From Gracilaria domingensis (taxonomy: Eukaryota; Rhodophyta; Florideophyceae; Gracilariales; Gracilariaceae), in the NCBI GenBank assembly GCA_022539475.1, contig VCMS01000058.1, positions 124,001-188,000 of the forward strand: a DNA stretch of 64,000 bases, read 5' to 3'. The notes under the pieces were generated by a model. It saw only the letters and a program-made list of their open reading frames with translations, ran no database searches and had not been told where the DNA came from. Shown here one piece after another: positions 1 through 64,000 of this stretch. Within the stretch, counting starts at the first letter, position 1; the number at the start of each line of letters is the position of its first letter. The translations under genes were made by a program, and so were the position numbers.

Positions 1-1
1 A

Positions 2-439
2 GCGCTCAACTTCCCGGGCAGCTGGCACGATAGTCGGCTAGCTTACATTTCCGGGCTTTACTGGCCTTCACTGGCATTGGACAGCAACACACCACCGGGA
101 TACGCTGTTCTCGGAGACAGCGCATTTGTGAACGACAGAAGAACCGGAAAGGTCGTACGAGCTCGCAAAGTAAACGAGTGGAAGAATCTGCCAGTGTCCG
201 ACGGTTGTGTTGCTGTTGAGCTTCTGCTGCAGCGAATGTATCCGAGTGAGAGGCAAAGTGCCGAATGGGGTGTACGAGGCCTCAAAGCACCTTTCCGTCG
301 CCTGACCAGGACCCTTCCCGGTGACCATTACAAGCGCGGACGGCTGCTGAGCGTTGCCTGTCATCTGGTCAACTACAGAACGCGGGTAGCTGGTCTGAAC
401 CAAATAGCGTCCGTGTATAGTAAAGCTCCAACGCAATAA
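2..439 (+). CDS. DDE superfamily (PIF/Harbinger-like) transposase, C-terminal 145 residues
   Basis: The reading frame is open from the first bases of the window, so the gene starts upstream. Visible motifs fit the DDE_Tnp_4 family: an N-F-P-G-S-W-H-D-S block at about residues 3-11, a P-P-G-Y-x-V-L-G-D-S block carrying the second catalytic aspartate, and an S-A-E-W-G-V-R-G-L-K block carrying the final glutamate, followed by a typical N-Y-R-T-R-V-x-G-L-N-Q-I tail. The first catalytic aspartate is outside the window. The protein would cut and paste transposon DNA. An AATAAA polyadenylation-like signal overlaps the stop region at 437-442. No stop interrupts the visible part, so it could be intact. 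Confidence 0.75.
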   Translation, partial: ALNFPGSWHDSRLAYISGLYWPSLALDSNTPPGYAVLGDSAFVNDRRTGKVVRARKVNEWKNLPVSDGCVAVELLLQRMYPSERQSAEWGVRGLKAPFRRLTRTLPGDHYKRGRLLSVACHLVNYRTRVAGLNQIASVYSKAPTQ

Positions 440-1261
440 AATAACCGTCGCTCACAATCCATCTCGCCCACAGCGTGGCGCTCAGCAGCTGCTACTTCAA
501 CACCGCGCGTGCATTGCGGCCGCATGCAGCGGCGTCGCACACAGCGCGCAGCGCCGGCGCACATTGGACAAACTTGCGCGTCACAATGTTGTCCGATGTT
601 GCTCATCTCATGGTTGCGAGAGCCAGGCGGCGCGCGGGGTGCCCCAGCGATGATGCGCGGGCGGCGGAGGCGGCGAGGAGGTGGGCGACGCGTGCGGGTT
701 TTGCGTTAGCGACGACTTGCACGGCGAGCCGGCCGCGCCCGCAGTGGACGGCTGCTGCGTCCGGCGGGAGCGCGCGCGAGGGGGATGGGTAACTCTGTGG
801 TCACGCGTCGATTAGCAGCGCCACCCACCGAACCGCCCGTCCCCGGCGTGCGCGGCGTTTTCGGCCTCTTCGCCGAGCGCGCCGCAGCCGCAGCAGTGCG
901 AGCTCGTGTGGGCGTTTGCGGCGACAACAGGTAGTGCTTTGCGTGTTGTTGCATTTCGGGCGTGCTTCCCGCCGGCGCGTGCGATCAACAGCGTCGGACG
1001 AGTGTTTACGCAGCAGCGCCCGTAGCATATGACGCGGGAAAGACGCGCGCGAGGAAGGGCGGGGGGCGGCGCGTAGCGTCGCTAGGACCGCAGAGCAGCG
1101 TGCGCAACCAAGCTGACTTGGCACCAGCCGGGCAGCTGCCAAAAGGTACGCGCCTTTCCGCCATCGCACGCGCGCTACACATCGCCATACGTGGCAGTGC
1201 TTTGTCACAGAAGGCACTCGTCCCACCTTCGAAAAGTGCTGCGCCCACGGCACGGTGAACG
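440..1261. other. CpG-rich stretch without a recognised gene
   Basis: Both strands contain long open frames, but their translations are arginine/alanine-rich low complexity with no recognisable domain, as expected by chance at this base composition. It may be the promoter and leader of the TFIIE-beta-like fragment that follows. Confidence 0.4.
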
Positions 1262-1525
1262 ATGCCCACCGCCACTGACCAGGCGTATCAAGTGCCTGGT
1301 GCGCCCAACCGCAGCAACCAAACCGACCCCCCACGCGCCGCCATGACGGAGGACCTGCCCGTCGGCCTGCAGCTGGCGCGCGTGCACAACGTTCTGCGCG
1401 CCGAGCAGCAAGCCTTCACGTTCACGCAGATCCATCACAACACCGGCGTCGACATTGACGGCAAGTACGACGTGCTGCTGTCGCTCACCGGCGATACAAC
1501 ACGGGCGGGACGGCGAACGCAATGA
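1262..1525 (+). pseudogene. TFIIE-beta-like N-terminal fragment, truncated
   Basis: The 87-residue frame begins with ATG at 1262 (a second ATG at 1343 sits in a good context). Residues 31-77 resemble the start of the TFIIE-beta core winged helix: a P-V-G-x-Q-x-x-R-V block, then Q-A-F-T-x-x-Q-I, then V-D-I and a V-x-x-S-L turn. Similarity stops near 1490, where known homologues continue with a conserved N-N-P-K-V block; here the frame runs into unrelated residues and a stop at 1523-1525. The rest of the gene is not found in the following 1.3 kb, which carries a Myb-like gene on the other strand. TFIIE-beta is a Pol II initiation factor. A spliced gene with a distant second exon is possible but I see no supporting splice site. 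The family assignment is from motif pattern only. Confidence 0.45.
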
Positions 1526-1530
1526 ATGAC

Positions 1531-2583
1531 TCAGTTCCTTGATTTGTCGAGCACGCGTGTGATCGTGTCCTCAATCGTTGAAGCAACCATCGCTTGGATG
1601 CTTTGGCGGCTGCGCTCCACGACTTCCTTCACCAACGACTCCATGTCTCTATCCGCTGCCGCCATCTGTTGCCTCATCCGACTAGTCTGGGCGTCCTGAA
1701 AGTCTCGCAAACTCCTTCCCAAATCCTTCATAGTGTCCTGGAGCTCCGTCTCCCGTCGCTTGGCAGGTGTAATGTATGGTCTACTCACCATCCGCTTTTG
1801 CTGGTTCTGACTAACATTATTGTTCCGACTACCCGCTTGATTCTGTTGCCCGGAAGGGCCTGCTACAGATTCGTTTTCTTTGGCGCTTAGCCCAATGTGA
1901 TCTTCGAGATTGGAATTGTAGCTTAGAGATGCCATTTTGGACAGTATCTCCTTTTGGATATTCTTAGCTCGGCGAACGTACTCAGGACATGTGGGATCAC
2001 CCGTTCGTTTTTGGTAGTATAGCAGCTTGTCATACTTCTTCTTCAGTGCGACGGAACGTCTTCGTGGTCTGTCATTATCCTGTGCGTACCGGTTGTAGTC
2101 GCGATAAACTAATGCCCATCCATTCATACCTGTTGGTTCGTGTTCCTCAATGATGTCTAGAAGTAGATTAACATCGTGCACGGTGTAGTTCCACGTGTTG
2201 ATTGTCCTGCCTCTGCAGCCTTTCTTCTTTTTCTTCTTACTGGTTTTAGCTGGTTCTACGGTGTCTACATCTTGCGCTGGCTGCACTTGAGAGTTTTGCT
2301 GAGTCGGTTGCTGTGCCGATACGGGCTGTTGTTTGTGTGGAAGCAGATCGTTGCGTTGCTGTCGCTCGTGTTCCAAACATTCCGGGACCTGCGTTTCTGG
2401 TGGCTGGGTCTCGTCAAGGTCACCCCAATTGTCGTCGTCCTCTTCTGCTAATAAGTACTCCTCCTCCTCCCCGACGTTAACCAGGTTCTCAATACGCAGC
2501 ATTTGACGGTTCATGCTCTTTAGAAACGCTCTATCGTGTTGAAGTTTATAATTCAGCCTGCGCTTTTTGCTCATGCGCTGCAT
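1531..2583 (-). CDS. Myb/SANT-like DNA-binding protein, probably transposon-associated
   Basis: A 350-residue protein. The N-terminal 105 residues are acidic and glutamine-rich, followed by a lysine run at about 116-122. Residues about 128-215 form a Myb/SANT-like domain of the type common in oomycete and fungal repeat-associated proteins (DUF6818-like): V-N-L-L-L-D-I-I-E-E at the start, N-G-W-A-L-V in the first half, and a G-D-P-T-C-P-E-Y-V-R-R-A-K block at the end. The C-terminal 90 residues are predicted coiled coil. The convergent DDE transposase at 2-439 supports a role as the DNA-binding partner of a Harbinger-type element. Base composition is markedly lower in GC than the flanking islands, which fits an insertion. 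Confidence 0.7.
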   Translation of the reverse strand: MQRMSKKRRLNYKLQHDRAFLKSMNRQMLRIENLVNVGEEEEYLLAEEDDDNWGDLDETQPPETQVPECLEHERQQRNDLLPHKQQPVSAQQPTQQNSQVQPAQDVDTVEPAKTSKKKKKKGCRGRTINTWNYTVHDVNLLLDIIEEHEPTGMNGWALVYRDYNRYAQDNDRPRRRSVALKKKYDKLLYYQKRTGDPTCPEYVRRAKNIQKEILSKMASLSYNSNLEDHIGLSAKENESVAGPSGQQNQAGSRNNNVSQNQQKRMVSRPYITPAKRRETELQDTMKDLGRSLRDFQDAQTSRMRQQMAAADRDMESLVKEVVERSRQSIQAMVASTIEDTITRVLDKSRN

Positions 2584-2783
2584 CGCTCGAAACCGAAACG
2601 GCAGTTGCGTCCTGTGAAAGCGGTGGCCACTCCAAGACTACTCGCGTCTTATGCATCGCTTGCAATAAACACGCCATGGTTACAGACGAAAGTGTGTAAC
2701 TACTCTGGTTCTGTCTCGCCAGCGTGGCAGATAGTTCCTCAGTCACCTTTAGGAAAGTAGCAATTTCCGGTTGCACCCACTGC

Positions 2784-3087
2784 TTACACATACGGCGACG
2801 AATCGTCCGCGCCGGGCGCGCGCGCGCGCCGCGCCTCGGAGTGGTTGAGCGCCACCACGATGGCGGCCACCAGCACCAGCATGACACCCGCCGCCGAGCG
2901 CGCCGACACGTACTCGCGCAGCGCCAGCGCGCCCAGCAGCACGCCCAGCGGCGTGGACAGGTTCTGCACCACCACGGCCGGCGCCACCCTGCAACGCTGC
3001 ATTCCACAGATTCCAAAGCATTGGCTGCCAAAGCCGCACAGCGCCGCGCCCAACGCCACCGCGCGCGCCGTCCAATCGCCGCCGCGC

Positions 3088-3118
<31 letters not shown>

Positions 3119-3767
3119 GCGCGCGCGCCGCCGCGCCGAACAACAGCCCCAGCGCGAACAGGCAGCACTCGAACGCGATCACGTGATACAGCCAGTGGTA
3201 TCGCTCGGCGTACTTGCGCACAAACACAATGCTGGCCGCCAGGAACACCGCCGACAGCAGCCCGAGCGCCACGCCGCCCGCCAGCTGCGCCACCGGCGTG
3301 TGCTGCACGCTCGCCGAGAACGGGTCGGCCACCAGCACCACGCCCGCCACGCAGCCCAGCACGGCCAGCGCGTCGCTCCAGTGCACGCGCTCGCGCGCGA
3401 ACAGCGCGCCGAACAGCACGCTGAACGCCGGGCAGCTGGCGCTCAGCGTCACCGCCACCGCCACCGGCACCAGCGCCAGCGAGCCGTACAGGCAGAACGA
3501 CGCCGCGCTGGCCAGCAGCGCGCGCGCCAGCAGCGGCGCGTAGTGCGCCAGCTCGCGCCGCGGCGCCGCCATCTCGCGCGCGCCGGCGCGCAGCGCCAGC
3601 AGCAGCGGCGCCGTCACCGCGGGGCGCAGCAGCACCGCCTGCGACACGCCGAGCGCGAAGCGCGCCTCCGCCGCGCGCATCAGCACGGACAGCGCCGCCA
3701 CGCACAGCGCGCACAGCGCCATGTGCAGCAGCGGCGGCACGCGATCGCGGCCGCACGGCTCGCCCAT
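2784..3767 (-). CDS. Drug/metabolite transporter (EamA, DMT superfamily)
   Basis: A 327-residue polytopic membrane protein with about ten hydrophobic helices arranged as two EamA-like halves. The first half ends with the typical S-x-x-P-x-F motif (S-A-S-C-P-A-F, about residue 131) followed by a helix and A-R-E-R. The second half has Q-N-L-S-T-P-L-G-V-L-L-G-A-L followed by L-R-E-Y, the equivalent repeat signature. A run of nine glycines near residue 218 is encoded by a GCC repeat (3089-3119) and sits in the loop between the halves. Substrate is unknown; the family includes nucleotide-sugar, amino-acid and plastid triose-phosphate carriers. It is transcribed divergently from the small gene at 4214. 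Confidence 0.8.
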
Positions 3768-4102
3768 CGCCGTTGCTGCGCGACGGCGGCGCGCCGCCGC
3801 CGCGGCCCCCTCCGCCGTGCCGCGCCGCCGCGCGCTTTAACGCGCGCGCAATTGACAGTGGCGGCGCGCGTCGCGCGCGTGCGGCGCGCGCCGCCGCGCC
3901 GCCGCTCGGGCCGCACGCGTGTTGCCGCCGCGCGCGCGCGCGTGGACACGTTGCGAGCGCGCGAGCGAGCGCGCGCGCGCGCGCGCGCGTGGGTGTCACT
4001 TTGTGCCACCCGAGCGCGCCGCGCGCGAAACGGTTTAAAAGCGACGGGGCGCGCCGCGCGCGCACCCCGCGCCCGTCGCCCGCCGTCCTCCGCTTCCGTT
4101 GC

Positions 4103-4135
<33 letters not shown>

Positions 4136-4213
4136 GCGTCCACGGCCGTCGCCCCGTCGGAGCATAGCGCGCGTGGATCGAGGAAAAAAAAGAAAAAAAA
4201 AGGTATTGCGGCG
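3768..4213. promoter_or_regulatory. Divergent CpG-rich promoter region
   Basis: This interval separates two start codons on opposite strands. It contains long alternating CG runs (for example 3955-3990) that could adopt Z-DNA, and a TTTAAAAG box near 4033 that may act as a TATA-like element for the gene at 4214. An A-rich tract (4183-4200) lies just before that start codon. Confidence 0.4.
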
Positions 4214-4510
4214 ATGGCGCACTTCTCGCAGCCGGATGAGTGGACCATTTTCCACATTGCCGAGCGCGCCAACGGCGCCAGCGGCTACTCGCTGAAGGCG
4301 GGCGTCGACGCGGCGCTGAGCGCGCAGCCGAGCGCCGAGTCGCCGTTCAAGCCGCGCGTGCTGCCGCGCGACGGCACCGGCGAGGACGCCAAGCTGCTGG
4401 ACGCGCTGGCGGCGGCGGCGCCCGCCGGCGGCAAGCCGTCGGCGGCGGCGCCGCCGGCGCGCAAGAGCAAGTCGAGTCGCGGCGGCAGGCCGCGCAAGAA
4501 GGCGGCCTGA
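4214..4510 (+). CDS. Small basic-tailed protein of unknown function
   Basis: A 98-residue protein. The N-terminal part (M-A-H-F-S-Q-P-D-E-W-T-I-F-H-I-A-E-R) looks like a genuine folded segment and is unlike the arginine/alanine noise of neighbouring frames. The C-terminal 20 residues are strongly basic and contain G-G-R-P-R-K-K, close to the G-R-P core of AT-hook DNA-binding motifs. The middle is alanine/proline-rich. I do not recognise the family; a nuclear or chromatin role is only suggested by the tail. The start is the first ATG after an A-rich leader. Confidence 0.55.
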   Translation: MAHFSQPDEWTIFHIAERANGASGYSLKAGVDAALSAQPSAESPFKPRVLPRDGTGEDAKLLDALAAAAPAGGKPSAAAPPARKSKSSRGGRPRKKAA

Positions 4511-5217
4511 CGGCGGCGCCCGCCGCGGCGCAGCGCGCGCGGGCGCGCAGCGTTGAGCGCGCGAGGCGCACGCGAAGGCACGCGGCGCGTCGAAGCCGCG
4601 CCTTGGGGGTGTGCGCTTTCTCCGGCGCGCTTGGCGTCGACGCCGTGTCGCATGTCATCATCGAGAGCACTCACAGTAAACAAGCGGCGCGCAACGTACA
4701 CATCGCAGCGCACGTGACGCGTCCGCGCGCGCGCGTCTCCGCTCGCTGCCGCGCCCGCCGCCGCACGCCGCGAAAAAAACAATTTTTTTCACGCGTTGCG
4801 CCGCTTACAGCGCGAGGCACAGCGCAGACAGCGCATCGCGCTTGCGCGTCGCCGCGTCGCCGCGTCGCCGCCCCCCCCGCCCGCCAGATCTGTTCACATT
4901 CCAAATTCACACGCGCGCGCTCCTCCTTCGGCGTGCGCCGCGCCGCCGCGCGTTTCCCGCCCCCACGCGCGCCACGCCCCACACGCCCCACACGCCCCAC
5001 ACGCGCGCCACGCACCCCACGCACTCCCCACCCCACTCCCACGTGCCATCAATCAAGTCGGCTGCCGCATCGGTGCCGCGCACGTCGGCTGCGCTGTGTT
5101 GTTCATGCCATTGATGATGATGATCCCTGCGTGCACATTTGTACACATCTTCAAAACCCCATCGCTCCCCGCAACCGAAGCGCGGCGGGTGCGGCACCAC
5201 TCACTACCGCAACCACC
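4511..5217. other. Intergenic region and leader upstream of glycyl-tRNA synthetase
   Basis: No gene is supported. It contains a short A/T hairpin at about 4773-4791 (an A run and T run separated by CAA), a C-rich pyrimidine/CA tract with four imperfect 9-bp CACGCCCCA units at 4973-5005, and lower-GC sequence just before the start codon. Confidence 0.4.
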
Positions 5218-7287
5218 ATGACTAACGAAATCAAGCAACTGGAAGCCGCCGTCGACTCCGCCACCCAGGCCTACAAGGCCCAGAGTGACGTCGTCGCCAA
5301 GCTGCGCTGCGACCCGGCCCACGCCGAGCAGCTCTCCGCCGCAGAGCTGCAGCTCCGCCTGTACAAGCGCGCCGTCGATCAGGCGCGCAGCACTCTCAAC
5401 GCCCAGCGCACAGATCCCGCCGAGGCCAACGCCGTGTCCGCGCGCGCAGCAGCCGTCCACGTGTTGCTGCGCCGTCGCTTCTTCATTGCGCCTGCCTTTG
5501 AAATCTACGGCGGTGTCGCCGGTCTCTACGACTATGGCCCGCCCGGCTGCGCGGTCAAGAACAACTTGCTGGCCGTTTGGCGCCAGCATTTTATCGTCGA
5601 AGAGGGCATGCTGGAGCTGGAGGCTACCTGCCTCACTCCAGCTCCTGTGCTCAAGGCCAGCGGCCATGTGGACAAGTTTAACGACCTCATGGTCACCGAC
5701 GTGCACACTGCCGCGCCCTATCGCGCCGATCATCTTCTGGGCGATCACCTGGACCAACTGCTCGCCACCGAGCCGAACCACCCGCTTCGCGATGAGATGT
5801 CGCACTTGCTGGCTACACTCGATGAGCTCGATCAGCAGCAGATGGATCAATGTCTCACCAAGTACCAAGTCAAGGCGCCGGAAACGGGCAACGATATCAC
5901 CGCGTGCGCCCCGTTCAACCTCATGTTCCAGACCTCCATCGGCCCGTCCGGCAACCAGGTGGGCTACCTACGACCTGAAACGGCGCAGGGCATTTTTGTC
6001 AACTTCAAAAGGCTGCTCGAAACGTCGGGCGGCAAACTGCCTTTTGCATGTGCCCAAATCGGTCTCTCTTTCCGAAACGAGATCAAGCCCAGGGGCGGTT
6101 TGCTGCGTGTGCGCGAGTTTCAGCAGGCTGAGATCGAGCATTTTGTGCACCCGGACAACAAGTCGCACCCCAAGTTTGACAGCGTCAACAACGTGCACAT
6201 CAACATGTTTGGGCGGGAACAGCAGCTGTCGCGTGAGTGTGTGCCGCTGAGGATCACCGTCGGCGAGGCGGTGGCCAAACGGCTGATCGGCAACGAGACG
6301 CTGGGCTACTTTATCGCGCGCACCAGCCTTTTCGTGGAGAAGGTGGGGATGAACATGGAGCTGGTGCGCTTCCGCCAGCACCTGGAGCACGAAATGGCGC
6401 ATTACGCGTCGGACTGCTGGGATCTGGAGATCAAGAGTCTGTCGGCCAACAAGTGGGTGGAATGCGCCGGACTGGCGGACCGCTCGGCGTTTGACCTGAG
6501 CAATCACTCCAAGCGGTCGGGCATCGAGTTGACGGCGCGCGAGAACTACGCGGAGCCGCGGCGGGTGCAGCAGCTGGTGTGCGTGCCCAACAAGGGCGTG
6601 CTCGGGCGCACGTTCAAGAAGAACGCGCAGGTGATCATGAAGGCGCTGGCGGAGAAGGGCGAGCGCGAGCTGACGCAGCTGAGGGCGCAGCTGGAGAGCG
6701 AGGGCGCGGTGGAGGTGGGCGGCTTTGAGGTGACGGGCGAGCACGTGTCGTTCCGGTCGGAGACCAAGTCGGTGTCGGGGCGCAGCTTCTACCCGTCGGT
6801 GATCGAGCCGAGCTTTGGCGTGGGGCGCATCCTGTGCTGCCTGTGGGAGCACTCGTACTACGTGCGGGAGGGCGAGGACGACGCGGAGGCGCAGACGGTG
6901 CGCGCGGTGCTGGCGCTGCCGGCGTGCGTGGCGGCGGTGAAGTGCGCGGTGCTGCCGCTGAGCAAGAACGCGGCGTTCGACGCGACGGTGGAGGCGGTGC
7001 GGGCGGCGCTGAGCGAGCGCGGGCTGGTGAGCCGCGTGGACGACTCGGGCATCTCGATCGGGCGGCGGTACGCGCGCGCGGACGAGATGGGCACGCCGTT
7101 CGCCATCACGGTGGACTTCGCGTCGGCGGCGGACGGGTCGGTGACGCTGCGCGAGCGCGACTCCACGCGGCAGGTGCGCGCGTCGGTGGCGGACGCCGTG
7201 GCGGCCGTGGCCGACGTGGTGGCCGGCCGCCGCGACTGGGCGCACGTGCAGGCCGCGCTGCCCGCGTTCGACGCCGCCGCCGCGTGA
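5218..7287 (+). CDS. GARS: Glycyl-tRNA synthetase (class II, alpha2 type)
   Basis: A 689-residue enzyme that charges tRNA-Gly with glycine. The first 65 residues resemble a WHEP-type helix hairpin. The catalytic domain begins near residue 95 with F-E-I-Y-G-G-V-A-G-L-Y-D-Y-G-P-P-G, the standard motif of the eukaryotic/archaeal enzyme. Motif 2 is visible as F-R-N-E-I near residue 285 and motif 3 as E-P-S-F-G-V-G-R-I near residue 530. The C-terminal 130 residues fit the anticodon-binding domain. Length matches the eukaryotic family. The ATG at 5218 in an ACCACCATG context is the first that gives the family N-terminus; the frame stays open further upstream only because of base composition. No organelle transit peptide is evident from this start. 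Confidence 0.95.
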   Translation: MTNEIKQLEAAVDSATQAYKAQSDVVAKLRCDPAHAEQLSAAELQLRLYKRAVDQARSTLNAQRTDPAEANAVSARAAAVHVLLRRRFFIAPAFEIYGGVAGLYDYGPPGCAVKNNLLAVWRQHFIVEEGMLELEATCLTPAPVLKASGHVDKFNDLMVTDVHTAAPYRADHLLGDHLDQLLATEPNHPLRDEMSHLLATLDELDQQQMDQCLTKYQVKAPETGNDITACAPFNLMFQTSIGPSGNQVGYLRPETAQGIFVNFKRLLETSGGKLPFACAQIGLSFRNEIKPRGGLLRVREFQQAEIEHFVHPDNKSHPKFDSVNNVHINMFGREQQLSRECVPLRITVGEAVAKRLIGNETLGYFIARTSLFVEKVGMNMELVRFRQHLEHEMAHYASDCWDLEIKSLSANKWVECAGLADRSAFDLSNHSKRSGIELTARENYAEPRRVQQLVCVPNKGVLGRTFKKNAQVIMKALAEKGERELTQLRAQLESEGAVEVGGFEVTGEHVSFRSETKSVSGRSFYPSVIEPSFGVGRILCCLWEHSYYVREGEDDAEAQTVRAVLALPACVAAVKCAVLPLSKNAAFDATVEAVRAALSERGLVSRVDDSGISIGRRYARADEMGTPFAITVDFASAADGSVTLRERDSTRQVRASVADAVAAVADVVAGRRDWAHVQAALPAFDAAAA

Positions 7288-7601
7288 TTAGCTGGTGGTA
7301 AAAGTGCTGGCGCGTCGCCGCGCCGTGGCGCGCGTGGCGCGCGTGGCGCGCCGCCATTGGCCGCGCCCGCTGGCGCGCCGCGCGCGCGCGCGGCGCGCGA
7401 GCGCGCCGCCGATTGCGCGCACGCGCGCGCGCGCGCGCGCCGCTCTCATCCATTTCCGCCGCGTGCGCGTGTGCCACACCACTGAGAGCGGCGCCGCCCG
7501 CCCGCGCCCCGCTCCTGCGCAGCGGCCGTCGCCCGTCGCCGCCGCTCCCCCCCCCCCCCCCCCCCCGCCTCCTCCCCTCTCCCCTCTCCCCGCCCCCGCT
7601 C
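7288..7601. other. CpG-rich spacer and C-rich leader before the PP2C gene
   Basis: Contains alternating CG runs (about 7380-7440) and, directly before the start codon at 7602, a pyrimidine tract with a run of about twenty C bases (from about 7547). No coding potential beyond compositionally open frames. Confidence 0.4.
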
Positions 7602-9251
7602 ATGCTGCCCACGCGTCGCGGGTCCGCCGCGACCCCCGCGAGTCCGCCCTCCGCCGCCGCCGCCCCTTCCTCCCCGCTCTCGCTGTCGCGCTACGCGCGC
7701 CCGCGGACACGCATGCGTCCCCCTTGGCGACGCGCCTTGTCGCCCGGCTCCCCGCTGTCGTCGCTCCATTCCCCGCCGCCGCCGCCCCCCCCGCCGCCTC
7801 CGTCGCCGCCGCCGCTGCCGCCGCCGCCCGAGTCCGTCACGTCCGAGCCGTCCACCGCCACCAGGGACTCGTTCCCGCCAAAACAGCCGAGGCCTCCGCC
7901 CTTCCGGAGGCTGCACCACTTGTTTTCGCCCCATCTCGAGTCCAGGCGCCACGAGAACTTGCGCAGCACCAAGCGACGCGTCATCAAGCTCCGCCGTCAA
8001 CCGGACGACGCCCCGGTGCGCTTGAATGTCGGCTTCCGCTCGCGCACCGGCTGGGAGCCTATCCGCGTCGCCAAGGAGAACCAGGATTGCCTCGTCGCGC
8101 TGGTGCCGTGGGGGCCTGATTCGCAGTTCAGCTTCCTCGCCGCGCTGGACGGCCACGGCCGCCACGGCCATCATTGCTCCATGTTTATCGCGCAGCGCGT
8201 GGAAGCGTACCTGCTGCGCTCCCTGCTCCCCAACCGGCACGATCCGCAGTTCTTCGCCGATGTGCTGCATCGCGCCATGTTGTATGCGGAGCATAAGCTA
8301 GAATCGCCACCTGTCACAGTCGATTACAGCCTCAGTGGCTCTACGGGCACCTTTCTTCTCATTCACAACACCACGCTGTACTGTGCCAACGTGGGCGATA
8401 GCCGCGCTATTCTCGGCAGAGTACAACCACAGTTGTTCGAGTCGCATCGCTCGGAACCGTTTCCCACGTCTGACCAGAAGCGCCCGCGATGCCTCCCGGA
8501 TCACTACACGGCCATCCCTATTTCTATCGACCAGAAGCCCTCAAGGCCCGACGAAATGGAGCGTCTGCTGGCGGCAGGTGCGCGCGTGGACGACTGGGAA
8601 GGTATCGATGTTGGCGAGACGCGCGTGTGGCGCCCAGATGTGCGATCTCCCGGCCTAGCCGTGTCACGCTCCTTCGGCGATCTAGAAGTGAAACGGTATG
8701 GCGTTAGCTGTGATCCAGAGATTTTCTCGCTTGACTTGCATCCAGATGATCATTTTCTCGTGCTTGGCTCCGACGGAATTTTCGAGTTTTTGTCCAATGA
8801 CGATATCATCTCCTTCGTTGCCAATTGTAGGGAAGAAGGCTCGGCACAAGAAGCCGCTGAAAAGCTTGTCAGGCTGGCAACTGAGAAATGGATTGAGGAC
8901 GACTCAATTATAGATGACATTTCATGCATCGTTGTATTTCTCGATGTCAGTTCTGACACTACTGCTACACCTCAGCTTCCTACCCAGCTGCACCCATCCC
9001 CCTCCTCCATGCCTGGATCATATGGGTCTGGAAAGTCCAGCACTGCCTCAGACTTTTCCCCAGCTGATCGAGTCATAGATCATATCGCAACCCCGAGCTC
9101 ACCTTCATACGTGGGTCACTCAAGTCTGGAATTCCCTCAAAGACCACGAGCCATTTCTGTTCATACTGAGGCAGATCTATCAACGTTTGCCGATGCTGAA
9201 GTTGTTGAGAGGAAGTTTGAAGAGTACGACGATGCTCTTGAGATTGTATGA
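7602..9251 (+). CDS. PP2C-family (PPM) serine/threonine protein phosphatase
   Basis: A 549-residue protein. The first 130 residues are a proline/serine-rich low-complexity extension. The PP2C fold follows: E-N-Q-D-C near residue 162, D-G-H-G near 182, a G-S-T-G-T block then A-N-V-G-D-S-R-A-I-L, S-R-S-F-G-D, G-S-D-G-I-F-E-F near 388, and D-D-I-S-C-I-V-V near 438. These include the aspartates that bind the two catalytic metal ions. A roughly 50-residue insertion follows the S-R-A-I-L strand. The serine-rich tail of about 100 residues is unassigned. The first half is extremely GC-rich and the second half is not. ATG 7602 is the first ATG after the C-run; an earlier in-frame open stretch has no ATG that looks coding. 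Confidence 0.9.
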   Translation: MLPTRRGSAATPASPPSAAAAPSSPLSLSRYARPRTRMRPPWRRALSPGSPLSSLHSPPPPPPPPPPSPPPLPPPPESVTSEPSTATRDSFPPKQPRPPPFRRLHHLFSPHLESRRHENLRSTKRRVIKLRRQPDDAPVRLNVGFRSRTGWEPIRVAKENQDCLVALVPWGPDSQFSFLAALDGHGRHGHHCSMFIAQRVEAYLLRSLLPNRHDPQFFADVLHRAMLYAEHKLESPPVTVDYSLSGSTGTFLLIHNTTLYCANVGDSRAILGRVQPQLFESHRSEPFPTSDQKRPRCLPDHYTAIPISIDQKPSRPDEMERLLAAGARVDDWEGIDVGETRVWRPDVRSPGLAVSRSFGDLEVKRYGVSCDPEIFSLDLHPDDHFLVLGSDGIFEFLSNDDIISFVANCREEGSAQEAAEKLVRLATEKWIEDDSIIDDISCIVVFLDVSSDTTATPQLPTQLHPSPSSMPGSYGSGKSSTASDFSPADRVIDHIATPSSPSYVGHSSLEFPQRPRAISVHTEADLSTFADAEVVERKFEEYDDALEIV

Positions 9252-9811
9252 AACCTGTATTATTTCCATGGCAATCTATTCATAACTATGATGCAGGGCT
9301 TTTTCGACATTCTTGTCTCTTCTTCACCGCATTGCCGGGCTTCACCCATTTTTGGCTGTGTACATGGATGGGGGATCCGTTCATTGTGCAAGCATTATTT
9401 ACACAATTACTACTACAGTCTTCCACAGTAAAGTGTTGGAAGGAGCAATCTGCAGCTGTAGATATGTCCGGTGACCCCGCCCGTTCATCTTGAAGGAAAA
9501 GAATAAAAGAGCGACATCACAAGGCTGTATTGAGCAACGCAAATTTCGTATCTTCAGTAGTATTTTTATGGAAGGCAGTACCCTGTTCTACCAAAGGCAC
9601 TATCCACTGTCGGAGCACTGGTTCTGTGGCGTGAATTCCGCGCACCGTAGATCACCATTCAGCATTGTTGGTTTGCGCGAATTGTGTGGAGAGTTCGAGA
9701 GCTATGATATCTACTTACCTAAGTGAGATAGCTGGCGCATTTCGTCTCGAGCTATGCCATGTCGAGTCTCGTAAAAAACTAGAAGCAAGAAAGCAGAAAC
9801 TCACGGCGAAC
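9252..9811. other. Convergent intergenic region
   Basis: Lies between two stop codons. AATAAA-type signals are present on the + strand (9503-9508). No gene is supported. Confidence 0.5.
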
Positions 9812-11632
9812 TCAGGACCACTTCCACATGGAAACACGTGGTCTCTGACGGACCTTTTTGTCGCGATAGCGATTGGAAGACCTTGGTGTGGGTCGAGAGT
9901 CTTGCAGCGCTCGAGACTCCGGAATATTTCTTCGAAACATGCTCCAGAAGCTTCTGGTTGACTCACTTTCGTCTTCCTCGGATGTTGATGACTCTGTTTC
10001 TCTCCCATTTCCAAAGAACATACTGATAAATCCCTCTGACGGCTTGTCCTCATCCTGCGGCACGCTTCTTTTTCCGTTCTTAGAGTGTGAATGAGGCGTT
10101 GCTCCATTGCGCTGAAAACGGTGATGGCTGGACTGACCCTTCTCTTCGTCCTCGCTGTCTTCGCTGTCAGTAGGAGCCGCTTTTTTGCTTGTCAGTCGAT
10201 CTGCTCTGTCAGATCTGTGCTTCCGCTTGTCGCTTACAACTCTCACATGACGTCTCGAAAGCCGGCGGGAAGGAGGCCTCTGCACTGTTAGAGAGTCAAA
10301 CAGCCCCCCTCCAAGGTTCTTCACCTTTTTCAAATCACCGAAAGAGTTCTCAATTGACTGGACCATATTGCGAACGAGACGAATAATACCATTATCATTG
10401 ACTTGACGGCTGCTCATCCGGCTGTACCTTTCATACAAGACGAAGCCAAAAATTGTAGCATACATCATGTAGTTGAAAGTATACATCACAGGAGGGGAAT
10501 CTGTGAACACCTTTCGCCAGGCGAACAGAAAGTAATGAATGCCCACAGTAACTGTCGCAACGAATTGGGACAGGTTTCTCCTGTCAAAGCACAAAGCAGT
10601 TTGCAATGCAAGCATTGCCGTATGCCACATGAAATAGGTCGCGAGAACCAAATTGGCAGTGACAAAAGAGGTCTCGTACCGTTTGGACCATATGCGCAAC
10701 GGATCCTGGCCTAAGATAAGTGATGCCAGGACACTGAACGCGCACATCAGTATGAAGTACAAGTTACCGAAGAAGAGACAGGTAGACACGGTAACTTTCG
10801 TTGATGTGAGGAGAATGCGTCTAAAAATGGCAAAGATGGTCAGCAATGGCACCAGCAATACGCAGTAGAAGAGAATACCGCTGAGAAATGGAGAAGAGGA
10901 AATGTTCACATGAGTGTATTTGTCGATTTCCGTGCCAACATGATCGACTAATCTGTTGTTCGTGTCGGCCGCGATTACCAGATAGTCAAAGAACGGGATG
11001 AGCACGGCTGCCCCTTTTCTCAAGGCACCGGCCATGGCGTCCGGCAAAGCCCTTGCGTGATGCTCAACCAAATCCTCGACGGTAAGGTTATGTATTTTGT
11101 TCATAATGACTCTTTTGGTGGTGGTCAGTTCTTCTGATTGGCGATGAAGTCGAGTGAGTGTCTGTTGTAGATGACGTTGTCTTCTGATAAGCTCGTTGTA
11201 TCTTTGAAGAGTTCGAGGTGCTTCCCGCTTGTACATGCCAATCTCTTTTGCCTGTTCTTCAAGTGCAGCTTGGCTGAGTTTCACTTGACCGTCTTGCATG
11301 TTGGCCTGTCCTTTTTTCAGTTCAATGGACTTCTCCAGGAAATCCTTTTCGTGTGACAAATCTTTTGACTCCTGTTCCATCCGGGAGAGCTTTATACGAT
11401 GTTCTGCAATTTTGGAACGCAGTATCTCTACGGATTCCTGTTTGTCCGGAAAATCCGCCTGTCCGGAAGCTTCGTCTGGTTCGGCCAAGGAGCGCCGGGC
11501 GTGGGAAGGTCGCGAAGATGAGCGGACAAATCTTCCCAACAAGTTGCGCAGTATAGTGTCAGACCGTCTCGCGTTAACATTAGAACAGAGGAGCAACAAA
11601 AGGAGAAGAACAACAATGCTGCGGAAAAACAT
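9812..11632 (-). CDS. Multi-pass membrane protein with lumenal coiled coil, family unrecognised
   Basis: From the ATG at 11632 the product has 606 residues and starts with a clear signal peptide (M-F-F-R-S followed by a leucine-rich core, cut near N-V-N-A-R). An upstream ATG at 11716 would add 28 residues and hide the signal peptide, so I prefer 11632. Residues about 70-195 are a long coiled coil. About six membrane segments follow between residues 205 and 420. The C-terminal 180 residues are charged, serine-rich and acidic, with several lysine/arginine clusters, and appear disordered. This layout suggests a secretory-pathway or plasma-membrane protein. I do not recognise the family. It is transcribed divergently from HRD1. 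Confidence 0.75.
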   Translation of the reverse strand: MFFRSIVVLLLLLLLCSNVNARRSDTILRNLLGRFVRSSSRPSHARRSLAEPDEASGQADFPDKQESVEILRSKIAEHRIKLSRMEQESKDLSHEKDFLEKSIELKKGQANMQDGQVKLSQAALEEQAKEIGMYKREAPRTLQRYNELIRRQRHLQQTLTRLHRQSEELTTTKRVIMNKIHNLTVEDLVEHHARALPDAMAGALRKGAAVLIPFFDYLVIAADTNNRLVDHVGTEIDKYTHVNISSSPFLSGILFYCVLLVPLLTIFAIFRRILLTSTKVTVSTCLFFGNLYFILMCAFSVLASLILGQDPLRIWSKRYETSFVTANLVLATYFMWHTAMLALQTALCFDRRNLSQFVATVTVGIHYFLFAWRKVFTDSPPVMYTFNYMMYATIFGFVLYERYSRMSSRQVNDNGIIRLVRNMVQSIENSFGDLKKVKNLGGGLFDSLTVQRPPSRRLSRRHVRVVSDKRKHRSDRADRLTSKKAAPTDSEDSEDEEKGQSSHHRFQRNGATPHSHSKNGKRSVPQDEDKPSEGFISMFFGNGRETESSTSEEDESESTRSFWSMFRRNIPESRALQDSRPTPRSSNRYRDKKVRQRPRVSMWKWS

Positions 11633-12533
11633 CTCTGAAGAAAAAGATGAGAGCCGTCCGTCCCACAGCCAGAAGCTGTGGGAGTCACTGTGGAAGCAGC
11701 ATTCCGGTGTTCGCACTTGACATGCCCTTGGTTACTTCAATTCCGATTCAGCCGGAGTTTTAAACCAATTGAAGATCCTCAGCCCAAGCACCGTGCGTAC
11801 AGAGGAACAATCCCCGTGGGATAGCGGTTTTTTTTTACCAGTCATTTGACTCTTCTCGATGTGCAAATGGAAAGATCAGCAAAGTACTGCAAACAAAGCA
11901 ACTGTGACCGACCTTTTACTTCCTCCTCTCACGTCCCCCACCTGAAGTCCCATATGCAAAGTTGATTGCTCATGTTGTGGCGCAGAGTTGCTCGCGGTGT
12001 GACTCTGTACCGATAGGTTAGAACTTTGTATTACACAAGACCTGAGCCGAGTTTTAAAGGTTGCCTTGAGTGGCGCTTACTCAAGACAAGGAGGCGTGTT
12101 TATCTTGCTCTCAAAAGGTTGGCTTAAGACAACCACTCGTATCTAGCAAGTTCATCTGGAAAGCAGAGAGCAGGCTTAAGATCGTGTGATGATCAGAGAG
12201 ATATATCGACAGTCAACTTTATTCACCGGCAATTCTTATTGGCCAAAATTCCGAATGCTGTACAGTCTTTTGTCCAGGATGCTGCACTGTGCCGCGGCGT
12301 CACATACTGCAAGGTTTAGAACTGTCGTCCCTGGAAGGCCGACCTTAACCGTCGACCCCTCTCCAGATTCTCAGAGGTGGTCAAGTAGCCCTCCCCACCT
12401 TTTCGCGACTTCATCAAGCCCGTCTCTTTCCCAACGGACTGGTATTTCGTTTAAACTCCTTCCCCCTTTCTTTCACTAACTTCTGCCCAAACGTGTTCAT
12501 TTTCCGCGACGGTTCGTGTTTCGGCTGTCAAAA
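11633..12533. promoter_or_regulatory. Divergent promoter region between the coiled-coil membrane protein and HRD1
   Basis: About 900 bp of moderate-GC DNA between two start codons on opposite strands; no gene is seen. A pyrimidine-rich tract (about 12390-12480) precedes the HRD1 start. No specific factor sites were recognised. Confidence 0.4.
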
Positions 12534-15146
12534 ATGGCAATGCCAAGCGTCGCCTCGTTCAGGGGCTATGTGTTCGTCTCCATACTTCTCAGCGCAGCTG
12601 TTCTATCGCACGCCGTCTACACGAAAAAGTTCTTCTTCAGAACGGTGGTTTATCTATCACGATCAAAGCTGGCTATCATGTGTGCTGCGAATATGGCATT
12701 GGTCTCTATACTACTAATCTGGCGTCTCACGCAACTAATTTTCCTCGGCCCTCTTCGTTTCCGCGAACTAGAGCGGTTACATCTTCGTGCTCGTGATGCT
12801 ATCATCGAATACTGCTTCGCTATCTCTGTGTTTCGAGAGGATTTTAACGCGCGTTTTGTTGCGCTCATCATGACCGTGTTATTGTTAAAGAGCTTGCACT
12901 GGTTAGCGAAGGATAGAACCGATTATTTGGAGGAACAACTGCGATGCCCATTGCGCACTCATCTTCGCCTTGTGGGCCTGCTCATGCTACTCGCGTTCCT
13001 CGACTGTTTTCTGGCGGCGAAATGTATCCAAGAGACATTGCAAAGCAACGGCCGATCTATGTTCGTCTTATTTTCATTTGAGTTTACGTTACTTGTCATT
13101 GAGCTTGCTGCGAATGTATTCCAGTACATCTTCTTTCTTATTGACCAACGAATGGATGGGCGTTGGGGATCGAAGGGTGTCTTCTCTTTCTATGCTGAAC
13201 TGCTGTGCGATTTGTCAACGCTTACTATCTACATTGTATTCTTCATCTACGTCCAAATTTATTACTCGTTCCCATATCACATCATTCGAGAGTTTTATGT
13301 GACGCTCAGCAAGTTCCAGCGCAAATGTTCTGATTTCCTTCGCTATCGTCGTGTGGTGGCCAATATGCACGAGGTAGTAGAAGAAGTCACTGAGGAAGAA
13401 CTGCAACAAGGAGACCGAACGTGCATTATTTGTCGGGAGGAAATGGAAACGGCTGTCAAGCTAGATTGCGGTCACATGTTCCACCGCCGATGCCTTGAGA
13501 ACTGGCTGAAGCGTCAGTTGAGTTGTCCGACGTGCAGAGCGACTATCGATGTGAACCGACGTGCGCGAGGCCAGGACGGCAACGCGGATCAGAGCGCGAA
13601 TGCAAACCAACAACGAGCCGCAAACGCACCTGGTGGACAAGGTGCGACTCCAAATCAGCCTCAGCGACCACTGCAACCCAGACGACAGCCTGCCCAGCGT
13701 CAGCAGCTGCCTCCCCGGCAAGAGGCCGGTCAACAGGGGGACCAGAACGCCAATATCGGAGAGGCTGGAGCTCGCTTGCTTAACTTTGCTAACCAGTGGA
13801 TTAATCAGGTTATGAATGAAGCTGGCATTCGACGTCAGGCTAACGCGCAAAATGCAAATGCTCCGAACGCTAACAATGCACAGGCAAATCATCATCAACA
13901 CCACCCGCGTCACCAGGCAAACCTTGCAAACATGGCGCAGGCGCAGAATCGACAAGCGGCTGCGTACGCTAACCAGCAACAGGCACAGGCTCAGAATCCA
14001 AATGCTTTCTTGAACTTCCACCCAGGTGTTGCCGGACCGAACGCACTTGCACACATGCAGCTTCGCGCGCGTCGCCGCGGCGTATTGACTGGATTACGAC
14101 AATACCCTCACATGTACCGAGTGCACCTGCCACCGTTGAACAATGCAGCGAATGCGATGAACAACGCACCGATTCATAATGCAAATCCGTCACTACAGCG
14201 TCAGGCGGCTTCGAGTGGCACACCAGAACAGAGAGGAGTACAGAGTAATGCCAACACACACAATGAACCGAATGCACCGCAGCAAGGAGTGGCGGGCTCG
14301 GCGTCCCCCAATGCTGCGTCCTCCTCTTCGACTACGCCCAATCCATTTGCTCCGGTTCACGCGGCGAGCTCATCTCGGGACGCTGTGACGGGCTATGCAC
14401 AGGCGAGCCCGTCTGGCTCGGGTGCGACGCGTGCCGACTCCCAAATACCGGGCACAGCTCAAACTGGCCAGGCGTCACAGGCAATCGCTGCGATGCAGGC
14501 AGGAAACTTGAGTGGTCAGCTTGGCGGTAGGGCCATTGCGCAGACACTGCCGCTGGAGCGCTTGTTTGAGATACAAAGGCAGATTGAAGTTTTGCGTAGC
14601 GAGGTGCAGAGTTTAGTGCTTCATGCTACAGAGGCTCAGTTGAGTGCTTTGGAAAGTGAGGATCAGCAGAACAATGGCGAGGCGGGTGGTGCGGCTGTGG
14701 CTCGGGAAGGACAAAGCTCGATAACTAGTGAGGCAGCACAGAGTAGTGCGGCTGTGGCTCGGGAAGGACAGAGCGCGACAACTAGTGAGGCAGCACGGGG
14801 TAGTGCAGCGGTGGCTCGGGAAGAACAGAGCGCGACAACTAGTGAGGCAGCACGGGGTAGTGCAGCGGTGGCTCGGGAGGAACAGAGCGCGACAACTAAT
14901 GAAGCAGCACAGGGTAGTGGATCTGCTGGGGAACCGGGTGCAAATGCTGAAGGAGAAGCTGGTGGTGTTGAGGAAGGTGGGGATCAAGGTGACAAGGCTG
15001 AAACGGAGGAGAAAGCGGGAAGCGCTGCTGCTGCTGCGGAAGCAAGTGGGAGCGGGGATTGGGTGAGAGAGGATGAGGAAGACTCGGAAGCTGAAAGAAT
15101 CCGACGACGGAGGTTGGAGTTCCTGGGGCGAACAGGTGGTAGTTGA
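12534..15146 (+). CDS. HRD1: HRD1/synoviolin-type ER membrane RING ubiquitin ligase
   Basis: An 870-residue protein. The first 270 residues contain about six membrane helices in the order and spacing of Hrd1, beginning with A-V-Y-T-K-K-F-F-F and including the lipid-facing helices. A RING-H2 finger occupies residues 296-332: C-I-I-C, C-G-H-M-F-H-R-R-C, and C-P-T-C. The C-terminal 530 residues are low complexity, rich in asparagine, glutamine and alanine, with four near-perfect 19-residue repeats near residues 719-795. Hrd1 forms the retrotranslocation channel and ubiquitin ligase of ER-associated degradation and works with Sel1L/Hrd3, whose gene lies 6.5 kb away. The annotated start is the first ATG; upstream in-frame codons lack ATG. 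Confidence 0.93.
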   Translation: MAMPSVASFRGYVFVSILLSAAVLSHAVYTKKFFFRTVVYLSRSKLAIMCAANMALVSILLIWRLTQLIFLGPLRFRELERLHLRARDAIIEYCFAISVFREDFNARFVALIMTVLLLKSLHWLAKDRTDYLEEQLRCPLRTHLRLVGLLMLLAFLDCFLAAKCIQETLQSNGRSMFVLFSFEFTLLVIELAANVFQYIFFLIDQRMDGRWGSKGVFSFYAELLCDLSTLTIYIVFFIYVQIYYSFPYHIIREFYVTLSKFQRKCSDFLRYRRVVANMHEVVEEVTEEELQQGDRTCIICREEMETAVKLDCGHMFHRRCLENWLKRQLSCPTCRATIDVNRRARGQDGNADQSANANQQRAANAPGGQGATPNQPQRPLQPRRQPAQRQQLPPRQEAGQQGDQNANIGEAGARLLNFANQWINQVMNEAGIRRQANAQNANAPNANNAQANHHQHHPRHQANLANMAQAQNRQAAAYANQQQAQAQNPNAFLNFHPGVAGPNALAHMQLRARRRGVLTGLRQYPHMYRVHLPPLNNAANAMNNAPIHNANPSLQRQAASSGTPEQRGVQSNANTHNEPNAPQQGVAGSASPNAASSSSTTPNPFAPVHAASSSRDAVTGYAQASPSGSGATRADSQIPGTAQTGQASQAIAAMQAGNLSGQLGGRAIAQTLPLERLFEIQRQIEVLRSEVQSLVLHATEAQLSALESEDQQNNGEAGGAAVAREGQSSITSEAAQSSAAVAREGQSATTSEAARGSAAVAREEQSATTSEAARGSAAVAREEQSATTNEAAQGSGSAGEPGANAEGEAGGVEEGGDQGDKAETEEKAGSAAAAAEASGSGDWVREDEEDSEAERIRRRRLEFLGRTGGS
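14692..14919 (+). repeat. Four tandem 57-bp repeats inside HRD1
   Basis: The repeat encodes a 19-residue unit that begins A-A-V-A-R-E-(G/E)-Q-S and ends E-A-A-(Q/R)-(S/G)-S. Copies differ by a few bases, with copies two to four most alike. The frame is preserved, so the array can expand or contract without breaking the protein. Confidence 0.85.
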
Positions 15147-16264
15147 AGCACCATAGCGGCGGCGTAGCGTGACGGATTTATGTTAGAGGTAAACAGAGAA
15201 CTAGAGACTGTACTGTTGTACTACAACTACGAGTGGGTAAAGTTTGTGAGCAAGAGGAAAGACTGTTGGTTTGAAGGAAATGGCAACGGTAGTATGCGAG
15301 AAGTGGAGAGTGATGGAGATGGGACAGCTGCATACGCTCGATCGCTGTCCGGCCGAAGGAGGGTGGACAGGGAAGAACGGCGATGTTGCGGAGAAAACAG
15401 GGTCGTTCTTAACTAGGCGTGCATTGAAGGAAAGCATTCACATTGTGAATGCAAATGGCATGCATGCACATGACACAAGACAAGAGATGCGCAGATCACT
15501 CACACTGGTGTTGCGTGTGCGCACGCGAAAGAATGAATAAAAGGGGAGGGGGGGAGCAATGCATGAACGCACAGACAGCGATCGCAGCCGAAACAAGAAA
15601 CAGCGGCGACAACGAATTCTAGAAGACTAATAAAATATACCGGTAGCGGCGGCGAGAAAAGGACGGCCGTAAATGTCAGCAGCAGCAAGTGCGGCAAGAC
15701 ATATATACGGCTGGAGAATATCGCTAACGGCGGCGATACAATAAATAATCATGGGACGGGGAATGGAAGGCGGCGGGGGCCGGGAAGGGAACGAATAGAA
15801 GGGCAGGGAAGGGCAGGGAAGGGCAGGGAAGGGCAGGTGAGGGCCGGTGAGGGGAAGGGGGAGGGGGGGGGGGGGGGCGGGGGGGCAGGGACGGGGAGGA
15901 GGGAGGGGAGGGGAAGGGGAAGGGGAAGCTCTCTGCGAAGGGCTGCCGACAGCGGCGGCGCCGCGACGGGCGCGAGTGGGGCCCATGGCGCGTACGCGTG
16001 TCAGTGTGACAGGGTGACGACGCATTTACACGTCCGCCATGCGTCTCACCCCCGTGTCACCCGAGCGCGGCGGCCTGGAAAAAAAAAACGAAAAAAAAAA
16101 AAAAAAACCAGCCGCGGCCCAACACGTTACGTACGGCGGCAACGCACACGTCTGCATCTCGCGATGCAGTCGCGCGTCCGACTATGCTCACCGACGTGAC
16201 ATCCTCAGCCACAGCCATGTGCCTCAATCACCCCGCCGCGCAGCTCACAGCTCCGCCCCCCCGC
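15147..16264. other. Convergent intergenic region with purine-rich tandem repeats
   Basis: No gene is supported. AATAAA signals occur at 15535 and 15630, suitable for HRD1 polyadenylation. From about 15770 to 15935 the + strand is almost entirely purine: tandem GGGCAGGGAA units (about 15800-15840) and a G run of about 14 near 15865. An A-rich run lies at 16079-16108. The G-rich strand could form quadruplexes. Confidence 0.6.
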
Positions 16265-17856
16265 CTACTCCGGGTGGTCCCCGTCGCTCATCGCGTGCGC
16301 CCGTCCCCGCGCCACCAGCTCCAGCAGCCGCTGGCGCTCCTCCTTGTGCCCCGCCTCCTTCTGGCGACGCTCCTCCCGCTCCAGCTCCCGGTCGCGGAAC
16401 TCGCGCTCCAGCCGCTCCCGGAACATTTGCTGCCGCTTCTGCTCGCAGTGCTTCTCCCACTCCAGACGACGCTCGTCCAGCTCCACTTTCTTCTGCAGAG
16501 TTTGCAGCATCTGCTGCAGCATGCGCTCCAGGTTGCTAAAGTGCGAGCAAACGTGAGCGTGGCTGCCGGAACCAACAGCTGCTTGAAGTTCACTTCTGCC
16601 CTGTTCGCACGTGGGCGCTTCGAGTTGGATGTTCTGGGTACTAAAGGCTGCTTTCGGTGCCGCATTCGAGAGCACGTTGCAGCCCACGCCGGGCGTGTCC
16701 ACCGCGTGCGCGCCGCCGCGCTCGCGCAGCGAGCACAGCGCGGTGCTGCCGGGCGTGAAAAACGACTCGGCGCCACGTTTGGCTTCGTCGGAACACGGCA
16801 CGGCCGCCGGTGTACTCAAGTACGGCGCCCTGAGCTGAGCCAAGCGTTTGACGTCGTGGCTCTTCGGCAGCGGCTGCGTGCAGCCATGCTGTAACGCCGC
16901 CGTCTCGGACGTCATGAGCACGTCACGCTGCGGTTCTAACGGCGGCAATGCGGCGTGGCGCGACGCAGTGTTACTGGTCGGCGGCGATACCGACTGCATA
17001 TTGGAACCGACAGACGGCACGGTGACCACGGGCGGCGGCAGCGGAGTAGAAAACGGGTGCGCCAGCGACACGGGGCGCGTCGAGGTGGAAACGTTTACAT
17101 CCGAGCTGGGCGGCAGTGACGGCGGGTGCGCATGGTCGTTTTCTCCGTTCGAAGCATTGACAGCGACAGACGTGTTGTTGTCGGGCGAGTCTGACGTTCG
17201 CGCCGCATCTGACAGTAGCACGCTGTGCGTGGGAGTAGCAAGTCTAGACGAAGCGTCCCTACTCGGCGGCCTCCAGTCGGAAAGGTTGTCACGCGGCTTG
17301 GCGGCATGTTCCATGTTGGACACAATGTCCAGCAGACGTTCCTTCTCCGCCTGGTCATGCTGGTTTCCAGAGCCGCTGCGACGCAGCAGCGAAAACTCCT
17401 GCTTCCTCCACTGCTCTATGAGCAAGGCGGTGCGATCCCTGGCGCGCCGAAAGTCGACGTTGATTCCGGAGATGCGCAGCGTCTCTGCAATGGTTTGCCA
17501 CTTTTGAAGGCGGCCGCCGTGCGGGGCGCCGTACGGGTTGTGTTCTGCGACGAGGCGGAGGAGGCCGATGTCTGCACCGACAGAGAAGCGGTACTGGCGC
17601 TTGCGGATGTTGGCGACGGTGGGCGTGAGGGTGAGGGCGAGGGTGGGCGTGGCGGGGGGGTTGTTTGGACGACGGACGGTTGCATGGGAGGGATCTGGGG
17701 AGGGGGACGGAGCTCGTAGGGGGCGGTGGAGGCGAGAGGGGGGTGTTGCTGGGGAGGAAGGGCGAGCAGGTGGGAGGGAGGAGGAACGGCTTGGTTGGTG
17801 CGGGAGATGCTGGAGCGGATGCGCCAGCTGGAGGGGTCGAGCGGTTCGGAGGCCAT
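16265..17856 (-). CDS. SANT/Myb-like DNA-binding protein with coiled-coil tail; apparent 1-nt frameshift
   Basis: The ATG at 17856 opens a convincing N-terminus (M-A-S-E-P-L-D-P-S-S-W-R-I-R) but in the wrong frame for the rest. One extra C in the C7 run (G7 at 17654-17660 on the + strand) would join it to a frame that continues to 16265, giving about 530 residues. Shortly after that point a Myb/SANT-like domain is visible (Y-R-F-S-V, L-L-R-L-V-A-E-H-N-P-Y, K-W-Q-T-I-A, R-A-R-D-R-T-A-L-L-I-E-Q-W). The end is a strongly charged coiled coil rich in R-E-R and E-R-R. This looks like a transcription factor or chromatin protein. The break is either a homopolymer error, a real mutation, or an unrecognised small intron. 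A polypyrimidine leader precedes the start. Confidence 0.7.
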
Positions 17857-19299
17857 TGGAAAGGGGGGGGGTGTGTGTGTGGGGCGAAGGAGGAGGGAAG
17901 GGAAGGGGGAAGGGAAGGGAAAGGGGGAGGGGAAGGGAAAGGGGGGCCGGGGGGGGGGGGAAGGGGGAGGGAGGAGGGGGTAGGAGGGTGGGAAGGAATG
18001 GGGGAGGGGGTGGGGGCTTTTGGTGGGGGGGAGAGGGAGGGAAGGAGGGGGCGCGATTACGCGCGGAGGGGTGGACGGGATCGGGGCGCGGCGAGGTGGG
18101 GGCGGCGCACGGCGCAAGCAGCAAACGGCGCGCAGGCGCGGGACTTGACCACTCGGATGGAGTGTTGTACCCGTAATAACCGCCGTGCGGAGCGCATGCG
18201 AAAGTTACGTGTGGCCACGCGCGCGCGCAGCGATGGAGCAGTGGTGCAGTGGCGCAGTGGTGCAAGTGCCGTTGCGCGCGCAGACGCGTGTCACTGACGC
18301 GCGCGCGCGCGTCAGCGCGCTTTCCGCGCGCGCAACGCGGCGCAAGCGCGCGGCCGCTGACGCCGGTTGTTGCTGCGCGCGCGCGCCACGCGCGCGCGCT
18401 GACGGTGGCCGAGGGCGCGCGGCGCCGATTCGGACGCGCACGTCAGCTGACCGCGCGCGCGCGCCGCGAGGCGCCATTGGCTGTTGGCCTGGCGCGCCGC
18501 TGTTGTCGATACCAATACAAACAATTCATGCGCGCCACCGCGCGCCACACCGCGCGCCACCGCGCGGCGGTGGCAGCCGCCGCGCCGCGCGCGCCGGCTG
18601 CCACCGCCGCGCCGCCGCGCCGCGCCGCGCCGCGCCGCGCCGCGCCGCGCCGCTGACGCGCTGACGCGCTGACGCGCTGACGCGCAGACGCGCGCTGACG
18701 CGCTGACGCGCTGACGCGCAGACGCGCGCTGCGCCACGCGCCATGCGCCACGCGCCACGCGCCACGCGCCGCCCGCCACGGAAAGCAGCCGCCGCGCCGC
18801 GTTTCTCCGTCCCTGTCGCGGTCGCAGCCGTGTGCGGACGGCCGTGCCCGGAATATTGTACCTCTGCCTATCATACGCTCCCCTGCATCGTACATCGCCG
18901 CCGCTTTCGCGTATCGCCACGCTCTCCACTGCTTCCATCGTACACCCAGAAACACCCCGTCGACCCCACACTCTTGTGCCCGGCCATTAGCCACGCCATC
19001 GGGCCTTTAAAAGTCTCCACACCGTTTCGTTGCTCTGTCCCCCTCGCCAATATCTCAACCTGCTTCGTCTGCATACAAACATCAGCGCGCAGCCAGCCTG
19101 CCTGTCACAAGACTCACACTCATGTCTCCTCCTTACACCCCCTTCCGTATAATCTCTGTCGGTCACCCCATATTGCAACTTCACACCTCTGCTATGATAC
19201 CTCGTCTTTTCACCAGTTATCACTTTCACCCGCTCTTCCCAAACCGCAGCTTCAATTCAACCTCTTGGTGTCTCAAATCTAGACAACTCGTAGCCAATC
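17857..19299. promoter_or_regulatory. Divergent region with homopurine tract and GC-rich arrays
   Basis: Separates the SANT gene (-) from the amidase gene (+). 17860-18050 is G/A on the + strand, so a long C/T tract on the SANT coding strand. 18200-18780 is extremely CpG-rich with tandem arrays. From 18790 the sequence becomes ordinary; TTTAAAAG at about 19014 may be a TATA-like box for the amidase gene. No coding region is supported. Confidence 0.45.
18607..18770. repeat. Nested GC-rich tandem arrays (5-, 8- and 7-bp units)
   Basis: Three adjoining arrays: CCGCG-type 5-bp units (about 18607-18652), CGCTGACG 8-bp units (about 18650-18728) arranged in two larger blocks each ending in CGCAGACGCG, and CGCCACG 7-bp units (about 18731-18770). 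All open reading frames across them are compositional. Confidence 0.8.
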
Positions 19300-20733
19300 A
19301 TGTATTCTCCCTTGACGCTGCAATCGTTCCAGTCATCCACCGCAACACCCGCCGATCTGCGAGCCTTTTACGCCCAGCTTCATCTCCGTGCAAAGCAGAC
19401 GGAATCGCTCTTTATATCGTTTGCGCCGCTGCAACAAATACACTCGCGCCTGGATGAGCTCCAACAATCCGATCCCAAACGTGAGCTGCCTTTGCACGCC
19501 GTTCCGTTTGCCGTCAAGGACAACATTGACGCCCCGCCCCTCAAGACCACCGCCGCATGTCCGGCCTACGCATATCACCCCGAGAACACCGCCTTCGTAG
19601 TCGAGCAACTTGAGAAAGCGGGCGCCATCGTCATTGGCAAGACCAACATGGATCAGTTTGCCTGCGGCCTCACCGGCATGCGATCGCCGTACGGAACACC
19701 TGAAAACGTCTGTAACAGCAACTACATTCCGGGCGGTAGTTCTTCTGGTTCTGCTGTTGCTGTCGCCATGGGTCTCTCCGTCTTTGCGCTTGGAACTGAT
19801 ACGGCAGGCTCCGGCAGAGTGCCAGCTGCCATGAATCACATTGTTGGTCTCAAGCCCACCAAGGGTATTTTGTCAACATCTGGAGTAGTACCCGCGGCAG
19901 CATCTCTGGATACTGTCTCCATATTCGCTAGTACCGTTGAAGATGCAGCTTTTGTGTTGAACATTGCTGCTAAATACGACGTGCTCAATCCCTTCTCACG
20001 TATGCCACCTGCGGAAAAGTTCCCAAAACCACCGTCGGCAATCCAGCGTATGGAAGATGCCAAGTTCACCTTTGGCGTTCCACCAGACAGTGTTCTTGAT
20101 TTTCGTGGCGATCAGATTGCCCATGACAGTTTTCTTGATGCGTTGGATAAACTGGAGATGCTTGGTGGTCAAAAGATCCAGATCGATTTCACTCCTTTTC
20201 AGGAGGTGGCGGACATGCTTTACCGTGAACTTGTACCGGAAAGATATGCCGCTATTGGCGACTTTCTGGAAGAGAATACCGGTATTGAAGCTGCCGCCCT
20301 CAATCCGAGCGTCTTTTTTATTGTCATGGGCGGAAAGTCTGGTAAGGCATGCGACATTTTCACAGCCCAGGAGAAAGTTCGCACGTATATCAAGTATGCG
20401 GAGCGTGACACGTGGTCGAGAATCAAGTTCTTGGTTGTCCCCAGTGTTCCTTGCGCCATGACTACCCTTCAGGTTGCGAATGACCCAATTGGTCTCAACA
20501 AAGTGCTCGGCAAGTACACCAACTTTGTCAACCTCATGGACCTCTGCGCCGTGGCTATACCGGCTACAAAACTGGTAGAAGGGAAAAATCCAGAACCGCG
20601 CGGCATCACTATAATTGCGCAGGCTTTTGAGGAAAACAGCTTGGTGCAACTTGCTCGCCATTTCCAGAACTCTGTCATCGATGAGGATGGATTTACGCAC
20701 GAGTCATACCAGGCGGAGATGCTGAAACAATAA
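19300..20733 (+). CDS. Amidase-signature enzyme, allophanate hydrolase type
   Basis: A 477-residue protein covering the whole amidase domain. The Ser-cisSer-Lys triad is visible: K73 in V-P-F-A-V-K-D-N, the cis-serine in G-G-S-S-S-G-S (residues 145-151), and nucleophile S171 in G-T-D-T-A-G-S-G-R-V-P-A. The G-S-G-R-V-P-A variant and the following G-L-K-P-T-K-G block ending in S-L-D-T-V-S are typical of allophanate hydrolases (AtzF and the amidase half of DUR1,2), not of GatA. Allophanate hydrolase releases ammonia and CO2 from allophanate in urea breakdown. The extra C-terminal domain of bacterial AtzF is absent. No urea carboxylase gene is nearby, so the substrate is inferred. Confidence 0.82.
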   Translation: MYSPLTLQSFQSSTATPADLRAFYAQLHLRAKQTESLFISFAPLQQIHSRLDELQQSDPKRELPLHAVPFAVKDNIDAPPLKTTAACPAYAYHPENTAFVVEQLEKAGAIVIGKTNMDQFACGLTGMRSPYGTPENVCNSNYIPGGSSSGSAVAVAMGLSVFALGTDTAGSGRVPAAMNHIVGLKPTKGILSTSGVVPAAASLDTVSIFASTVEDAAFVLNIAAKYDVLNPFSRMPPAEKFPKPPSAIQRMEDAKFTFGVPPDSVLDFRGDQIAHDSFLDALDKLEMLGGQKIQIDFTPFQEVADMLYRELVPERYAAIGDFLEENTGIEAAALNPSVFFIVMGGKSGKACDIFTAQEKVRTYIKYAERDTWSRIKFLVVPSVPCAMTTLQVANDPIGLNKVLGKYTNFVNLMDLCAVAIPATKLVEGKNPEPRGITIIAQAFEENSLVQLARHFQNSVIDEDGFTHESYQAEMLKQ

Positions 20734-21598
20734 CTCACCCTCCTATTTTTCGTTCATACTTGAATTCCTTGTACATGGTAATTTGAGAGTACAACTGTTT
20801 TCGAACACACTAACATCAACTAATAACTTGCTAAGAATAAACAGCACATTGCTAGAAACGGTATGAGAAACTATGGCTTCACTTCAGAAACCGCACAAGT
20901 GCGTTCTGGGATTTTAGCTGTCTTAGACATTCCCATGATAAAGACCAGTCATTCTCTCATTTGCCGTTGGACCCAGATATCTAGATGTTTGTGCAGTCAT
21001 GCCATAGATGGAGAACCAAATGCTCCACTGCAGCCCTCTGACCCCCTCCTCTCGTAACCTCAGCCGGTCCCATACATTCCATGTTCCATATCATACAAAT
21101 AAGTATGACGCAATTCCCTATTCTCCAGAGGAACATGCTCTCCTGGCAGCAAATATATGAAGCTCCAGCCAATCCAGACAGGTTGCGCATGCACGCAAAA
21201 GCATATGACGAGTACTCTTGAGCTCCAAGAGAACCGACCTCATACCTCATCACGGGTCAGGAAACGAAGCTGACATGCTACGGAGAATGCTCAGACCATA
21301 GTTTCAGTAACATTCGTGGTTTCCCCCAGGCCTCTTTGGAGACTTCCTTTCTGCACATGGGCAGCCCAGCCCTTGACAGTTTACGAAGGTATATACAGAA
21401 AAATGGTCGGCGTGTGGCTGAAAATGGATTCCCGTCCTTTTCCACATTAGTTCTCGTCAACTGACAGAGCGACTTTGCGAGCCATATCAAACACAAATCA
21501 GAATAGAATACATCTACATGTGACTAGAGAAGGAAAGCTTTCCAGCGACCCAGAACCGAGTTAGAAGTCAAATACAACATGAAGCCACCGAGGCAACT
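20734..21598. other. Convergent intergenic region
   Basis: About 865 bp between two stop codons. No recognisable gene, RNA or repeat. An AATAAA box lies at about 20836. Confidence 0.5.
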
Positions 21599-23977
21599 TC
21601 ACTCACCGTCACGAGCCGGTTCTGTCCGGTTGTTGTCCTCATTCGGTGTTTCGCCTGGTATTTGATCGTCATCTTCGATACCTTCATCTCGATCAGATCT
21701 CATCAACCTTCTTTGACGAGCATTTACGACAACAACCAGAACGCCAAGCAACAAAGTGACTATGACGATATCGCTAATATATCGACTGTACTCCTCGTAA
21801 AGCCCAGACAGCAATTTAAGGCCTCCAAACACAATCTCATAGTGTTTAAGACCAAACACGGCAATCGTAGATGGCAGCCACGCGTCGGCATCATGTGTCA
21901 TCGCACGATCAAAATATCGCTTAGCAATATGCTTGTCAGGATTCATACCAAATCCTCTCGCATGCATCCAACCAAGATTAAAATATGCCTCCGCACTTCC
22001 AGCGCGGCTGGCCGTTTCGTACGCGACAGCTGCCTTTGGGTAGTCGCGCAATTCGGCAAAAGCCAAATCGCCGATACGAATCATGCTTAGAACGTCTCCT
22101 TGAGCCGCAGACATGGAATACATTTCAATGGCTCTGTGAACAAGTTCTTCCCTAGCAGGCGTAGCAGCAGAGCTACCTCGGTCAGCGATGGTTCCCTTTT
22201 CATACATGAAGCCAGAATTATACTGAGCAAGTTCCAATCCGGCATGTGCCGCTTTGAGATATCGATACAGTGCCTGCGCATACATTCCCTTCTCGTGCAA
22301 CCGCCCAGCTGTGTCCAGATATGTTTGCCACACGCCAGATTCGGCAACCTTCTTGAGATTGGAAACGCCCTCAGCGCAATCGTACTTGATTGGTGGTTCG
22401 CCGGAGAGATAACGCAACCCCAACTTGTACGAAGCCTGTATATGATCCAGCGCAGCAGCGTGAGTGAGACAAGTAATCGCATCAATAGATGATTTGCGCA
22501 CTCCAATACCTTCTTCATAAAGGTACGCAAGATGGTAAAACGCATCAGGATGCTCCTTTTCACTAGCTTTTCGAAAGAACGCAGCCGCAATAGTGGCATT
22601 TTTAGCAAGGCCTATTCCATAAAGGTAAGCAAAGCCCAACGCATTCAACGCGTTACGCTCCTTCTTTTCTGCAGCAGCATAAAAGTGTTGAATGGCAGTA
22701 TCGTTATTACCAGCACTAAGGTGAATAAAGCCCAACAGCGCATGAGCATCAGGTCTACCCGAGTCGGCGGCACTCTGAAACAGCGTGGTCGCTCGACGAA
22801 CGTCTGTCTCAGAACTGTGGTCCGAGTATATGAGTTTGGCAAATTCAACCTGCGCACTCGGATCGCCTCTGTTGGCGGCGCGCTCCACGTATTGCACAAC
22901 CTCGTCAGAAGCGCGAGGAGGACGCCCCTCACGCAGTCTTCTCCGCGGCGGCGGTGTCAAGAACGACGGCAGCAGGATACGTAACGGAGTACTCGAAGGG
23001 ACAGTGGCGTTTGCAACAATCTTGTACAAGTCAGATGCGCGCGGGCAGTCTTCCGACACAGACAGGGCGACGTGATAACGATGCGCAAGTGCCATAGAGG
23101 CGTAGAGTGAACCGCCCTCAGCAGCAATGGTCCAATGAAGCAAGGCGGCGGGCTCGTATTTCGGAACAATGGGCTGGGCGACTCCGGTGGCGTACAAAAG
23201 GGCGAGCTCAGCGTGTGCGTGAGGGTTGCCTCTGTCGGCGGCTTGTCGCAGTAGATGAATGGCTTCCGAGTGCGAGAGAGGACTGTGAGGGATGTTTGAC
23301 AGGGTTGCGACGGCGATTGCGTGGATGGCGGTTGAGCTGTTTGATTGGTGAATGTGGTGAAGTAAGGCGTTGTAGGCGGATGTGAGTTGATCTGCAGTGC
23401 TGAATGGATCCTGCAGGGCGTCAAAGTGTGGAAGAAGATGGGCGGGTGACGGTTTGGTTTGGAGTTGATCGGAAAGGCGAAGCGTGGGTGGTGGTTGTAC
23501 TGGTTGTTGTGGTGGCTGGTATGGCGGTTGCGGGGGCAGTTTAGATGTCAGTTGTTGAGATTCGGGGGAGAGTTGGGATTGGGGTGGAGGTTGAGAGGAA
23601 GGATTTTGGGAGTTGGCGAGAGCTTGGCGACGAAACTCGTGGTAGTCGACTTTGCTAACGGCGCTTCGCAAGGCAGTGAGAGGTAGCTTGTGGTACAGGT
23701 TGCCGACGGTGATATCCACAAACGACGCATCAAACACAGAGGGATCATCCACGACGGCGGCAGGGATAACAAACGAGATAACAGTATGGTTATGAAACAA
23801 AACGCTCGGCGCGGCCACGCCATTAATGAGGACGACGAGCGGCGACGACCGAAAGCTCTCGCCGCGAAAGACGGCGACATACTGCATGCGGTCGTCCTCA
23901 TCTGCGGCGGCGCGCGCGCGCCAGGCGGCAAAGAGCAGCAGCAGCAGCGGGAGAAGAAGCTCGCGGAACGGCGCCAT
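21599..23977 (-). CDS. SEL1L: SEL1L/HRD3-like ERAD adaptor
   Basis: From the ATG at 23977 the protein has 792 residues and begins with a signal peptide (A-P-F-R-E then a leucine run, cut near A-R-A-A-A). Residues about 215-705 are a series of Sel1-like repeats, with recurring A-L-L-Y-A-T-G, A-L-A-Y-L-Y-G-I-G and L-G-W-M-H-A-R-G-F-G units. One membrane helix near residues 735-755 is followed by a short basic tail. This is the layout of Sel1L/Hrd3, which recruits misfolded glycoproteins to the Hrd1 ligase in the ER lumen. A proline/glutamine-rich linker occupies about residues 120-190. An upstream in-frame ATG at 24118 would bury the signal peptide, so 23977 is preferred. Confidence 0.9.
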   Translation of the reverse strand: MAPFRELLLPLLLLLFAAWRARAAADEDDRMQYVAVFRGESFRSSPLVVLINGVAAPSVLFHNHTVISFVIPAAVVDDPSVFDASFVDITVGNLYHKLPLTALRSAVSKVDYHEFRRQALANSQNPSSQPPPQSQLSPESQQLTSKLPPQPPYQPPQQPVQPPPTLRLSDQLQTKPSPAHLLPHFDALQDPFSTADQLTSAYNALLHHIHQSNSSTAIHAIAVATLSNIPHSPLSHSEAIHLLRQAADRGNPHAHAELALLYATGVAQPIVPKYEPAALLHWTIAAEGGSLYASMALAHRYHVALSVSEDCPRASDLYKIVANATVPSSTPLRILLPSFLTPPPRRRLREGRPPRASDEVVQYVERAANRGDPSAQVEFAKLIYSDHSSETDVRRATTLFQSAADSGRPDAHALLGFIHLSAGNNDTAIQHFYAAAEKKERNALNALGFAYLYGIGLAKNATIAAAFFRKASEKEHPDAFYHLAYLYEEGIGVRKSSIDAITCLTHAAALDHIQASYKLGLRYLSGEPPIKYDCAEGVSNLKKVAESGVWQTYLDTAGRLHEKGMYAQALYRYLKAAHAGLELAQYNSGFMYEKGTIADRGSSAATPAREELVHRAIEMYSMSAAQGDVLSMIRIGDLAFAELRDYPKAAVAYETASRAGSAEAYFNLGWMHARGFGMNPDKHIAKRYFDRAMTHDADAWLPSTIAVFGLKHYEIVFGGLKLLSGLYEEYSRYISDIVIVTLLLGVLVVVVNARQRRLMRSDRDEGIEDDDQIPGETPNEDNNRTEPARDGE

Positions 23978-24280
23978 AACAGAGAGCAGAGCGGGACGCG
24001 CTCCGGCCGACGCTGCGCGGGGGGGGGGGGGGGGGGGTGCGAGCGGCGCGCGCGCGTGGAAGAGCGCCAGCGCGCGCTTCGCGAGCGGAGCAACGCTGTT
24101 AGCGCGGCGCCAACGCACAATCTAAATGCGCCCACTCGCGGCCGACCACCTGTCAGGCAGTCAAAGTGGGCGCGCCTCCGCCACGTGTCCACGCGCGCGC
24201 CACGTCACGCGCGACGCTGATCTGCGCCGCGACGAGCTCGCGCGCGGCCGCGGGGACGGCGCACCGCGCACCGCGGCGCC
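23978..24280. promoter_or_regulatory. Short divergent promoter between SEL1L and the PsbQ-like gene
   Basis: Only about 300 bp separate the two start codons. It contains a G run of about 20 (24020-24038), which is a C run on the SEL1L coding strand just upstream of its ATG, and several alternating CG runs. No TATA box is seen. Confidence 0.4.
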
Positions 24281-24309
24281 ATGGCTTTGAGCGCGCGCGG
24301 AACGGCGGC

Positions 24310-24340
<31 letters not shown>

Positions 24341-24901
24341 TTCGTACGCGGCGCGGCGCTGCCGCAGCTTCGGCGCGGCGCGGCGCTGCCGCAGCGTTGG
24401 CGCGGCGCGGCGCGCCGAGGCGGCGGCGCGGGCGTGGTGAGCGCGCGGCTGTCGCGGCGCGCGCTGCTGGCGGCGCCGCTGGCGCTGGCGGCGCCGCTGG
24501 CGCTGGCGGCGCCGCGCGCGGCGCGCGCGGACCGCACGGGCAAGTTCTCGACCAAGCTGACGGCGAAGCGGCGCTACGTGCCGCGCATCACGCGCGGCGC
24601 GCAGGCGGTGCTGCGCGGCGAGACGGACGTGGCGCTGCTGGACGACATGCTGGCGGCGATGGGCTTGTTCGGCACCACGTACTTCTCGGAGGGAAACCGC
24701 GTCGGGGAGCGCGAGCGCGCGCTCGACGAGTGCGTGGAGGGCGGCAGGGCGGCGCTGCGGCGGCTGCTGGACGCGCGGCGACGCGGCGACTTGGACGGCG
24801 AGCGCGCCGCGTTGCAGGCGCTCCAGCGCGCCGTCGCGCAGTGGCTGCAGGTCGCCGACTACGAGCGCGTTGCTGGCGTGACGCTGCTGTCGTCGTCTTG
24901 A
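24281..24901 (+). CDS. Lumen-targeted PsbQ-like four-helix protein
   Basis: A 206-residue protein. The first 55 residues are alanine/arginine-rich as expected of a plastid transit peptide. A twin-arginine, thylakoid-transfer-like segment follows (S-R-R-A-L-L, then an alanine/leucine core ending A-R-A near residue 85). The mature part of about 120 residues is mainly helical, with Y-V-P-R-I, a G-L-F-G-T-T-Y-F-S-E-G-N-R block and two C-terminal amphipathic helices. This fits extrinsic photosystem II PsbQ-type proteins of the red lineage, which stabilise the oxygen-evolving complex. The match is by architecture and short motifs only; another lumenal four-helix protein is possible. Confidence 0.6.
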
Positions 24902-25591
24902 AGTTTGCAACATGTTTTTTTGAAAGTGTTCACTTTTCAAAGCTACAATCTAAAATGAGCTTGTTTTGAACACGTGCGCCGCAGCAGGCTTCAAGCCTTG
25001 AAGTTCAAGGTGCGCACCGCCGGCGCGAGGCAATCCACACCGCCAGAGTTGACGCCCAGCTACTGGCGGCTGCATCTCCATTGCCCCACGATCACACCCT
25101 CCTTCTTCGCGAGCTCCGGCCTGCCGCATATCCGCGAGTGCCGTCGATGAGTGTCGTCTGCTGTGCTGAGCCGCATTCGCTCACCACACCACGCGGCACG
25201 CATCTACGATACTAGCGCACTGCGGCGTACGTTGCTTGACTCCTTTTTAGTTTTGTGCGCAGAGGCTTACTGTGATGATTGCGTTATACTCTCATAGCGA
25301 TCGCTCGGATGACATTGAACACGCTTTTCATGCATCACCAATCTGAGTTTGCCCTCTGCCACACGCGTAGCTAGCAGCTTGTTGTTGTTGTTGTTGTGCC
25401 ATGCAATTTTGGTGAGCTCTCCTACTAGCTTTTAATTATCAACACATGTGTTCACTTTTGTCATGCAGTAAAACAACTGTTGACTTTGCTCTTCATGTAG
25501 AGTGCTTGCAGTCGAATTAGCGTCTCCCATCGCCCTTCGCGCACCCACTAGAAAGCAGCAAGCGCCAACGCGCAAGCAAAATCTGACTCAA
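24902..25591. other. Intergenic region upstream of the Hog gene
   Basis: No gene supported. It contains a GTTGTT microsatellite (about 25380-25397) and lower GC than either neighbour. Confidence 0.45.
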
Positions 25592-27055
25592 ATGGCTCTC
25601 AGCAGTGCTGAGAGCAGTACCATGCTGTTGGTCATTGTCACAGCATTGCTCCACAACCTCAAGCAGCTCGCGCAATGTACTCCGGTAGCTGCGCCGCCAG
25701 TCGGCAACTCGTTCAAGCAAGCGAATAGCGCGCTCTCAAAACACTCCATTCGACTGGTGGACCTCACAGATGGTCCGTTCACGCCGCTGTCAAATCACAT
25801 CCCGCAGTCAAGCTGTCCCTTGATGTCCACCGAGTTCACGTTCATTCTGCACACTCCCAACGGCATGAGGGTGCCACACTCTCGAATGCTTGTGGATGGG
25901 CTCAAGTGCGGCAACATGGCCGACAATGCCACGGAGCAACAGCTGTTCGCCGACCCGTTCATGCAACTGATGGAGATTGACTCTCTGAAGGACGAGGATA
26001 CCGCGCGCGCAAACGGTGTGTACAACGCGTACTACGAGCTGCACACACTGAGCCGGCCGTTTCCAAAGTCGTTCTTCGACTTTATGCTGCGAGAGCGATT
26101 CGATCGAGGGCTCATGACGTACATCGGCTTCGAACGATACTCGGCGCGCGTGTGCACCAACGGGCGCGAAAGCGTTCGCGTGGAGAGGGGAACGATGGTG
26201 TTCATAGGCGGCGTTCACGGCAAAAACGTGAGCGTGACGCAGCTGATCAGCCGTCTACCGCACGGAAAGCAGGTGTACCTGCCGCCCAACAACCCGTACC
26301 AGATGTCGTTCACGCCCGACGGCGGCAAGGATTCGGCCGAGCACGTGTGCGCGCTCAAGCTGGACTGGCGCAATCGGCGCGGAACGTCGAGCAACGGGTC
26401 GGCGCACGAGCGCGGCGACGTGCGCATGTGCTTCTCCGGCGCGGGCACGCTGCGGCGCGCGGACGGCGCGGTGGTGCGCATGCGCGAGCTGCAGGTGGGC
26501 GACGTGGTGCGCTCGACGCGCGACGAGCTCAGCGACGTGTTCCTGTTCAGCCACCGCGACGCGCGCGCGCGCAGCGCGATGGTGTCGATCGGCTGCGCGA
26601 ACGGCGCGCGGCTGCAGCTGTCGCGCGGGCACTACGTGCGGCGCGCGCGCGGCGCGCTGCTGGCGGCGCGGCTGGTGCGCGCGGGCGACGTGCTGCAGAC
26701 GACGGCGGGGCCGTCGGCCGTGCGCAGCGTGGCGCCCAGCTGGGGCGCGGGGCTGTACAACCCGCACACGCTGAGCGGGCTGGTGGCGGTGGGCGGCGTG
26801 GTGGCCAGCTGCTACACCACCGCCGTGCCCGCGCGCACCGCGCACGCGCTGCTGGCGCCCGCGCGCGCCGCGTACCGGCTGGCGGGGCGCGCGCGCTGGA
26901 CGCGCTGGGCGCGGCTGCTGCGCGCCGCCGCGCCGCTGCTGCGGCGCGCGCCGCCGCCGCCGCCGCCGCCGCCGCTGCTGCGGCGGCTGCTGCGGCTGCT
27001 GCGCGCGCCGAGCGCTCTGCCGCGCGCGCGCGCGCGCGCGCTGGCCACCAGCTGA
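25592..27055 (+). CDS. Hog (hedgehog-type Hint) domain protein with novel N-terminal region
   Basis: A 487-residue protein. Residues 11-28 are hydrophobic and may be a signal peptide or anchor. Residues 30-275 match no family I know. A Hint module spans about residues 279-408: the catalytic cysteine opens C-F-S-G-A-G-T-L, followed by M-R-E-L-Q-V-G-D-V-V, V-F-L-F-S-H-R-D, L-S-R-G-H-Y-V (the block-B histidine) and V-G-G-V-V-A-S-C-Y. The last block matches the hedgehog Hog ending rather than the intein H-N ending, so the protein probably self-cleaves at C-F and may attach a nucleophile to the N-terminal part. The last 80 residues are arginine/proline-rich. Composition rises sharply in GC from residue 230. 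The start is the first ATG in frame. Confidence 0.82.
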   Translation: MALSSAESSTMLLVIVTALLHNLKQLAQCTPVAAPPVGNSFKQANSALSKHSIRLVDLTDGPFTPLSNHIPQSSCPLMSTEFTFILHTPNGMRVPHSRMLVDGLKCGNMADNATEQQLFADPFMQLMEIDSLKDEDTARANGVYNAYYELHTLSRPFPKSFFDFMLRERFDRGLMTYIGFERYSARVCTNGRESVRVERGTMVFIGGVHGKNVSVTQLISRLPHGKQVYLPPNNPYQMSFTPDGGKDSAEHVCALKLDWRNRRGTSSNGSAHERGDVRMCFSGAGTLRRADGAVVRMRELQVGDVVRSTRDELSDVFLFSHRDARARSAMVSIGCANGARLQLSRGHYVRRARGALLAARLVRAGDVLQTTAGPSAVRSVAPSWGAGLYNPHTLSGLVAVGGVVASCYTTAVPARTAHALLAPARAAYRLAGRARWTRWARLLRAAAPLLRRAPPPPPPPPLLRRLLRLLRAPSALPRARARALATS

Positions 27056-27331
27056 GCTGACGCGCCGCAGATGCAGTAAAAACGAACGCGCTTTCCCGCG
27101 CGCGCGCCGCTGCTGCGCGTGACGCGCTGCGCGCGGCAGCGGGCGCCGCTCGCGCGGCGCTGTGCTGCTGTGCTGGCGCGCCGCGTGCTCGCCGTCAGCC
27201 AGCGCGTCGCGCGCCGCGCCGCCGTCCGCCGTCCGCCGTTTCCTCGCCTGCCCCGCGCCAACGTCGCCTTCGTCGCCTTCCCCCCACCTCCCCCACCTTC
27301 TTCTTCTGACTTGCTCGCTTTGCAGCGCGTC

Positions 27332-28204
27332 ATGCGACGACTCGCGCTCGCGATTGCGCTGCTTGCGTCGTTGGCAGCGCGGCTGACGCGGAGCGACGAC
27401 AATGAGTCGCTCAACGCGTACATCCCCGCCACGCACAAGACGCTGTTCGAGGAGTACAGCGCGCTGGTGTTCGGCGACATCTCGGTGGCCAAGGCGGCGT
27501 TCCGCGGCGCGCTGGCCGTGCAGGGCAAGGCGGAGCTGGCCGACTTTGACATTGGCGCCGACAGGATGTGCGACAAGGAGCGGCGCGCGGTGACGGTGGG
27601 GCGCTCGCTGACGGCGCGCATGGGCTCGGTGCACGGCGGCTACTCGGTGGTGGGGCGCGGCAGCAAGGTGCACCACAGCGTGCGCATGACGTGCTCCAAC
27701 CGCGTGGAGCAGTACGACGCCGTGCACAACGGCGACGTGGAGTTTGACGACGTGCGGCGCTCGGTGCTGCGCGAGGCGGCCGAGATGTGCGTCAGCGCGC
27801 CGACGGGCAGCGTGGAGAGCGCCAACGGCACCATGACCTTCACGCCGGCCGAGCAGCGCTTCTCGTGCTACAGCTTGTTCAAGCTGCGCACGGAGGAGCT
27901 GCGGCTGGTGAAGCGCTGGGTGTACGCGGGGCCGGACGCGCTGCGCAACGTGGTGATCGTGGTGTCGGGGCTGCGCGCCGAGCTGCGCGACTTTCGCATG
28001 GAGCGCTTCAACGCGCGCCGCACGCTGCTGGTGTTCTGCGCCGTGTACGGCTCGTTCGAGCTGTACAACGCCAAGCTGCACGGCTCGGTGCTGGCGCCGA
28101 CGGCGTCGCTGACCACCATGGAGACGGTGGTGAACGGCTCGCTCGTCGTGGGCGCGCTGCGCGGCTCGCTGGCCGCGCTGGGCACGCCGTATGTCACGTG
28201 CTGA
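27332..28204 (+). CDS. Secreted choice-of-anchor-A-like (CAA) domain protein
   Basis: A 290-residue protein with a signal peptide (M-R-R-L-A-L-A-I-A-L-L-A, cut near residue 20). The remainder resembles the choice-of-anchor A domain of bacterial and fungal surface proteins: an opening L-V-F-G-D-I-S-V strand, repeated short beta strands with V-Q-G-K-A and V-G-R-S, and the late pattern L-H-G-S-V-L-A-P-T-A-S-L-T followed by V-N-G-S-L-V-V-G-A-L. Such proteins are extracellular and bind or coat cell surfaces. It lies 276 bp downstream of the Hog gene on the same strand and shares its very high GC. A C-rich pyrimidine tract precedes the ATG. The wider open frame upstream lacks a convincing start. 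Confidence 0.65.
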   Translation: MRRLALAIALLASLAARLTRSDDNESLNAYIPATHKTLFEEYSALVFGDISVAKAAFRGALAVQGKAELADFDIGADRMCDKERRAVTVGRSLTARMGSVHGGYSVVGRGSKVHHSVRMTCSNRVEQYDAVHNGDVEFDDVRRSVLREAAEMCVSAPTGSVESANGTMTFTPAEQRFSCYSLFKLRTEELRLVKRWVYAGPDALRNVVIVVSGLRAELRDFRMERFNARRTLLVFCAVYGSFELYNAKLHGSVLAPTASLTTMETVVNGSLVVGALRGSLAALGTPYVTC

Positions 28205-28502
28205 CTCGCGCCCGCCGTAAAAACCTAACCTTTTGACTGCGCGCCCCTTTTGACTGCGCGCGCCGAATCTGCCGAGATCGACGCCGCGCCACGCCGCCGC
28301 GCTGCGCGCGCTGCGCGCCGTGCGCGCGCGCGCGCGCGCGCGCGCGCCATGCGCCGCGCCGCTTTCTACGTGTAGCGCGCGCGCGCGCGCGCCCCAACAT
28401 TGCGCCCGCCGCCCGCCGCCCGCCGCCGCGCCGAGCCGCCGCGCCCCGCCGCGCCGCCGCCCCGCACCCCCGACGCCCCGCCCGCCCGCCCGCGCGCCGC
28501 CC

Positions 28503-28623
28503 ATGGACGCGCCCCCGTCCGCGCCGCCGCAGCGCGCCACGCCCGCCGCCGCGCCCGCGGACGAAGCGCCGCCGCCCGCGCCGCCGCCCGCCTTCGCGCC
28601 CGCGCCGCCGCGCGCCGCCACGC

Positions 28624-28672
<49 letters not shown>

Positions 28673-29277
28673 TGCCGCCGCCGCCGCCGTGGCGGCCGGC
28701 GCGCCGCACGCCACGCCGCGCTGCGAGGGCTGCGGCGCGCCGCACGGCGGCACGTACGGCTCCGGGCGCTTCTGCTCGGCGACGTGCGCCAAGAAGGTGG
28801 GCGCGCGCCACAAGTGGGCCGCGCGCGCCGCCGCCGCGCCCGGCGCGCCGCGGCGGCCGCCGTCGGCCAGGCGCGCCGTGCCGGACGCGCCGTGCGAGTG
28901 CTGCCACAAGCTGCACGACAAGAGCTACGGCTCGGGCAGGTTTTGTTCCGTGCACTGCGCCAGGAGGGTGGCCGCCACGCGCAAGTGGCAGAAGAGCCGC
29001 AGCGACAAGTCCAAGCGGCTGGAGGCCATCCGCCCGGCCATGCTGGCCACGCCGCCGCCGCCCGCGCCGCCGTGCGCGCTGCCCATCTGGACCGGCAAGC
29101 GCCGCCGCGTGGTGGCCAACGAGCTGGAGCAGCTGCACATCTCCGACTCGGCGCCGTCCTTCTACGTCACGCAGCCGTACAGCCTGCCGCAGCCGCTCAA
29201 CCTACCGACCAACACGCCGCCGCCGCCCGTGTGCGCCGCGCCGCCGCTGCCGCCGCGCGGCTGCACGCCCGCCGCGC

Positions 29278-29308
<31 letters not shown>

Positions 29309-29317
29309 GCCGTCCGC

Positions 29318-29374
<57 letters not shown>

Positions 29375-29846
29375 GTCGTCCGCGCGCGTGGCGCGCCACG
29401 CCAGCTACCTGCCGCCGCAGCCGCCGCTCGCCAACCACGGCGTGCACTACTCGCAGTCCATCGCGCACGGCGCGGCGGTGCCGTTCGCGCCGCACGTGCT
29501 GTACGCGCCGCACGCGCCCGTGCCCGCGTACTCGGTGCCGGCCGTGCACGCGTACAACGCGCCGTCGGGCGCGGCGGCGGGCGCGGCGTTTCCGCGCTGC
29601 GTGCGCAGCTGCGCGCCCATGGCGGTGCCGCCGGCCGGCAGCCTGCAGCGCGCGTACGTGCTGGCGAACGGCAGGGCGTTCGAGGTGCGCATGGTGCGCG
29701 GCGATGGCGCTGACGCGGCTGGCGCGCGCGCCGTCGAGCAGCGCGCAGTGGTGCTGCCCGCGCCGCCGCGCGAGAAGCGCGTGGAGAACTCGGAGAGCGC
29801 GGCGCGCGCGCTGCTGTGTTTGCGCGAGACCAACGGCGAAACATGA
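28503..29846 (+). CDS. Double C-x-x-C zinc-finger protein with long poly-alanine tracts
   Basis: A 447-residue protein. Two copies of the same finger-like unit are visible near residues 77-102 and 131-158: C-x-x-C, then Y-G-S-G-R-F-C-S-x-x-C-A-(K/R)-(K/R), then R-K-W or H-K-W. The unit contains an F-C-S core and four cysteines that could bind one zinc each; similar units occur in uncharacterised nuclear proteins of fungi and oomycetes. Basic K-S-K-R follows the second copy. Alanine runs of about 20-25 residues are encoded by GCC repeats at about 28620-28690 and 29318-29373. The C-terminus is proline/alanine-rich. It is probably a DNA- or RNA-binding regulator. The ATG at 28503 is the first in a CCGCCCATGG context. 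Confidence 0.7.
28620..28690 (+). repeat. GCC trinucleotide repeat encoding poly-alanine
   Basis: An uninterrupted to lightly interrupted (GCC)n tract inside the zinc-finger gene; a second tract of the same kind lies at about 29318-29373. Such tracts vary in length easily. Confidence 0.8.
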
Positions 29847-30198
29847 GCTGCACAACAACCATAAACGCTTCAGCTGACCATTCTAATAAATGCCCTTCAC
29901 TTGTCGTGTCACCGCCGAACGCGATGGAATCGCTGCCAACGACAGCTGCTTAATTTGTCGCATGTCGATTCCCCCATCTCCTTTGGCAGCACTAGACTCA
30001 AAACTAGAGGCGAAGGCATGCTCGCGCGTGGCACTACACGTCGCTGCGCAGTAGACTAAGGATAACTTATCCTACTGTACGACACATTTTTGTTATTATT
30101 GGCGACAAGGCCCCAAGAGCTTGCGTAGCACGACGACGGCGGGCGCTCCACCACGCAGCCGCCGCCCGCCCAGCCCCTCTCCGTCAGCGCCGTGCCAA
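29847..30198. other. Intergenic region, zinc-finger gene to DDX49
   Basis: An AATAAA signal at 29885 suits the upstream gene. GC falls abruptly after the stop codon. No gene is supported. Confidence 0.5.
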
Positions 30199-31566
30199 AT
30201 GGCCACATTCCGCGCCCTCGGAATCAGCCCATGGCTCGAGCAAGCCTGCCACTCGGTCGGAATCCACACGCCAACCCCAGTGCAGTCCGCCTGCATCCCG
30301 CCCATCCTGCAGGGCCGCAACGTCATCGGCGCCGCGCACACCGGCACCGGCAAGACCGCCGCCTTCGTGCTGCCAATCCTGCAGCAGCTGGCCCCAGACC
30401 CGCGCGGCCTGTTCGCGCTCGTGCTCACCCCGACGCGCGAGCTCGCCTTTCAGATCGCGCAGCAGATCACCGCGTTTGGCGCGCGCATTGCCGTCCGACA
30501 TCATGTGCTCGTCGGCGGAGTGCATCAGCTGTCGCAGGCGGCCGCGCTTGCAAAGCTGCCGCACATTGTTGTCGCCACGCCGGGCCGCCTGGCGCTCATG
30601 GTGTCCAAGCGCTACGTCGCCTTGAGCAAAGTTCGCTTCTTGGTTCTCGATGAGGCGGACCGCCTGCTGGATCCGACCTACCTCCAGGACCTCGTGCTTG
30701 TCTTGAAAGCTTGCTCTTCCCCGAAGCGACAGACTTTGATGTTTTCGGCCACAATGACGTCTTCACTGCAGCAGTTGCAACAAATCGCTATGCACGACCA
30801 CAACACTTTTCGATTCGACGCCCGCGAAAACCACTTTGCCACTGTCGACGCCCTCAGTCAGCGCTACATTTTTCTCCCCGAGCACCTCAAGGAATGCCAT
30901 CTCGTCAACCTGCTCAAGGAACAGTACCCATCCTCCAGCGTAATCATATTCGTCGCACGATGCGAAACAGCGCAGCTGCTCCTCAACATGCTCAATCTAC
31001 TGGGCATGAACAAAGTCGCCGCGCTGCATTCTGACATGAAGCAAGTTCGTCGCATCGAATCTCTGCAGCGCTTTAAAGGAAACCTGGTCCGAGCGCTGAT
31101 CGCCACCGACGTCGCAAGCAGAGGACTTGATATTCCCGCGTGTGAGCTGGTCATAAACTATGACTTGCCCCGCGCCGTGGCTACCTACGTACACCGCGTC
31201 GGACGAACGGCTCGCGCCGGCAGGTCAGGTCTAGCCCTCAGTTTTGTGGCACAGCAAGATGTGCATCTAATCAAAGCAATAGAGGAGAAGATTGAACGCA
31301 AGCTTGAACTGCATGCTGGAAATTCGGAGAACAAAGTCATGGAGAATCTCGCCATGACGCTAAAGGCACGCCAAATGGCAAAGATGCGTCTTCATGATAG
31401 TGGCTACTTCGAAAAGTCGGAGGCTCGAAGAGGCGAGTTGAGAAGTGCTGCCAAGCGTCGGAAACAACAGTGGAGAGATGGCAACCGTGCGAAGAAGCTT
31501 CGACTCCAAGAGCCTGAGGAAACTGCTACACAAACGAAGGAAGCCCGAGTCGGATCGACAGCCTAG
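30199..31566 (+). CDS. DDX49: DEAD-box ATP-dependent RNA helicase, DDX49/Dbp8 type
   Basis: A 455-residue helicase with all core motifs: Q-motif near residue 17-30 (G-I-H-T-P-T-P-V-Q), motif I A-H-T-G-T-G-K-T, Ia P-T-R-E-L-A, Ib T-P-G-R, II D-E-A-D, III S-A-T, then V-I-I-F-V-A-R, T-D-V-A-S-R-G-L-D and H-R-V-G-R-T-A-R-A-G-R. The short N-terminus beginning F-R-A-L-G-I-S-P-W-L and the basic tail match the Dbp8/DDX49 subfamily, which acts in 40S ribosome assembly in the nucleolus. The ATG at 30199 is the family start. The 5' half is GC-rich and the 3' half is not. Confidence 0.93.
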   Translation: MATFRALGISPWLEQACHSVGIHTPTPVQSACIPPILQGRNVIGAAHTGTGKTAAFVLPILQQLAPDPRGLFALVLTPTRELAFQIAQQITAFGARIAVRHHVLVGGVHQLSQAAALAKLPHIVVATPGRLALMVSKRYVALSKVRFLVLDEADRLLDPTYLQDLVLVLKACSSPKRQTLMFSATMTSSLQQLQQIAMHDHNTFRFDARENHFATVDALSQRYIFLPEHLKECHLVNLLKEQYPSSSVIIFVARCETAQLLLNMLNLLGMNKVAALHSDMKQVRRIESLQRFKGNLVRALIATDVASRGLDIPACELVINYDLPRAVATYVHRVGRTARAGRSGLALSFVAQQDVHLIKAIEEKIERKLELHAGNSENKVMENLAMTLKARQMAKMRLHDSGYFEKSEARRGELRSAAKRRKQQWRDGNRAKKLRLQEPEETATQTKEARVGSTA

Positions 31567-32420
31567 TGTTCACGTTTGGAAACTTTCCCTGGCGTTCAAT
31601 AGTCCTGTTGTCCTGCTCCCTCGTTGTTTGGCACCACAATCACACCAAGCACCCAACAAGAGCTGTTCCTACCTGAATTCAACTCTGTCACACCATGTGA
31701 CTCAAATGCCTGACTAGCTTGGGTGTTTCAACTCTAATATCGTATGTTACGTCATCGGACGTGACTGTTTTTTTTGTTCTCCGGGTTTGGTCATGGAGAG
31801 CGCTTTTCTTGGAAACCGCTCTGGATGGTTTTCAGTTTCTGATTTAAACGGTTTCGATATCCAAGTGGAAGGAAACCCTTGCACGGAACGACACGAAATA
31901 CCTTGCCTTGGAGCTAGCTCTGTATATGCCGTAGGTTTCCGTTCCCACGTTTGTTCCGTCTGTGGTTGCGAAGCCTTACACTTTGTGCGTCGCACAAGCT
32001 TTGGCTGCCGAGCGTTGGTCGTTTATAACGTACCCGTCTGGTAATGATGATACGGCATATGCTGGTTCCCCTGAGGGGGTGTCACGGACCGTTACTCAAG
32101 TGTAGTTGCCATCCGGGGTCAATACAAAGTGGTTCAATGGAAATTACTTAACGCTAGAACTTCTCAGGATCCTGGCAGTCTTCATTAGCAGAGTCTGTCA
32201 CACCGCTCGCACGGAGCCCAATAGACTGCTCTCTGGGTGCCGGGTTCCATCTAGGCTGCATAGAGCAACTGTTACATTCCTTGTTCTGCGTCACCCTAGT
32301 TGTGGGATTGCTTGATTTCCCTTACTTGCAGTAAGAACGGGGGTTGACGCCTTCCGCTCTTCATTGCGAACGTCTCCATCTTCATCTGCGACGTAAGCAA
32401 TTCTGCGTAACAATCATCCC
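31567..32420. other. Intergenic region
   Basis: About 850 bp without supported genes. Short open frames on both strands have no recognisable motifs. Confidence 0.5.
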
Positions 32421-33419
32421 ATGAGACGTTCATCGTCGAAGTTGATAACTCGCGCACGGAGTTTGCGCAATGTGAGTAAAGTTCCGTTCAAGTTCAAGTT
32501 TGACTTATTGATCGAAACAGTTGACAAACTTGCTGCTCACGGAGATGTGGTTGTCATCTGGGAAAGGTCCAACAACAAGGTTCATGCCACGAAAGCGGTG
32601 AAAATTGATAAGAACACAAGAAAAGCCTCCTTCAACAACGAAAAGATTGCCACTGATATCACACTGTTTAAGAGTCAGCCATCGGAGCGTCGTTTCCAAG
32701 AGAAGGTTGTTAAGCTAGCAGTGAAGCAGAACAACGCTGACGGCAAAACGCTCGGGAAGATTCATCTCAACCTAGCTGATTACGCTGAGGTTCCTTCAGG
32801 TTCGAAGAGAATCAGCGCCGAGCTTACGAACGGAGCAGTGCTTATTGCCACTGTACAGTGCCAATTTCTGTCAATGGGAAAGACGATTCAGACGAAACCT
32901 GGCAAGTCTGAAACAAATGAGAGCTCACAGGACGAAGAAGATCTTGATGATGATATGGAGAGTGAGTGCAATTCCGTTGCTGTCGATGAAACTCCCACCG
33001 GATTTTTGAAGAGCAAGTTAAAGATTGCTCGTGTGGGATCCAAGAAACTAATTGGCCGCACCGTTGGCAAAACCAAGGCAGATGAAGAGAATAACATGGA
33101 AGTAGCAAACACTGTTGACCAACAAAGTTTCGAGCAACTACGTAAGGAGAATCAGCGGCTCAGGAAACAACTGGAGGAAGCTGAGTGCAACGCCGGATTG
33201 ACCGGGGATGCTAAACGGGGTGATGTCGCAAAATCTCTCAGGAATGAAGTTCGAGAGCTTCGAAATGCGCTTGCACGGGAGCCAATCTACGCTGACGTAG
33301 TGAAGGAACTGAAAGAGGCGAAGATGGCACTGGCGTTACTTCACCTTGAAAAAGAAGAAGTTTTGTTTGAGCTCATGAAGTATCAAAGAGGAGAGAAGAG
33401 TCCTAGAAACTCATTGTGA
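32421..33419 (+). CDS. NT-type C2 domain protein with coiled-coil tail
   Basis: A 332-residue protein. Residues about 20-150 fit the N-terminal C2 (NT-C2) domain of the EEIG1/EHBP1 and plant PMI1 group: F-K-F-K-F-D-L-L-I-E, V-V-V-I-W-E-R, the L-F-K-S......F-Q-E-K block, and G-K-I-H-L-N-L-A-D-Y-A near residue 113. These domains tether proteins to membranes or the cytoskeleton. An acidic linker follows, then two coiled-coil stretches (about residues 230-260 and 272-325). It is probably an adaptor linking organelles or vesicles to actin or membranes; the specific partner cannot be told. Confidence 0.75.
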   Translation: MRRSSSKLITRARSLRNVSKVPFKFKFDLLIETVDKLAAHGDVVVIWERSNNKVHATKAVKIDKNTRKASFNNEKIATDITLFKSQPSERRFQEKVVKLAVKQNNADGKTLGKIHLNLADYAEVPSGSKRISAELTNGAVLIATVQCQFLSMGKTIQTKPGKSETNESSQDEEDLDDDMESECNSVAVDETPTGFLKSKLKIARVGSKKLIGRTVGKTKADEENNMEVANTVDQQSFEQLRKENQRLRKQLEEAECNAGLTGDAKRGDVAKSLRNEVRELRNALAREPIYADVVKELKEAKMALALLHLEKEEVLFELMKYQRGEKSPRNSL

Positions 33420-34053
33420 GATATCGACGATAGCAGCAGCATCTGCAAGAATAGCATCGCAGCAATACATTTCGATACGAAGCAGGCATCTTGAACGTTT
33501 CTTGGAGAAAGCATGGGCGATTCTACTACACAGGAGCAAGCTTAGGCGCAGGATACACCAAGCAGTGCGTTCACTACAAGGTATCTTCATATGTGACTGC
33601 CAGAAGTATTTCCATCGGTGCTGCGCCTGGGAGTACGTAGTTGAATTGATGCCTATTCGGTGGGGGCTTCAATGAAGGAGATGTCTGCTGTAGAGCCCCA
33701 TTTCTCGCTTATCTCAAGATTCATTTCGTAAATACTAATCATTCCAGTTGTTTCTCACTCATCTTTCCAACTGATTACTACAAAGAACAATCGTCATACG
33801 TAAGTTCTAAAGGAGTGAAATCACTATACCAGTAATATATTGGCTTCCAGAGCACAGCAACACCAATGGTGTTGCAGTGCTCTGGACTATACAACAAGAC
33901 TCATAATACAGAATATAGCATTGGGCAATCACTGGAACATTGAGCTTAATCTGATGGAGTCGAAGAGAGCTTCGGGACACGGATGTAGTCTTTCTCGACA
34001 CATGGGGCTTCAACCATTATGTCATCACTGCAGACATAAATAGAAACATGGAG
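33420..34053. other. Intergenic region with a short hairpin
   Basis: No gene supported. A near-perfect inverted repeat lies at 33847-33885. Confidence 0.5.
33847..33885. repeat. Inverted repeat, 18-bp arms with one mismatch
   Basis: The arm starting CCAGAGCACAGCAACACC is followed within 3 bases by its near-perfect reverse complement ending GCTCTGG. It would fold into a tight hairpin. Confidence 0.8.
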
Positions 34054-34446
34054 TTAGAAATCATTATTAATGTGAAGCACAAATGAGCTTTGTGGGTGCA
34101 CGCACACATTGGAAAAACGACGAGGAACGTCTTCTCTCATTACATTTTGCAAATCCTGCGCAGAAGTCATTGGTTCAACCCCATCCACATTGACCTCACT
34201 TATCGAGTCAAAGAAAGTGATGACCTTCTTGATTTCCGGAACAATTTTCTTCAGCTCGTTGTCTGATAGTCGCAATTGCGCAAGCTTTGCAATGTTCTGG
34301 ACCTCCTGCGTAGAAATATCAATGCAACTTCTCACCGGTGGAAAACACGACTGATATCTTTTACATCCGGAGCGGATCGCAGTCGATGGAGCAACACCTA
34401 ACCAAACTGGAATAGATGAGATAAATGCCGATGTACCAGAGTTCAT
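34054..34446 (-). CDS. gatC: Organellar Asp/Glu-tRNA amidotransferase subunit C (GatC)
   Basis: A 130-residue protein from the ATG at 34446. The first 45 residues are basic and serine-rich, suitable as a plastid or mitochondrial targeting peptide. The rest is the GatC domain: V-Q-N-I-A-K-L-A-Q-L-R-L-S-D near residue 55, I-K-K-V-I-T-F-F-D-S-I, then the diagnostic V-D-G-V-E-P-M-T-S-A and M-R-E-D-V-P-R. GatC stabilises GatA in the enzyme that makes Gln-tRNA from Glu-tRNA in organelles. The frame stays open upstream of 34446, but only with non-ATG starts. It is transcribed divergently from UTP23. Confidence 0.88.
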   Translation of the reverse strand: MNSGTSAFISSIPVWLGVAPSTAIRSGCKRYQSCFPPVRSCIDISTQEVQNIAKLAQLRLSDNELKKIVPEIKKVITFFDSISEVNVDGVEPMTSAQDLQNVMREDVPRRFSNVCVHPQSSFVLHINNDF

Positions 34447-34941
34447 TGGAAATGCCTTAAGCGGAAGGTCTCGATAAAGCTTTGTGCCGAAGAATGACTT
34501 GTTGTCGTCGATACCAAAATGAGTCACAATTCCAATTGCAGTCCGTTCAAAGTGAGTGTTTCTTAACCAACCGTTGGAGAGAGAGGGAGAGAAACGAGAG
34601 AAACGTTTGTTAACTTCGTGAAGGATGCCTGGTCAACGTCATACCCAACAACTTCAGTTGAATGGTTTTCTTACCTCCGACTCGGAGGCTCCGAGCTGTC
34701 CCAGATCACACGATTGCTCTATGCTAAAATTTAGCGCTCGTAGATAATGCTGGCTATGGGAATCTAACAAGGATAAAAGAATACTAAATACTACCATTTA
34801 CACGTGCGAAATCTTGGTAAATGGGCACTGCTGTAGCAGCAGCTTTCACATATCACTCTTGAGCGTTCCCTCTCAAAGGTTTCACAAGTTTGTATGTAAG
34901 AACCCATTCAATCCGCGAGAACCGCGGGTGACATATCAGGA
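34447..34941. promoter_or_regulatory. Divergent promoter region between gatC and UTP23
   Basis: About 500 bp of ordinary composition between opposite start codons, with a GA-rich stretch near 34577-34605. No specific element recognised. Confidence 0.35.
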
Positions 34942-36201
34942 ATGCCGCGGAACAAAGGAAGAAGTAGCCAGGGCAGGAAGATTCTGTCGTTCTTTCGCGT
35001 CAATTTTGGGTATCTGCCGCCATATTACGTCCTATGCGACGGCGACATGATTCATCAGTCTTTAAAGAACGACATGTACATCAAGCAGTCGCTACCCAAC
35101 ATCCTAAATGCCCCTGCCCAACCTGCAGTGACAAGCTGCGTTCTCGAGGATCTACGAAGCAGAGGTTCAGAATTTTCCAGTGCTGCTCTTTTTGCAAAAA
35201 GAGTGTTTCGATTGCCTTGCGCTCATGACGATAAACTCGACGCTGCCGCCTGCATATTGCAACTATTGCGCAATGCTTCAGAGGCGAAGATTATGATCGC
35301 AGCCGCGAACGTGGACCTTCTCAAGCAGCTTACACGCATCCCAGGCATTCCTCTAATATCCATATTTAACGGAACGAAACTTGTAGTAAGACCCCCGAAC
35401 AGACCCACGCTGGACTATGTACGAAATAACGAGAAGATCAAAACGCAGGCCATCAGCGATAGGGATAAATCTCTTCTGGAACGAATCAAGAGGGACGAAA
35501 GAGCAAAAAGGCCCCAGCGCACAATAATCAGAAAGAAGCGACGGGCTAAAGGTCCAAACCCTCTCAGCGTCAAGAGGTCTAAGAAACAATCTCGGACAAA
35601 GACAGGTGAATTAAAGGAAAGACGGGATAACTGCGAAGATGAAGAAAACCATAGCACTCCGTCCAGGTTGGAGATGAGCACGATATCTGATTCCGTTTCT
35701 GGAAAGAGGAATAAATCAGCTGGCGGGAAGCGAAAGAGAGAAAGGCGTGTGGCAAGTAGAGAAGAAGACGGAAAAGACAATAACGAAGATATCCTTCCTC
35801 CTTCGAAAGCAAGACGGAGACAGATACCGGTTTCGAATTCAGTCGAGGGTAACTCCAATAAAGGGGTACAAAAAGGAAAAGACATGTGGATCGGAGGTAA
35901 GCCTGACGCGACTGTGAATTCCTCCGGTTACGAAGTGAATGGGAATAGTAACGTCCCGAAACAAGAATCGCGAAAAGAAAGTCCAGTGGCGAATTCAGGT
36001 AAAGACGACGCGAATTCATTTAATTACGGTGAATCAACAAAGAAGGATCATAACGTTTGTGGTGACCGAAAAGAAGATAGTGGAAATGGAAAGAACAATT
36101 GTGTTTCAGCAGCCCAAATCATAACAGCAGAAGAAGCTGAGTCTGGCAAACGGAAAAAGCAGCGAAAGAACCGTAGAAGACGGCCGGCAAAGAAACAGTG
36201 A
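34942..36201 (+). CDS. UTP23: rRNA-processing protein UTP23
   Basis: A 419-residue protein. Residues 1-145 are a degenerate PIN domain of the Fcf1/Utp23 family: basic N-terminus, Y-Y-V-L-C-D-G-D, C-V-L-E-D-L, a Cys/His-containing stretch, and I-P-G-I-P-L-I near residue 132. The signature R-A-K-G-P-N-P-L-S-V-K-(R)-S-K-K near residue 200 is diagnostic for UTP23. The following 200 residues are a highly charged lysine-rich tail, longer than in most homologues. UTP23 acts in the small-subunit processome at the snR30 step of 18S rRNA maturation in the nucleolus. ATG 34942 gives the family N-terminus. Confidence 0.9.
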   Translation: MPRNKGRSSQGRKILSFFRVNFGYLPPYYVLCDGDMIHQSLKNDMYIKQSLPNILNAPAQPAVTSCVLEDLRSRGSEFSSAALFAKRVFRLPCAHDDKLDAAACILQLLRNASEAKIMIAAANVDLLKQLTRIPGIPLISIFNGTKLVVRPPNRPTLDYVRNNEKIKTQAISDRDKSLLERIKRDERAKRPQRTIIRKKRRAKGPNPLSVKRSKKQSRTKTGELKERRDNCEDEENHSTPSRLEMSTISDSVSGKRNKSAGGKRKRERRVASREEDGKDNNEDILPPSKARRRQIPVSNSVEGNSNKGVQKGKDMWIGGKPDATVNSSGYEVNGNSNVPKQESRKESPVANSGKDDANSFNYGESTKKDHNVCGDRKEDSGNGKNNCVSAAQIITAEEAESGKRKKQRKNRRRRPAKKQ

Positions 36202-36578
36202 TTCTTTTCTTGAACCGAGTTTGAGTGAATGACTAGGCACAACTCGAAAGTTTTCCTATGCAAGTTTCATGAAATGAAATGTTCTCCATCGAGTTGTGGA
36301 ACGGACGCACCAGTGCATGAGCTAGATGTAACTTTGAAGCCAAGTTTTGTCTCACACACATAAATGAACAGGATTCAGCTCAATCGGAAGGAGCTGGTGG
36401 GTTTCTTCCGATTTGTTTCAGGTACAAATTCAGTATCCCATACTCACAATAGCACTCCCGCCGGTTTCCGCATTCGAAAGGAAATAGGATCCGTTCGAAA
36501 CTTGTTGATTCAAAAGAATGAATACTGCCCTTGTAGCGCCCTGTCGTCTTCAAACTCCTTCAATTGGTTGGTTTTCTA
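36202..36578. other. Convergent intergenic region
   Basis: Nothing recognisable besides short open frames. Confidence 0.5.
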
Positions 36579-36914
36579 TCATCCCTCGTTGTTCATTGAT
36601 TTATAAGCTTCGGTTTCCAGGGAGAATCTTGTTCGAATGAATTCCGCCATATCCTTCAAGTCGACTAGCGCTTTCTTAAAGAGGTCGGCAGCCGGCTTCT
36701 CAAAAGTCTCTACACGGATATTCATTATGTTTTCACTTGGATGCGGGATACTGTATCCGCAAAACTTCACTTCAGGGTTCTTTATGAGTATATAGCGCAA
36801 GGCATTGCCCAATGTATGGTCTTCATCCCGCAAAACAAACGTTTGATTTGTTTGATCCGTCCCGATAACCTCTACTTTAGGTTCAGAACCCGTTTCGTTG
36901 TTCATGATGTGCAT
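36579..36914 (-). CDS. RPC19: RNA polymerase I/III subunit AC19 (RPAC2/Rpc19)
   Basis: A 111-residue protein with the alpha-like L dimerisation domain: F-V-L-R-D-E-D-H-T-L-G-N-A-L-R-Y near residue 26, then V-K-F-C-G-Y-S-I-P-H-P-S-E, the hallmark of Rpb11/Rpc19 proteins, and N-I-R-V-E-T. The T-x-x-x-F-V-L-x-D-E-D-H-T-L-G-N form and length match AC19 better than Rpb11. AC19 pairs with AC40 to nucleate assembly of both Pol I and Pol III. It is divergent from RUVBL1. Confidence 0.9.
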   Translation of the reverse strand: MHIMNNETGSEPKVEVIGTDQTNQTFVLRDEDHTLGNALRYILIKNPEVKFCGYSIPHPSENIMNIRVETFEKPAADLFKKALVDLKDMAEFIRTRFSLETEAYKSMNNEG

Positions 36915-38931
<2,017 letters not shown>

Positions 38932-39680
38932 AATATCCAGCTTCTCTTCCCTTTCAACCTTTTTGTTGCCTCACGAATCGCACCGCCGGGAAGTAGTCTT
39001 GATAAATGCAAACCAACAAGCGATGCACCGTGGAGAGGTTCCCGCACAAGGATGGGGAGTATCATGACAATGGGAGCCCATGGGTGAATGAACGTACTGT
39101 AATATGATTTCTGTCAAAACACCGAATGCCAGCCAATAAAAACCCCGGATTTTCGCAGAAGTTAGTCCTACTGGAGGCGACTTGCAATTACCGAGTGCCT
39201 TGCTCGTTTGCACTCCCCAAGTTGCAAGGATAAACGTGATGCTTGCTCCAATTTCGCGTTGGTCTTCAGAACCTCAAAACCACCTCTCGTTCCTGCGACT
39301 ACATTCTCTACCAAGGGTGCGCAAGTCCCCAGAAAGAAAGGGCAAGTTTAAAGGTTACGCGTTACATGCGTTGATGCGGTCCTCAGCCTCTGCGTAGGAG
39401 TACCCCACGTATATTAGGCTGTCACATACAACCCTTGGAAGACCACCTCAGACTTCAATTTGGTTCGGGGCTTCGACAGTCAGACAGAGTTTCCTTTCGT
39501 CACAGCTATATTTACCTTCGAGGGCCTTGACTAGTAAGCGACTGAAACCGTCTTAGCATCGATTGCTCCCCAAGCCAGACTGTTGGCCTTACACGGATGC
39601 GGCTTTTTTGGACCACCTTTTCATCTCCGCCTCGAAAGCGAGTTTCTTGTGTCAACCTCTAAGCAGGATAATGACATCAC
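38932..39680. other. Intergenic region
   Basis: About 750 bp with no supported gene or repeat. Confidence 0.5.
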
Positions 39681-41645
39681 ATGATTGATCTGGATGTTCT
39701 GGATAAGCTTGCGAAGGACCACCTGCAATTCGAGGTGAACTGCTCGAAATCGCATCGCAATGGCACCCAACTTGATTATTCCTCTGATTCTGGCATTGTC
39801 TGCGCTCTGCACAGGATCCGTAACTTAGTAATGGAAGGCCGAATTGAAGATGCGGTTCCAGTTTGCGAAGCAATATGTGCTCGCTCCATAAGTGATCCGC
39901 GTCTCCAACTCGATATCCGCATTCATAAATTTTGCGAGCTCATCTACCGCGCGGAAGTCGTCCGTGCAAGAGGTGAAGCTCAATATGCGAAGGCAGTGCA
40001 TGAAGCTTTGCTGTATGCCCAGCAGCTTGCATCGTTTGCACTAAACGCGTTCCCAGAGGCATATGAAATTTTCATAGATGCCATGATGCTACTCGCTCTT
40101 CCAAAAGAAACTGCGTCTACCCATGCCATTCAAAAGCGCCGGGAACGGATCGCGAACCAGCTGGTTTCTTTAGCGCGGTTTTCGGTTTGCGCCAGGGATT
40201 CATACCTCTCTTTCCTCATACGCTACCTACTACTGATTTATGTACAGTTCAACACTCCATGTCTACCTCATGGTCCCAAGGATAACAACACCATCGATTC
40301 TCTTGTTTCGGAATTGCTTTGCTGCGAACCAAGCAAGGATATTAGCGAATCTCTGATTGCGTGGCGTACAGATGAAAGCCGCCCGCGTCGTCTCGAGTCA
40401 TTAGGAGCATACAGCGAAGCCGATATTCAAGCCCTCCGCGAGCGAGCGAGTATAACTAGGCAAGAGTCTTTGGAAAGTCTTGCATTTGCGAACGGGAATC
40501 TTTTCCGTGCCATGAAGAACGAACTTGGCCGCGTTATGATTAAGAGAGGGCATATTCGAAGAATGGTGGTGGAATACTGCGCAGCTCGAGGTCTAGAAGA
40601 ATTTCATGTAGATCCCGACGTGACGGATGAGCCCTATACGCAAGCGTTTATGCCACTCTCGCATGATCAAACAAGAATAGCACTGCCTACCTACTGTGTA
40701 GACACCAGCTGTATTGACATGCATCGGAATATGAAGCATGTGCGAGAACTAAGCGAAAGACATCCAGAAGAAGGTGTCTTGGAACGTATTTGCGAGATTG
40801 AATCCATTCTTGGGGCAGCCTGCACTGATTCCTTGAAGTTCAGAATGGCCCAACAGAAGATTCTGTTCCATCTTCGTAGAAGAAATTTTGAGGAGGCAAT
40901 CTTGATCTCACACGCTGTTCTTGGGCCGCTCGCCGCTTTGCATTCAGAATTGTTTCCTGCGTTAATGGATACAATGTTTCTTCTTGTATTCGCCAAGGAT
41001 GACGAAACAGTTTTGTCCAGAGAGGGACATAGTCGGAAGCAATCTATGGTTCGATTTGGTCCTCCGGAGTCATTCCAAGAACAGTTCGTCACAAGATCAA
41101 ATGACGAGGACAACAGCTCTACGCCTATGAGCGTCGAGAAACCGGAGCCGACCCCTCAGAATGCTTCTTATCTGGAGGTAATACGCGGATGCAACGACAG
41201 AGTTAGCACAGATTCTTCGTTTGTTTCCATGATTGAGGAGGCATATGTGTCGTTTCAAAAGAAATATGGAGAACCATCTATGGTTCGGCTGCTAAAAGCT
41301 TTGCTGCTGGCCCATCAGAATTGGGAAACGCAAAACATAATGAGTGATCAATTGGCAGAATCGTTTTCCATTCCCACGGTCTTAGGGCACAGAAGAGAAA
41401 AGCCACCGAGCGACAATAGTGGCCCCCTGGTAAAGAATTACCAGAGCAAACCAGATGGCGCTTCCACTTCTGGAAGTGGTAATGATCCTCGCTCTCAAGG
41501 GCCGGAATCACGAGAACAAACGATACTGGTTCTTATGGAATTCATGGATATGTCACGGGCAGAAGCCATAGCAGTATTGCGAAATCATCCTCATGCGGCA
41601 AGTACGCAGTCTATACTAGACTCTCTTCTTGGGTCCCTAATGTGA
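39681..41645 (+). CDS. CTLH/CRA-domain protein, RanBPM/GID-like, with C-terminal UBA-like segment
   Basis: A 654-residue helical protein. Residues about 43-135 resemble a CTLH-CRA module: a helix ending G-R-I-E-D-A-V-P-V-C-E, then L-D-I-R-I-H-K-F-C-E-L-I, then E-A-L-L-Y-A-Q-Q and P-E-A-Y-E-I-F. A second copy-like stretch is near residues 380-435 (F-R-M-A-Q-Q-K-I-L-F-H-L, E-E-A-I-L-I-S-H-A-V-L). The final 40 residues look like a UBA-type three-helix bundle (V-L-M-E-F-M-D-M-S-R-A-E-A-I-A-V-L). Such proteins scaffold GID/CTLH ubiquitin ligases. No LisH motif or SPRY domain is seen, so the exact orthologue is uncertain. Confidence 0.55.
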   Translation: MIDLDVLDKLAKDHLQFEVNCSKSHRNGTQLDYSSDSGIVCALHRIRNLVMEGRIEDAVPVCEAICARSISDPRLQLDIRIHKFCELIYRAEVVRARGEAQYAKAVHEALLYAQQLASFALNAFPEAYEIFIDAMMLLALPKETASTHAIQKRRERIANQLVSLARFSVCARDSYLSFLIRYLLLIYVQFNTPCLPHGPKDNNTIDSLVSELLCCEPSKDISESLIAWRTDESRPRRLESLGAYSEADIQALRERASITRQESLESLAFANGNLFRAMKNELGRVMIKRGHIRRMVVEYCAARGLEEFHVDPDVTDEPYTQAFMPLSHDQTRIALPTYCVDTSCIDMHRNMKHVRELSERHPEEGVLERICEIESILGAACTDSLKFRMAQQKILFHLRRRNFEEAILISHAVLGPLAALHSELFPALMDTMFLLVFAKDDETVLSREGHSRKQSMVRFGPPESFQEQFVTRSNDEDNSSTPMSVEKPEPTPQNASYLEVIRGCNDRVSTDSSFVSMIEEAYVSFQKKYGEPSMVRLLKALLLAHQNWETQNIMSDQLAESFSIPTVLGHRREKPPSDNSGPLVKNYQSKPDGASTSGSGNDPRSQGPESREQTILVLMEFMDMSRAEAIAVLRNHPHAASTQSILDSLLGSLM

Positions 41646-41892
41646 GCTTATGTAACTATCTGTACTCTTGATGCTAGTCTTGCACAATGCCTCCATTTGA
41701 CCTATTATCTGTAAGAATGTATAAAAGGACCTGGGCTGTGTTGAAGCGAAACTAATGTTCTCTTACCTTTGCGTCACGGTCAAAGTGCATTCTGGCAGCG
41801 ATACCGTGAACAATAAGGCCTTACACTCATGTACTTTCGCGTAGCATTGGGAAGATGAATCTACTCCGTCTGATATTGCACAACTGGAAACT

Positions 41893-43167
41893 TCACACAT
41901 ACTCCGGATTTGGTGATGAACATCTACGATCTGAGCACACTTGTGCGATGTGAAAGGCAATTATCGATATGGACACCAAAACAGACGCTCCTGCATACAA
42001 AACGTGCGAACCATAGGCTTCGATGACGTAACCTCCACAAGACGTGCCCAGTATTCTTCCCAATGCCGCTACCATTGCAATCATCGATTGTCCCGTGGCC
42101 TCAAGCTCGGGTGGAACGCGATCAGATATAAATGCTATCGATGCAGTATAAAACAAAGCAAACGTAACCCCGTGCAGGGGTTCTGCAAGAAGAATAAACC
42201 ATGCATTGGGTGCGAGAGCGTACATGACTGCTCGGATCACGTAGGACAGCGCTCCAAGTTTGGCAAGAACCGGTGCACCAAGCGACGCTAACAACTCTGG
42301 TGCTTTTGCAAAGATTGGGAACTCAAATACAACTGTGATGACAACGCTGATTCCGCAAAGTACGTTACTGGAGCCAAGCTCGTCTTTCATGAACAGAAAC
42401 AAGAGGTTTTCAACCAAACTCATTCCAGCAGCTTCCCAGAAGATTAAATTAAAGAACAAAGGTGTTTGAAGTTCGCCACGACAGAATAGCTGTTGTAAGA
42501 AGAGTACTGAAGATATTTGTTGTCTCGAGGGCTCTGTGGGGCTATCGTGCGAGTCACTTTCGGACGACTTTATACCTTCTCGTATTGGTCTATTGTTTGT
42601 TCTAAACTTGTTGACGCAGACAATGTATGAAAGAGCGCATGCAACAAAGAAGATGTACACCACAATCACTGACGAAGAGAACATATCGAGAAACAAGCCT
42701 ATTCCAAGATGTACACAAGCCCAGCTGACAGCTCCAAACACTCTCTCGTGCCCGACAAGTTCATGTCCCTTGTGGCCATGTCGTAGTTTGAGATTTGATA
42801 GCGCGATGCTGTTCATAAGAGGAAAGATCGGGGCTTGGAAAAGCCCGCACAAGACTCGTACGATGATGAAAAAAAGGAATGTCTGACTTCCTTTGACTAC
42901 ACCGAGTTCGGGAAGGGCAAATATTTGAGCACAGAAGAAGAGGATGGCAAAACTTGAAAGAAATATAGAAGTTGATTCCCTCACTTCATGAATGTCTGCA
43001 AAGTTGCAGAGAAAAGGTGTAGCTATCAAGTCACAGATAGGATGGATTGCCAAGAGAATGCCAACTTGACTTTGTCGAAGTCCATGAGCTTGTAAAAACA
43101 CAGATGTAAAACGACCGGGTGAGGCTATAAAAGCCAACAAAGCGAAAAAGAGCCACCCCAGTCTCAT
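41893..43167 (-). CDS. Major facilitator superfamily transporter (MFS_1-like/LacY-type)
   Basis: A 424-residue membrane protein from the ATG at 43167. About twelve membrane helices are split by a charged loop near residues 200-230. The N-terminal half starts R-L-G-W-L-F-F, has G-I-L-L-A-I-H-P-I-C-D near residue 38, and carries F-A-D after the second helix. The second half contains E-P-L-H-G-V-T-F-A, a motif typical of MFSD6/LacY-like members. Substrate unknown. The frame is open upstream of 43167 only from a TTG. Confidence 0.8.
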   Translation of the reverse strand: MRLGWLFFALLAFIASPGRFTSVFLQAHGLRQSQVGILLAIHPICDLIATPFLCNFADIHEVRESTSIFLSSFAILFFCAQIFALPELGVVKGSQTFLFFIIVRVLCGLFQAPIFPLMNSIALSNLKLRHGHKGHELVGHERVFGAVSWACVHLGIGLFLDMFSSSVIVVYIFFVACALSYIVCVNKFRTNNRPIREGIKSSESDSHDSPTEPSRQQISSVLFLQQLFCRGELQTPLFFNLIFWEAAGMSLVENLLFLFMKDELGSSNVLCGISVVITVVFEFPIFAKAPELLASLGAPVLAKLGALSYVIRAVMYALAPNAWFILLAEPLHGVTFALFYTASIAFISDRVPPELEATGQSMIAMVAALGRILGTSCGGYVIEAYGSHVLYAGASVLVSISIIAFHIAQVCSDRRCSSPNPEYV

Positions 43168-45009
43168 TCTGCTGTCCCTCAGAAGCTTGGTTGTGAGGTA
43201 GTTCAATTTCGTTTGTCGCCTGTAAGTGAGAGAGAGAGAGAGAGAAGGGGCACCGGCAGAGAATATCAGGTTTACGATCTGCAGTGCTTGACTCTACCAG
43301 AGTTCACTTTGTGGTATATCCTTCCCTCGCCTAGGATCAGTGGAACGCTGAAGATCTAATGTTCTTTCGTCCTCAAGATGAGTACACAAGCTCTCTATTT
43401 GTGCTCGTTTCCTGTAAAAGGTATGTGGCAGACCAATTGCCCTTGTCACGAGATACCTAAAGCGATGCACATGGCGCCCAGTAACCTCCCGTCAGAAAAC
43501 CAGTTACCATGACGTCGTTGACGGGAATGTTGTGCTTATATGAGGCACCATCTTTCGTTAGATAGGAGCTTCAGAGGCGTCCTAAAGATGCATGAAGCAA
43601 GTGAAAGTTGTACCTTACAGAAGGGAATTAAGGAAACTTTTACCCACTACCCTTTCCAAAAGGTTACAGAATGGTAGATAACATATTACGTGGTATCTGC
43701 GGTGTCCCACACCAACAATAAAGGCATGGGTCTCGAGTTGTGATAGCACTGCTTTCCGGACAAACTTCTTTCTATTGCAGCCAGAATAGAAGATTCCGAA
43801 TTTGGTTGCCATGCATTGCTCTCTCTCTCTCGTTACTCAATCGTTCAATTATTAGAAAACTGCCTGCTTGGACTGAAACCATTCCCCGAAATCTGCACCC
43901 AGCCTTCTATCCCTAAAATGAAACAAGTCCCATCCTACTAAACACCCCTAAAATCGGTGTAGAGAAGGGTAAGGCTACAGATTTCAACTGTTTCTAGGTG
44001 CAGTAGCGTCTGTAGTACAGACTCGGTACCATCTTTCCCTCTTTCTTAGTTCCTTCACTTCGTCAGCATTTTTCGGTTCCCTTGCAAGCGCTATGCTCTC
44101 TCTCTGTGTTTATGGGTATTCTGGTCTTATTCCGGCACAGTATATAAAGCGCAATTCGAAACTCTAGTCCTTTGTTCCTCAGCGACTTAAGGAATTTTCT
44201 TCTTCAATGTCAGCTGCTTCCAATCTCGATGCAGCTGGAAGGCTAGTCCGCCTGCCTTCTAGGCTAAGAATATCTTTCCCTCCTCTCTCTCCAAAATATT
44301 GTCTGCTGTCGAATCATTTCCATCATACTTGTATTTTTTTTCTCGTTGTACCGCTGGGCGTTATTTTAGGATAGAACCCCGCCTACAGTTCTCAATCCGA
44401 GGTCGAACTATACTGATCTTTCTTTTGAAGTAGCTCAAACTTCGCCAGTTAAGGCTGTTGTTCCGTTCCACGTTATTCTTTTCATCTGAGTTTGACAACG
44501 TTGCCGACCTGGAGTGCTGAATACAAGGGCACTGCTGAGTCAGCAGTAAGTTACCTTTCTATTCAGCAGTGCTGACTCAGCACTGCAGAGTCAGGGGGTG
44601 CCAACGATAATAATATAATCCTCAACTGTATTCAGCACTTATTGTGAGATGCAGGCGTCCGAACCGAGACGCTTGTTTGCCAGCGTGCAACGCGGGCATG
44701 AGGGTCTACGAAGGTACTGTAGCTTTTGGCTTGAGAAATATCAGAAAGTGCCATGAGAAGATACTGACACATGCACACTACGTTTCGACGCGGAAGTGGT
44801 GGAAGTGTACCAACGAGAATGACGGTACCAAGGGCAGCTCTTGACCCTGTAATTGGTGCGCAGGAGAATGCTTATACATGAGTGCGAAAAAGGGGGGCTT
44901 TGCAAGCGTTTGATCTGCAATCCATCTTCCCTTTCTTGTGTCGTCCTTCGAGTTGTTGCGGATCATTGAGAGGCAGCGGGGCCCTATTCGAGCTCCTTTC
45001 TCTCAAACG
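43168..45009. other. Long intergenic region with microsatellites, a TATA box and a foldback element
   Basis: No protein gene is supported over 1.8 kb. It contains GA and CT microsatellites (43226-43247, 43818-43832, 44098-44106), a canonical TATATAAAG at 44141 with no known gene directly downstream, and the foldback element at 44513-44639. Confidence 0.55.
44513..44639. repeat. 127-bp foldback element with 13-bp terminal inverted repeats
   Basis: AGTGCTGAATACA at 44513-44525 is repeated exactly in inverse orientation at 44627-44639. Inside are two perfect 13-bp palindromes of the form TGCTGA(G/C)TCAGCA at 44533-44545 and 44570-44582, centres 37 bp apart. The arrangement resembles a miniature inverted-repeat element, but no target-site duplication is evident. 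Confidence 0.7.
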
Positions 45010-45777
45010 ATGCCGTTATCTGGCGCGCGATTAGTGCGCTTGTCCAATGAATTACCGCCCGCCCCGAAGTCGCTGGATGAGTCCAACCAGCACATCTCTG
45101 GTCGCGTAGCTGTGTCATCCGCGGCCAACTTCTTGCTTGTGTTCCTGTTACGATTGAACCACGTGCTCGCGCCCGCGATTGTGAACATCTTCCGCGTGCG
45201 CCGTGACAGCTGGATCGAGCGTGTCACCGATGACGTAGAGGCCGAATTGCGCCGTGATCCAAATTCGCGCCAGCTATGTGCGGGTCTATGCTGCCAGTCG
45301 TCGTATGGCACGTTCGATCGCGCCTCTCCTGACGCCACGCCTCCGGCGTCCGTGATGCTGTGGGTGCAGGCAGTGGCCGCCGCCACGGATATTGGCACGC
45401 GTACCGCTGAAGAAATTGCGGCTGCGGCGGACTATGTGGAGGATGTGTTGACCGGCGACGCCAAGCCGCACAGTGGTGTGCAGTCCGAGGCGGAGATCTA
45501 CTTTACACTTCGCGTTCAGCAGGAAGCACGCCATCGTAGCAGAAAGACATTGCGCGTTCTGGACGAGGAGCTTGTGCTCGTCTACCTCACGCTGTTCACG
45601 GTGATTCTGTACAGCAGCGCTATTATCGCAGGTGTGCAGTACTGGTACCGACTTGATCTTTGGGAGCTTGGCGTGTTTAGCTTGGCACTGGTTACCACTG
45701 CATTTCTCGCAGAGGGTGGTACGCTCAAGAAGGCGTGGCGAAGGATGTTTGGATCAGTTCGGTTTCCGGACGATTAG
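45010..45777 (+). CDS. Membrane protein of unknown function
   Basis: A 255-residue protein from the ATG at 45010. A hydrophobic helix lies near residues 37-53 (A-N-F-L-L-V-F-L-L-R-L), followed by a soluble, alanine- and acid-rich region. Two further membrane helices lie near residues 187-225 (E-L-V-L-V-Y-L-T-L-F-T-V-I-L-Y and L-G-V-F-S-L-A-L-V-T-T). The tail is short and basic. Composition and codon use are consistent with a real gene and the GC is higher than in the flanking intergenic DNA. I do not recognise the family. Confidence 0.65.
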   Translation: MPLSGARLVRLSNELPPAPKSLDESNQHISGRVAVSSAANFLLVFLLRLNHVLAPAIVNIFRVRRDSWIERVTDDVEAELRRDPNSRQLCAGLCCQSSYGTFDRASPDATPPASVMLWVQAVAAATDIGTRTAEEIAAAADYVEDVLTGDAKPHSGVQSEAEIYFTLRVQQEARHRSRKTLRVLDEELVLVYLTLFTVILYSSAIIAGVQYWYRLDLWELGVFSLALVTTAFLAEGGTLKKAWRRMFGSVRFPDD

Positions 45778-46489
45778 TTTCCATCTATCTTTTTACGGTT
45801 TGCGATCTGGGGAAGTTGCGAAGCTGCGGGATGCGGTTATGATCAACACAGAGCTGGAGTGACCCGTGTGACATATCTACCTTCGGTAACGGATGTATCA
45901 GGGTGTATTCTTTCACAGAATGCTGGGTCGCACAGATCGGAATGGGAGGTTAGGTAATTTTGCTCCCCGTTCCCCAGTATTAATTAATACAGTAACTGGC
46001 AGTTATCGAGGTTGTACATGTCATCACGAGTCATAGCGACTCATGCCACCTCTTCTTTGCTTGAGCAAGCTGCGGCCCGCGTGCAGACGCAGATTATCAA
46101 TCTGATCGTTCAACACAATATGGGCTCTATGCTCGTAGAGCGCAGACGTTTGCGAGCACGACGTTGGGCTACACCATCTCCCAGAGGGGCAGTTCAATTA
46201 GAGCACGCAGGATTAATTAGCCCATCAGACAGGCTAATTTATTGCAGCAATAAATTGGCCAGCTTTTTGATGATTGATTTTAAATCAATTGCAGTCCGCA
46301 TTATTTTGCAAGACCTCCCAGCTCAACTGTTTCAAACTTTTGTAGAAAAGTTACATGTTCTGCGTTCGAGACATTGAAAACGAATCTTTCTAGCTTGTCT
46401 TTTCGTGTACATCTCCAACTCGGGCTTTCGACAGAAGACACTTCATCGAGACTGCTAAGATACATACAGCATCTAGTGTGAAAAATCCA
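45778..46489. other. Intergenic region with a palindrome
   Basis: No gene convincingly supported; a short frame from 46018 is uncharacteristic. A near-perfect palindrome lies at 46232-46260. Confidence 0.45.
46232..46260. repeat. 29-bp near-perfect palindrome
   Basis: GGCTAATTTATTGC, one spacer base, then GCAATAAATTGGCC: 14-bp arms with one mismatch. It could be a hairpin or a dimeric factor site. Confidence 0.75.
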
Positions 46490-47668
46490 ATGGTGAAACG
46501 GCCGCATTCTAGAAGAGCAAGCGTACGGACGGGAGAAAAGGAGAGGAATCTTGACAATGGTAAACGCCGCTCACATCCCCCTCAGTCAGAAGACCCACCG
46601 AGTGAACGTGTATCTACTGAAATGCATGATCATGCATCAGAGGCCTCTCGCCATCCTGAAAACGGAAACGACTCCATCGCGCCAGAAGAAGGCGTACAAG
46701 AAAGCGCCACTGATGCCCCCTATTCTGATATTGTATTTCAATGCGTCAAATGCCACACCGTTGTTGGAGATACACGCGCCCCGCATGTTGTAGACCTTGA
46801 GCACAACATCCTGTCGCTCAGAGCTGCGTCAAATGTACGCACTGACGATAAACTTCATGTATGCCAAAGTGGTTTCGCCGCCGGCTGCACCTTCAGGCGA
46901 ATACTATGTGACAACTGCGGGGCCCTGGTAGGGAGGATGTACGCTTCCACAATTGCTGCCCTCGATCAATATCGCTCCTTGTACACCCTTGAGTACGACT
47001 GCCTTGATAGTTATCGGCTTGGATCTGGAAAAACCCCGCAAGGTGAGACAATAGAAGGCCCAAGCGCTCCACAGTCGAAACCTCAACGTGCTGGAGAAGA
47101 ACCCCGTGTATCGGCAGATGACTTCATAGCGCTCGATGCCTATGTTACTGATGTTGGTAAGGCGGTAAACAAACAAACTGATGCTTTAGATCAGTACGGC
47201 AAAGCTCTTGAAGAGCTTCAAAAGGACTTCAAGGACTCCGAAAACTTAATGAAAGACGTCCGCCAGTCTCTTGAATATGCCCAGAACATTATCTTGGTCT
47301 GGGAAGAAAGATTTAGAAACTTCGATACTTTTAAGGAGAAAACAAACACGCTACTCGAAGGCTTTCAGGCGCGCATGGAGAACTGTCAGAGCCTGGAACG
47401 AAAATTCATGAAACTTGACGCAAATGTAGGTACAATGAAAGACACCGTGGTTCGCTTTGACAACATGCAACGCGTTATCACGAACCTTAGAGCAAAGGTT
47501 GATGGATTAAACGCGAAAGAGACGCGTTTCGACGACCATGAACCTAAAATGGGCGACAAAATCAAAGGCACATTTGCCCCATTGCCGTGTAATCTTCCAA
47601 GAAACACCAGACATAGACATCAAGTGTCGGGAAGATCATCCCCTAAAGCCAAACGCAGACGTAATTGA
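46490..47668 (+). CDS. MIS18: Mis18-domain protein with C-terminal coiled coil
   Basis: A 392-residue protein from the ATG at 46490. The first 75 residues are polar and disordered. Residues about 80-175 fit the Mis18/Yippee-like zinc fold: V-F-Q-C-V-K-C near 82-88, then an L-S-L-R-A-A-S-N-V strand, and C-D-N-C-G-A-L-V-G-R-M-Y-A-S-T near 140, followed by L-Y-T-L-E-Y-D-C-L. The two C-x-x-C pairs are intact. Residues about 215-345 form coiled coil and the tail is basic. Mis18 licenses centromeres for CENP-A loading. The 396-residue open frame includes a GTG start upstream that I do not use. Confidence 0.8.
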   Translation: MVKRPHSRRASVRTGEKERNLDNGKRRSHPPQSEDPPSERVSTEMHDHASEASRHPENGNDSIAPEEGVQESATDAPYSDIVFQCVKCHTVVGDTRAPHVVDLEHNILSLRAASNVRTDDKLHVCQSGFAAGCTFRRILCDNCGALVGRMYASTIAALDQYRSLYTLEYDCLDSYRLGSGKTPQGETIEGPSAPQSKPQRAGEEPRVSADDFIALDAYVTDVGKAVNKQTDALDQYGKALEELQKDFKDSENLMKDVRQSLEYAQNIILVWEERFRNFDTFKEKTNTLLEGFQARMENCQSLERKFMKLDANVGTMKDTVVRFDNMQRVITNLRAKVDGLNAKETRFDDHEPKMGDKIKGTFAPLPCNLPRNTRHRHQVSGRSSPKAKRRRN

Positions 47669-47727
47669 AATATGACGAGAACTATCCATTTCCATCCTTT
47701 TCCCAGCTTCATCTCCTTCCTATTTTA

Positions 47728-49635
<1,908 letters not shown>

Positions 49636-50107
49636 ATGAATCTCACGTTTGCTTCACCTCTAGGTCGTTTCCCTATCAATGCTCTGCGTGCAGCGCGGCA
49701 AAACTCCCGTTGTGCGACAAGACCCCGGTGGTATGCGTCAACAGGATCTACAGTTAACAAGGCTATATCAGATAACAACGTTATGGTCTTTTCTGCTTCA
49801 TATTGTCCCTACTGTATGCGTGTGAAATCGCTATTTGCCGATCTCAACGTCGACCATACTGTTTGGGAGCTTGATGAGCGAGATGACGGAGATGATATCA
49901 AAGGGTTTTTGCTCGAAAAAACAGGTCAACGAACTGTTCCTAACGTGTTTGTGAAAGGAAGTCATGTGGGAGGATGTGATGGTAAGTTGCACGCAGTTTT
50001 TCTGTACAAGATCGTGGCAGTGACTAACGAAGACAATTATTCATTTCATTACAGACACGATGGCTCTTTACCAAGAGGGACAGCTGCTGAACATGATTAA
50101 CGCCTAA
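49636..50107 (+). CDS. GRX: Glutaredoxin (CPYC type), organelle-targeted, one intron
   Basis: Exons 49636-49981 and 50055-50107 join to 132 residues. The intron (49982-50054, 73 bp) has a GTAAGT donor, a CTAAC branch-like site and a TTACAG acceptor. Residues 1-40 are basic and hydroxylated, fitting a mitochondrial or plastid transit peptide. The thioredoxin fold follows: V-F-S-A-S-Y-C-P-Y-C with redox cysteines 57 and 60, the T-V-P-N-V-F cis-proline segment near residue 99, and G-G-C-D-D-T at the splice junction, completed by exon 2 as the glutathione-binding G-G-x-D-D motif. The short C-terminal helix ends the family. It reduces glutathionylated proteins. Confidence 0.93.
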
Positions 50108-51264
50108 GGCTGTCATTAGCTCCATGGTCAATGAAGTTGGTTTAACGGAGAAGTTGAAGATGTTTCAATCTGTCCTGTGAAAACGATCACATGCCAACTC
50201 GCCATCGGAAAGGTCTGCCGCTTGTCAGTGACCTGCTGACTCGTCAAGAGTACTAGTAGACAACTGTGGTCGAACATATGGTTTTGTCCCAGAAGTTTAG
50301 GTACACCGTACGAGATGTCATTTTCAAGTGGACACGGTTGTCTGAAGAGAAAAGGTAGAGAAGCTGTAATTAAATCGACTTGGAGTAGTAGAGTTTTTTT
50401 TGTCGTAGTCTGCTACAACAGGGCATCTCGGTCACTAACACAAGTACAAGGTGACCAATACTCAACAGGTGCATCGCCGACCTGCCGCCGACCTGCTGCA
50501 GACCATTGCATGCCACTATGGACATGCTTTTAATAACATCACCCTTTTACATTGCGCTCATCGTGAATACAATGCAAAAGGATCACGCTCAGGATGAGCT
50601 CGTATGACTGCACTACAATTCCGGAACATTATAGATAGCCTTTGGTATCAATGAGTCTCGATGAGCGTGCAGTAGGATGTCTGAAGCTTTTGCTGAATCC
50701 AGTTTCATCGACAATCACAAACAGCATGTGCAACAAATATGGGAAAGAAGGCGATGATGAAGGAGTCCCGTTGTCCGGAGCTCGCACCTAAGCTGCAGGA
50801 GTTTTAGTTAATCGGTTCCTTTCAGGGCGAATGATGCCCAGGATGAAGTGATTCCAACTTCCATCATTCATTCAGGGGCGTTCTAAAGCAGAACGCCTAA
50901 AAAGATTCTACACTGGACGTATTGCCGTTGCTGGGACCTTTGCATGTTTGTACACGTAACTGAACTGCGTCGCTAATCCAATTTGCCGCTTGAGTTCAGC
51001 GACAAATTCTCTTCCTCTTTTGGATTAAATTAGTCCTCCAAATCCAAACTTTCAGATCTATGAACCCCAATTGCATCACTTGTTTGATCCGCCAGCTGAC
51101 CTTTGCCGACGGCGCGGCGGACACCGCGCGATCGAAATACCGACGCCGGCGATCACGCACTGCCCTGCTCGGGTACGCCCTAGTATCGCCCATTTCTGCG
51201 AGCGCCTAACATCATCCGCTCTTTCGTAGAGCCGAAGTGACGCCGTTGTCCGCGCGTTGCGACC
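50108..51264. other. Intergenic region
   Basis: About 1.15 kb without supported features. Low coding potential on both strands. Confidence 0.45.
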
Positions 51265-51932
51265 ATGCCGAACTATCGTAACTGTACGTTATCCGCGATC
51301 TGTGCCCCCCATAGATGCAATGCTTTCAAGAACTTAGACTAACTCTCGTACATTGCTTTGACACCTTAGCCTCAAAGACATATCGTACTCCTCGTCGTCC
51401 GTACGAGAAGGAACGTCTTGACTCCGAGCTTCAACTCGCTGGAAAGTATGGTCTTCGTAACAAGCGCGAAATCTGGCGCGTGCAACTAGTGCTATCCAAG
51501 ATCCGATCTGCCGCTCGTGAACTTCTCACTCTTGAGGAGAAGGATCCGCGTCGCATTTTCGAGGGTAATGCTCTGTTGCGTCGTCTCACCCGTCTTGGAC
51601 TCCTGGACGAATCACGACAGGCTCTTGATTACGTGCTTTCTCTCAAGGTTCAGGATTTCTTGGAGCGCCGTTTGCAGACTCAGGTTGTCAAGCTTGGTCT
51701 CGCCAAGTCCATTCACCATGCTCGATGCTTGATCAAGCAGCGTCACATCCGCGTCGGGAAGCAACTTGTCAATGTTCCTTCTTTTACTGTGCGAGTTGAT
51801 TCGCAAAAGCATATCGACTTCGCTCTTACCTCTCCGTTCGGTGGCGGACGGCCTGGTCGTGTCAAGCGCAGGGCAATTGCAAGGCGCAAGAGCAGTGGCG
51901 GCGGGGGTGGTGAAGATGAAGACGACGAGTAA
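51265..51932 (+). CDS. RPS9: 40S ribosomal protein S9 (uS4), one intron
   Basis: Exons 51265-51283 and 51370-51932 join to 193 residues. The intron (51284-51369, 86 bp) has a GTACGT donor and a CCTTAG acceptor and splits codon 7. The protein starts M-P-N-Y-R-N and continues [17 protein letters not shown], the standard eS/uS4 beginning. The S4 RNA-binding domain lies near residues 105-170 ([20 protein letters not shown]), and the tail is basic, then glycine and acid-rich. A first-codons intron is common in eukaryotic ribosomal protein genes. Confidence 0.95.
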
Positions 51933-52442
51933 ATGCTGGAAGTATAGCATGACTCGTCAGTATTGATGTGCGTCTTCGCTATCATTTGCGGGTGTGCAAA
52001 TTAGGTTTGCAATTCTTGTGGGTAGTAAGTCTTTTGCTTGAGTGTTAGGTATATCGGGATATGGTTGCCTTTCGAAGTCGTCAAAATAGCTCAGGCTTAC
52101 TACAGAACTATCACCACTAAAATGGTTAGCGACAAAACGCCATGAAGAGATCTGCCTGGTTGCACCAAACATTTGTGGAAGATCCAAGATTTGGCGAGCG
52201 GTATTCTAAACAACGCTATCCACTATTAAGTGTGCATCGTGCAGCCAGCAATAGCCGAACATTGGCCCCCGCTTGCGGCGCTTACGCATCGCCTTCGTAG
52301 ATGTTCACATTCAGATATACCAATTACAAAGCTACGTGAATCTGTATGTCAAGTTCCCGAAAACACTATACATTCTGATTTATCAGGCAGATTCGAACAA
52401 GAGACAGGTCCCGTCCCTGCCGTGGTGGTCTTGTAGCGAAAA
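51933..52442. other. Convergent intergenic region
   Basis: About 510 bp between two stop codons with nothing recognised. Confidence 0.5.
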
Positions 52443-53279
52443 TTAGTACTCCTCTTGTTCAAGGCCGGGATGCCATTCTGAATTCAGATGGTCTTCCCCA
52501 TAGGCGTCCGCTGCATGGCCGTCAACAAACCCGTTATCAACTTCAATTGCTTCAACTTTCTCTTCTTTGATAGTACTCTCCTCCTTCTCTTCCGCCTCTG
52601 CTTCTGCACCATCTTCCTCGTAGTTTGCTTCATCTCCTTCTTCCCCTTCCCCTTCCCCTTCCGCTTCTTCTTCATACCACCACAATGGATCACCTAACCC
52701 CTGGTTGTCTTGCAAAACGGCGTCGAACAAGGACCCAACGATTGACATGGGATTTCGGCCGTCGCCCTTCCTCTCTGAGGGTGGGACCCGCCATGAGTCT
52801 TCAAACATTAACTCCATAGCCCGAAAAACGCTCTCGTTAGTGACATCCATGTAATAAGTTTGCGGATCACTGCCTTCCTCGAATACTGGCTTCCAAATCC
52901 AGACCCTCTCGCTCTCGTCGTAATGAGAGGGTCTAGGTAGGTTCTCGTTTGGAACAGTTATTGCATCGAAGAATCCCATCTCAATAAAAAGGCCTTGGTT
53001 ATAAGCACCACTTAAACGCCCGAAAAGAACCTCGCCTTCGAACGGTGCAAATACAACGACACGGAACGTGCATTTCGTGCTGCATTCACCAGAATGAATC
53101 TGAAGTGCATCTTCTCCGACTTTGACCCAGTCCCAAAAAGCTATCACCAACCCAACGCCGGGGATGACTTTGTCACTCAAGCGTTTGTTGATGACATACT
53201 CAAGTGCTTCGAGACGAGGATAACCAAACAATCGAGCTGGTACAAGAAGCACATCCTCTATTGTCACTAACTTGAACAT
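52443..53279 (-). CDS. RPC25: RNA polymerase III subunit RPC25/POLR3H
   Basis: A 278-residue protein. Residues 1-80 are the N-terminal RNP-like domain of the Rpb7 family (M-F-K-L-V-T-I-E-D, then I-N-K-R-L-S-D-K-V-I-P-G-V-G-L), and residues 85-175 the OB/S1-like domain (F-R-V-V-V-F-A-P-F-x-G-E-V-L-x-G). The P-F-x-G-E-V-L-x-G-R-L sequence distinguishes RPC25 from Rpb7. The last 85 residues are strongly acidic and absent from standard homologues. RPC25 with RPC17 forms the stalk of Pol III. Confidence 0.9.
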   Translation of the reverse strand: MFKLVTIEDVLLVPARLFGYPRLEALEYVINKRLSDKVIPGVGLVIAFWDWVKVGEDALQIHSGECSTKCTFRVVVFAPFEGEVLFGRLSGAYNQGLFIEMGFFDAITVPNENLPRPSHYDESERVWIWKPVFEEGSDPQTYYMDVTNESVFRAMELMFEDSWRVPPSERKGDGRNPMSIVGSLFDAVLQDNQGLGDPLWWYEEEAEGEGEGEEGDEANYEEDGAEAEAEEKEESTIKEEKVEAIEVDNGFVDGHAADAYGEDHLNSEWHPGLEQEEY

Positions 53280-54232
53280 GTCACACGAAAAGCATTGTGA
53301 GCGAATGATGAAGAAGAGAACAGATTGATGTTACGACGCTCTTGAGTTCTCGTTGATCTTCAGAAATGATATTGTTCCTAACCTCTTGGGCGGACGAGTT
53401 CATCCCTTCCATAATTGTCTTCGATGCCCCATTTTCGGATGTGAGAGAGGGTATGTTCGTGTACGTGTACCTTCGGTATCTATGCCAAAACTTTCACGTC
53501 CCGCATACAACTTACATATTATCAAAATACACGTACGTAAACGTGTATTTTTTTCTCACAGTGTAAATTATGGAGAAATTTGGATCTCGGACCGTCGTTC
53601 GTGCTCCTGCTCCTCACAATATGCGTGGTTTAATACTGGCCAATCAGATTATAAGACTCCGGCGATAGATACTTCCCATTCGGTGAAGCTTCCGCCAGAA
53701 GCGTGTGTCTTTAGCGTTACACCAACCGTGGTCACGGATGTCGCAATCGGACGATTTCATCAGTGCATTGTTGGTCATGGAAGAGAAGTGTGTCGAAGTG
53801 CATCGGCCATTTCTCTTTCTCAGTCAGTCGCCATCACGGTGAAGGCGATATTCATGGCGAGAAAGAAACTACGCTGTATCTTCTCCTCATGATTCAATCA
53901 TCACATGCACTATCACGATGATGGTGATGAAACAAGATTGCGAGGGGAGAATGTTGGCTGAAATGGACCTGCTGAAGCTGTGGATCATTTTGAACACTCG
54001 CAGAGTCTCTTTTTCAGTCTCCTAAAACGCAGAAACCTATGCATGTGCTACGTACTCGAGATTTTGGCATCCAATAGTTCTGAGCCAGAACTTTGCGCAG
54101 AATCCGGAGTTTGCTCTGGCTAGATAAAGTCAAGCTTTATCATCATTAGCTGACTCCTGATACAGAGCAGGAAGATGAAGGTTTGATGAGAGTACATTAC
54201 AACTACACAATTCTGCGAATAAAAAATATACG
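53280..54232. other. Intergenic region
   Basis: About 950 bp. An open frame at 53353-53892 on the + strand (179 codons) has no recognisable domain and is not called. Nothing else is seen. Confidence 0.4.
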
Positions 54233-55822
54233 TCAGGTTTGTCCGCCTTTATTGATGTCTTGTTTCATCGCCAGATTGAAATGCTCCATTGTGATTGAGG
54301 GTAGATGATCCCTGGACAGGCCCTGGAGGGGATCCATGCTGCGACATTTGTTTCGTTTAAGGTACGCTTCTCGCATAGCCCCAAGTCCTGCTTCGGTGCA
54401 TACGGCCTTCAGATCGGCGCCAGAGTGGCCATTAGTACGGTGCGCCAGTTGGGCCAAGTCTACGTCAGCATGGAGCGACAAAGTTCTTGTATGAATTGCG
54501 AGAATCTGCAGTCGTTCGTGCTCGTCAGGCAACTGGACTGGCAAGATGTCATCAAATCTACCAGGCCTCAGCAATGCATCGTCCAGTAAATCAATGCGGT
54601 TAGACGCGCCAATAACCAAAACCCCTTGGGCAGATGCAATACCGTCCATTTCAGTTAGAAGAGTACTCAAAACGCGTTGCTGCACTCCGTTTCCATCGAC
54701 TTGACCATCAGTAGAGCGCTTTCCAACTATGGCATCAAGCTCATCCAGAAACAGAATACTAGGCTTTGCGGCTCTGGCGGTGGCAAATGTTTCACGGAGC
54801 ATTCGCTCTGCCTCCCCCAGATAGCAAGAGTAGATATCGGCACCGCTGAGGCGAATGAAGACGGCTCGGCTCTGCGAGGCTGCTGCGCGAACGAGCGAGG
54901 TCTTACTACAGCCCGGCGGCCCGTGCAGAAGGATGCCACGGGGGGCGTTGAGGCCCAGCCTGGTGAAGGTGTCAGCATGTCGTAGAGGCCACTCCACGGC
55001 CATCTGCAATCGACGTTTCACGTGGTGCATACCACCAATTTCGTCCCATGACATATTCGGTACACGCGAGGACGCGCTGTTGCGCAACACGGAGGGAGTG
55101 ACATGCTGGAAGGCGTGCATCAGATCGTCTAGTGTGGGGTTCGACCCATCATGATGGCGGTGGCTGAGCTGTTCGATGCGTCGCTGTCTCGCAACGGCGC
55201 ACAGAGACGCGAGATCGGCGGCGACGAAGCCAGAGGCGCGATCGGCGACGTGGCGCAACGCGGACGGATCAGCGTCCGGCAACAGCGCGGCGAGAAACTG
55301 GAAGCGCTCCGGCGGGGAGGGCGGCAGGAGCTCGACATGCTTGTGGAAGGCGGCAGTGCTCAACAAGCGCGGATGGACGGCGTGCGGGCGGTTGGTGGCG
55401 GCGACGACAAACACGCGTCGGCCGGCGGCGTCAGCCAGCGGCGACGGCGCCAGAAAAGAGAGCAGAGCGGCGGTGGCGCGATCCAGCGGCGCGTGCGTCG
55501 AGCGCGCCACGGGCGCGGGACACACGCCGTCGATCTCGTCGACGAACAGCACGACGAACGCGCGCGACGCACGCGCCACGCGCCGCGCACGGGCCAGCGC
55601 GGAAACAAGCCGCCGCGGCGTGTCGGCCGCCGAGACGCGCAGCAGCGGCAGCCCTTCCTGCCGCGCCGCCGCCGCCACGCCGGCCGACTTGCCCGCGCCG
55701 GGCGCGCCGCTCAGCAGCAGCGAGCGCGCCGCGCCGCGCGCGCGCGCGCGCAGCAGCGAGCGCGCCGCCGAGAGCGCGCGCGTGGGCGCGGGCGGCGGCG
55801 GCGAGGGCGGCGCGGGGCGCAT
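54233..55822 (-). CDS. AFG2: AFG2/Drg1-family double AAA ATPase, lacking an N-domain
   Basis: A 529-residue protein from the ATG at 55822. D1: Walker A G-A-P-G-A-G-K-S (residues 39-46), Walker B F-V-D-E-I-D near 93-98, then A-A-T-N-R-P. D2: Walker A G-P-P-G-C-S-K-T (301-308), Walker B F-L-D-E-L-D near 358-363, G-A-S-N-R, and L-L-R-P-G-R-F-D. The C-S-K-T form of the second Walker A is typical of AFG2/SPATA5 proteins, which release maturation factors from pre-60S subunits. The usual N-terminal substrate domain of about 200 residues is missing: D1 starts within 40 residues of the ATG. The 5' end is extremely CpG-rich. SPATA5L1-type paralogues are the main alternative. Confidence 0.85.
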   Translation of the reverse strand: MRPAPPSPPPPAPTRALSAARSLLRARARGAARSLLLSGAPGAGKSAGVAAAARQEGLPLLRVSAADTPRRLVSALARARRVARASRAFVVLFVDEIDGVCPAPVARSTHAPLDRATAALLSFLAPSPLADAAGRRVFVVAATNRPHAVHPRLLSTAAFHKHVELLPPSPPERFQFLAALLPDADPSALRHVADRASGFVAADLASLCAVARQRRIEQLSHRHHDGSNPTLDDLMHAFQHVTPSVLRNSASSRVPNMSWDEIGGMHHVKRRLQMAVEWPLRHADTFTRLGLNAPRGILLHGPPGCSKTSLVRAAASQSRAVFIRLSGADIYSCYLGEAERMLRETFATARAAKPSILFLDELDAIVGKRSTDGQVDGNGVQQRVLSTLLTEMDGIASAQGVLVIGASNRIDLLDDALLRPGRFDDILPVQLPDEHERLQILAIHTRTLSLHADVDLAQLAHRTNGHSGADLKAVCTEAGLGAMREAYLKRNKCRSMDPLQGLSRDHLPSITMEHFNLAMKQDINKGGQT

Positions 55823-56177
55823 TCCGCTGCGCGCGCGACTTGGCGCGCCGCCGTTGGCTGCGGGCCGATCGGGCGCGCAGCGCTCGCGTTGTGTCGTCGT
55901 TAAACCTTCGCTGCGTACAGTAGACAAAAGTTACAACGCGCGCGCGCGCGGCTGTCACGGCGTGCGCTTGCGCTCAGCTTTTCTGTGCCGTGCTGGTCCG
56001 CACCGTGCGCTGTTGTCCGCGCCCACCGTTTTCACAACTGCTACTCGCCACTCCAGCCCGCCCCGCCCCACCCCCCCACCGCGCCCCCCCACGATCTCCC
56101 CCTCACCGCCCCCCCTCGTCACTCCCCCGCTCACCTTCCTGCCCGTACTTCACTCGCTCCCCCCGGCGGCCGCCGCC
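55823..56177. promoter_or_regulatory. Divergent promoter region with C-rich tract
   Basis: Separates AFG2 (-) from the zinc-finger gene (+). Contains an alternating CG run (about 55939-55950) and an almost pure pyrimidine, C-dominated tract from 56045 to 56165 directly before the zinc-finger start codon. Confidence 0.4.
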
Positions 56178-57919
56178 ATGCTCGACCTCACCGACCCCGC
56201 CGTGCCGCCGATGGTGTCCATATCCACCGATGGCTCGGAGCTATTTCCCCACCTTTGGCGCCACTTCCTCCGCCACCAACACGTCCGCGACTGGCTCATG
56301 CGCCACCCGCCCTACCAAGTCTCCAACGTCGCTCCCACCAACGTAACCCAAGGCGTCGCTTTCTGCTGCAACTTCTCCACCCCGGACCTCTGGTCCGACA
56401 TGGCCTCCTCCTTCGACATGGGAGAGATGTTCATCCCGGACCACCAATTCAGTCACTTTATGTGCGGCTCCGTTATCGCCGCCAGCCCTTTTCACAAGCA
56501 TCTTATCTGCGCCCTCGGCTCCGCCGCCGCGCGAAACTCCTCCATGATGGCCTCGTACAAGACGCACGAGCGTAGAATGGCCATCGACATGCGCTCGTCG
56601 CATGCCATCAACGTCATCGAGTTCTCTTGGATGGAGGATGGCATGCTAATAGTCACTGTCAAGGTGCTTGTGCCCCCTCCACCCGGCTCTCGGCGCACCA
56701 CCGCTGGCTGCTCCGGTGCATTTGCACTCTTCGACAACGTCACCCCCGGCGGCGTTCTACCGGCCGCGCCCATGTCCTTTGTCAGCTTCGTTGAGGCGCC
56801 CTTGTGCCCTTCCTGCTCCGCCCAAGGTTCCCTTGGTTGCTACTGTCCGGCTAGCATCACTGCGAACGACTGCTATTCTTCCGCCGCATGGCCCCAGGTC
56901 ATTACGGACGATGTATATGACCCGGCCAGCACTACCATGCAAAACGTTCGTGTCCGCTTGGCTTCCATTCACCGCATTTCCCACGTCAAAGTTACGGCGC
57001 ATGTCGTGACGCCTGAGTTTCGACAACGGCAGAACGGCTCGCTCATTAGCACTTATAAGCTCGGTCCTAGTCGCTTTATCATCAAGGCTGTCGACTTCCG
57101 CCCGAGTACAGCATTTGAGTCCGATACTTTGCGTCAGGTCGCGGATAAATGGCGTCTGCTTCGCGCCGGTTCTCTCCGAGTACTATCCTTTTTATCTGGA
57201 GCGCAAGGAGAATTATTCCCTAAACAACACGACAAATACTTGCAGTCCAAACCGGGTTCCGTGCTTTCATTGCAATCCTCTGATTTGGATCAATATTGTT
57301 CTACGTCCACTATCCCATCTAATACTATTTTCGACGAATTGCTTAAGGACGCCTTGAATACCAATTCCAGTTCATCGTCGGGAGATAATAATGAGAGTAA
57401 TACCTGCAGTTTGTGTGGAAGAAGCAAGGACGACTTGCCGGATGGCCTGGATCTATCCATTTGCCCCTGTATGCTTAAGACGGATGGACATAGCGCAACT
57501 TCAACTGCATCTTTTGACACTTATGACAATGTTGACAACAAGCAGACCGCAGATCTCAAGCCTTCAAAGCGCCCAACATGTCACTTGTGCGGAAAGGCTT
57601 TCTCACAACAGGGAAGCTTGAACCGGCATTTGAAGAACATTCATGAAGAGAAGAAGATTCCGTGCCAATATTGCACTATGTCTTTCGGACAAATGTTTGA
57701 TCTACGAGTAAGTTGATTCTCTTTTGGATATGTACTGCTTGGATAGGAAGGACCACTGATCTTGGCGCTGATACTAACCTTTGCATTCTATTGTGATTTG
57801 TGTTTGGCCTACAGAGGCACCAAAAACGGAAGCATCCAGATAGGCGTGTGGCGAACAAGAAATGTGAGAGAATTGAGACAAAAGCTTTCCGTATTCCGGT
57901 TGAACGTTTGAAGAACTGA
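56178..57919 (+). CDS. C2H2 zinc-finger protein with a conserved-looking N-terminal domain, one intron
   Basis: Exons 56178-57707 and 57815-57919 join to 544 residues. The intron (57708-57814, 107 bp) has a GTAAGT donor and a CTACAG acceptor. Two C2H2 fingers lie near residues 471-493 (C-H-L-C-G-K-A-F then H-L-K-N-I-H) and 499-522 (C-Q-Y-C-T-M-S-F then R-H-Q-K-R-K-H). The intron falls inside the second finger, and splicing restores its two histidines, which strongly supports the model. Residues 1-370 form a cysteine- and aromatic-rich domain I do not recognise. Likely a transcription factor. Confidence 0.85.
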
Positions 57920-58167
57920 ATGCTGATGCGCGGAGCCTAGAGAGCGTGATGCGTGCGCCATCAAGAGCGCAAAGGCTTCCGTGACTGTTCTGAAGAACAC
58001 CGACACTGTGATTTCTAATTTACTGGTTTATACTGTCACTTGCTTCAATTATTGTCACATATTCAAGTCTCATCGTGCCTCAATGCTGGCAGCACGCGTT
58101 GCCTTTTGCGAGCAGTATATCGGAGTTGGTGGGCATTGCTCAGTTCTCCAGCCTCTTTCACCAAGGA

Positions 58168-58923
58168 ATGAAGGCCCGATTCTCGGCGTCATCGACGAGT
58201 GTGAGGCCAGTGATGATGACGAGCTCCAAGAGTTTCTTTTGCCTTTCTCGCCCGGCTCGGACAGAAGCGTACGCGGGGTTGCTAATATTGCTTTTGGGAG
58301 TAACAGTTCTTGCATTTGCTCGATGTCCCAGTCGAGTTACGACGTTTCCAACGCGCTCATATACTTCTCCACCAAGAACTGGAAGGGGGGCTCTACCAGG
58401 TTCTGTGTCGTTCGGGAGTGCACCCTACGACGGTAAACCGTATCAGGGATGGTGGGTTGGGCACTTTGTACAACAAGACTCACTGAGACGAACTACGGCT
58501 GTGGAAACTAAATGGGTTACCCACAATGGCGGGCGGCGACATGATGGATTCGCGACGAACAGAATTGCAACATCAATGGCTATTCTAATCTCTGGGAAAC
58601 ATAGACTTGAGTTTGAGAGCTCGTATGTGGTGCTCGAGAACCCAGGTGATTATGTGATATGGGGCCCAGGTGTGGCGCACTCGTGGACCGCGCTGGAGCA
58701 TTCTACGATGCTTTGCATTCGATGGCCGTCGTTGCCGGGGGATCAAGGGGGACAAGCGGCAGTTGCAAACTCGTCAACAGATGACGCAGAGCGCGTGTCG
58801 GTGGAGTTCTCGGAGTTGGCAACGTCTGAGCATGAGTTGCATGACGGTCATGATGCTGTTGATTCTTCCGGGGATAAAGAAAGAACAACCATGGCTGTTA
58901 GTGGCGCAACTGTGGGGAAGTAA
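58168..58923 (+). CDS. Membrane-anchored cupin-fold protein
   Basis: A 251-residue protein from the ATG at 58168. One membrane helix at about residues 37-52 follows a short basic region, giving a type II anchor. The outer part has a single cupin-like barrel: W-W-V-G-H-F, M-A-I-L-I-S-G-K-H-R-L-E-F near residue 160, then G-D-Y-V-I-W-G-P-G-V-A-H-S-W near 180. The second cupin histidine is present in this block; the first metal-binding block is not clear. Function unknown. A downstream frame (58972-59145) begins after an AG and encodes a hydrophobic segment; a GTTAGT at 58893 could splice to it, giving a longer protein with a second membrane helix. Confidence 0.7.
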   Translation: MKARFSASSTSVRPVMMTSSKSFFCLSRPARTEAYAGLLILLLGVTVLAFARCPSRVTTFPTRSYTSPPRTGRGALPGSVSFGSAPYDGKPYQGWWVGHFVQQDSLRRTTAVETKWVTHNGGRRHDGFATNRIATSMAILISGKHRLEFESSYVVLENPGDYVIWGPGVAHSWTALEHSTMLCIRWPSLPGDQGGQAAVANSSTDDAERVSVEFSELATSEHELHDGHDAVDSSGDKERTTMAVSGATVGK

Positions 58924-60338
58924 TGTGAAGCAAGTAGTTGGCAAACGTATGGGGACTTGACGTACTCGCAGCGCGATAAGTGTCTGTTAGTTTTGCTCGT
59001 AGCGCACTGTGGTGGAGCATTTTTTACATGCTTAGGCAACATTGAAGCAAAGCGCTCCAACGAGGAGCGACTGTGGGAGCATGAGATTGCGATCGACTTG
59101 TGGCGAAAGAATTGTGATGACTTCTCCTTGCGCCAAACTCCGTAAACGTAATCTTGTACATTATTTGTCTCAAGGCGAACGCATAATAGTGCATGTGATT
59201 CTTATGATACTACTTGAGGAATTGCAGCCTTGTTGTTTTGTGTTCATTCGGATTTGCACGTAAAGCGCGTACATTCCGGTACCAATTGCATTCCTGGACA
59301 TAATCTCGACGGGCGAGCTATAGTTTCTACGACAAGGAACACATTAGCAACGACTACGTAGGTGACAGTCAGGAACATTACGTGGTTTCTTCCCGTAAGA
59401 CGCTTCTTCAAGAAGATGGCGTGCGCTCCAGTTGAATGAAATTGAATGAAGATGTCAAGGCATTGAACGTAGCTGTTGTAGAGCCGATGAGTGGTTGTTT
59501 TTGTAGTTCCACACAAAGAACGCCAGCAAGGCACGAAGGTGAACACAAGGCTAAACCTGCCCGCATCTAACTTACACTTTTGCATGGGAGCTACAGTAAG
59601 ATTTTTCTACGGTTTTTTATACGAAGCAAAGGCTGCAATTTGCAAAGTACAAGGGTACGGCGAAGGCGGACCGCATGGACCGGCAGCAGGCGATGCGCAG
59701 CCCCGCCCCGGGAGATACTTCGACAGGGACATCTACCTGCCTTTCATAGCACGCAGCCTCAAAAATGACACAGTGAATGAAAGCGAGAGGAAACGGGCGC
59801 TGTGCCGCACAAATATCTGGCGCACGGGCGCGGGGCCGCTGAGCGGGCCCATTGGGCCGGCGCTGCGCTGGAGCGCGGCGCATTGGGAGGCCACATGCGC
59901 GCGCCAGGGCGAAGCGCTGGACAGCGCGCCGGCGCGCCGGCGGAGCGCGCGCTGTTTCCCGCGCGGCGCACGGCGCGGCGCCTGTCAGCGGCGCGAGCTG
60001 AATGTGAACGTTGCTGACCGAATCGCGTCCAGCAGCGCGCTCTCGCGACGCACCCGCGTCGAGACTCTAAACGCACCGCCGTCGCGCACCAACAGATTTT
60101 GCGCCACGCACACCAATGCGCAACTGGCGCCCTCCTGCGTGAACGCAAAAAGAAAACACTCGCGTCTTCCTGCCGTTTGTGCTTCAGCACCCGCGCTCAC
60201 GAGTAGACCAACTCGCGAGTGTCCCCCGCAACCCGCCCCCCTTCTTCCCACACCCCGCTCCCCTCCGCTCCCCTTCCTCTCTCCCCCCCCACCCCCCCCC
60301 CCCCCCCCCCCCCCTACCCCGCGCTCCCCGTTCCCCAC
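58924..60338. other. Intergenic region, CpG-rich toward the RING gene
   Basis: A possible 3' exon of the cupin gene lies at 58972-59145. From 59820 GC rises sharply. A long pyrimidine tract with a C run of about 22 (60288-60314) precedes the RING gene start. Long open frames here are compositional. Confidence 0.45.
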
Positions 60339-61310
60339 ATGGCTTCCGAGGCGCCTCCTTCGCGCCGCTGGACTTCGCGTCTCCTCCATTTGCTTCCCCG
60401 TCGGAGACGCCGCGCCCCCGACTCGCAGCGCGCCTCCGTCGCCCCCGTCGACACCCGATTGGTACGTCGCTCCAGGCGAAACCGCCATCGACGCCCCTCC
60501 GACGCGCGTCCGCGCACCGCCCCCTTCACTTATTCGCAGTCTAACTCAGCGCCTACCCTACCGTCACAGGCTGCCGTGCGATTCAGAAGGCTTGACGGCG
60601 TCGACGATGTGCATGACAACAACCACGCACACGGAGGCGTCATGTATTCCGTACTCGCTGACGTCGACGTCATCGGCGACGGCGATATGTTCGCCATTGT
60701 CGACAGAATGTCCGACGATGACGACTATCAAGTCGCTCGAACTGACTTTCAGTACTTTCAGGAGCGTGTGCGCTATGGCAGCCACAGAAACGCCTACTAC
60801 TTTACCAGACGCCAGACGCGCGCAAATCGTCTCGCAGAAGATTATATGATGGAGGTGCGCCGCAATGTGCGCATGCTGCGCACCAGCGCCGCCGTCGCAA
60901 CAGCCGACCCGACCAGCGCCAACCGCTACGAGTGTGCCGCAAGCGACGATCAGATCGAGGCGCTGCCAACAATCATCCTGGAGAAGGGAGAGACAAGATC
61001 TGTCAAGGAGATCTTTGACAATCTGCGTGACGACGCTGCCACTAGCGAGCATACGTCGGACGAGTGTGGTGGACTTATGACAAGTTATACCGAGTGCGCC
61101 ATTTGTCTGTGTGAATTTGAAGCTGGCGACGAGATTACTGCTCTACCTTGTGGGCACTTCTTTCATCTCACCGGCTGCGTCAGGGAGTGGCTGCGGAATC
61201 ACGCCAGAACCTGTCCCACATGTCGCGCCGATATTTGCGCCCCTTCTTGCGGCTCGGACGACGTGAACTCACACTCGGCTACGATGGCCACGTCCGAGGA
61301 CCTCACATGA
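60339..61310 (+). CDS. RING-H2 finger protein, probable E3 ubiquitin ligase
   Basis: A 323-residue protein. The first 60 residues are arginine-rich. The middle is acidic and polar. A C3H2C3 RING lies near residues 257-297: C-A-I-C-L-C-E-F, C-G-H-F-F-H-L-T-G-C, and C-P-T-C. All eight zinc ligands are present. No membrane helix is seen, so this is a soluble ligase of unknown substrate. The ATG at 60339 follows the C-rich tract. Confidence 0.85.
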   Translation: MASEAPPSRRWTSRLLHLLPRRRRRAPDSQRASVAPVDTRLVRRSRRNRHRRPSDARPRTAPFTYSQSNSAPTLPSQAAVRFRRLDGVDDVHDNNHAHGGVMYSVLADVDVIGDGDMFAIVDRMSDDDDYQVARTDFQYFQERVRYGSHRNAYYFTRRQTRANRLAEDYMMEVRRNVRMLRTSAAVATADPTSANRYECAASDDQIEALPTIILEKGETRSVKEIFDNLRDDAATSEHTSDECGGLMTSYTECAICLCEFEAGDEITALPCGHFFHLTGCVREWLRNHARTCPTCRADICAPSCGSDDVNSHSATMATSEDLT

Positions 61311-62364
<1,054 letters not shown>

Positions 62365-62413
62365 GCCTTTATGTTCTATGACAGTTGTTCCTGTCCTATG
62401 CCGTTCATTTCTT

Positions 62414-63688
62414 TCAACTTTGCGAGCGTTTGCGAATCTGAGTACTTGAAATGTCTGCCCGAAATGAACTACTACTAATTTCCTCGAACATATCCTCGAA
62501 GCCAAACGGTATGTTCAGGTCTTTAAGAGTTTGAAAGTTGTCGCTCTTCCCTCTGTCTTTCCTTTGTTCTAATCTTCCTGCGACTAGAAAGCTACACCCT
62601 TTCGACTTCAGTTCTATCAGGGCCTTGATCATTTCTCTATCCCCTCCGTAATACTTGGGCTGTACAAGTCGTATCGCGGTGTCTGTTCCAATCACAAAAC
62701 GGGCATTGGGCAACATTTCCGCCTTTTGCGAAAACAACGGAGCGTTTGTGATTAAGACTACATCTTCGTCGCGAAATTGTTCTAAGCGGTGTCGAACCTC
62801 ACTTGCTTCCAATGCACGTTTATCTGGATTGGATATGGATATCTCAAAAGCTGCCGTTTCGTCAGGGTACATCGACTGCGCTACTGCAAGGAGTTCACGA
62901 TGTCCGTAATGAAGCGGATTGAATGCACCTGGCATTATCATCTTTGCGTGGGTTGCTTGCCGGCTCCATCGACCTCTTGTCAGCTCTGCGTACATTATTT
63001 CTCCGTGCAGCACTGCGTCTACGCAGTCGCTCTGCTCATATACCGTTGGACCGCTCAAATGATCCCCGGAAACCAGAAGATGTCGCACTAAACCCATCGT
63101 ACTCTGGTGAGAAATGGACAACGTACTAGTGCTGCCGCTGCTTCCGCCACAACCATTTTGAAGACTTCCCTGCATTGCTTTTGTCCAAGATGCGGCAGGC
63201 TCGCAGTCATCGAGAATAGCTTGAAGAACCAGTCTGGACGAAAGAAGCTCTTCGTCCAAGCGCTTTCGGCGCCCCTTTTCCAGTTTTAAAGAGTATTCTG
63301 CCACTTGCTCCGCAGAATGCGTGGCGACGAAAGCTCTGTGATCACCCTTCTTTGGAGTCGTTGAAACTAACGCACAGGTCGCGGCGACGCCGCATACTCG
63401 TATTCCAGGTGGAGACAGTTGCACCGCTCGACGGTATGCGGCCTGTGCTATTGCTCTTGCAGATGCTGGGGAGGCAAAGGAGGTTACCGTGTCTCGTAGC
63501 TCGTTTCCGATCGTATCCAGAATTGCAGTCCTCTCATAAGGAATTCGAGCCTCAAGGACAGTTTTAGATGCCCCAGGGACGGATAATAGCCAAGATGACA
63601 CATGAGATGCACCGCCTGAGACGATGAGAACTATGCGAGTGGGTGATTGATGAATGAGTTCCACGGCGTGTCTCAAAGACTCTTCCAT
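62414..63688 (-). CDS. CinA-like domain fused to NMNAT/cytidylyltransferase-like domain
   Basis: A 424-residue protein from the ATG at 63688. Residues 1-160 resemble the CinA C-terminal (PncC, NMN deamidase-type) fold: I-V-L-I-V-S-G-G-A-S near 19-28, Y-E-R near 51, C-G-V-A-A-T-C-A-L near 99. Residues 248-424 are an adenylyl/cytidylyltransferase: G-A-F-N-P-L-H-Y-G-H (H260 and H263) and a C-terminal I-S-S-T-Q-I-R. The combination suggests pyridine nucleotide recycling, with an amidase step feeding an adenylyltransferase. Similar fusions occur in plants. Substrates are inferred. Convergent with SIW14, with only 49 bp between the stops. Confidence 0.8.
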   Translation of the reverse strand: MEESLRHAVELIHQSPTRIVLIVSGGASHVSSWLLSVPGASKTVLEARIPYERTAILDTIGNELRDTVTSFASPASARAIAQAAYRRAVQLSPPGIRVCGVAATCALVSTTPKKGDHRAFVATHSAEQVAEYSLKLEKGRRKRLDEELLSSRLVLQAILDDCEPAASWTKAMQGSLQNGCGGSSGSTSTLSISHQSTMGLVRHLLVSGDHLSGPTVYEQSDCVDAVLHGEIMYAELTRGRWSRQATHAKMIMPGAFNPLHYGHRELLAVAQSMYPDETAAFEISISNPDKRALEASEVRHRLEQFRDEDVVLITNAPLFSQKAEMLPNARFVIGTDTAIRLVQPKYYGGDREMIKALIELKSKGCSFLVAGRLEQRKDRGKSDNFQTLKDLNIPFGFEDMFEEISSSSFRADISSTQIRKRSQS

Positions 63689-64000
63689 TTCAATGAATCT
63701 TATTTCTCTGTTGCGATGACCTTTGCACAACCGGAAGCGCTTACCAGCTCAAGTTGTCTGAATTCAGAGCTCAGTTTGTAGGACCAATTTGTTCGATTCG
63801 ATGTGTATTTGTACAACGATGATCTGGGATATGACCGTAACAACGATGCTGTCGGGCGCAGCTGGCAAGTGTGCATTTTCATTTCTATTCTTATTTTGGC
63901 CACCAAGAGAGGGCTACTGTACCTGGCTACCTGGTCTGGAGCACTCCACTGTAACATTAGTCACTGCTGGTGATACAGATAAAAGGTGTGACCACAGAAG
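63689..64000. other. Right end of window
   Basis: An open frame at 63700-63957 (-) has no recognisable motif. No gene is called. Confidence 0.4.

Follow-up and report, generated by a model that had tools for sequence, protein, structure and literature searches.

A large family of red-algal Hog proteins with varied N-terminal modules and a natural histidine at the Hedgehog Asp303 position

Introduction

Covalent cholesterol attachment has been described as singular to Hedgehog proteins (PMC7242414). At the locus studied here, a Hog domain stands at the end of a secreted-looking protein in an alga, and we ask what this domain carries, whether its active site is intact, and to what it might join its cargo. 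The locus lies in the window, a 64,000-nucleotide stretch of DNA belonging to a 77.9 Mb assembly of 680 contigs (G000), and the initial annotation, made from the letters of the window, had read it as an algal Hog protein with an undescribed N-terminal domain, which would be a secreted, modified signal or matrix protein if self-cleavage attaches a lipid or other nucleophile. That interpretation is, as a whole, partly supported. The label of alga, more exactly of red alga, fits the assembly: of its 14 matches to the phycobilisome linker family (PF00427), four lie on one contig, C680, presumably the plastid, and the remaining ten are spread over eight further contigs. A Hog protein is present as claimed, but such a protein in an alga is no longer a novelty, as red-algal Hogs with odd N-termini are already published (PMC2362128, PMC9812998, PMC13353863).

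The red-algal and protist Hogs described by Burglin in 2008 likewise combine a secreted N-terminus with a Hog domain; in the red-algal members the motif J cysteine is changed to serine, threonine or aspartate, and the N-termini are conserved only within groups (PMC2362128). The Cyanidiophyceae likewise have expanded Hog gene sets (2 to 17 genes per species) with Thr/Pro/Ala-rich linkers and no HhN domain, and a possible role in building the matrix through lipid modification was suggested earlier for Hogs outside the Hedgehog proteins (PMC9812998, PMC13353863).

Results

The Hog gene and its parts

The gene is a single open frame on the forward strand, within which we distinguish the following parts, given by window coordinates, strand and content.

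25592..27055, +: coding sequence of the Hog protein, 487 aa, single open frame, ATG to stop
25592..25675, +: signal-peptide-like N-terminus, by hydropathy only (without SignalP)
25622, +: alternative start M11, inside the signal-peptide-like N-terminus
25757..26359, +: four-cysteine N-domain, residues 56-256, with C75, C106, C188 and C253 (paralogue profile, alignment A1)
26429..26818, +: Hint core, from C280 to just past the S-C-Y motif (Pfam, PDB comparisons, alignment A2)
26429..26431, +: catalytic Cys280, equivalent to Hedgehog C258 (35/35 in A2)
26552..26554, +: His321, at the Hedgehog Asp303 (D46) position (A2 columns; profile alignment to 6td6 and 6tyy)
26621..26632, +: S344-x-x-H347, the TxxH motif (A2 columns)
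26807..26815, +: S406-C407-Y408, motif J, Hedgehog C400 (A2 columns)
26819..26911, +: adduct recognition region with the A-H-x-L-L-x-P-x-R motif (A2 columns, 6td6 alignment; end set by us)
26912..27052, +: Pro/Arg/Leu-rich C-terminal tail (ORF translation)

Residues 277-431 belong to the Pfam Hint family (PF01079) with E 1.3e-20 and a score of 74.4 bits, where the cut-off is 29.7; the identity of the domain is therefore not due to chance, and a phmmer search of the PDB (E <= 1) returned four sequences, all of them Hedgehog (best E 0.00069). The intact catalytic cysteine and histidine and the S-C-Y ending that had been claimed for the module are all in place, as C280, H347 and S406-C407-Y408. 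Besides Hint, the Pfam scan of the protein at E <= 1 gave nothing: the N-terminal part matches neither HhN nor any other family, which agrees with the earlier view that it is unlike the Hedgehog signalling domain, and the scan gave no Kelch domain and no nematode Wart or Ground(-like) N-domain, the last judged from Pfam, which may not include these domains. A signal-like N-terminus is suggested by the hydropathy (3.11) of the hydrophobic stretch at the first Met. The C-terminal tail of the protein is odd and aberrant, with 79 residues after motif J against a median of 48 (range 25-79) in the 36 Hogs described below. An 888-aa ORF antisense over the Hog gene was ascribed to high G+C. Single-sequence AlphaFold models had a mean pLDDT of 32.5 in the N-domain and 38.6 in the Hint domain, were unusable and supply no fold evidence.

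Neighbouring genes in the window

The minus strand at 21599-24118 encodes a Sel1-repeat protein (Sel1 E 6.7e-22), which we take to resemble an ER-degradation factor of the SEL1L/Hrd3 type. At 24281-24901 on the plus strand lies a small protein with a transit-peptide-like twin-Arg start and no Pfam match at E <= 1, presumably resembling a PsbQ-type lumen protein. The gene that follows the Hog gene is:

27332..28204, +: secreted-looking protein with an ice-binding-like adhesive domain, pAdhesive_15 (ATG chosen by hand)

The domain was matched (PF20597, E 3.1e-28) on the longer ORF 27119-28204, and the family has no more than 3 matches across the genome, of which two are interrupted by a stop; a bacterial origin of the gene is a guess. 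We treat it as a neighbour of the Hog gene.

Hog genes across the assembly

The window protein finds at least 46 places in the assembly at E <= 0.01, and the Hint family at least 45, of which 42 are over the cut-off, these counts being lower bounds with fragments and near-copies among them. Besides the window gene, 40 Hint loci were read. By eye, two of these (L053, L054) are broken and a third (L051) has a frame break, whilst L023 resembles a near-copy of L024, and L050 of L049, on different contigs; the near-identical pairs suggest separate haplotypes or recent duplicates, and raw Hog counts are therefore somewhat inflated. Thirty-five distinct readable loci plus the window gene make the 36 Hogs used in the tree, in contrast to the 2 to 17 genes per species of the Cyanidiophyceae and to the available text of PMC2362128, where each red alga is credited with between one and six Hog ORFs or fragments. 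A hydrophobic stretch at the first Met (hydropathy > 2.3) is present in 25 of the 36, as compared with 4 of 152 later Mets; the other 11 show none in the frame read, and may lack a first exon or start elsewhere. No relative was confirmed in phages, viral contigs or prokaryote genomes, none of the pattern matches there (14 in viral contigs, 509 in prokaryote genomes) being one.

The Patched family was found at four places in the same assembly, on contigs C7, C176 and C252. These proteins could be sterol transporters, and we rejected the family as a sign of Hedgehog signalling, since matches were also found in 3 of 14 control genomes, archaea.

A four-cysteine family and other N-terminal modules

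The N-domain had been called undescribed, which stands in so far as Pfam gave nothing for it at E <= 1 and the best PDB chain reached only E 0.74; the match to a well-known family that would have spoken against the original interpretation thus did not appear. It is not a one-off, however, and belongs to a four-cysteine family in this genome. A profile seeded with six paralogues gave the window protein 8.1 bits (iE 0.11; best decoy 2.8) in its first round and, in a second round of 12 members with the window protein still left out, 14.3 bits (iE 0.0013; best shuffled decoy 4.4), the decoys being 25 shuffles per N-region. The domain is present in 14 of 37 N-regions (L051 counted; the L038 region is somewhat short), and three more (L030, L047 and L048) share the cysteine pattern by eye and were left uncounted, at iE >= 0.055 in every round. 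Across the 13 rows of alignment A1 (L051 left out), four cysteines, one glycine and one arginine are invariant, and four conserved cysteines in a putatively secreted domain suggest two disulphides. Against the PDB the profile found no significant match, its two hits (E 0.74 and 1.4) being taken as chance. Searched singly against the assembly, the window N-domain returned only itself and one match at E 3.2, and that of L017 returned itself, L026, L041, L015 (E 0.038) and one partial copy with a stop on contig C401; such single-sequence searches miss distant members, and they gave no clear Hog-less protein with the four-cysteine domain in the assembly. The family is not mentioned in the available text of PMC2362128.

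Other Hogs carry other modules. The Pfam scan, which covered 38 of the 40 loci (L053 and L054 left out; L021 from an inner start) and the window gene, found fasciclin in three of them (L028, L029, L033), and, fused to Hog, a trypsin domain in L037, Temptin_C in L038 and a 41-residue piece of the copper type II monooxygenase C-terminal domain in L020; the pentapeptide repeats that it gave for L049 and L050 do not reach the cut-off. The fusions in L037, L038 and L020 would put an adduct on enzymes or pheromone-like proteins. Linkers before Hint are often acidic or Ser/Pro-rich. The modules thus include four-cysteine, fasciclin, trypsin, temptin and others, whereas Kelch is the fusion partner in many cyanidiophycean Hogs (PMC9812998, PMC13353863).

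In the tree of the 36 Hint domains, 22 of 33 inner branches are open and 6 are starred, and the bootstrap has not settled. On this tree the four-cysteine label is unclustered: it needs 10 changes, the shuffles need 10.8, and 186 of 500 shuffles do as well. All ten module labels taken together are somewhat clustered, needing 18 changes where shuffles need 20.9, a value reached or undercut by 6 of 200 when shuffled; three of these labels ("pentapeptide-like" for L039, "Cys-rich" and "propeller") were set by eye. One starred join pairs two fasciclin Hogs (L028 and L033), and starred joins also pair unlike modules (L021 with L049, L036 with these two, and L029 with L039), for which reason modules may have been exchanged among Hogs, long branches such as that of L049 making this unsure.

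A histidine at the general-base position

Alignment A2 holds 35 of the 36 Hogs; L038 was left out, and its row outside the alignment shows the same Cys, His and His. The first cysteine (Cys1), a histidine at the Asp303 position and the TxxH histidine are each found in 35 of 35 rows, window protein included, a count that leaves out the broken copies L051, L053 and L054 and that is, for Cys1, partly by construction, as the rows were cut at this cysteine. The aligned relatives in this genome have therefore not lost the catalytic residues, the outcome that had been named as speaking against the original interpretation. The domains themselves are very diverged, the median end branch in the Hint tree being 1.26 changes per column, and the retention of all three residues in spite of this implies purifying selection. 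The active site is therefore not simply of the hedgehog type: its cysteine and histidine are, but the place of the general-base aspartate is taken by His321 in the window protein.

Elsewhere the site varies more. The first position of TxxH is T in 19 rows and S in 16. At the motif J cysteine position A2 has C in 5 rows, T in 25, S in 3, A in 1 and V in 1, so that the cysteine is lost in 30 of 35, and the window protein keeps S-C-Y. Beyond motif J the columns read A in 34, H in 24, L in 32, P in 33 and R in 33 of the 35 rows; the window protein has A-H-A-L-L-A-P-A-R, and Hedgehog in the profile alignment shows a corresponding A-H-x-x-L-A-P-x-R stretch. The motif names are those of PMC2362128, and equating the A-H-x-L-L-x-P-x-R stretch with motif K is our reading. 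Before Cys1 stands a glycine, as in Hedgehog (PMC13060885), in 1 of 36 Hogs, with alanine in 13, valine in 9 and, in the window protein, methionine.

Searched against the PDB, the A2 profile matches Drosophila Hedgehog (6td6) at E 4.8e-26, across Hint and into the first part of the sterol recognition region. Hedgehog chains score 72.8 to 94.7 bits, and inteins and intein-like chains at most 24.1 bits; an intein with a C-terminal splice junction and a C-extein was rejected on these scores and because S-C-Y closes the domain and is followed by a tail of the adduct type. The D303H crystal chain 6tyy (88.9 bits) scores above the wild-type chain 1at0 (82.0 bits), and the histidine column of A2 aligns with the aspartate of the wild type (6td6) and with the histidine of 6tyy. 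The window protein shares with animal Hedgehog the Hint core, C258, a TxxH-type motif, S-C-Y and the first part of the sterol recognition region, and differs from it in having no HhN match, His for Asp303 and Met rather than Gly before the cysteine; the algal adduct region is also shorter.

The D303H mutant of 6TYY retains its structure and remains active on cholesterol, while coprostanol and epicoprostanol become much better substrates (PMC9163320), so that the idea that Asp-to-His kills sterol transfer is not supported, whilst D303A blocks cholesterol transfer (PMC9163320, PMC13060885). The D303 mutants A, N, R and E speed cleavage by DTT (PMC9163320), loss of the aspartate can therefore free the first step. 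What in Drosophila Hedgehog is a laboratory mutant is the natural state in 35 of 35 aligned algal Hogs: a base swap that was shown to work when engineered occurs here of its own accord. Some nematode Hogs may differ at the D303 site. In the available text of PMC2362128 the terms "histidine" and "D303" have 0 occurrences; its alignment figures may show that residue, and a natural His at this site may already be in print.

Discussion

The reading that we prefer, at roughly even probability, is that the Hog domain severs the secreted ectodomain from itself and attaches a sterol or similar alcohol to it. The signal peptide would take the precursor into the ER, the disulphide-bonded four-cysteine domain would be the cargo, and the C-terminal Hog domain would cut itself off. 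C280 would form an internal thioester with the preceding residue in an N-to-S acyl shift helped by S344/H347, and His321, replacing Hedgehog Asp303, would activate a hydroxyl nucleophile bound in the adduct recognition region. This nucleophile would most likely be a membrane sterol, and the cargo would leave with a lipid on its C-terminus. Cholesterol has been described as the major sterol of living red algae (PMC10692144), which makes a sterol our first guess, and unrelated polypeptides can replace the N-terminal cargo without loss of SHhC activity (PMC13060885, a preprint). With several unrelated ectodomains on it, the Hog module looks like an all-purpose C-terminal tag on surface or matrix proteins and less like part of one signalling ligand. 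One cyanidiophycean alga has haploid cells that lack a wall, and Hog expression in such cells would favour a role at the membrane surface. Haploid cells are the main site of expression for 8 of the 10 Hog genes of that species (PMC13353863).

Against a sterol adduct count the residue other than Gly before the cysteine in 35 of 36 Hogs, the short adduct region (median 48 after motif J) and the widespread loss of the motif J cysteine, mutation of which inhibits both steps in Hedgehog (PMC4695875); the 11 Hogs that show no hydrophobic stretch and the odd tail of the window protein also count against our reading. The non-Gly residue and the short adduct region would suit a self-cleaving maturation device, in which Hog only releases the N-fragment by hydrolysis (or thiolysis) and makes no adduct, and so would the faster DTT cleavage of the D303 mutants (PMC9163320) and the ability of Hint alone to carry out the N-S shift and hydrolysis in Hedgehog (PMC4695875). 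However, neither the invariant D303-site histidine nor the kept A-H-x-L-L-x-P-x-R stretch is obviously needed for pure hydrolysis, and D303H retains sterol transfer, and we think release without an adduct rather unlikely. That the domain has degenerated into an uncut structural tail seems very improbable: the window protein does have S for T in TxxH, Met before the cysteine and an aberrant tail, and three copies are broken, but Cys1 and both histidines persist in every row of A2 despite the long end branches.

Sterol could also give way to a different partner, another hydroxyl or an amine, for example on a sulphated galactan matrix sugar, so that Hog would weld proteins to the wall. Fasciclin, temptin and trypsin modules point to the cell exterior, and linkers that are acidic or rich in Ser/Pro are common; the neutral term adduct recognition region was used because it was not known what Hogs other than Hedgehog attach (PMC2362128), and D303H tolerates more substrates, though those tested are sterols (PMC9163320). 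The conserved hydrophobic region, whose counterpart in the alignment is the first part of the sterol recognition region, nevertheless fits a membrane lipid better, and attachment to wall sugars appears improbable to us.

If a sterol or similar alcohol is indeed joined to the cargo, this perhaps stands in place of a GPI anchor. GPI-anchor biosynthesis is apparently missing in Rhodophyta according to a survey in which the red-algal genomes examined had no PIG-A (PMC3797821), and our assembly agrees with it, having no match for PIG-A (PF08288), Gpi16 (PF04113) or Gaa1 (PF04114), which does not prove their absence because the controls for these families were weak (no match at all for Gpi16 and Gaa1, one below the cut-off for PIG-A). 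STT3, another ER membrane protein, was found in the assembly at 5.1e-90. Fasciclin occurs at 5 places in the genome, 3 of which are Hog fusions, and the idea that Hog replaces GPI on every fasciclin was rejected, as the other two places (C92, C36) are on contigs that have no Hint place in either of the two assembly searches. A search of the open-licence literature found no paper joining the Hog domain, the GPI anchor and a red alga, and, judged from that literature, the link between Hog and GPI loss may be unpublished. As far as the literature was searched, the four-cysteine family, the variety of modules, the histidine in 35 of 35 rows and the possible tie to GPI loss are new.

The broader proposal, that red algae, apparently without GPI anchors, use Hog as a general C-terminal lipid anchor, with secreted modules cut and sterol-esterified by the His-variant site, is one that we hold as tentative and doubtful. 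Dozens of base-swapped Hogs, together with no match for three GPI families, make the role of Hog outside animals directly testable. If the proposal is true, Hog would be a substitute for GPI, and the cholesterol chemistry of Hedgehog would be an old, general tool for tethering proteins.
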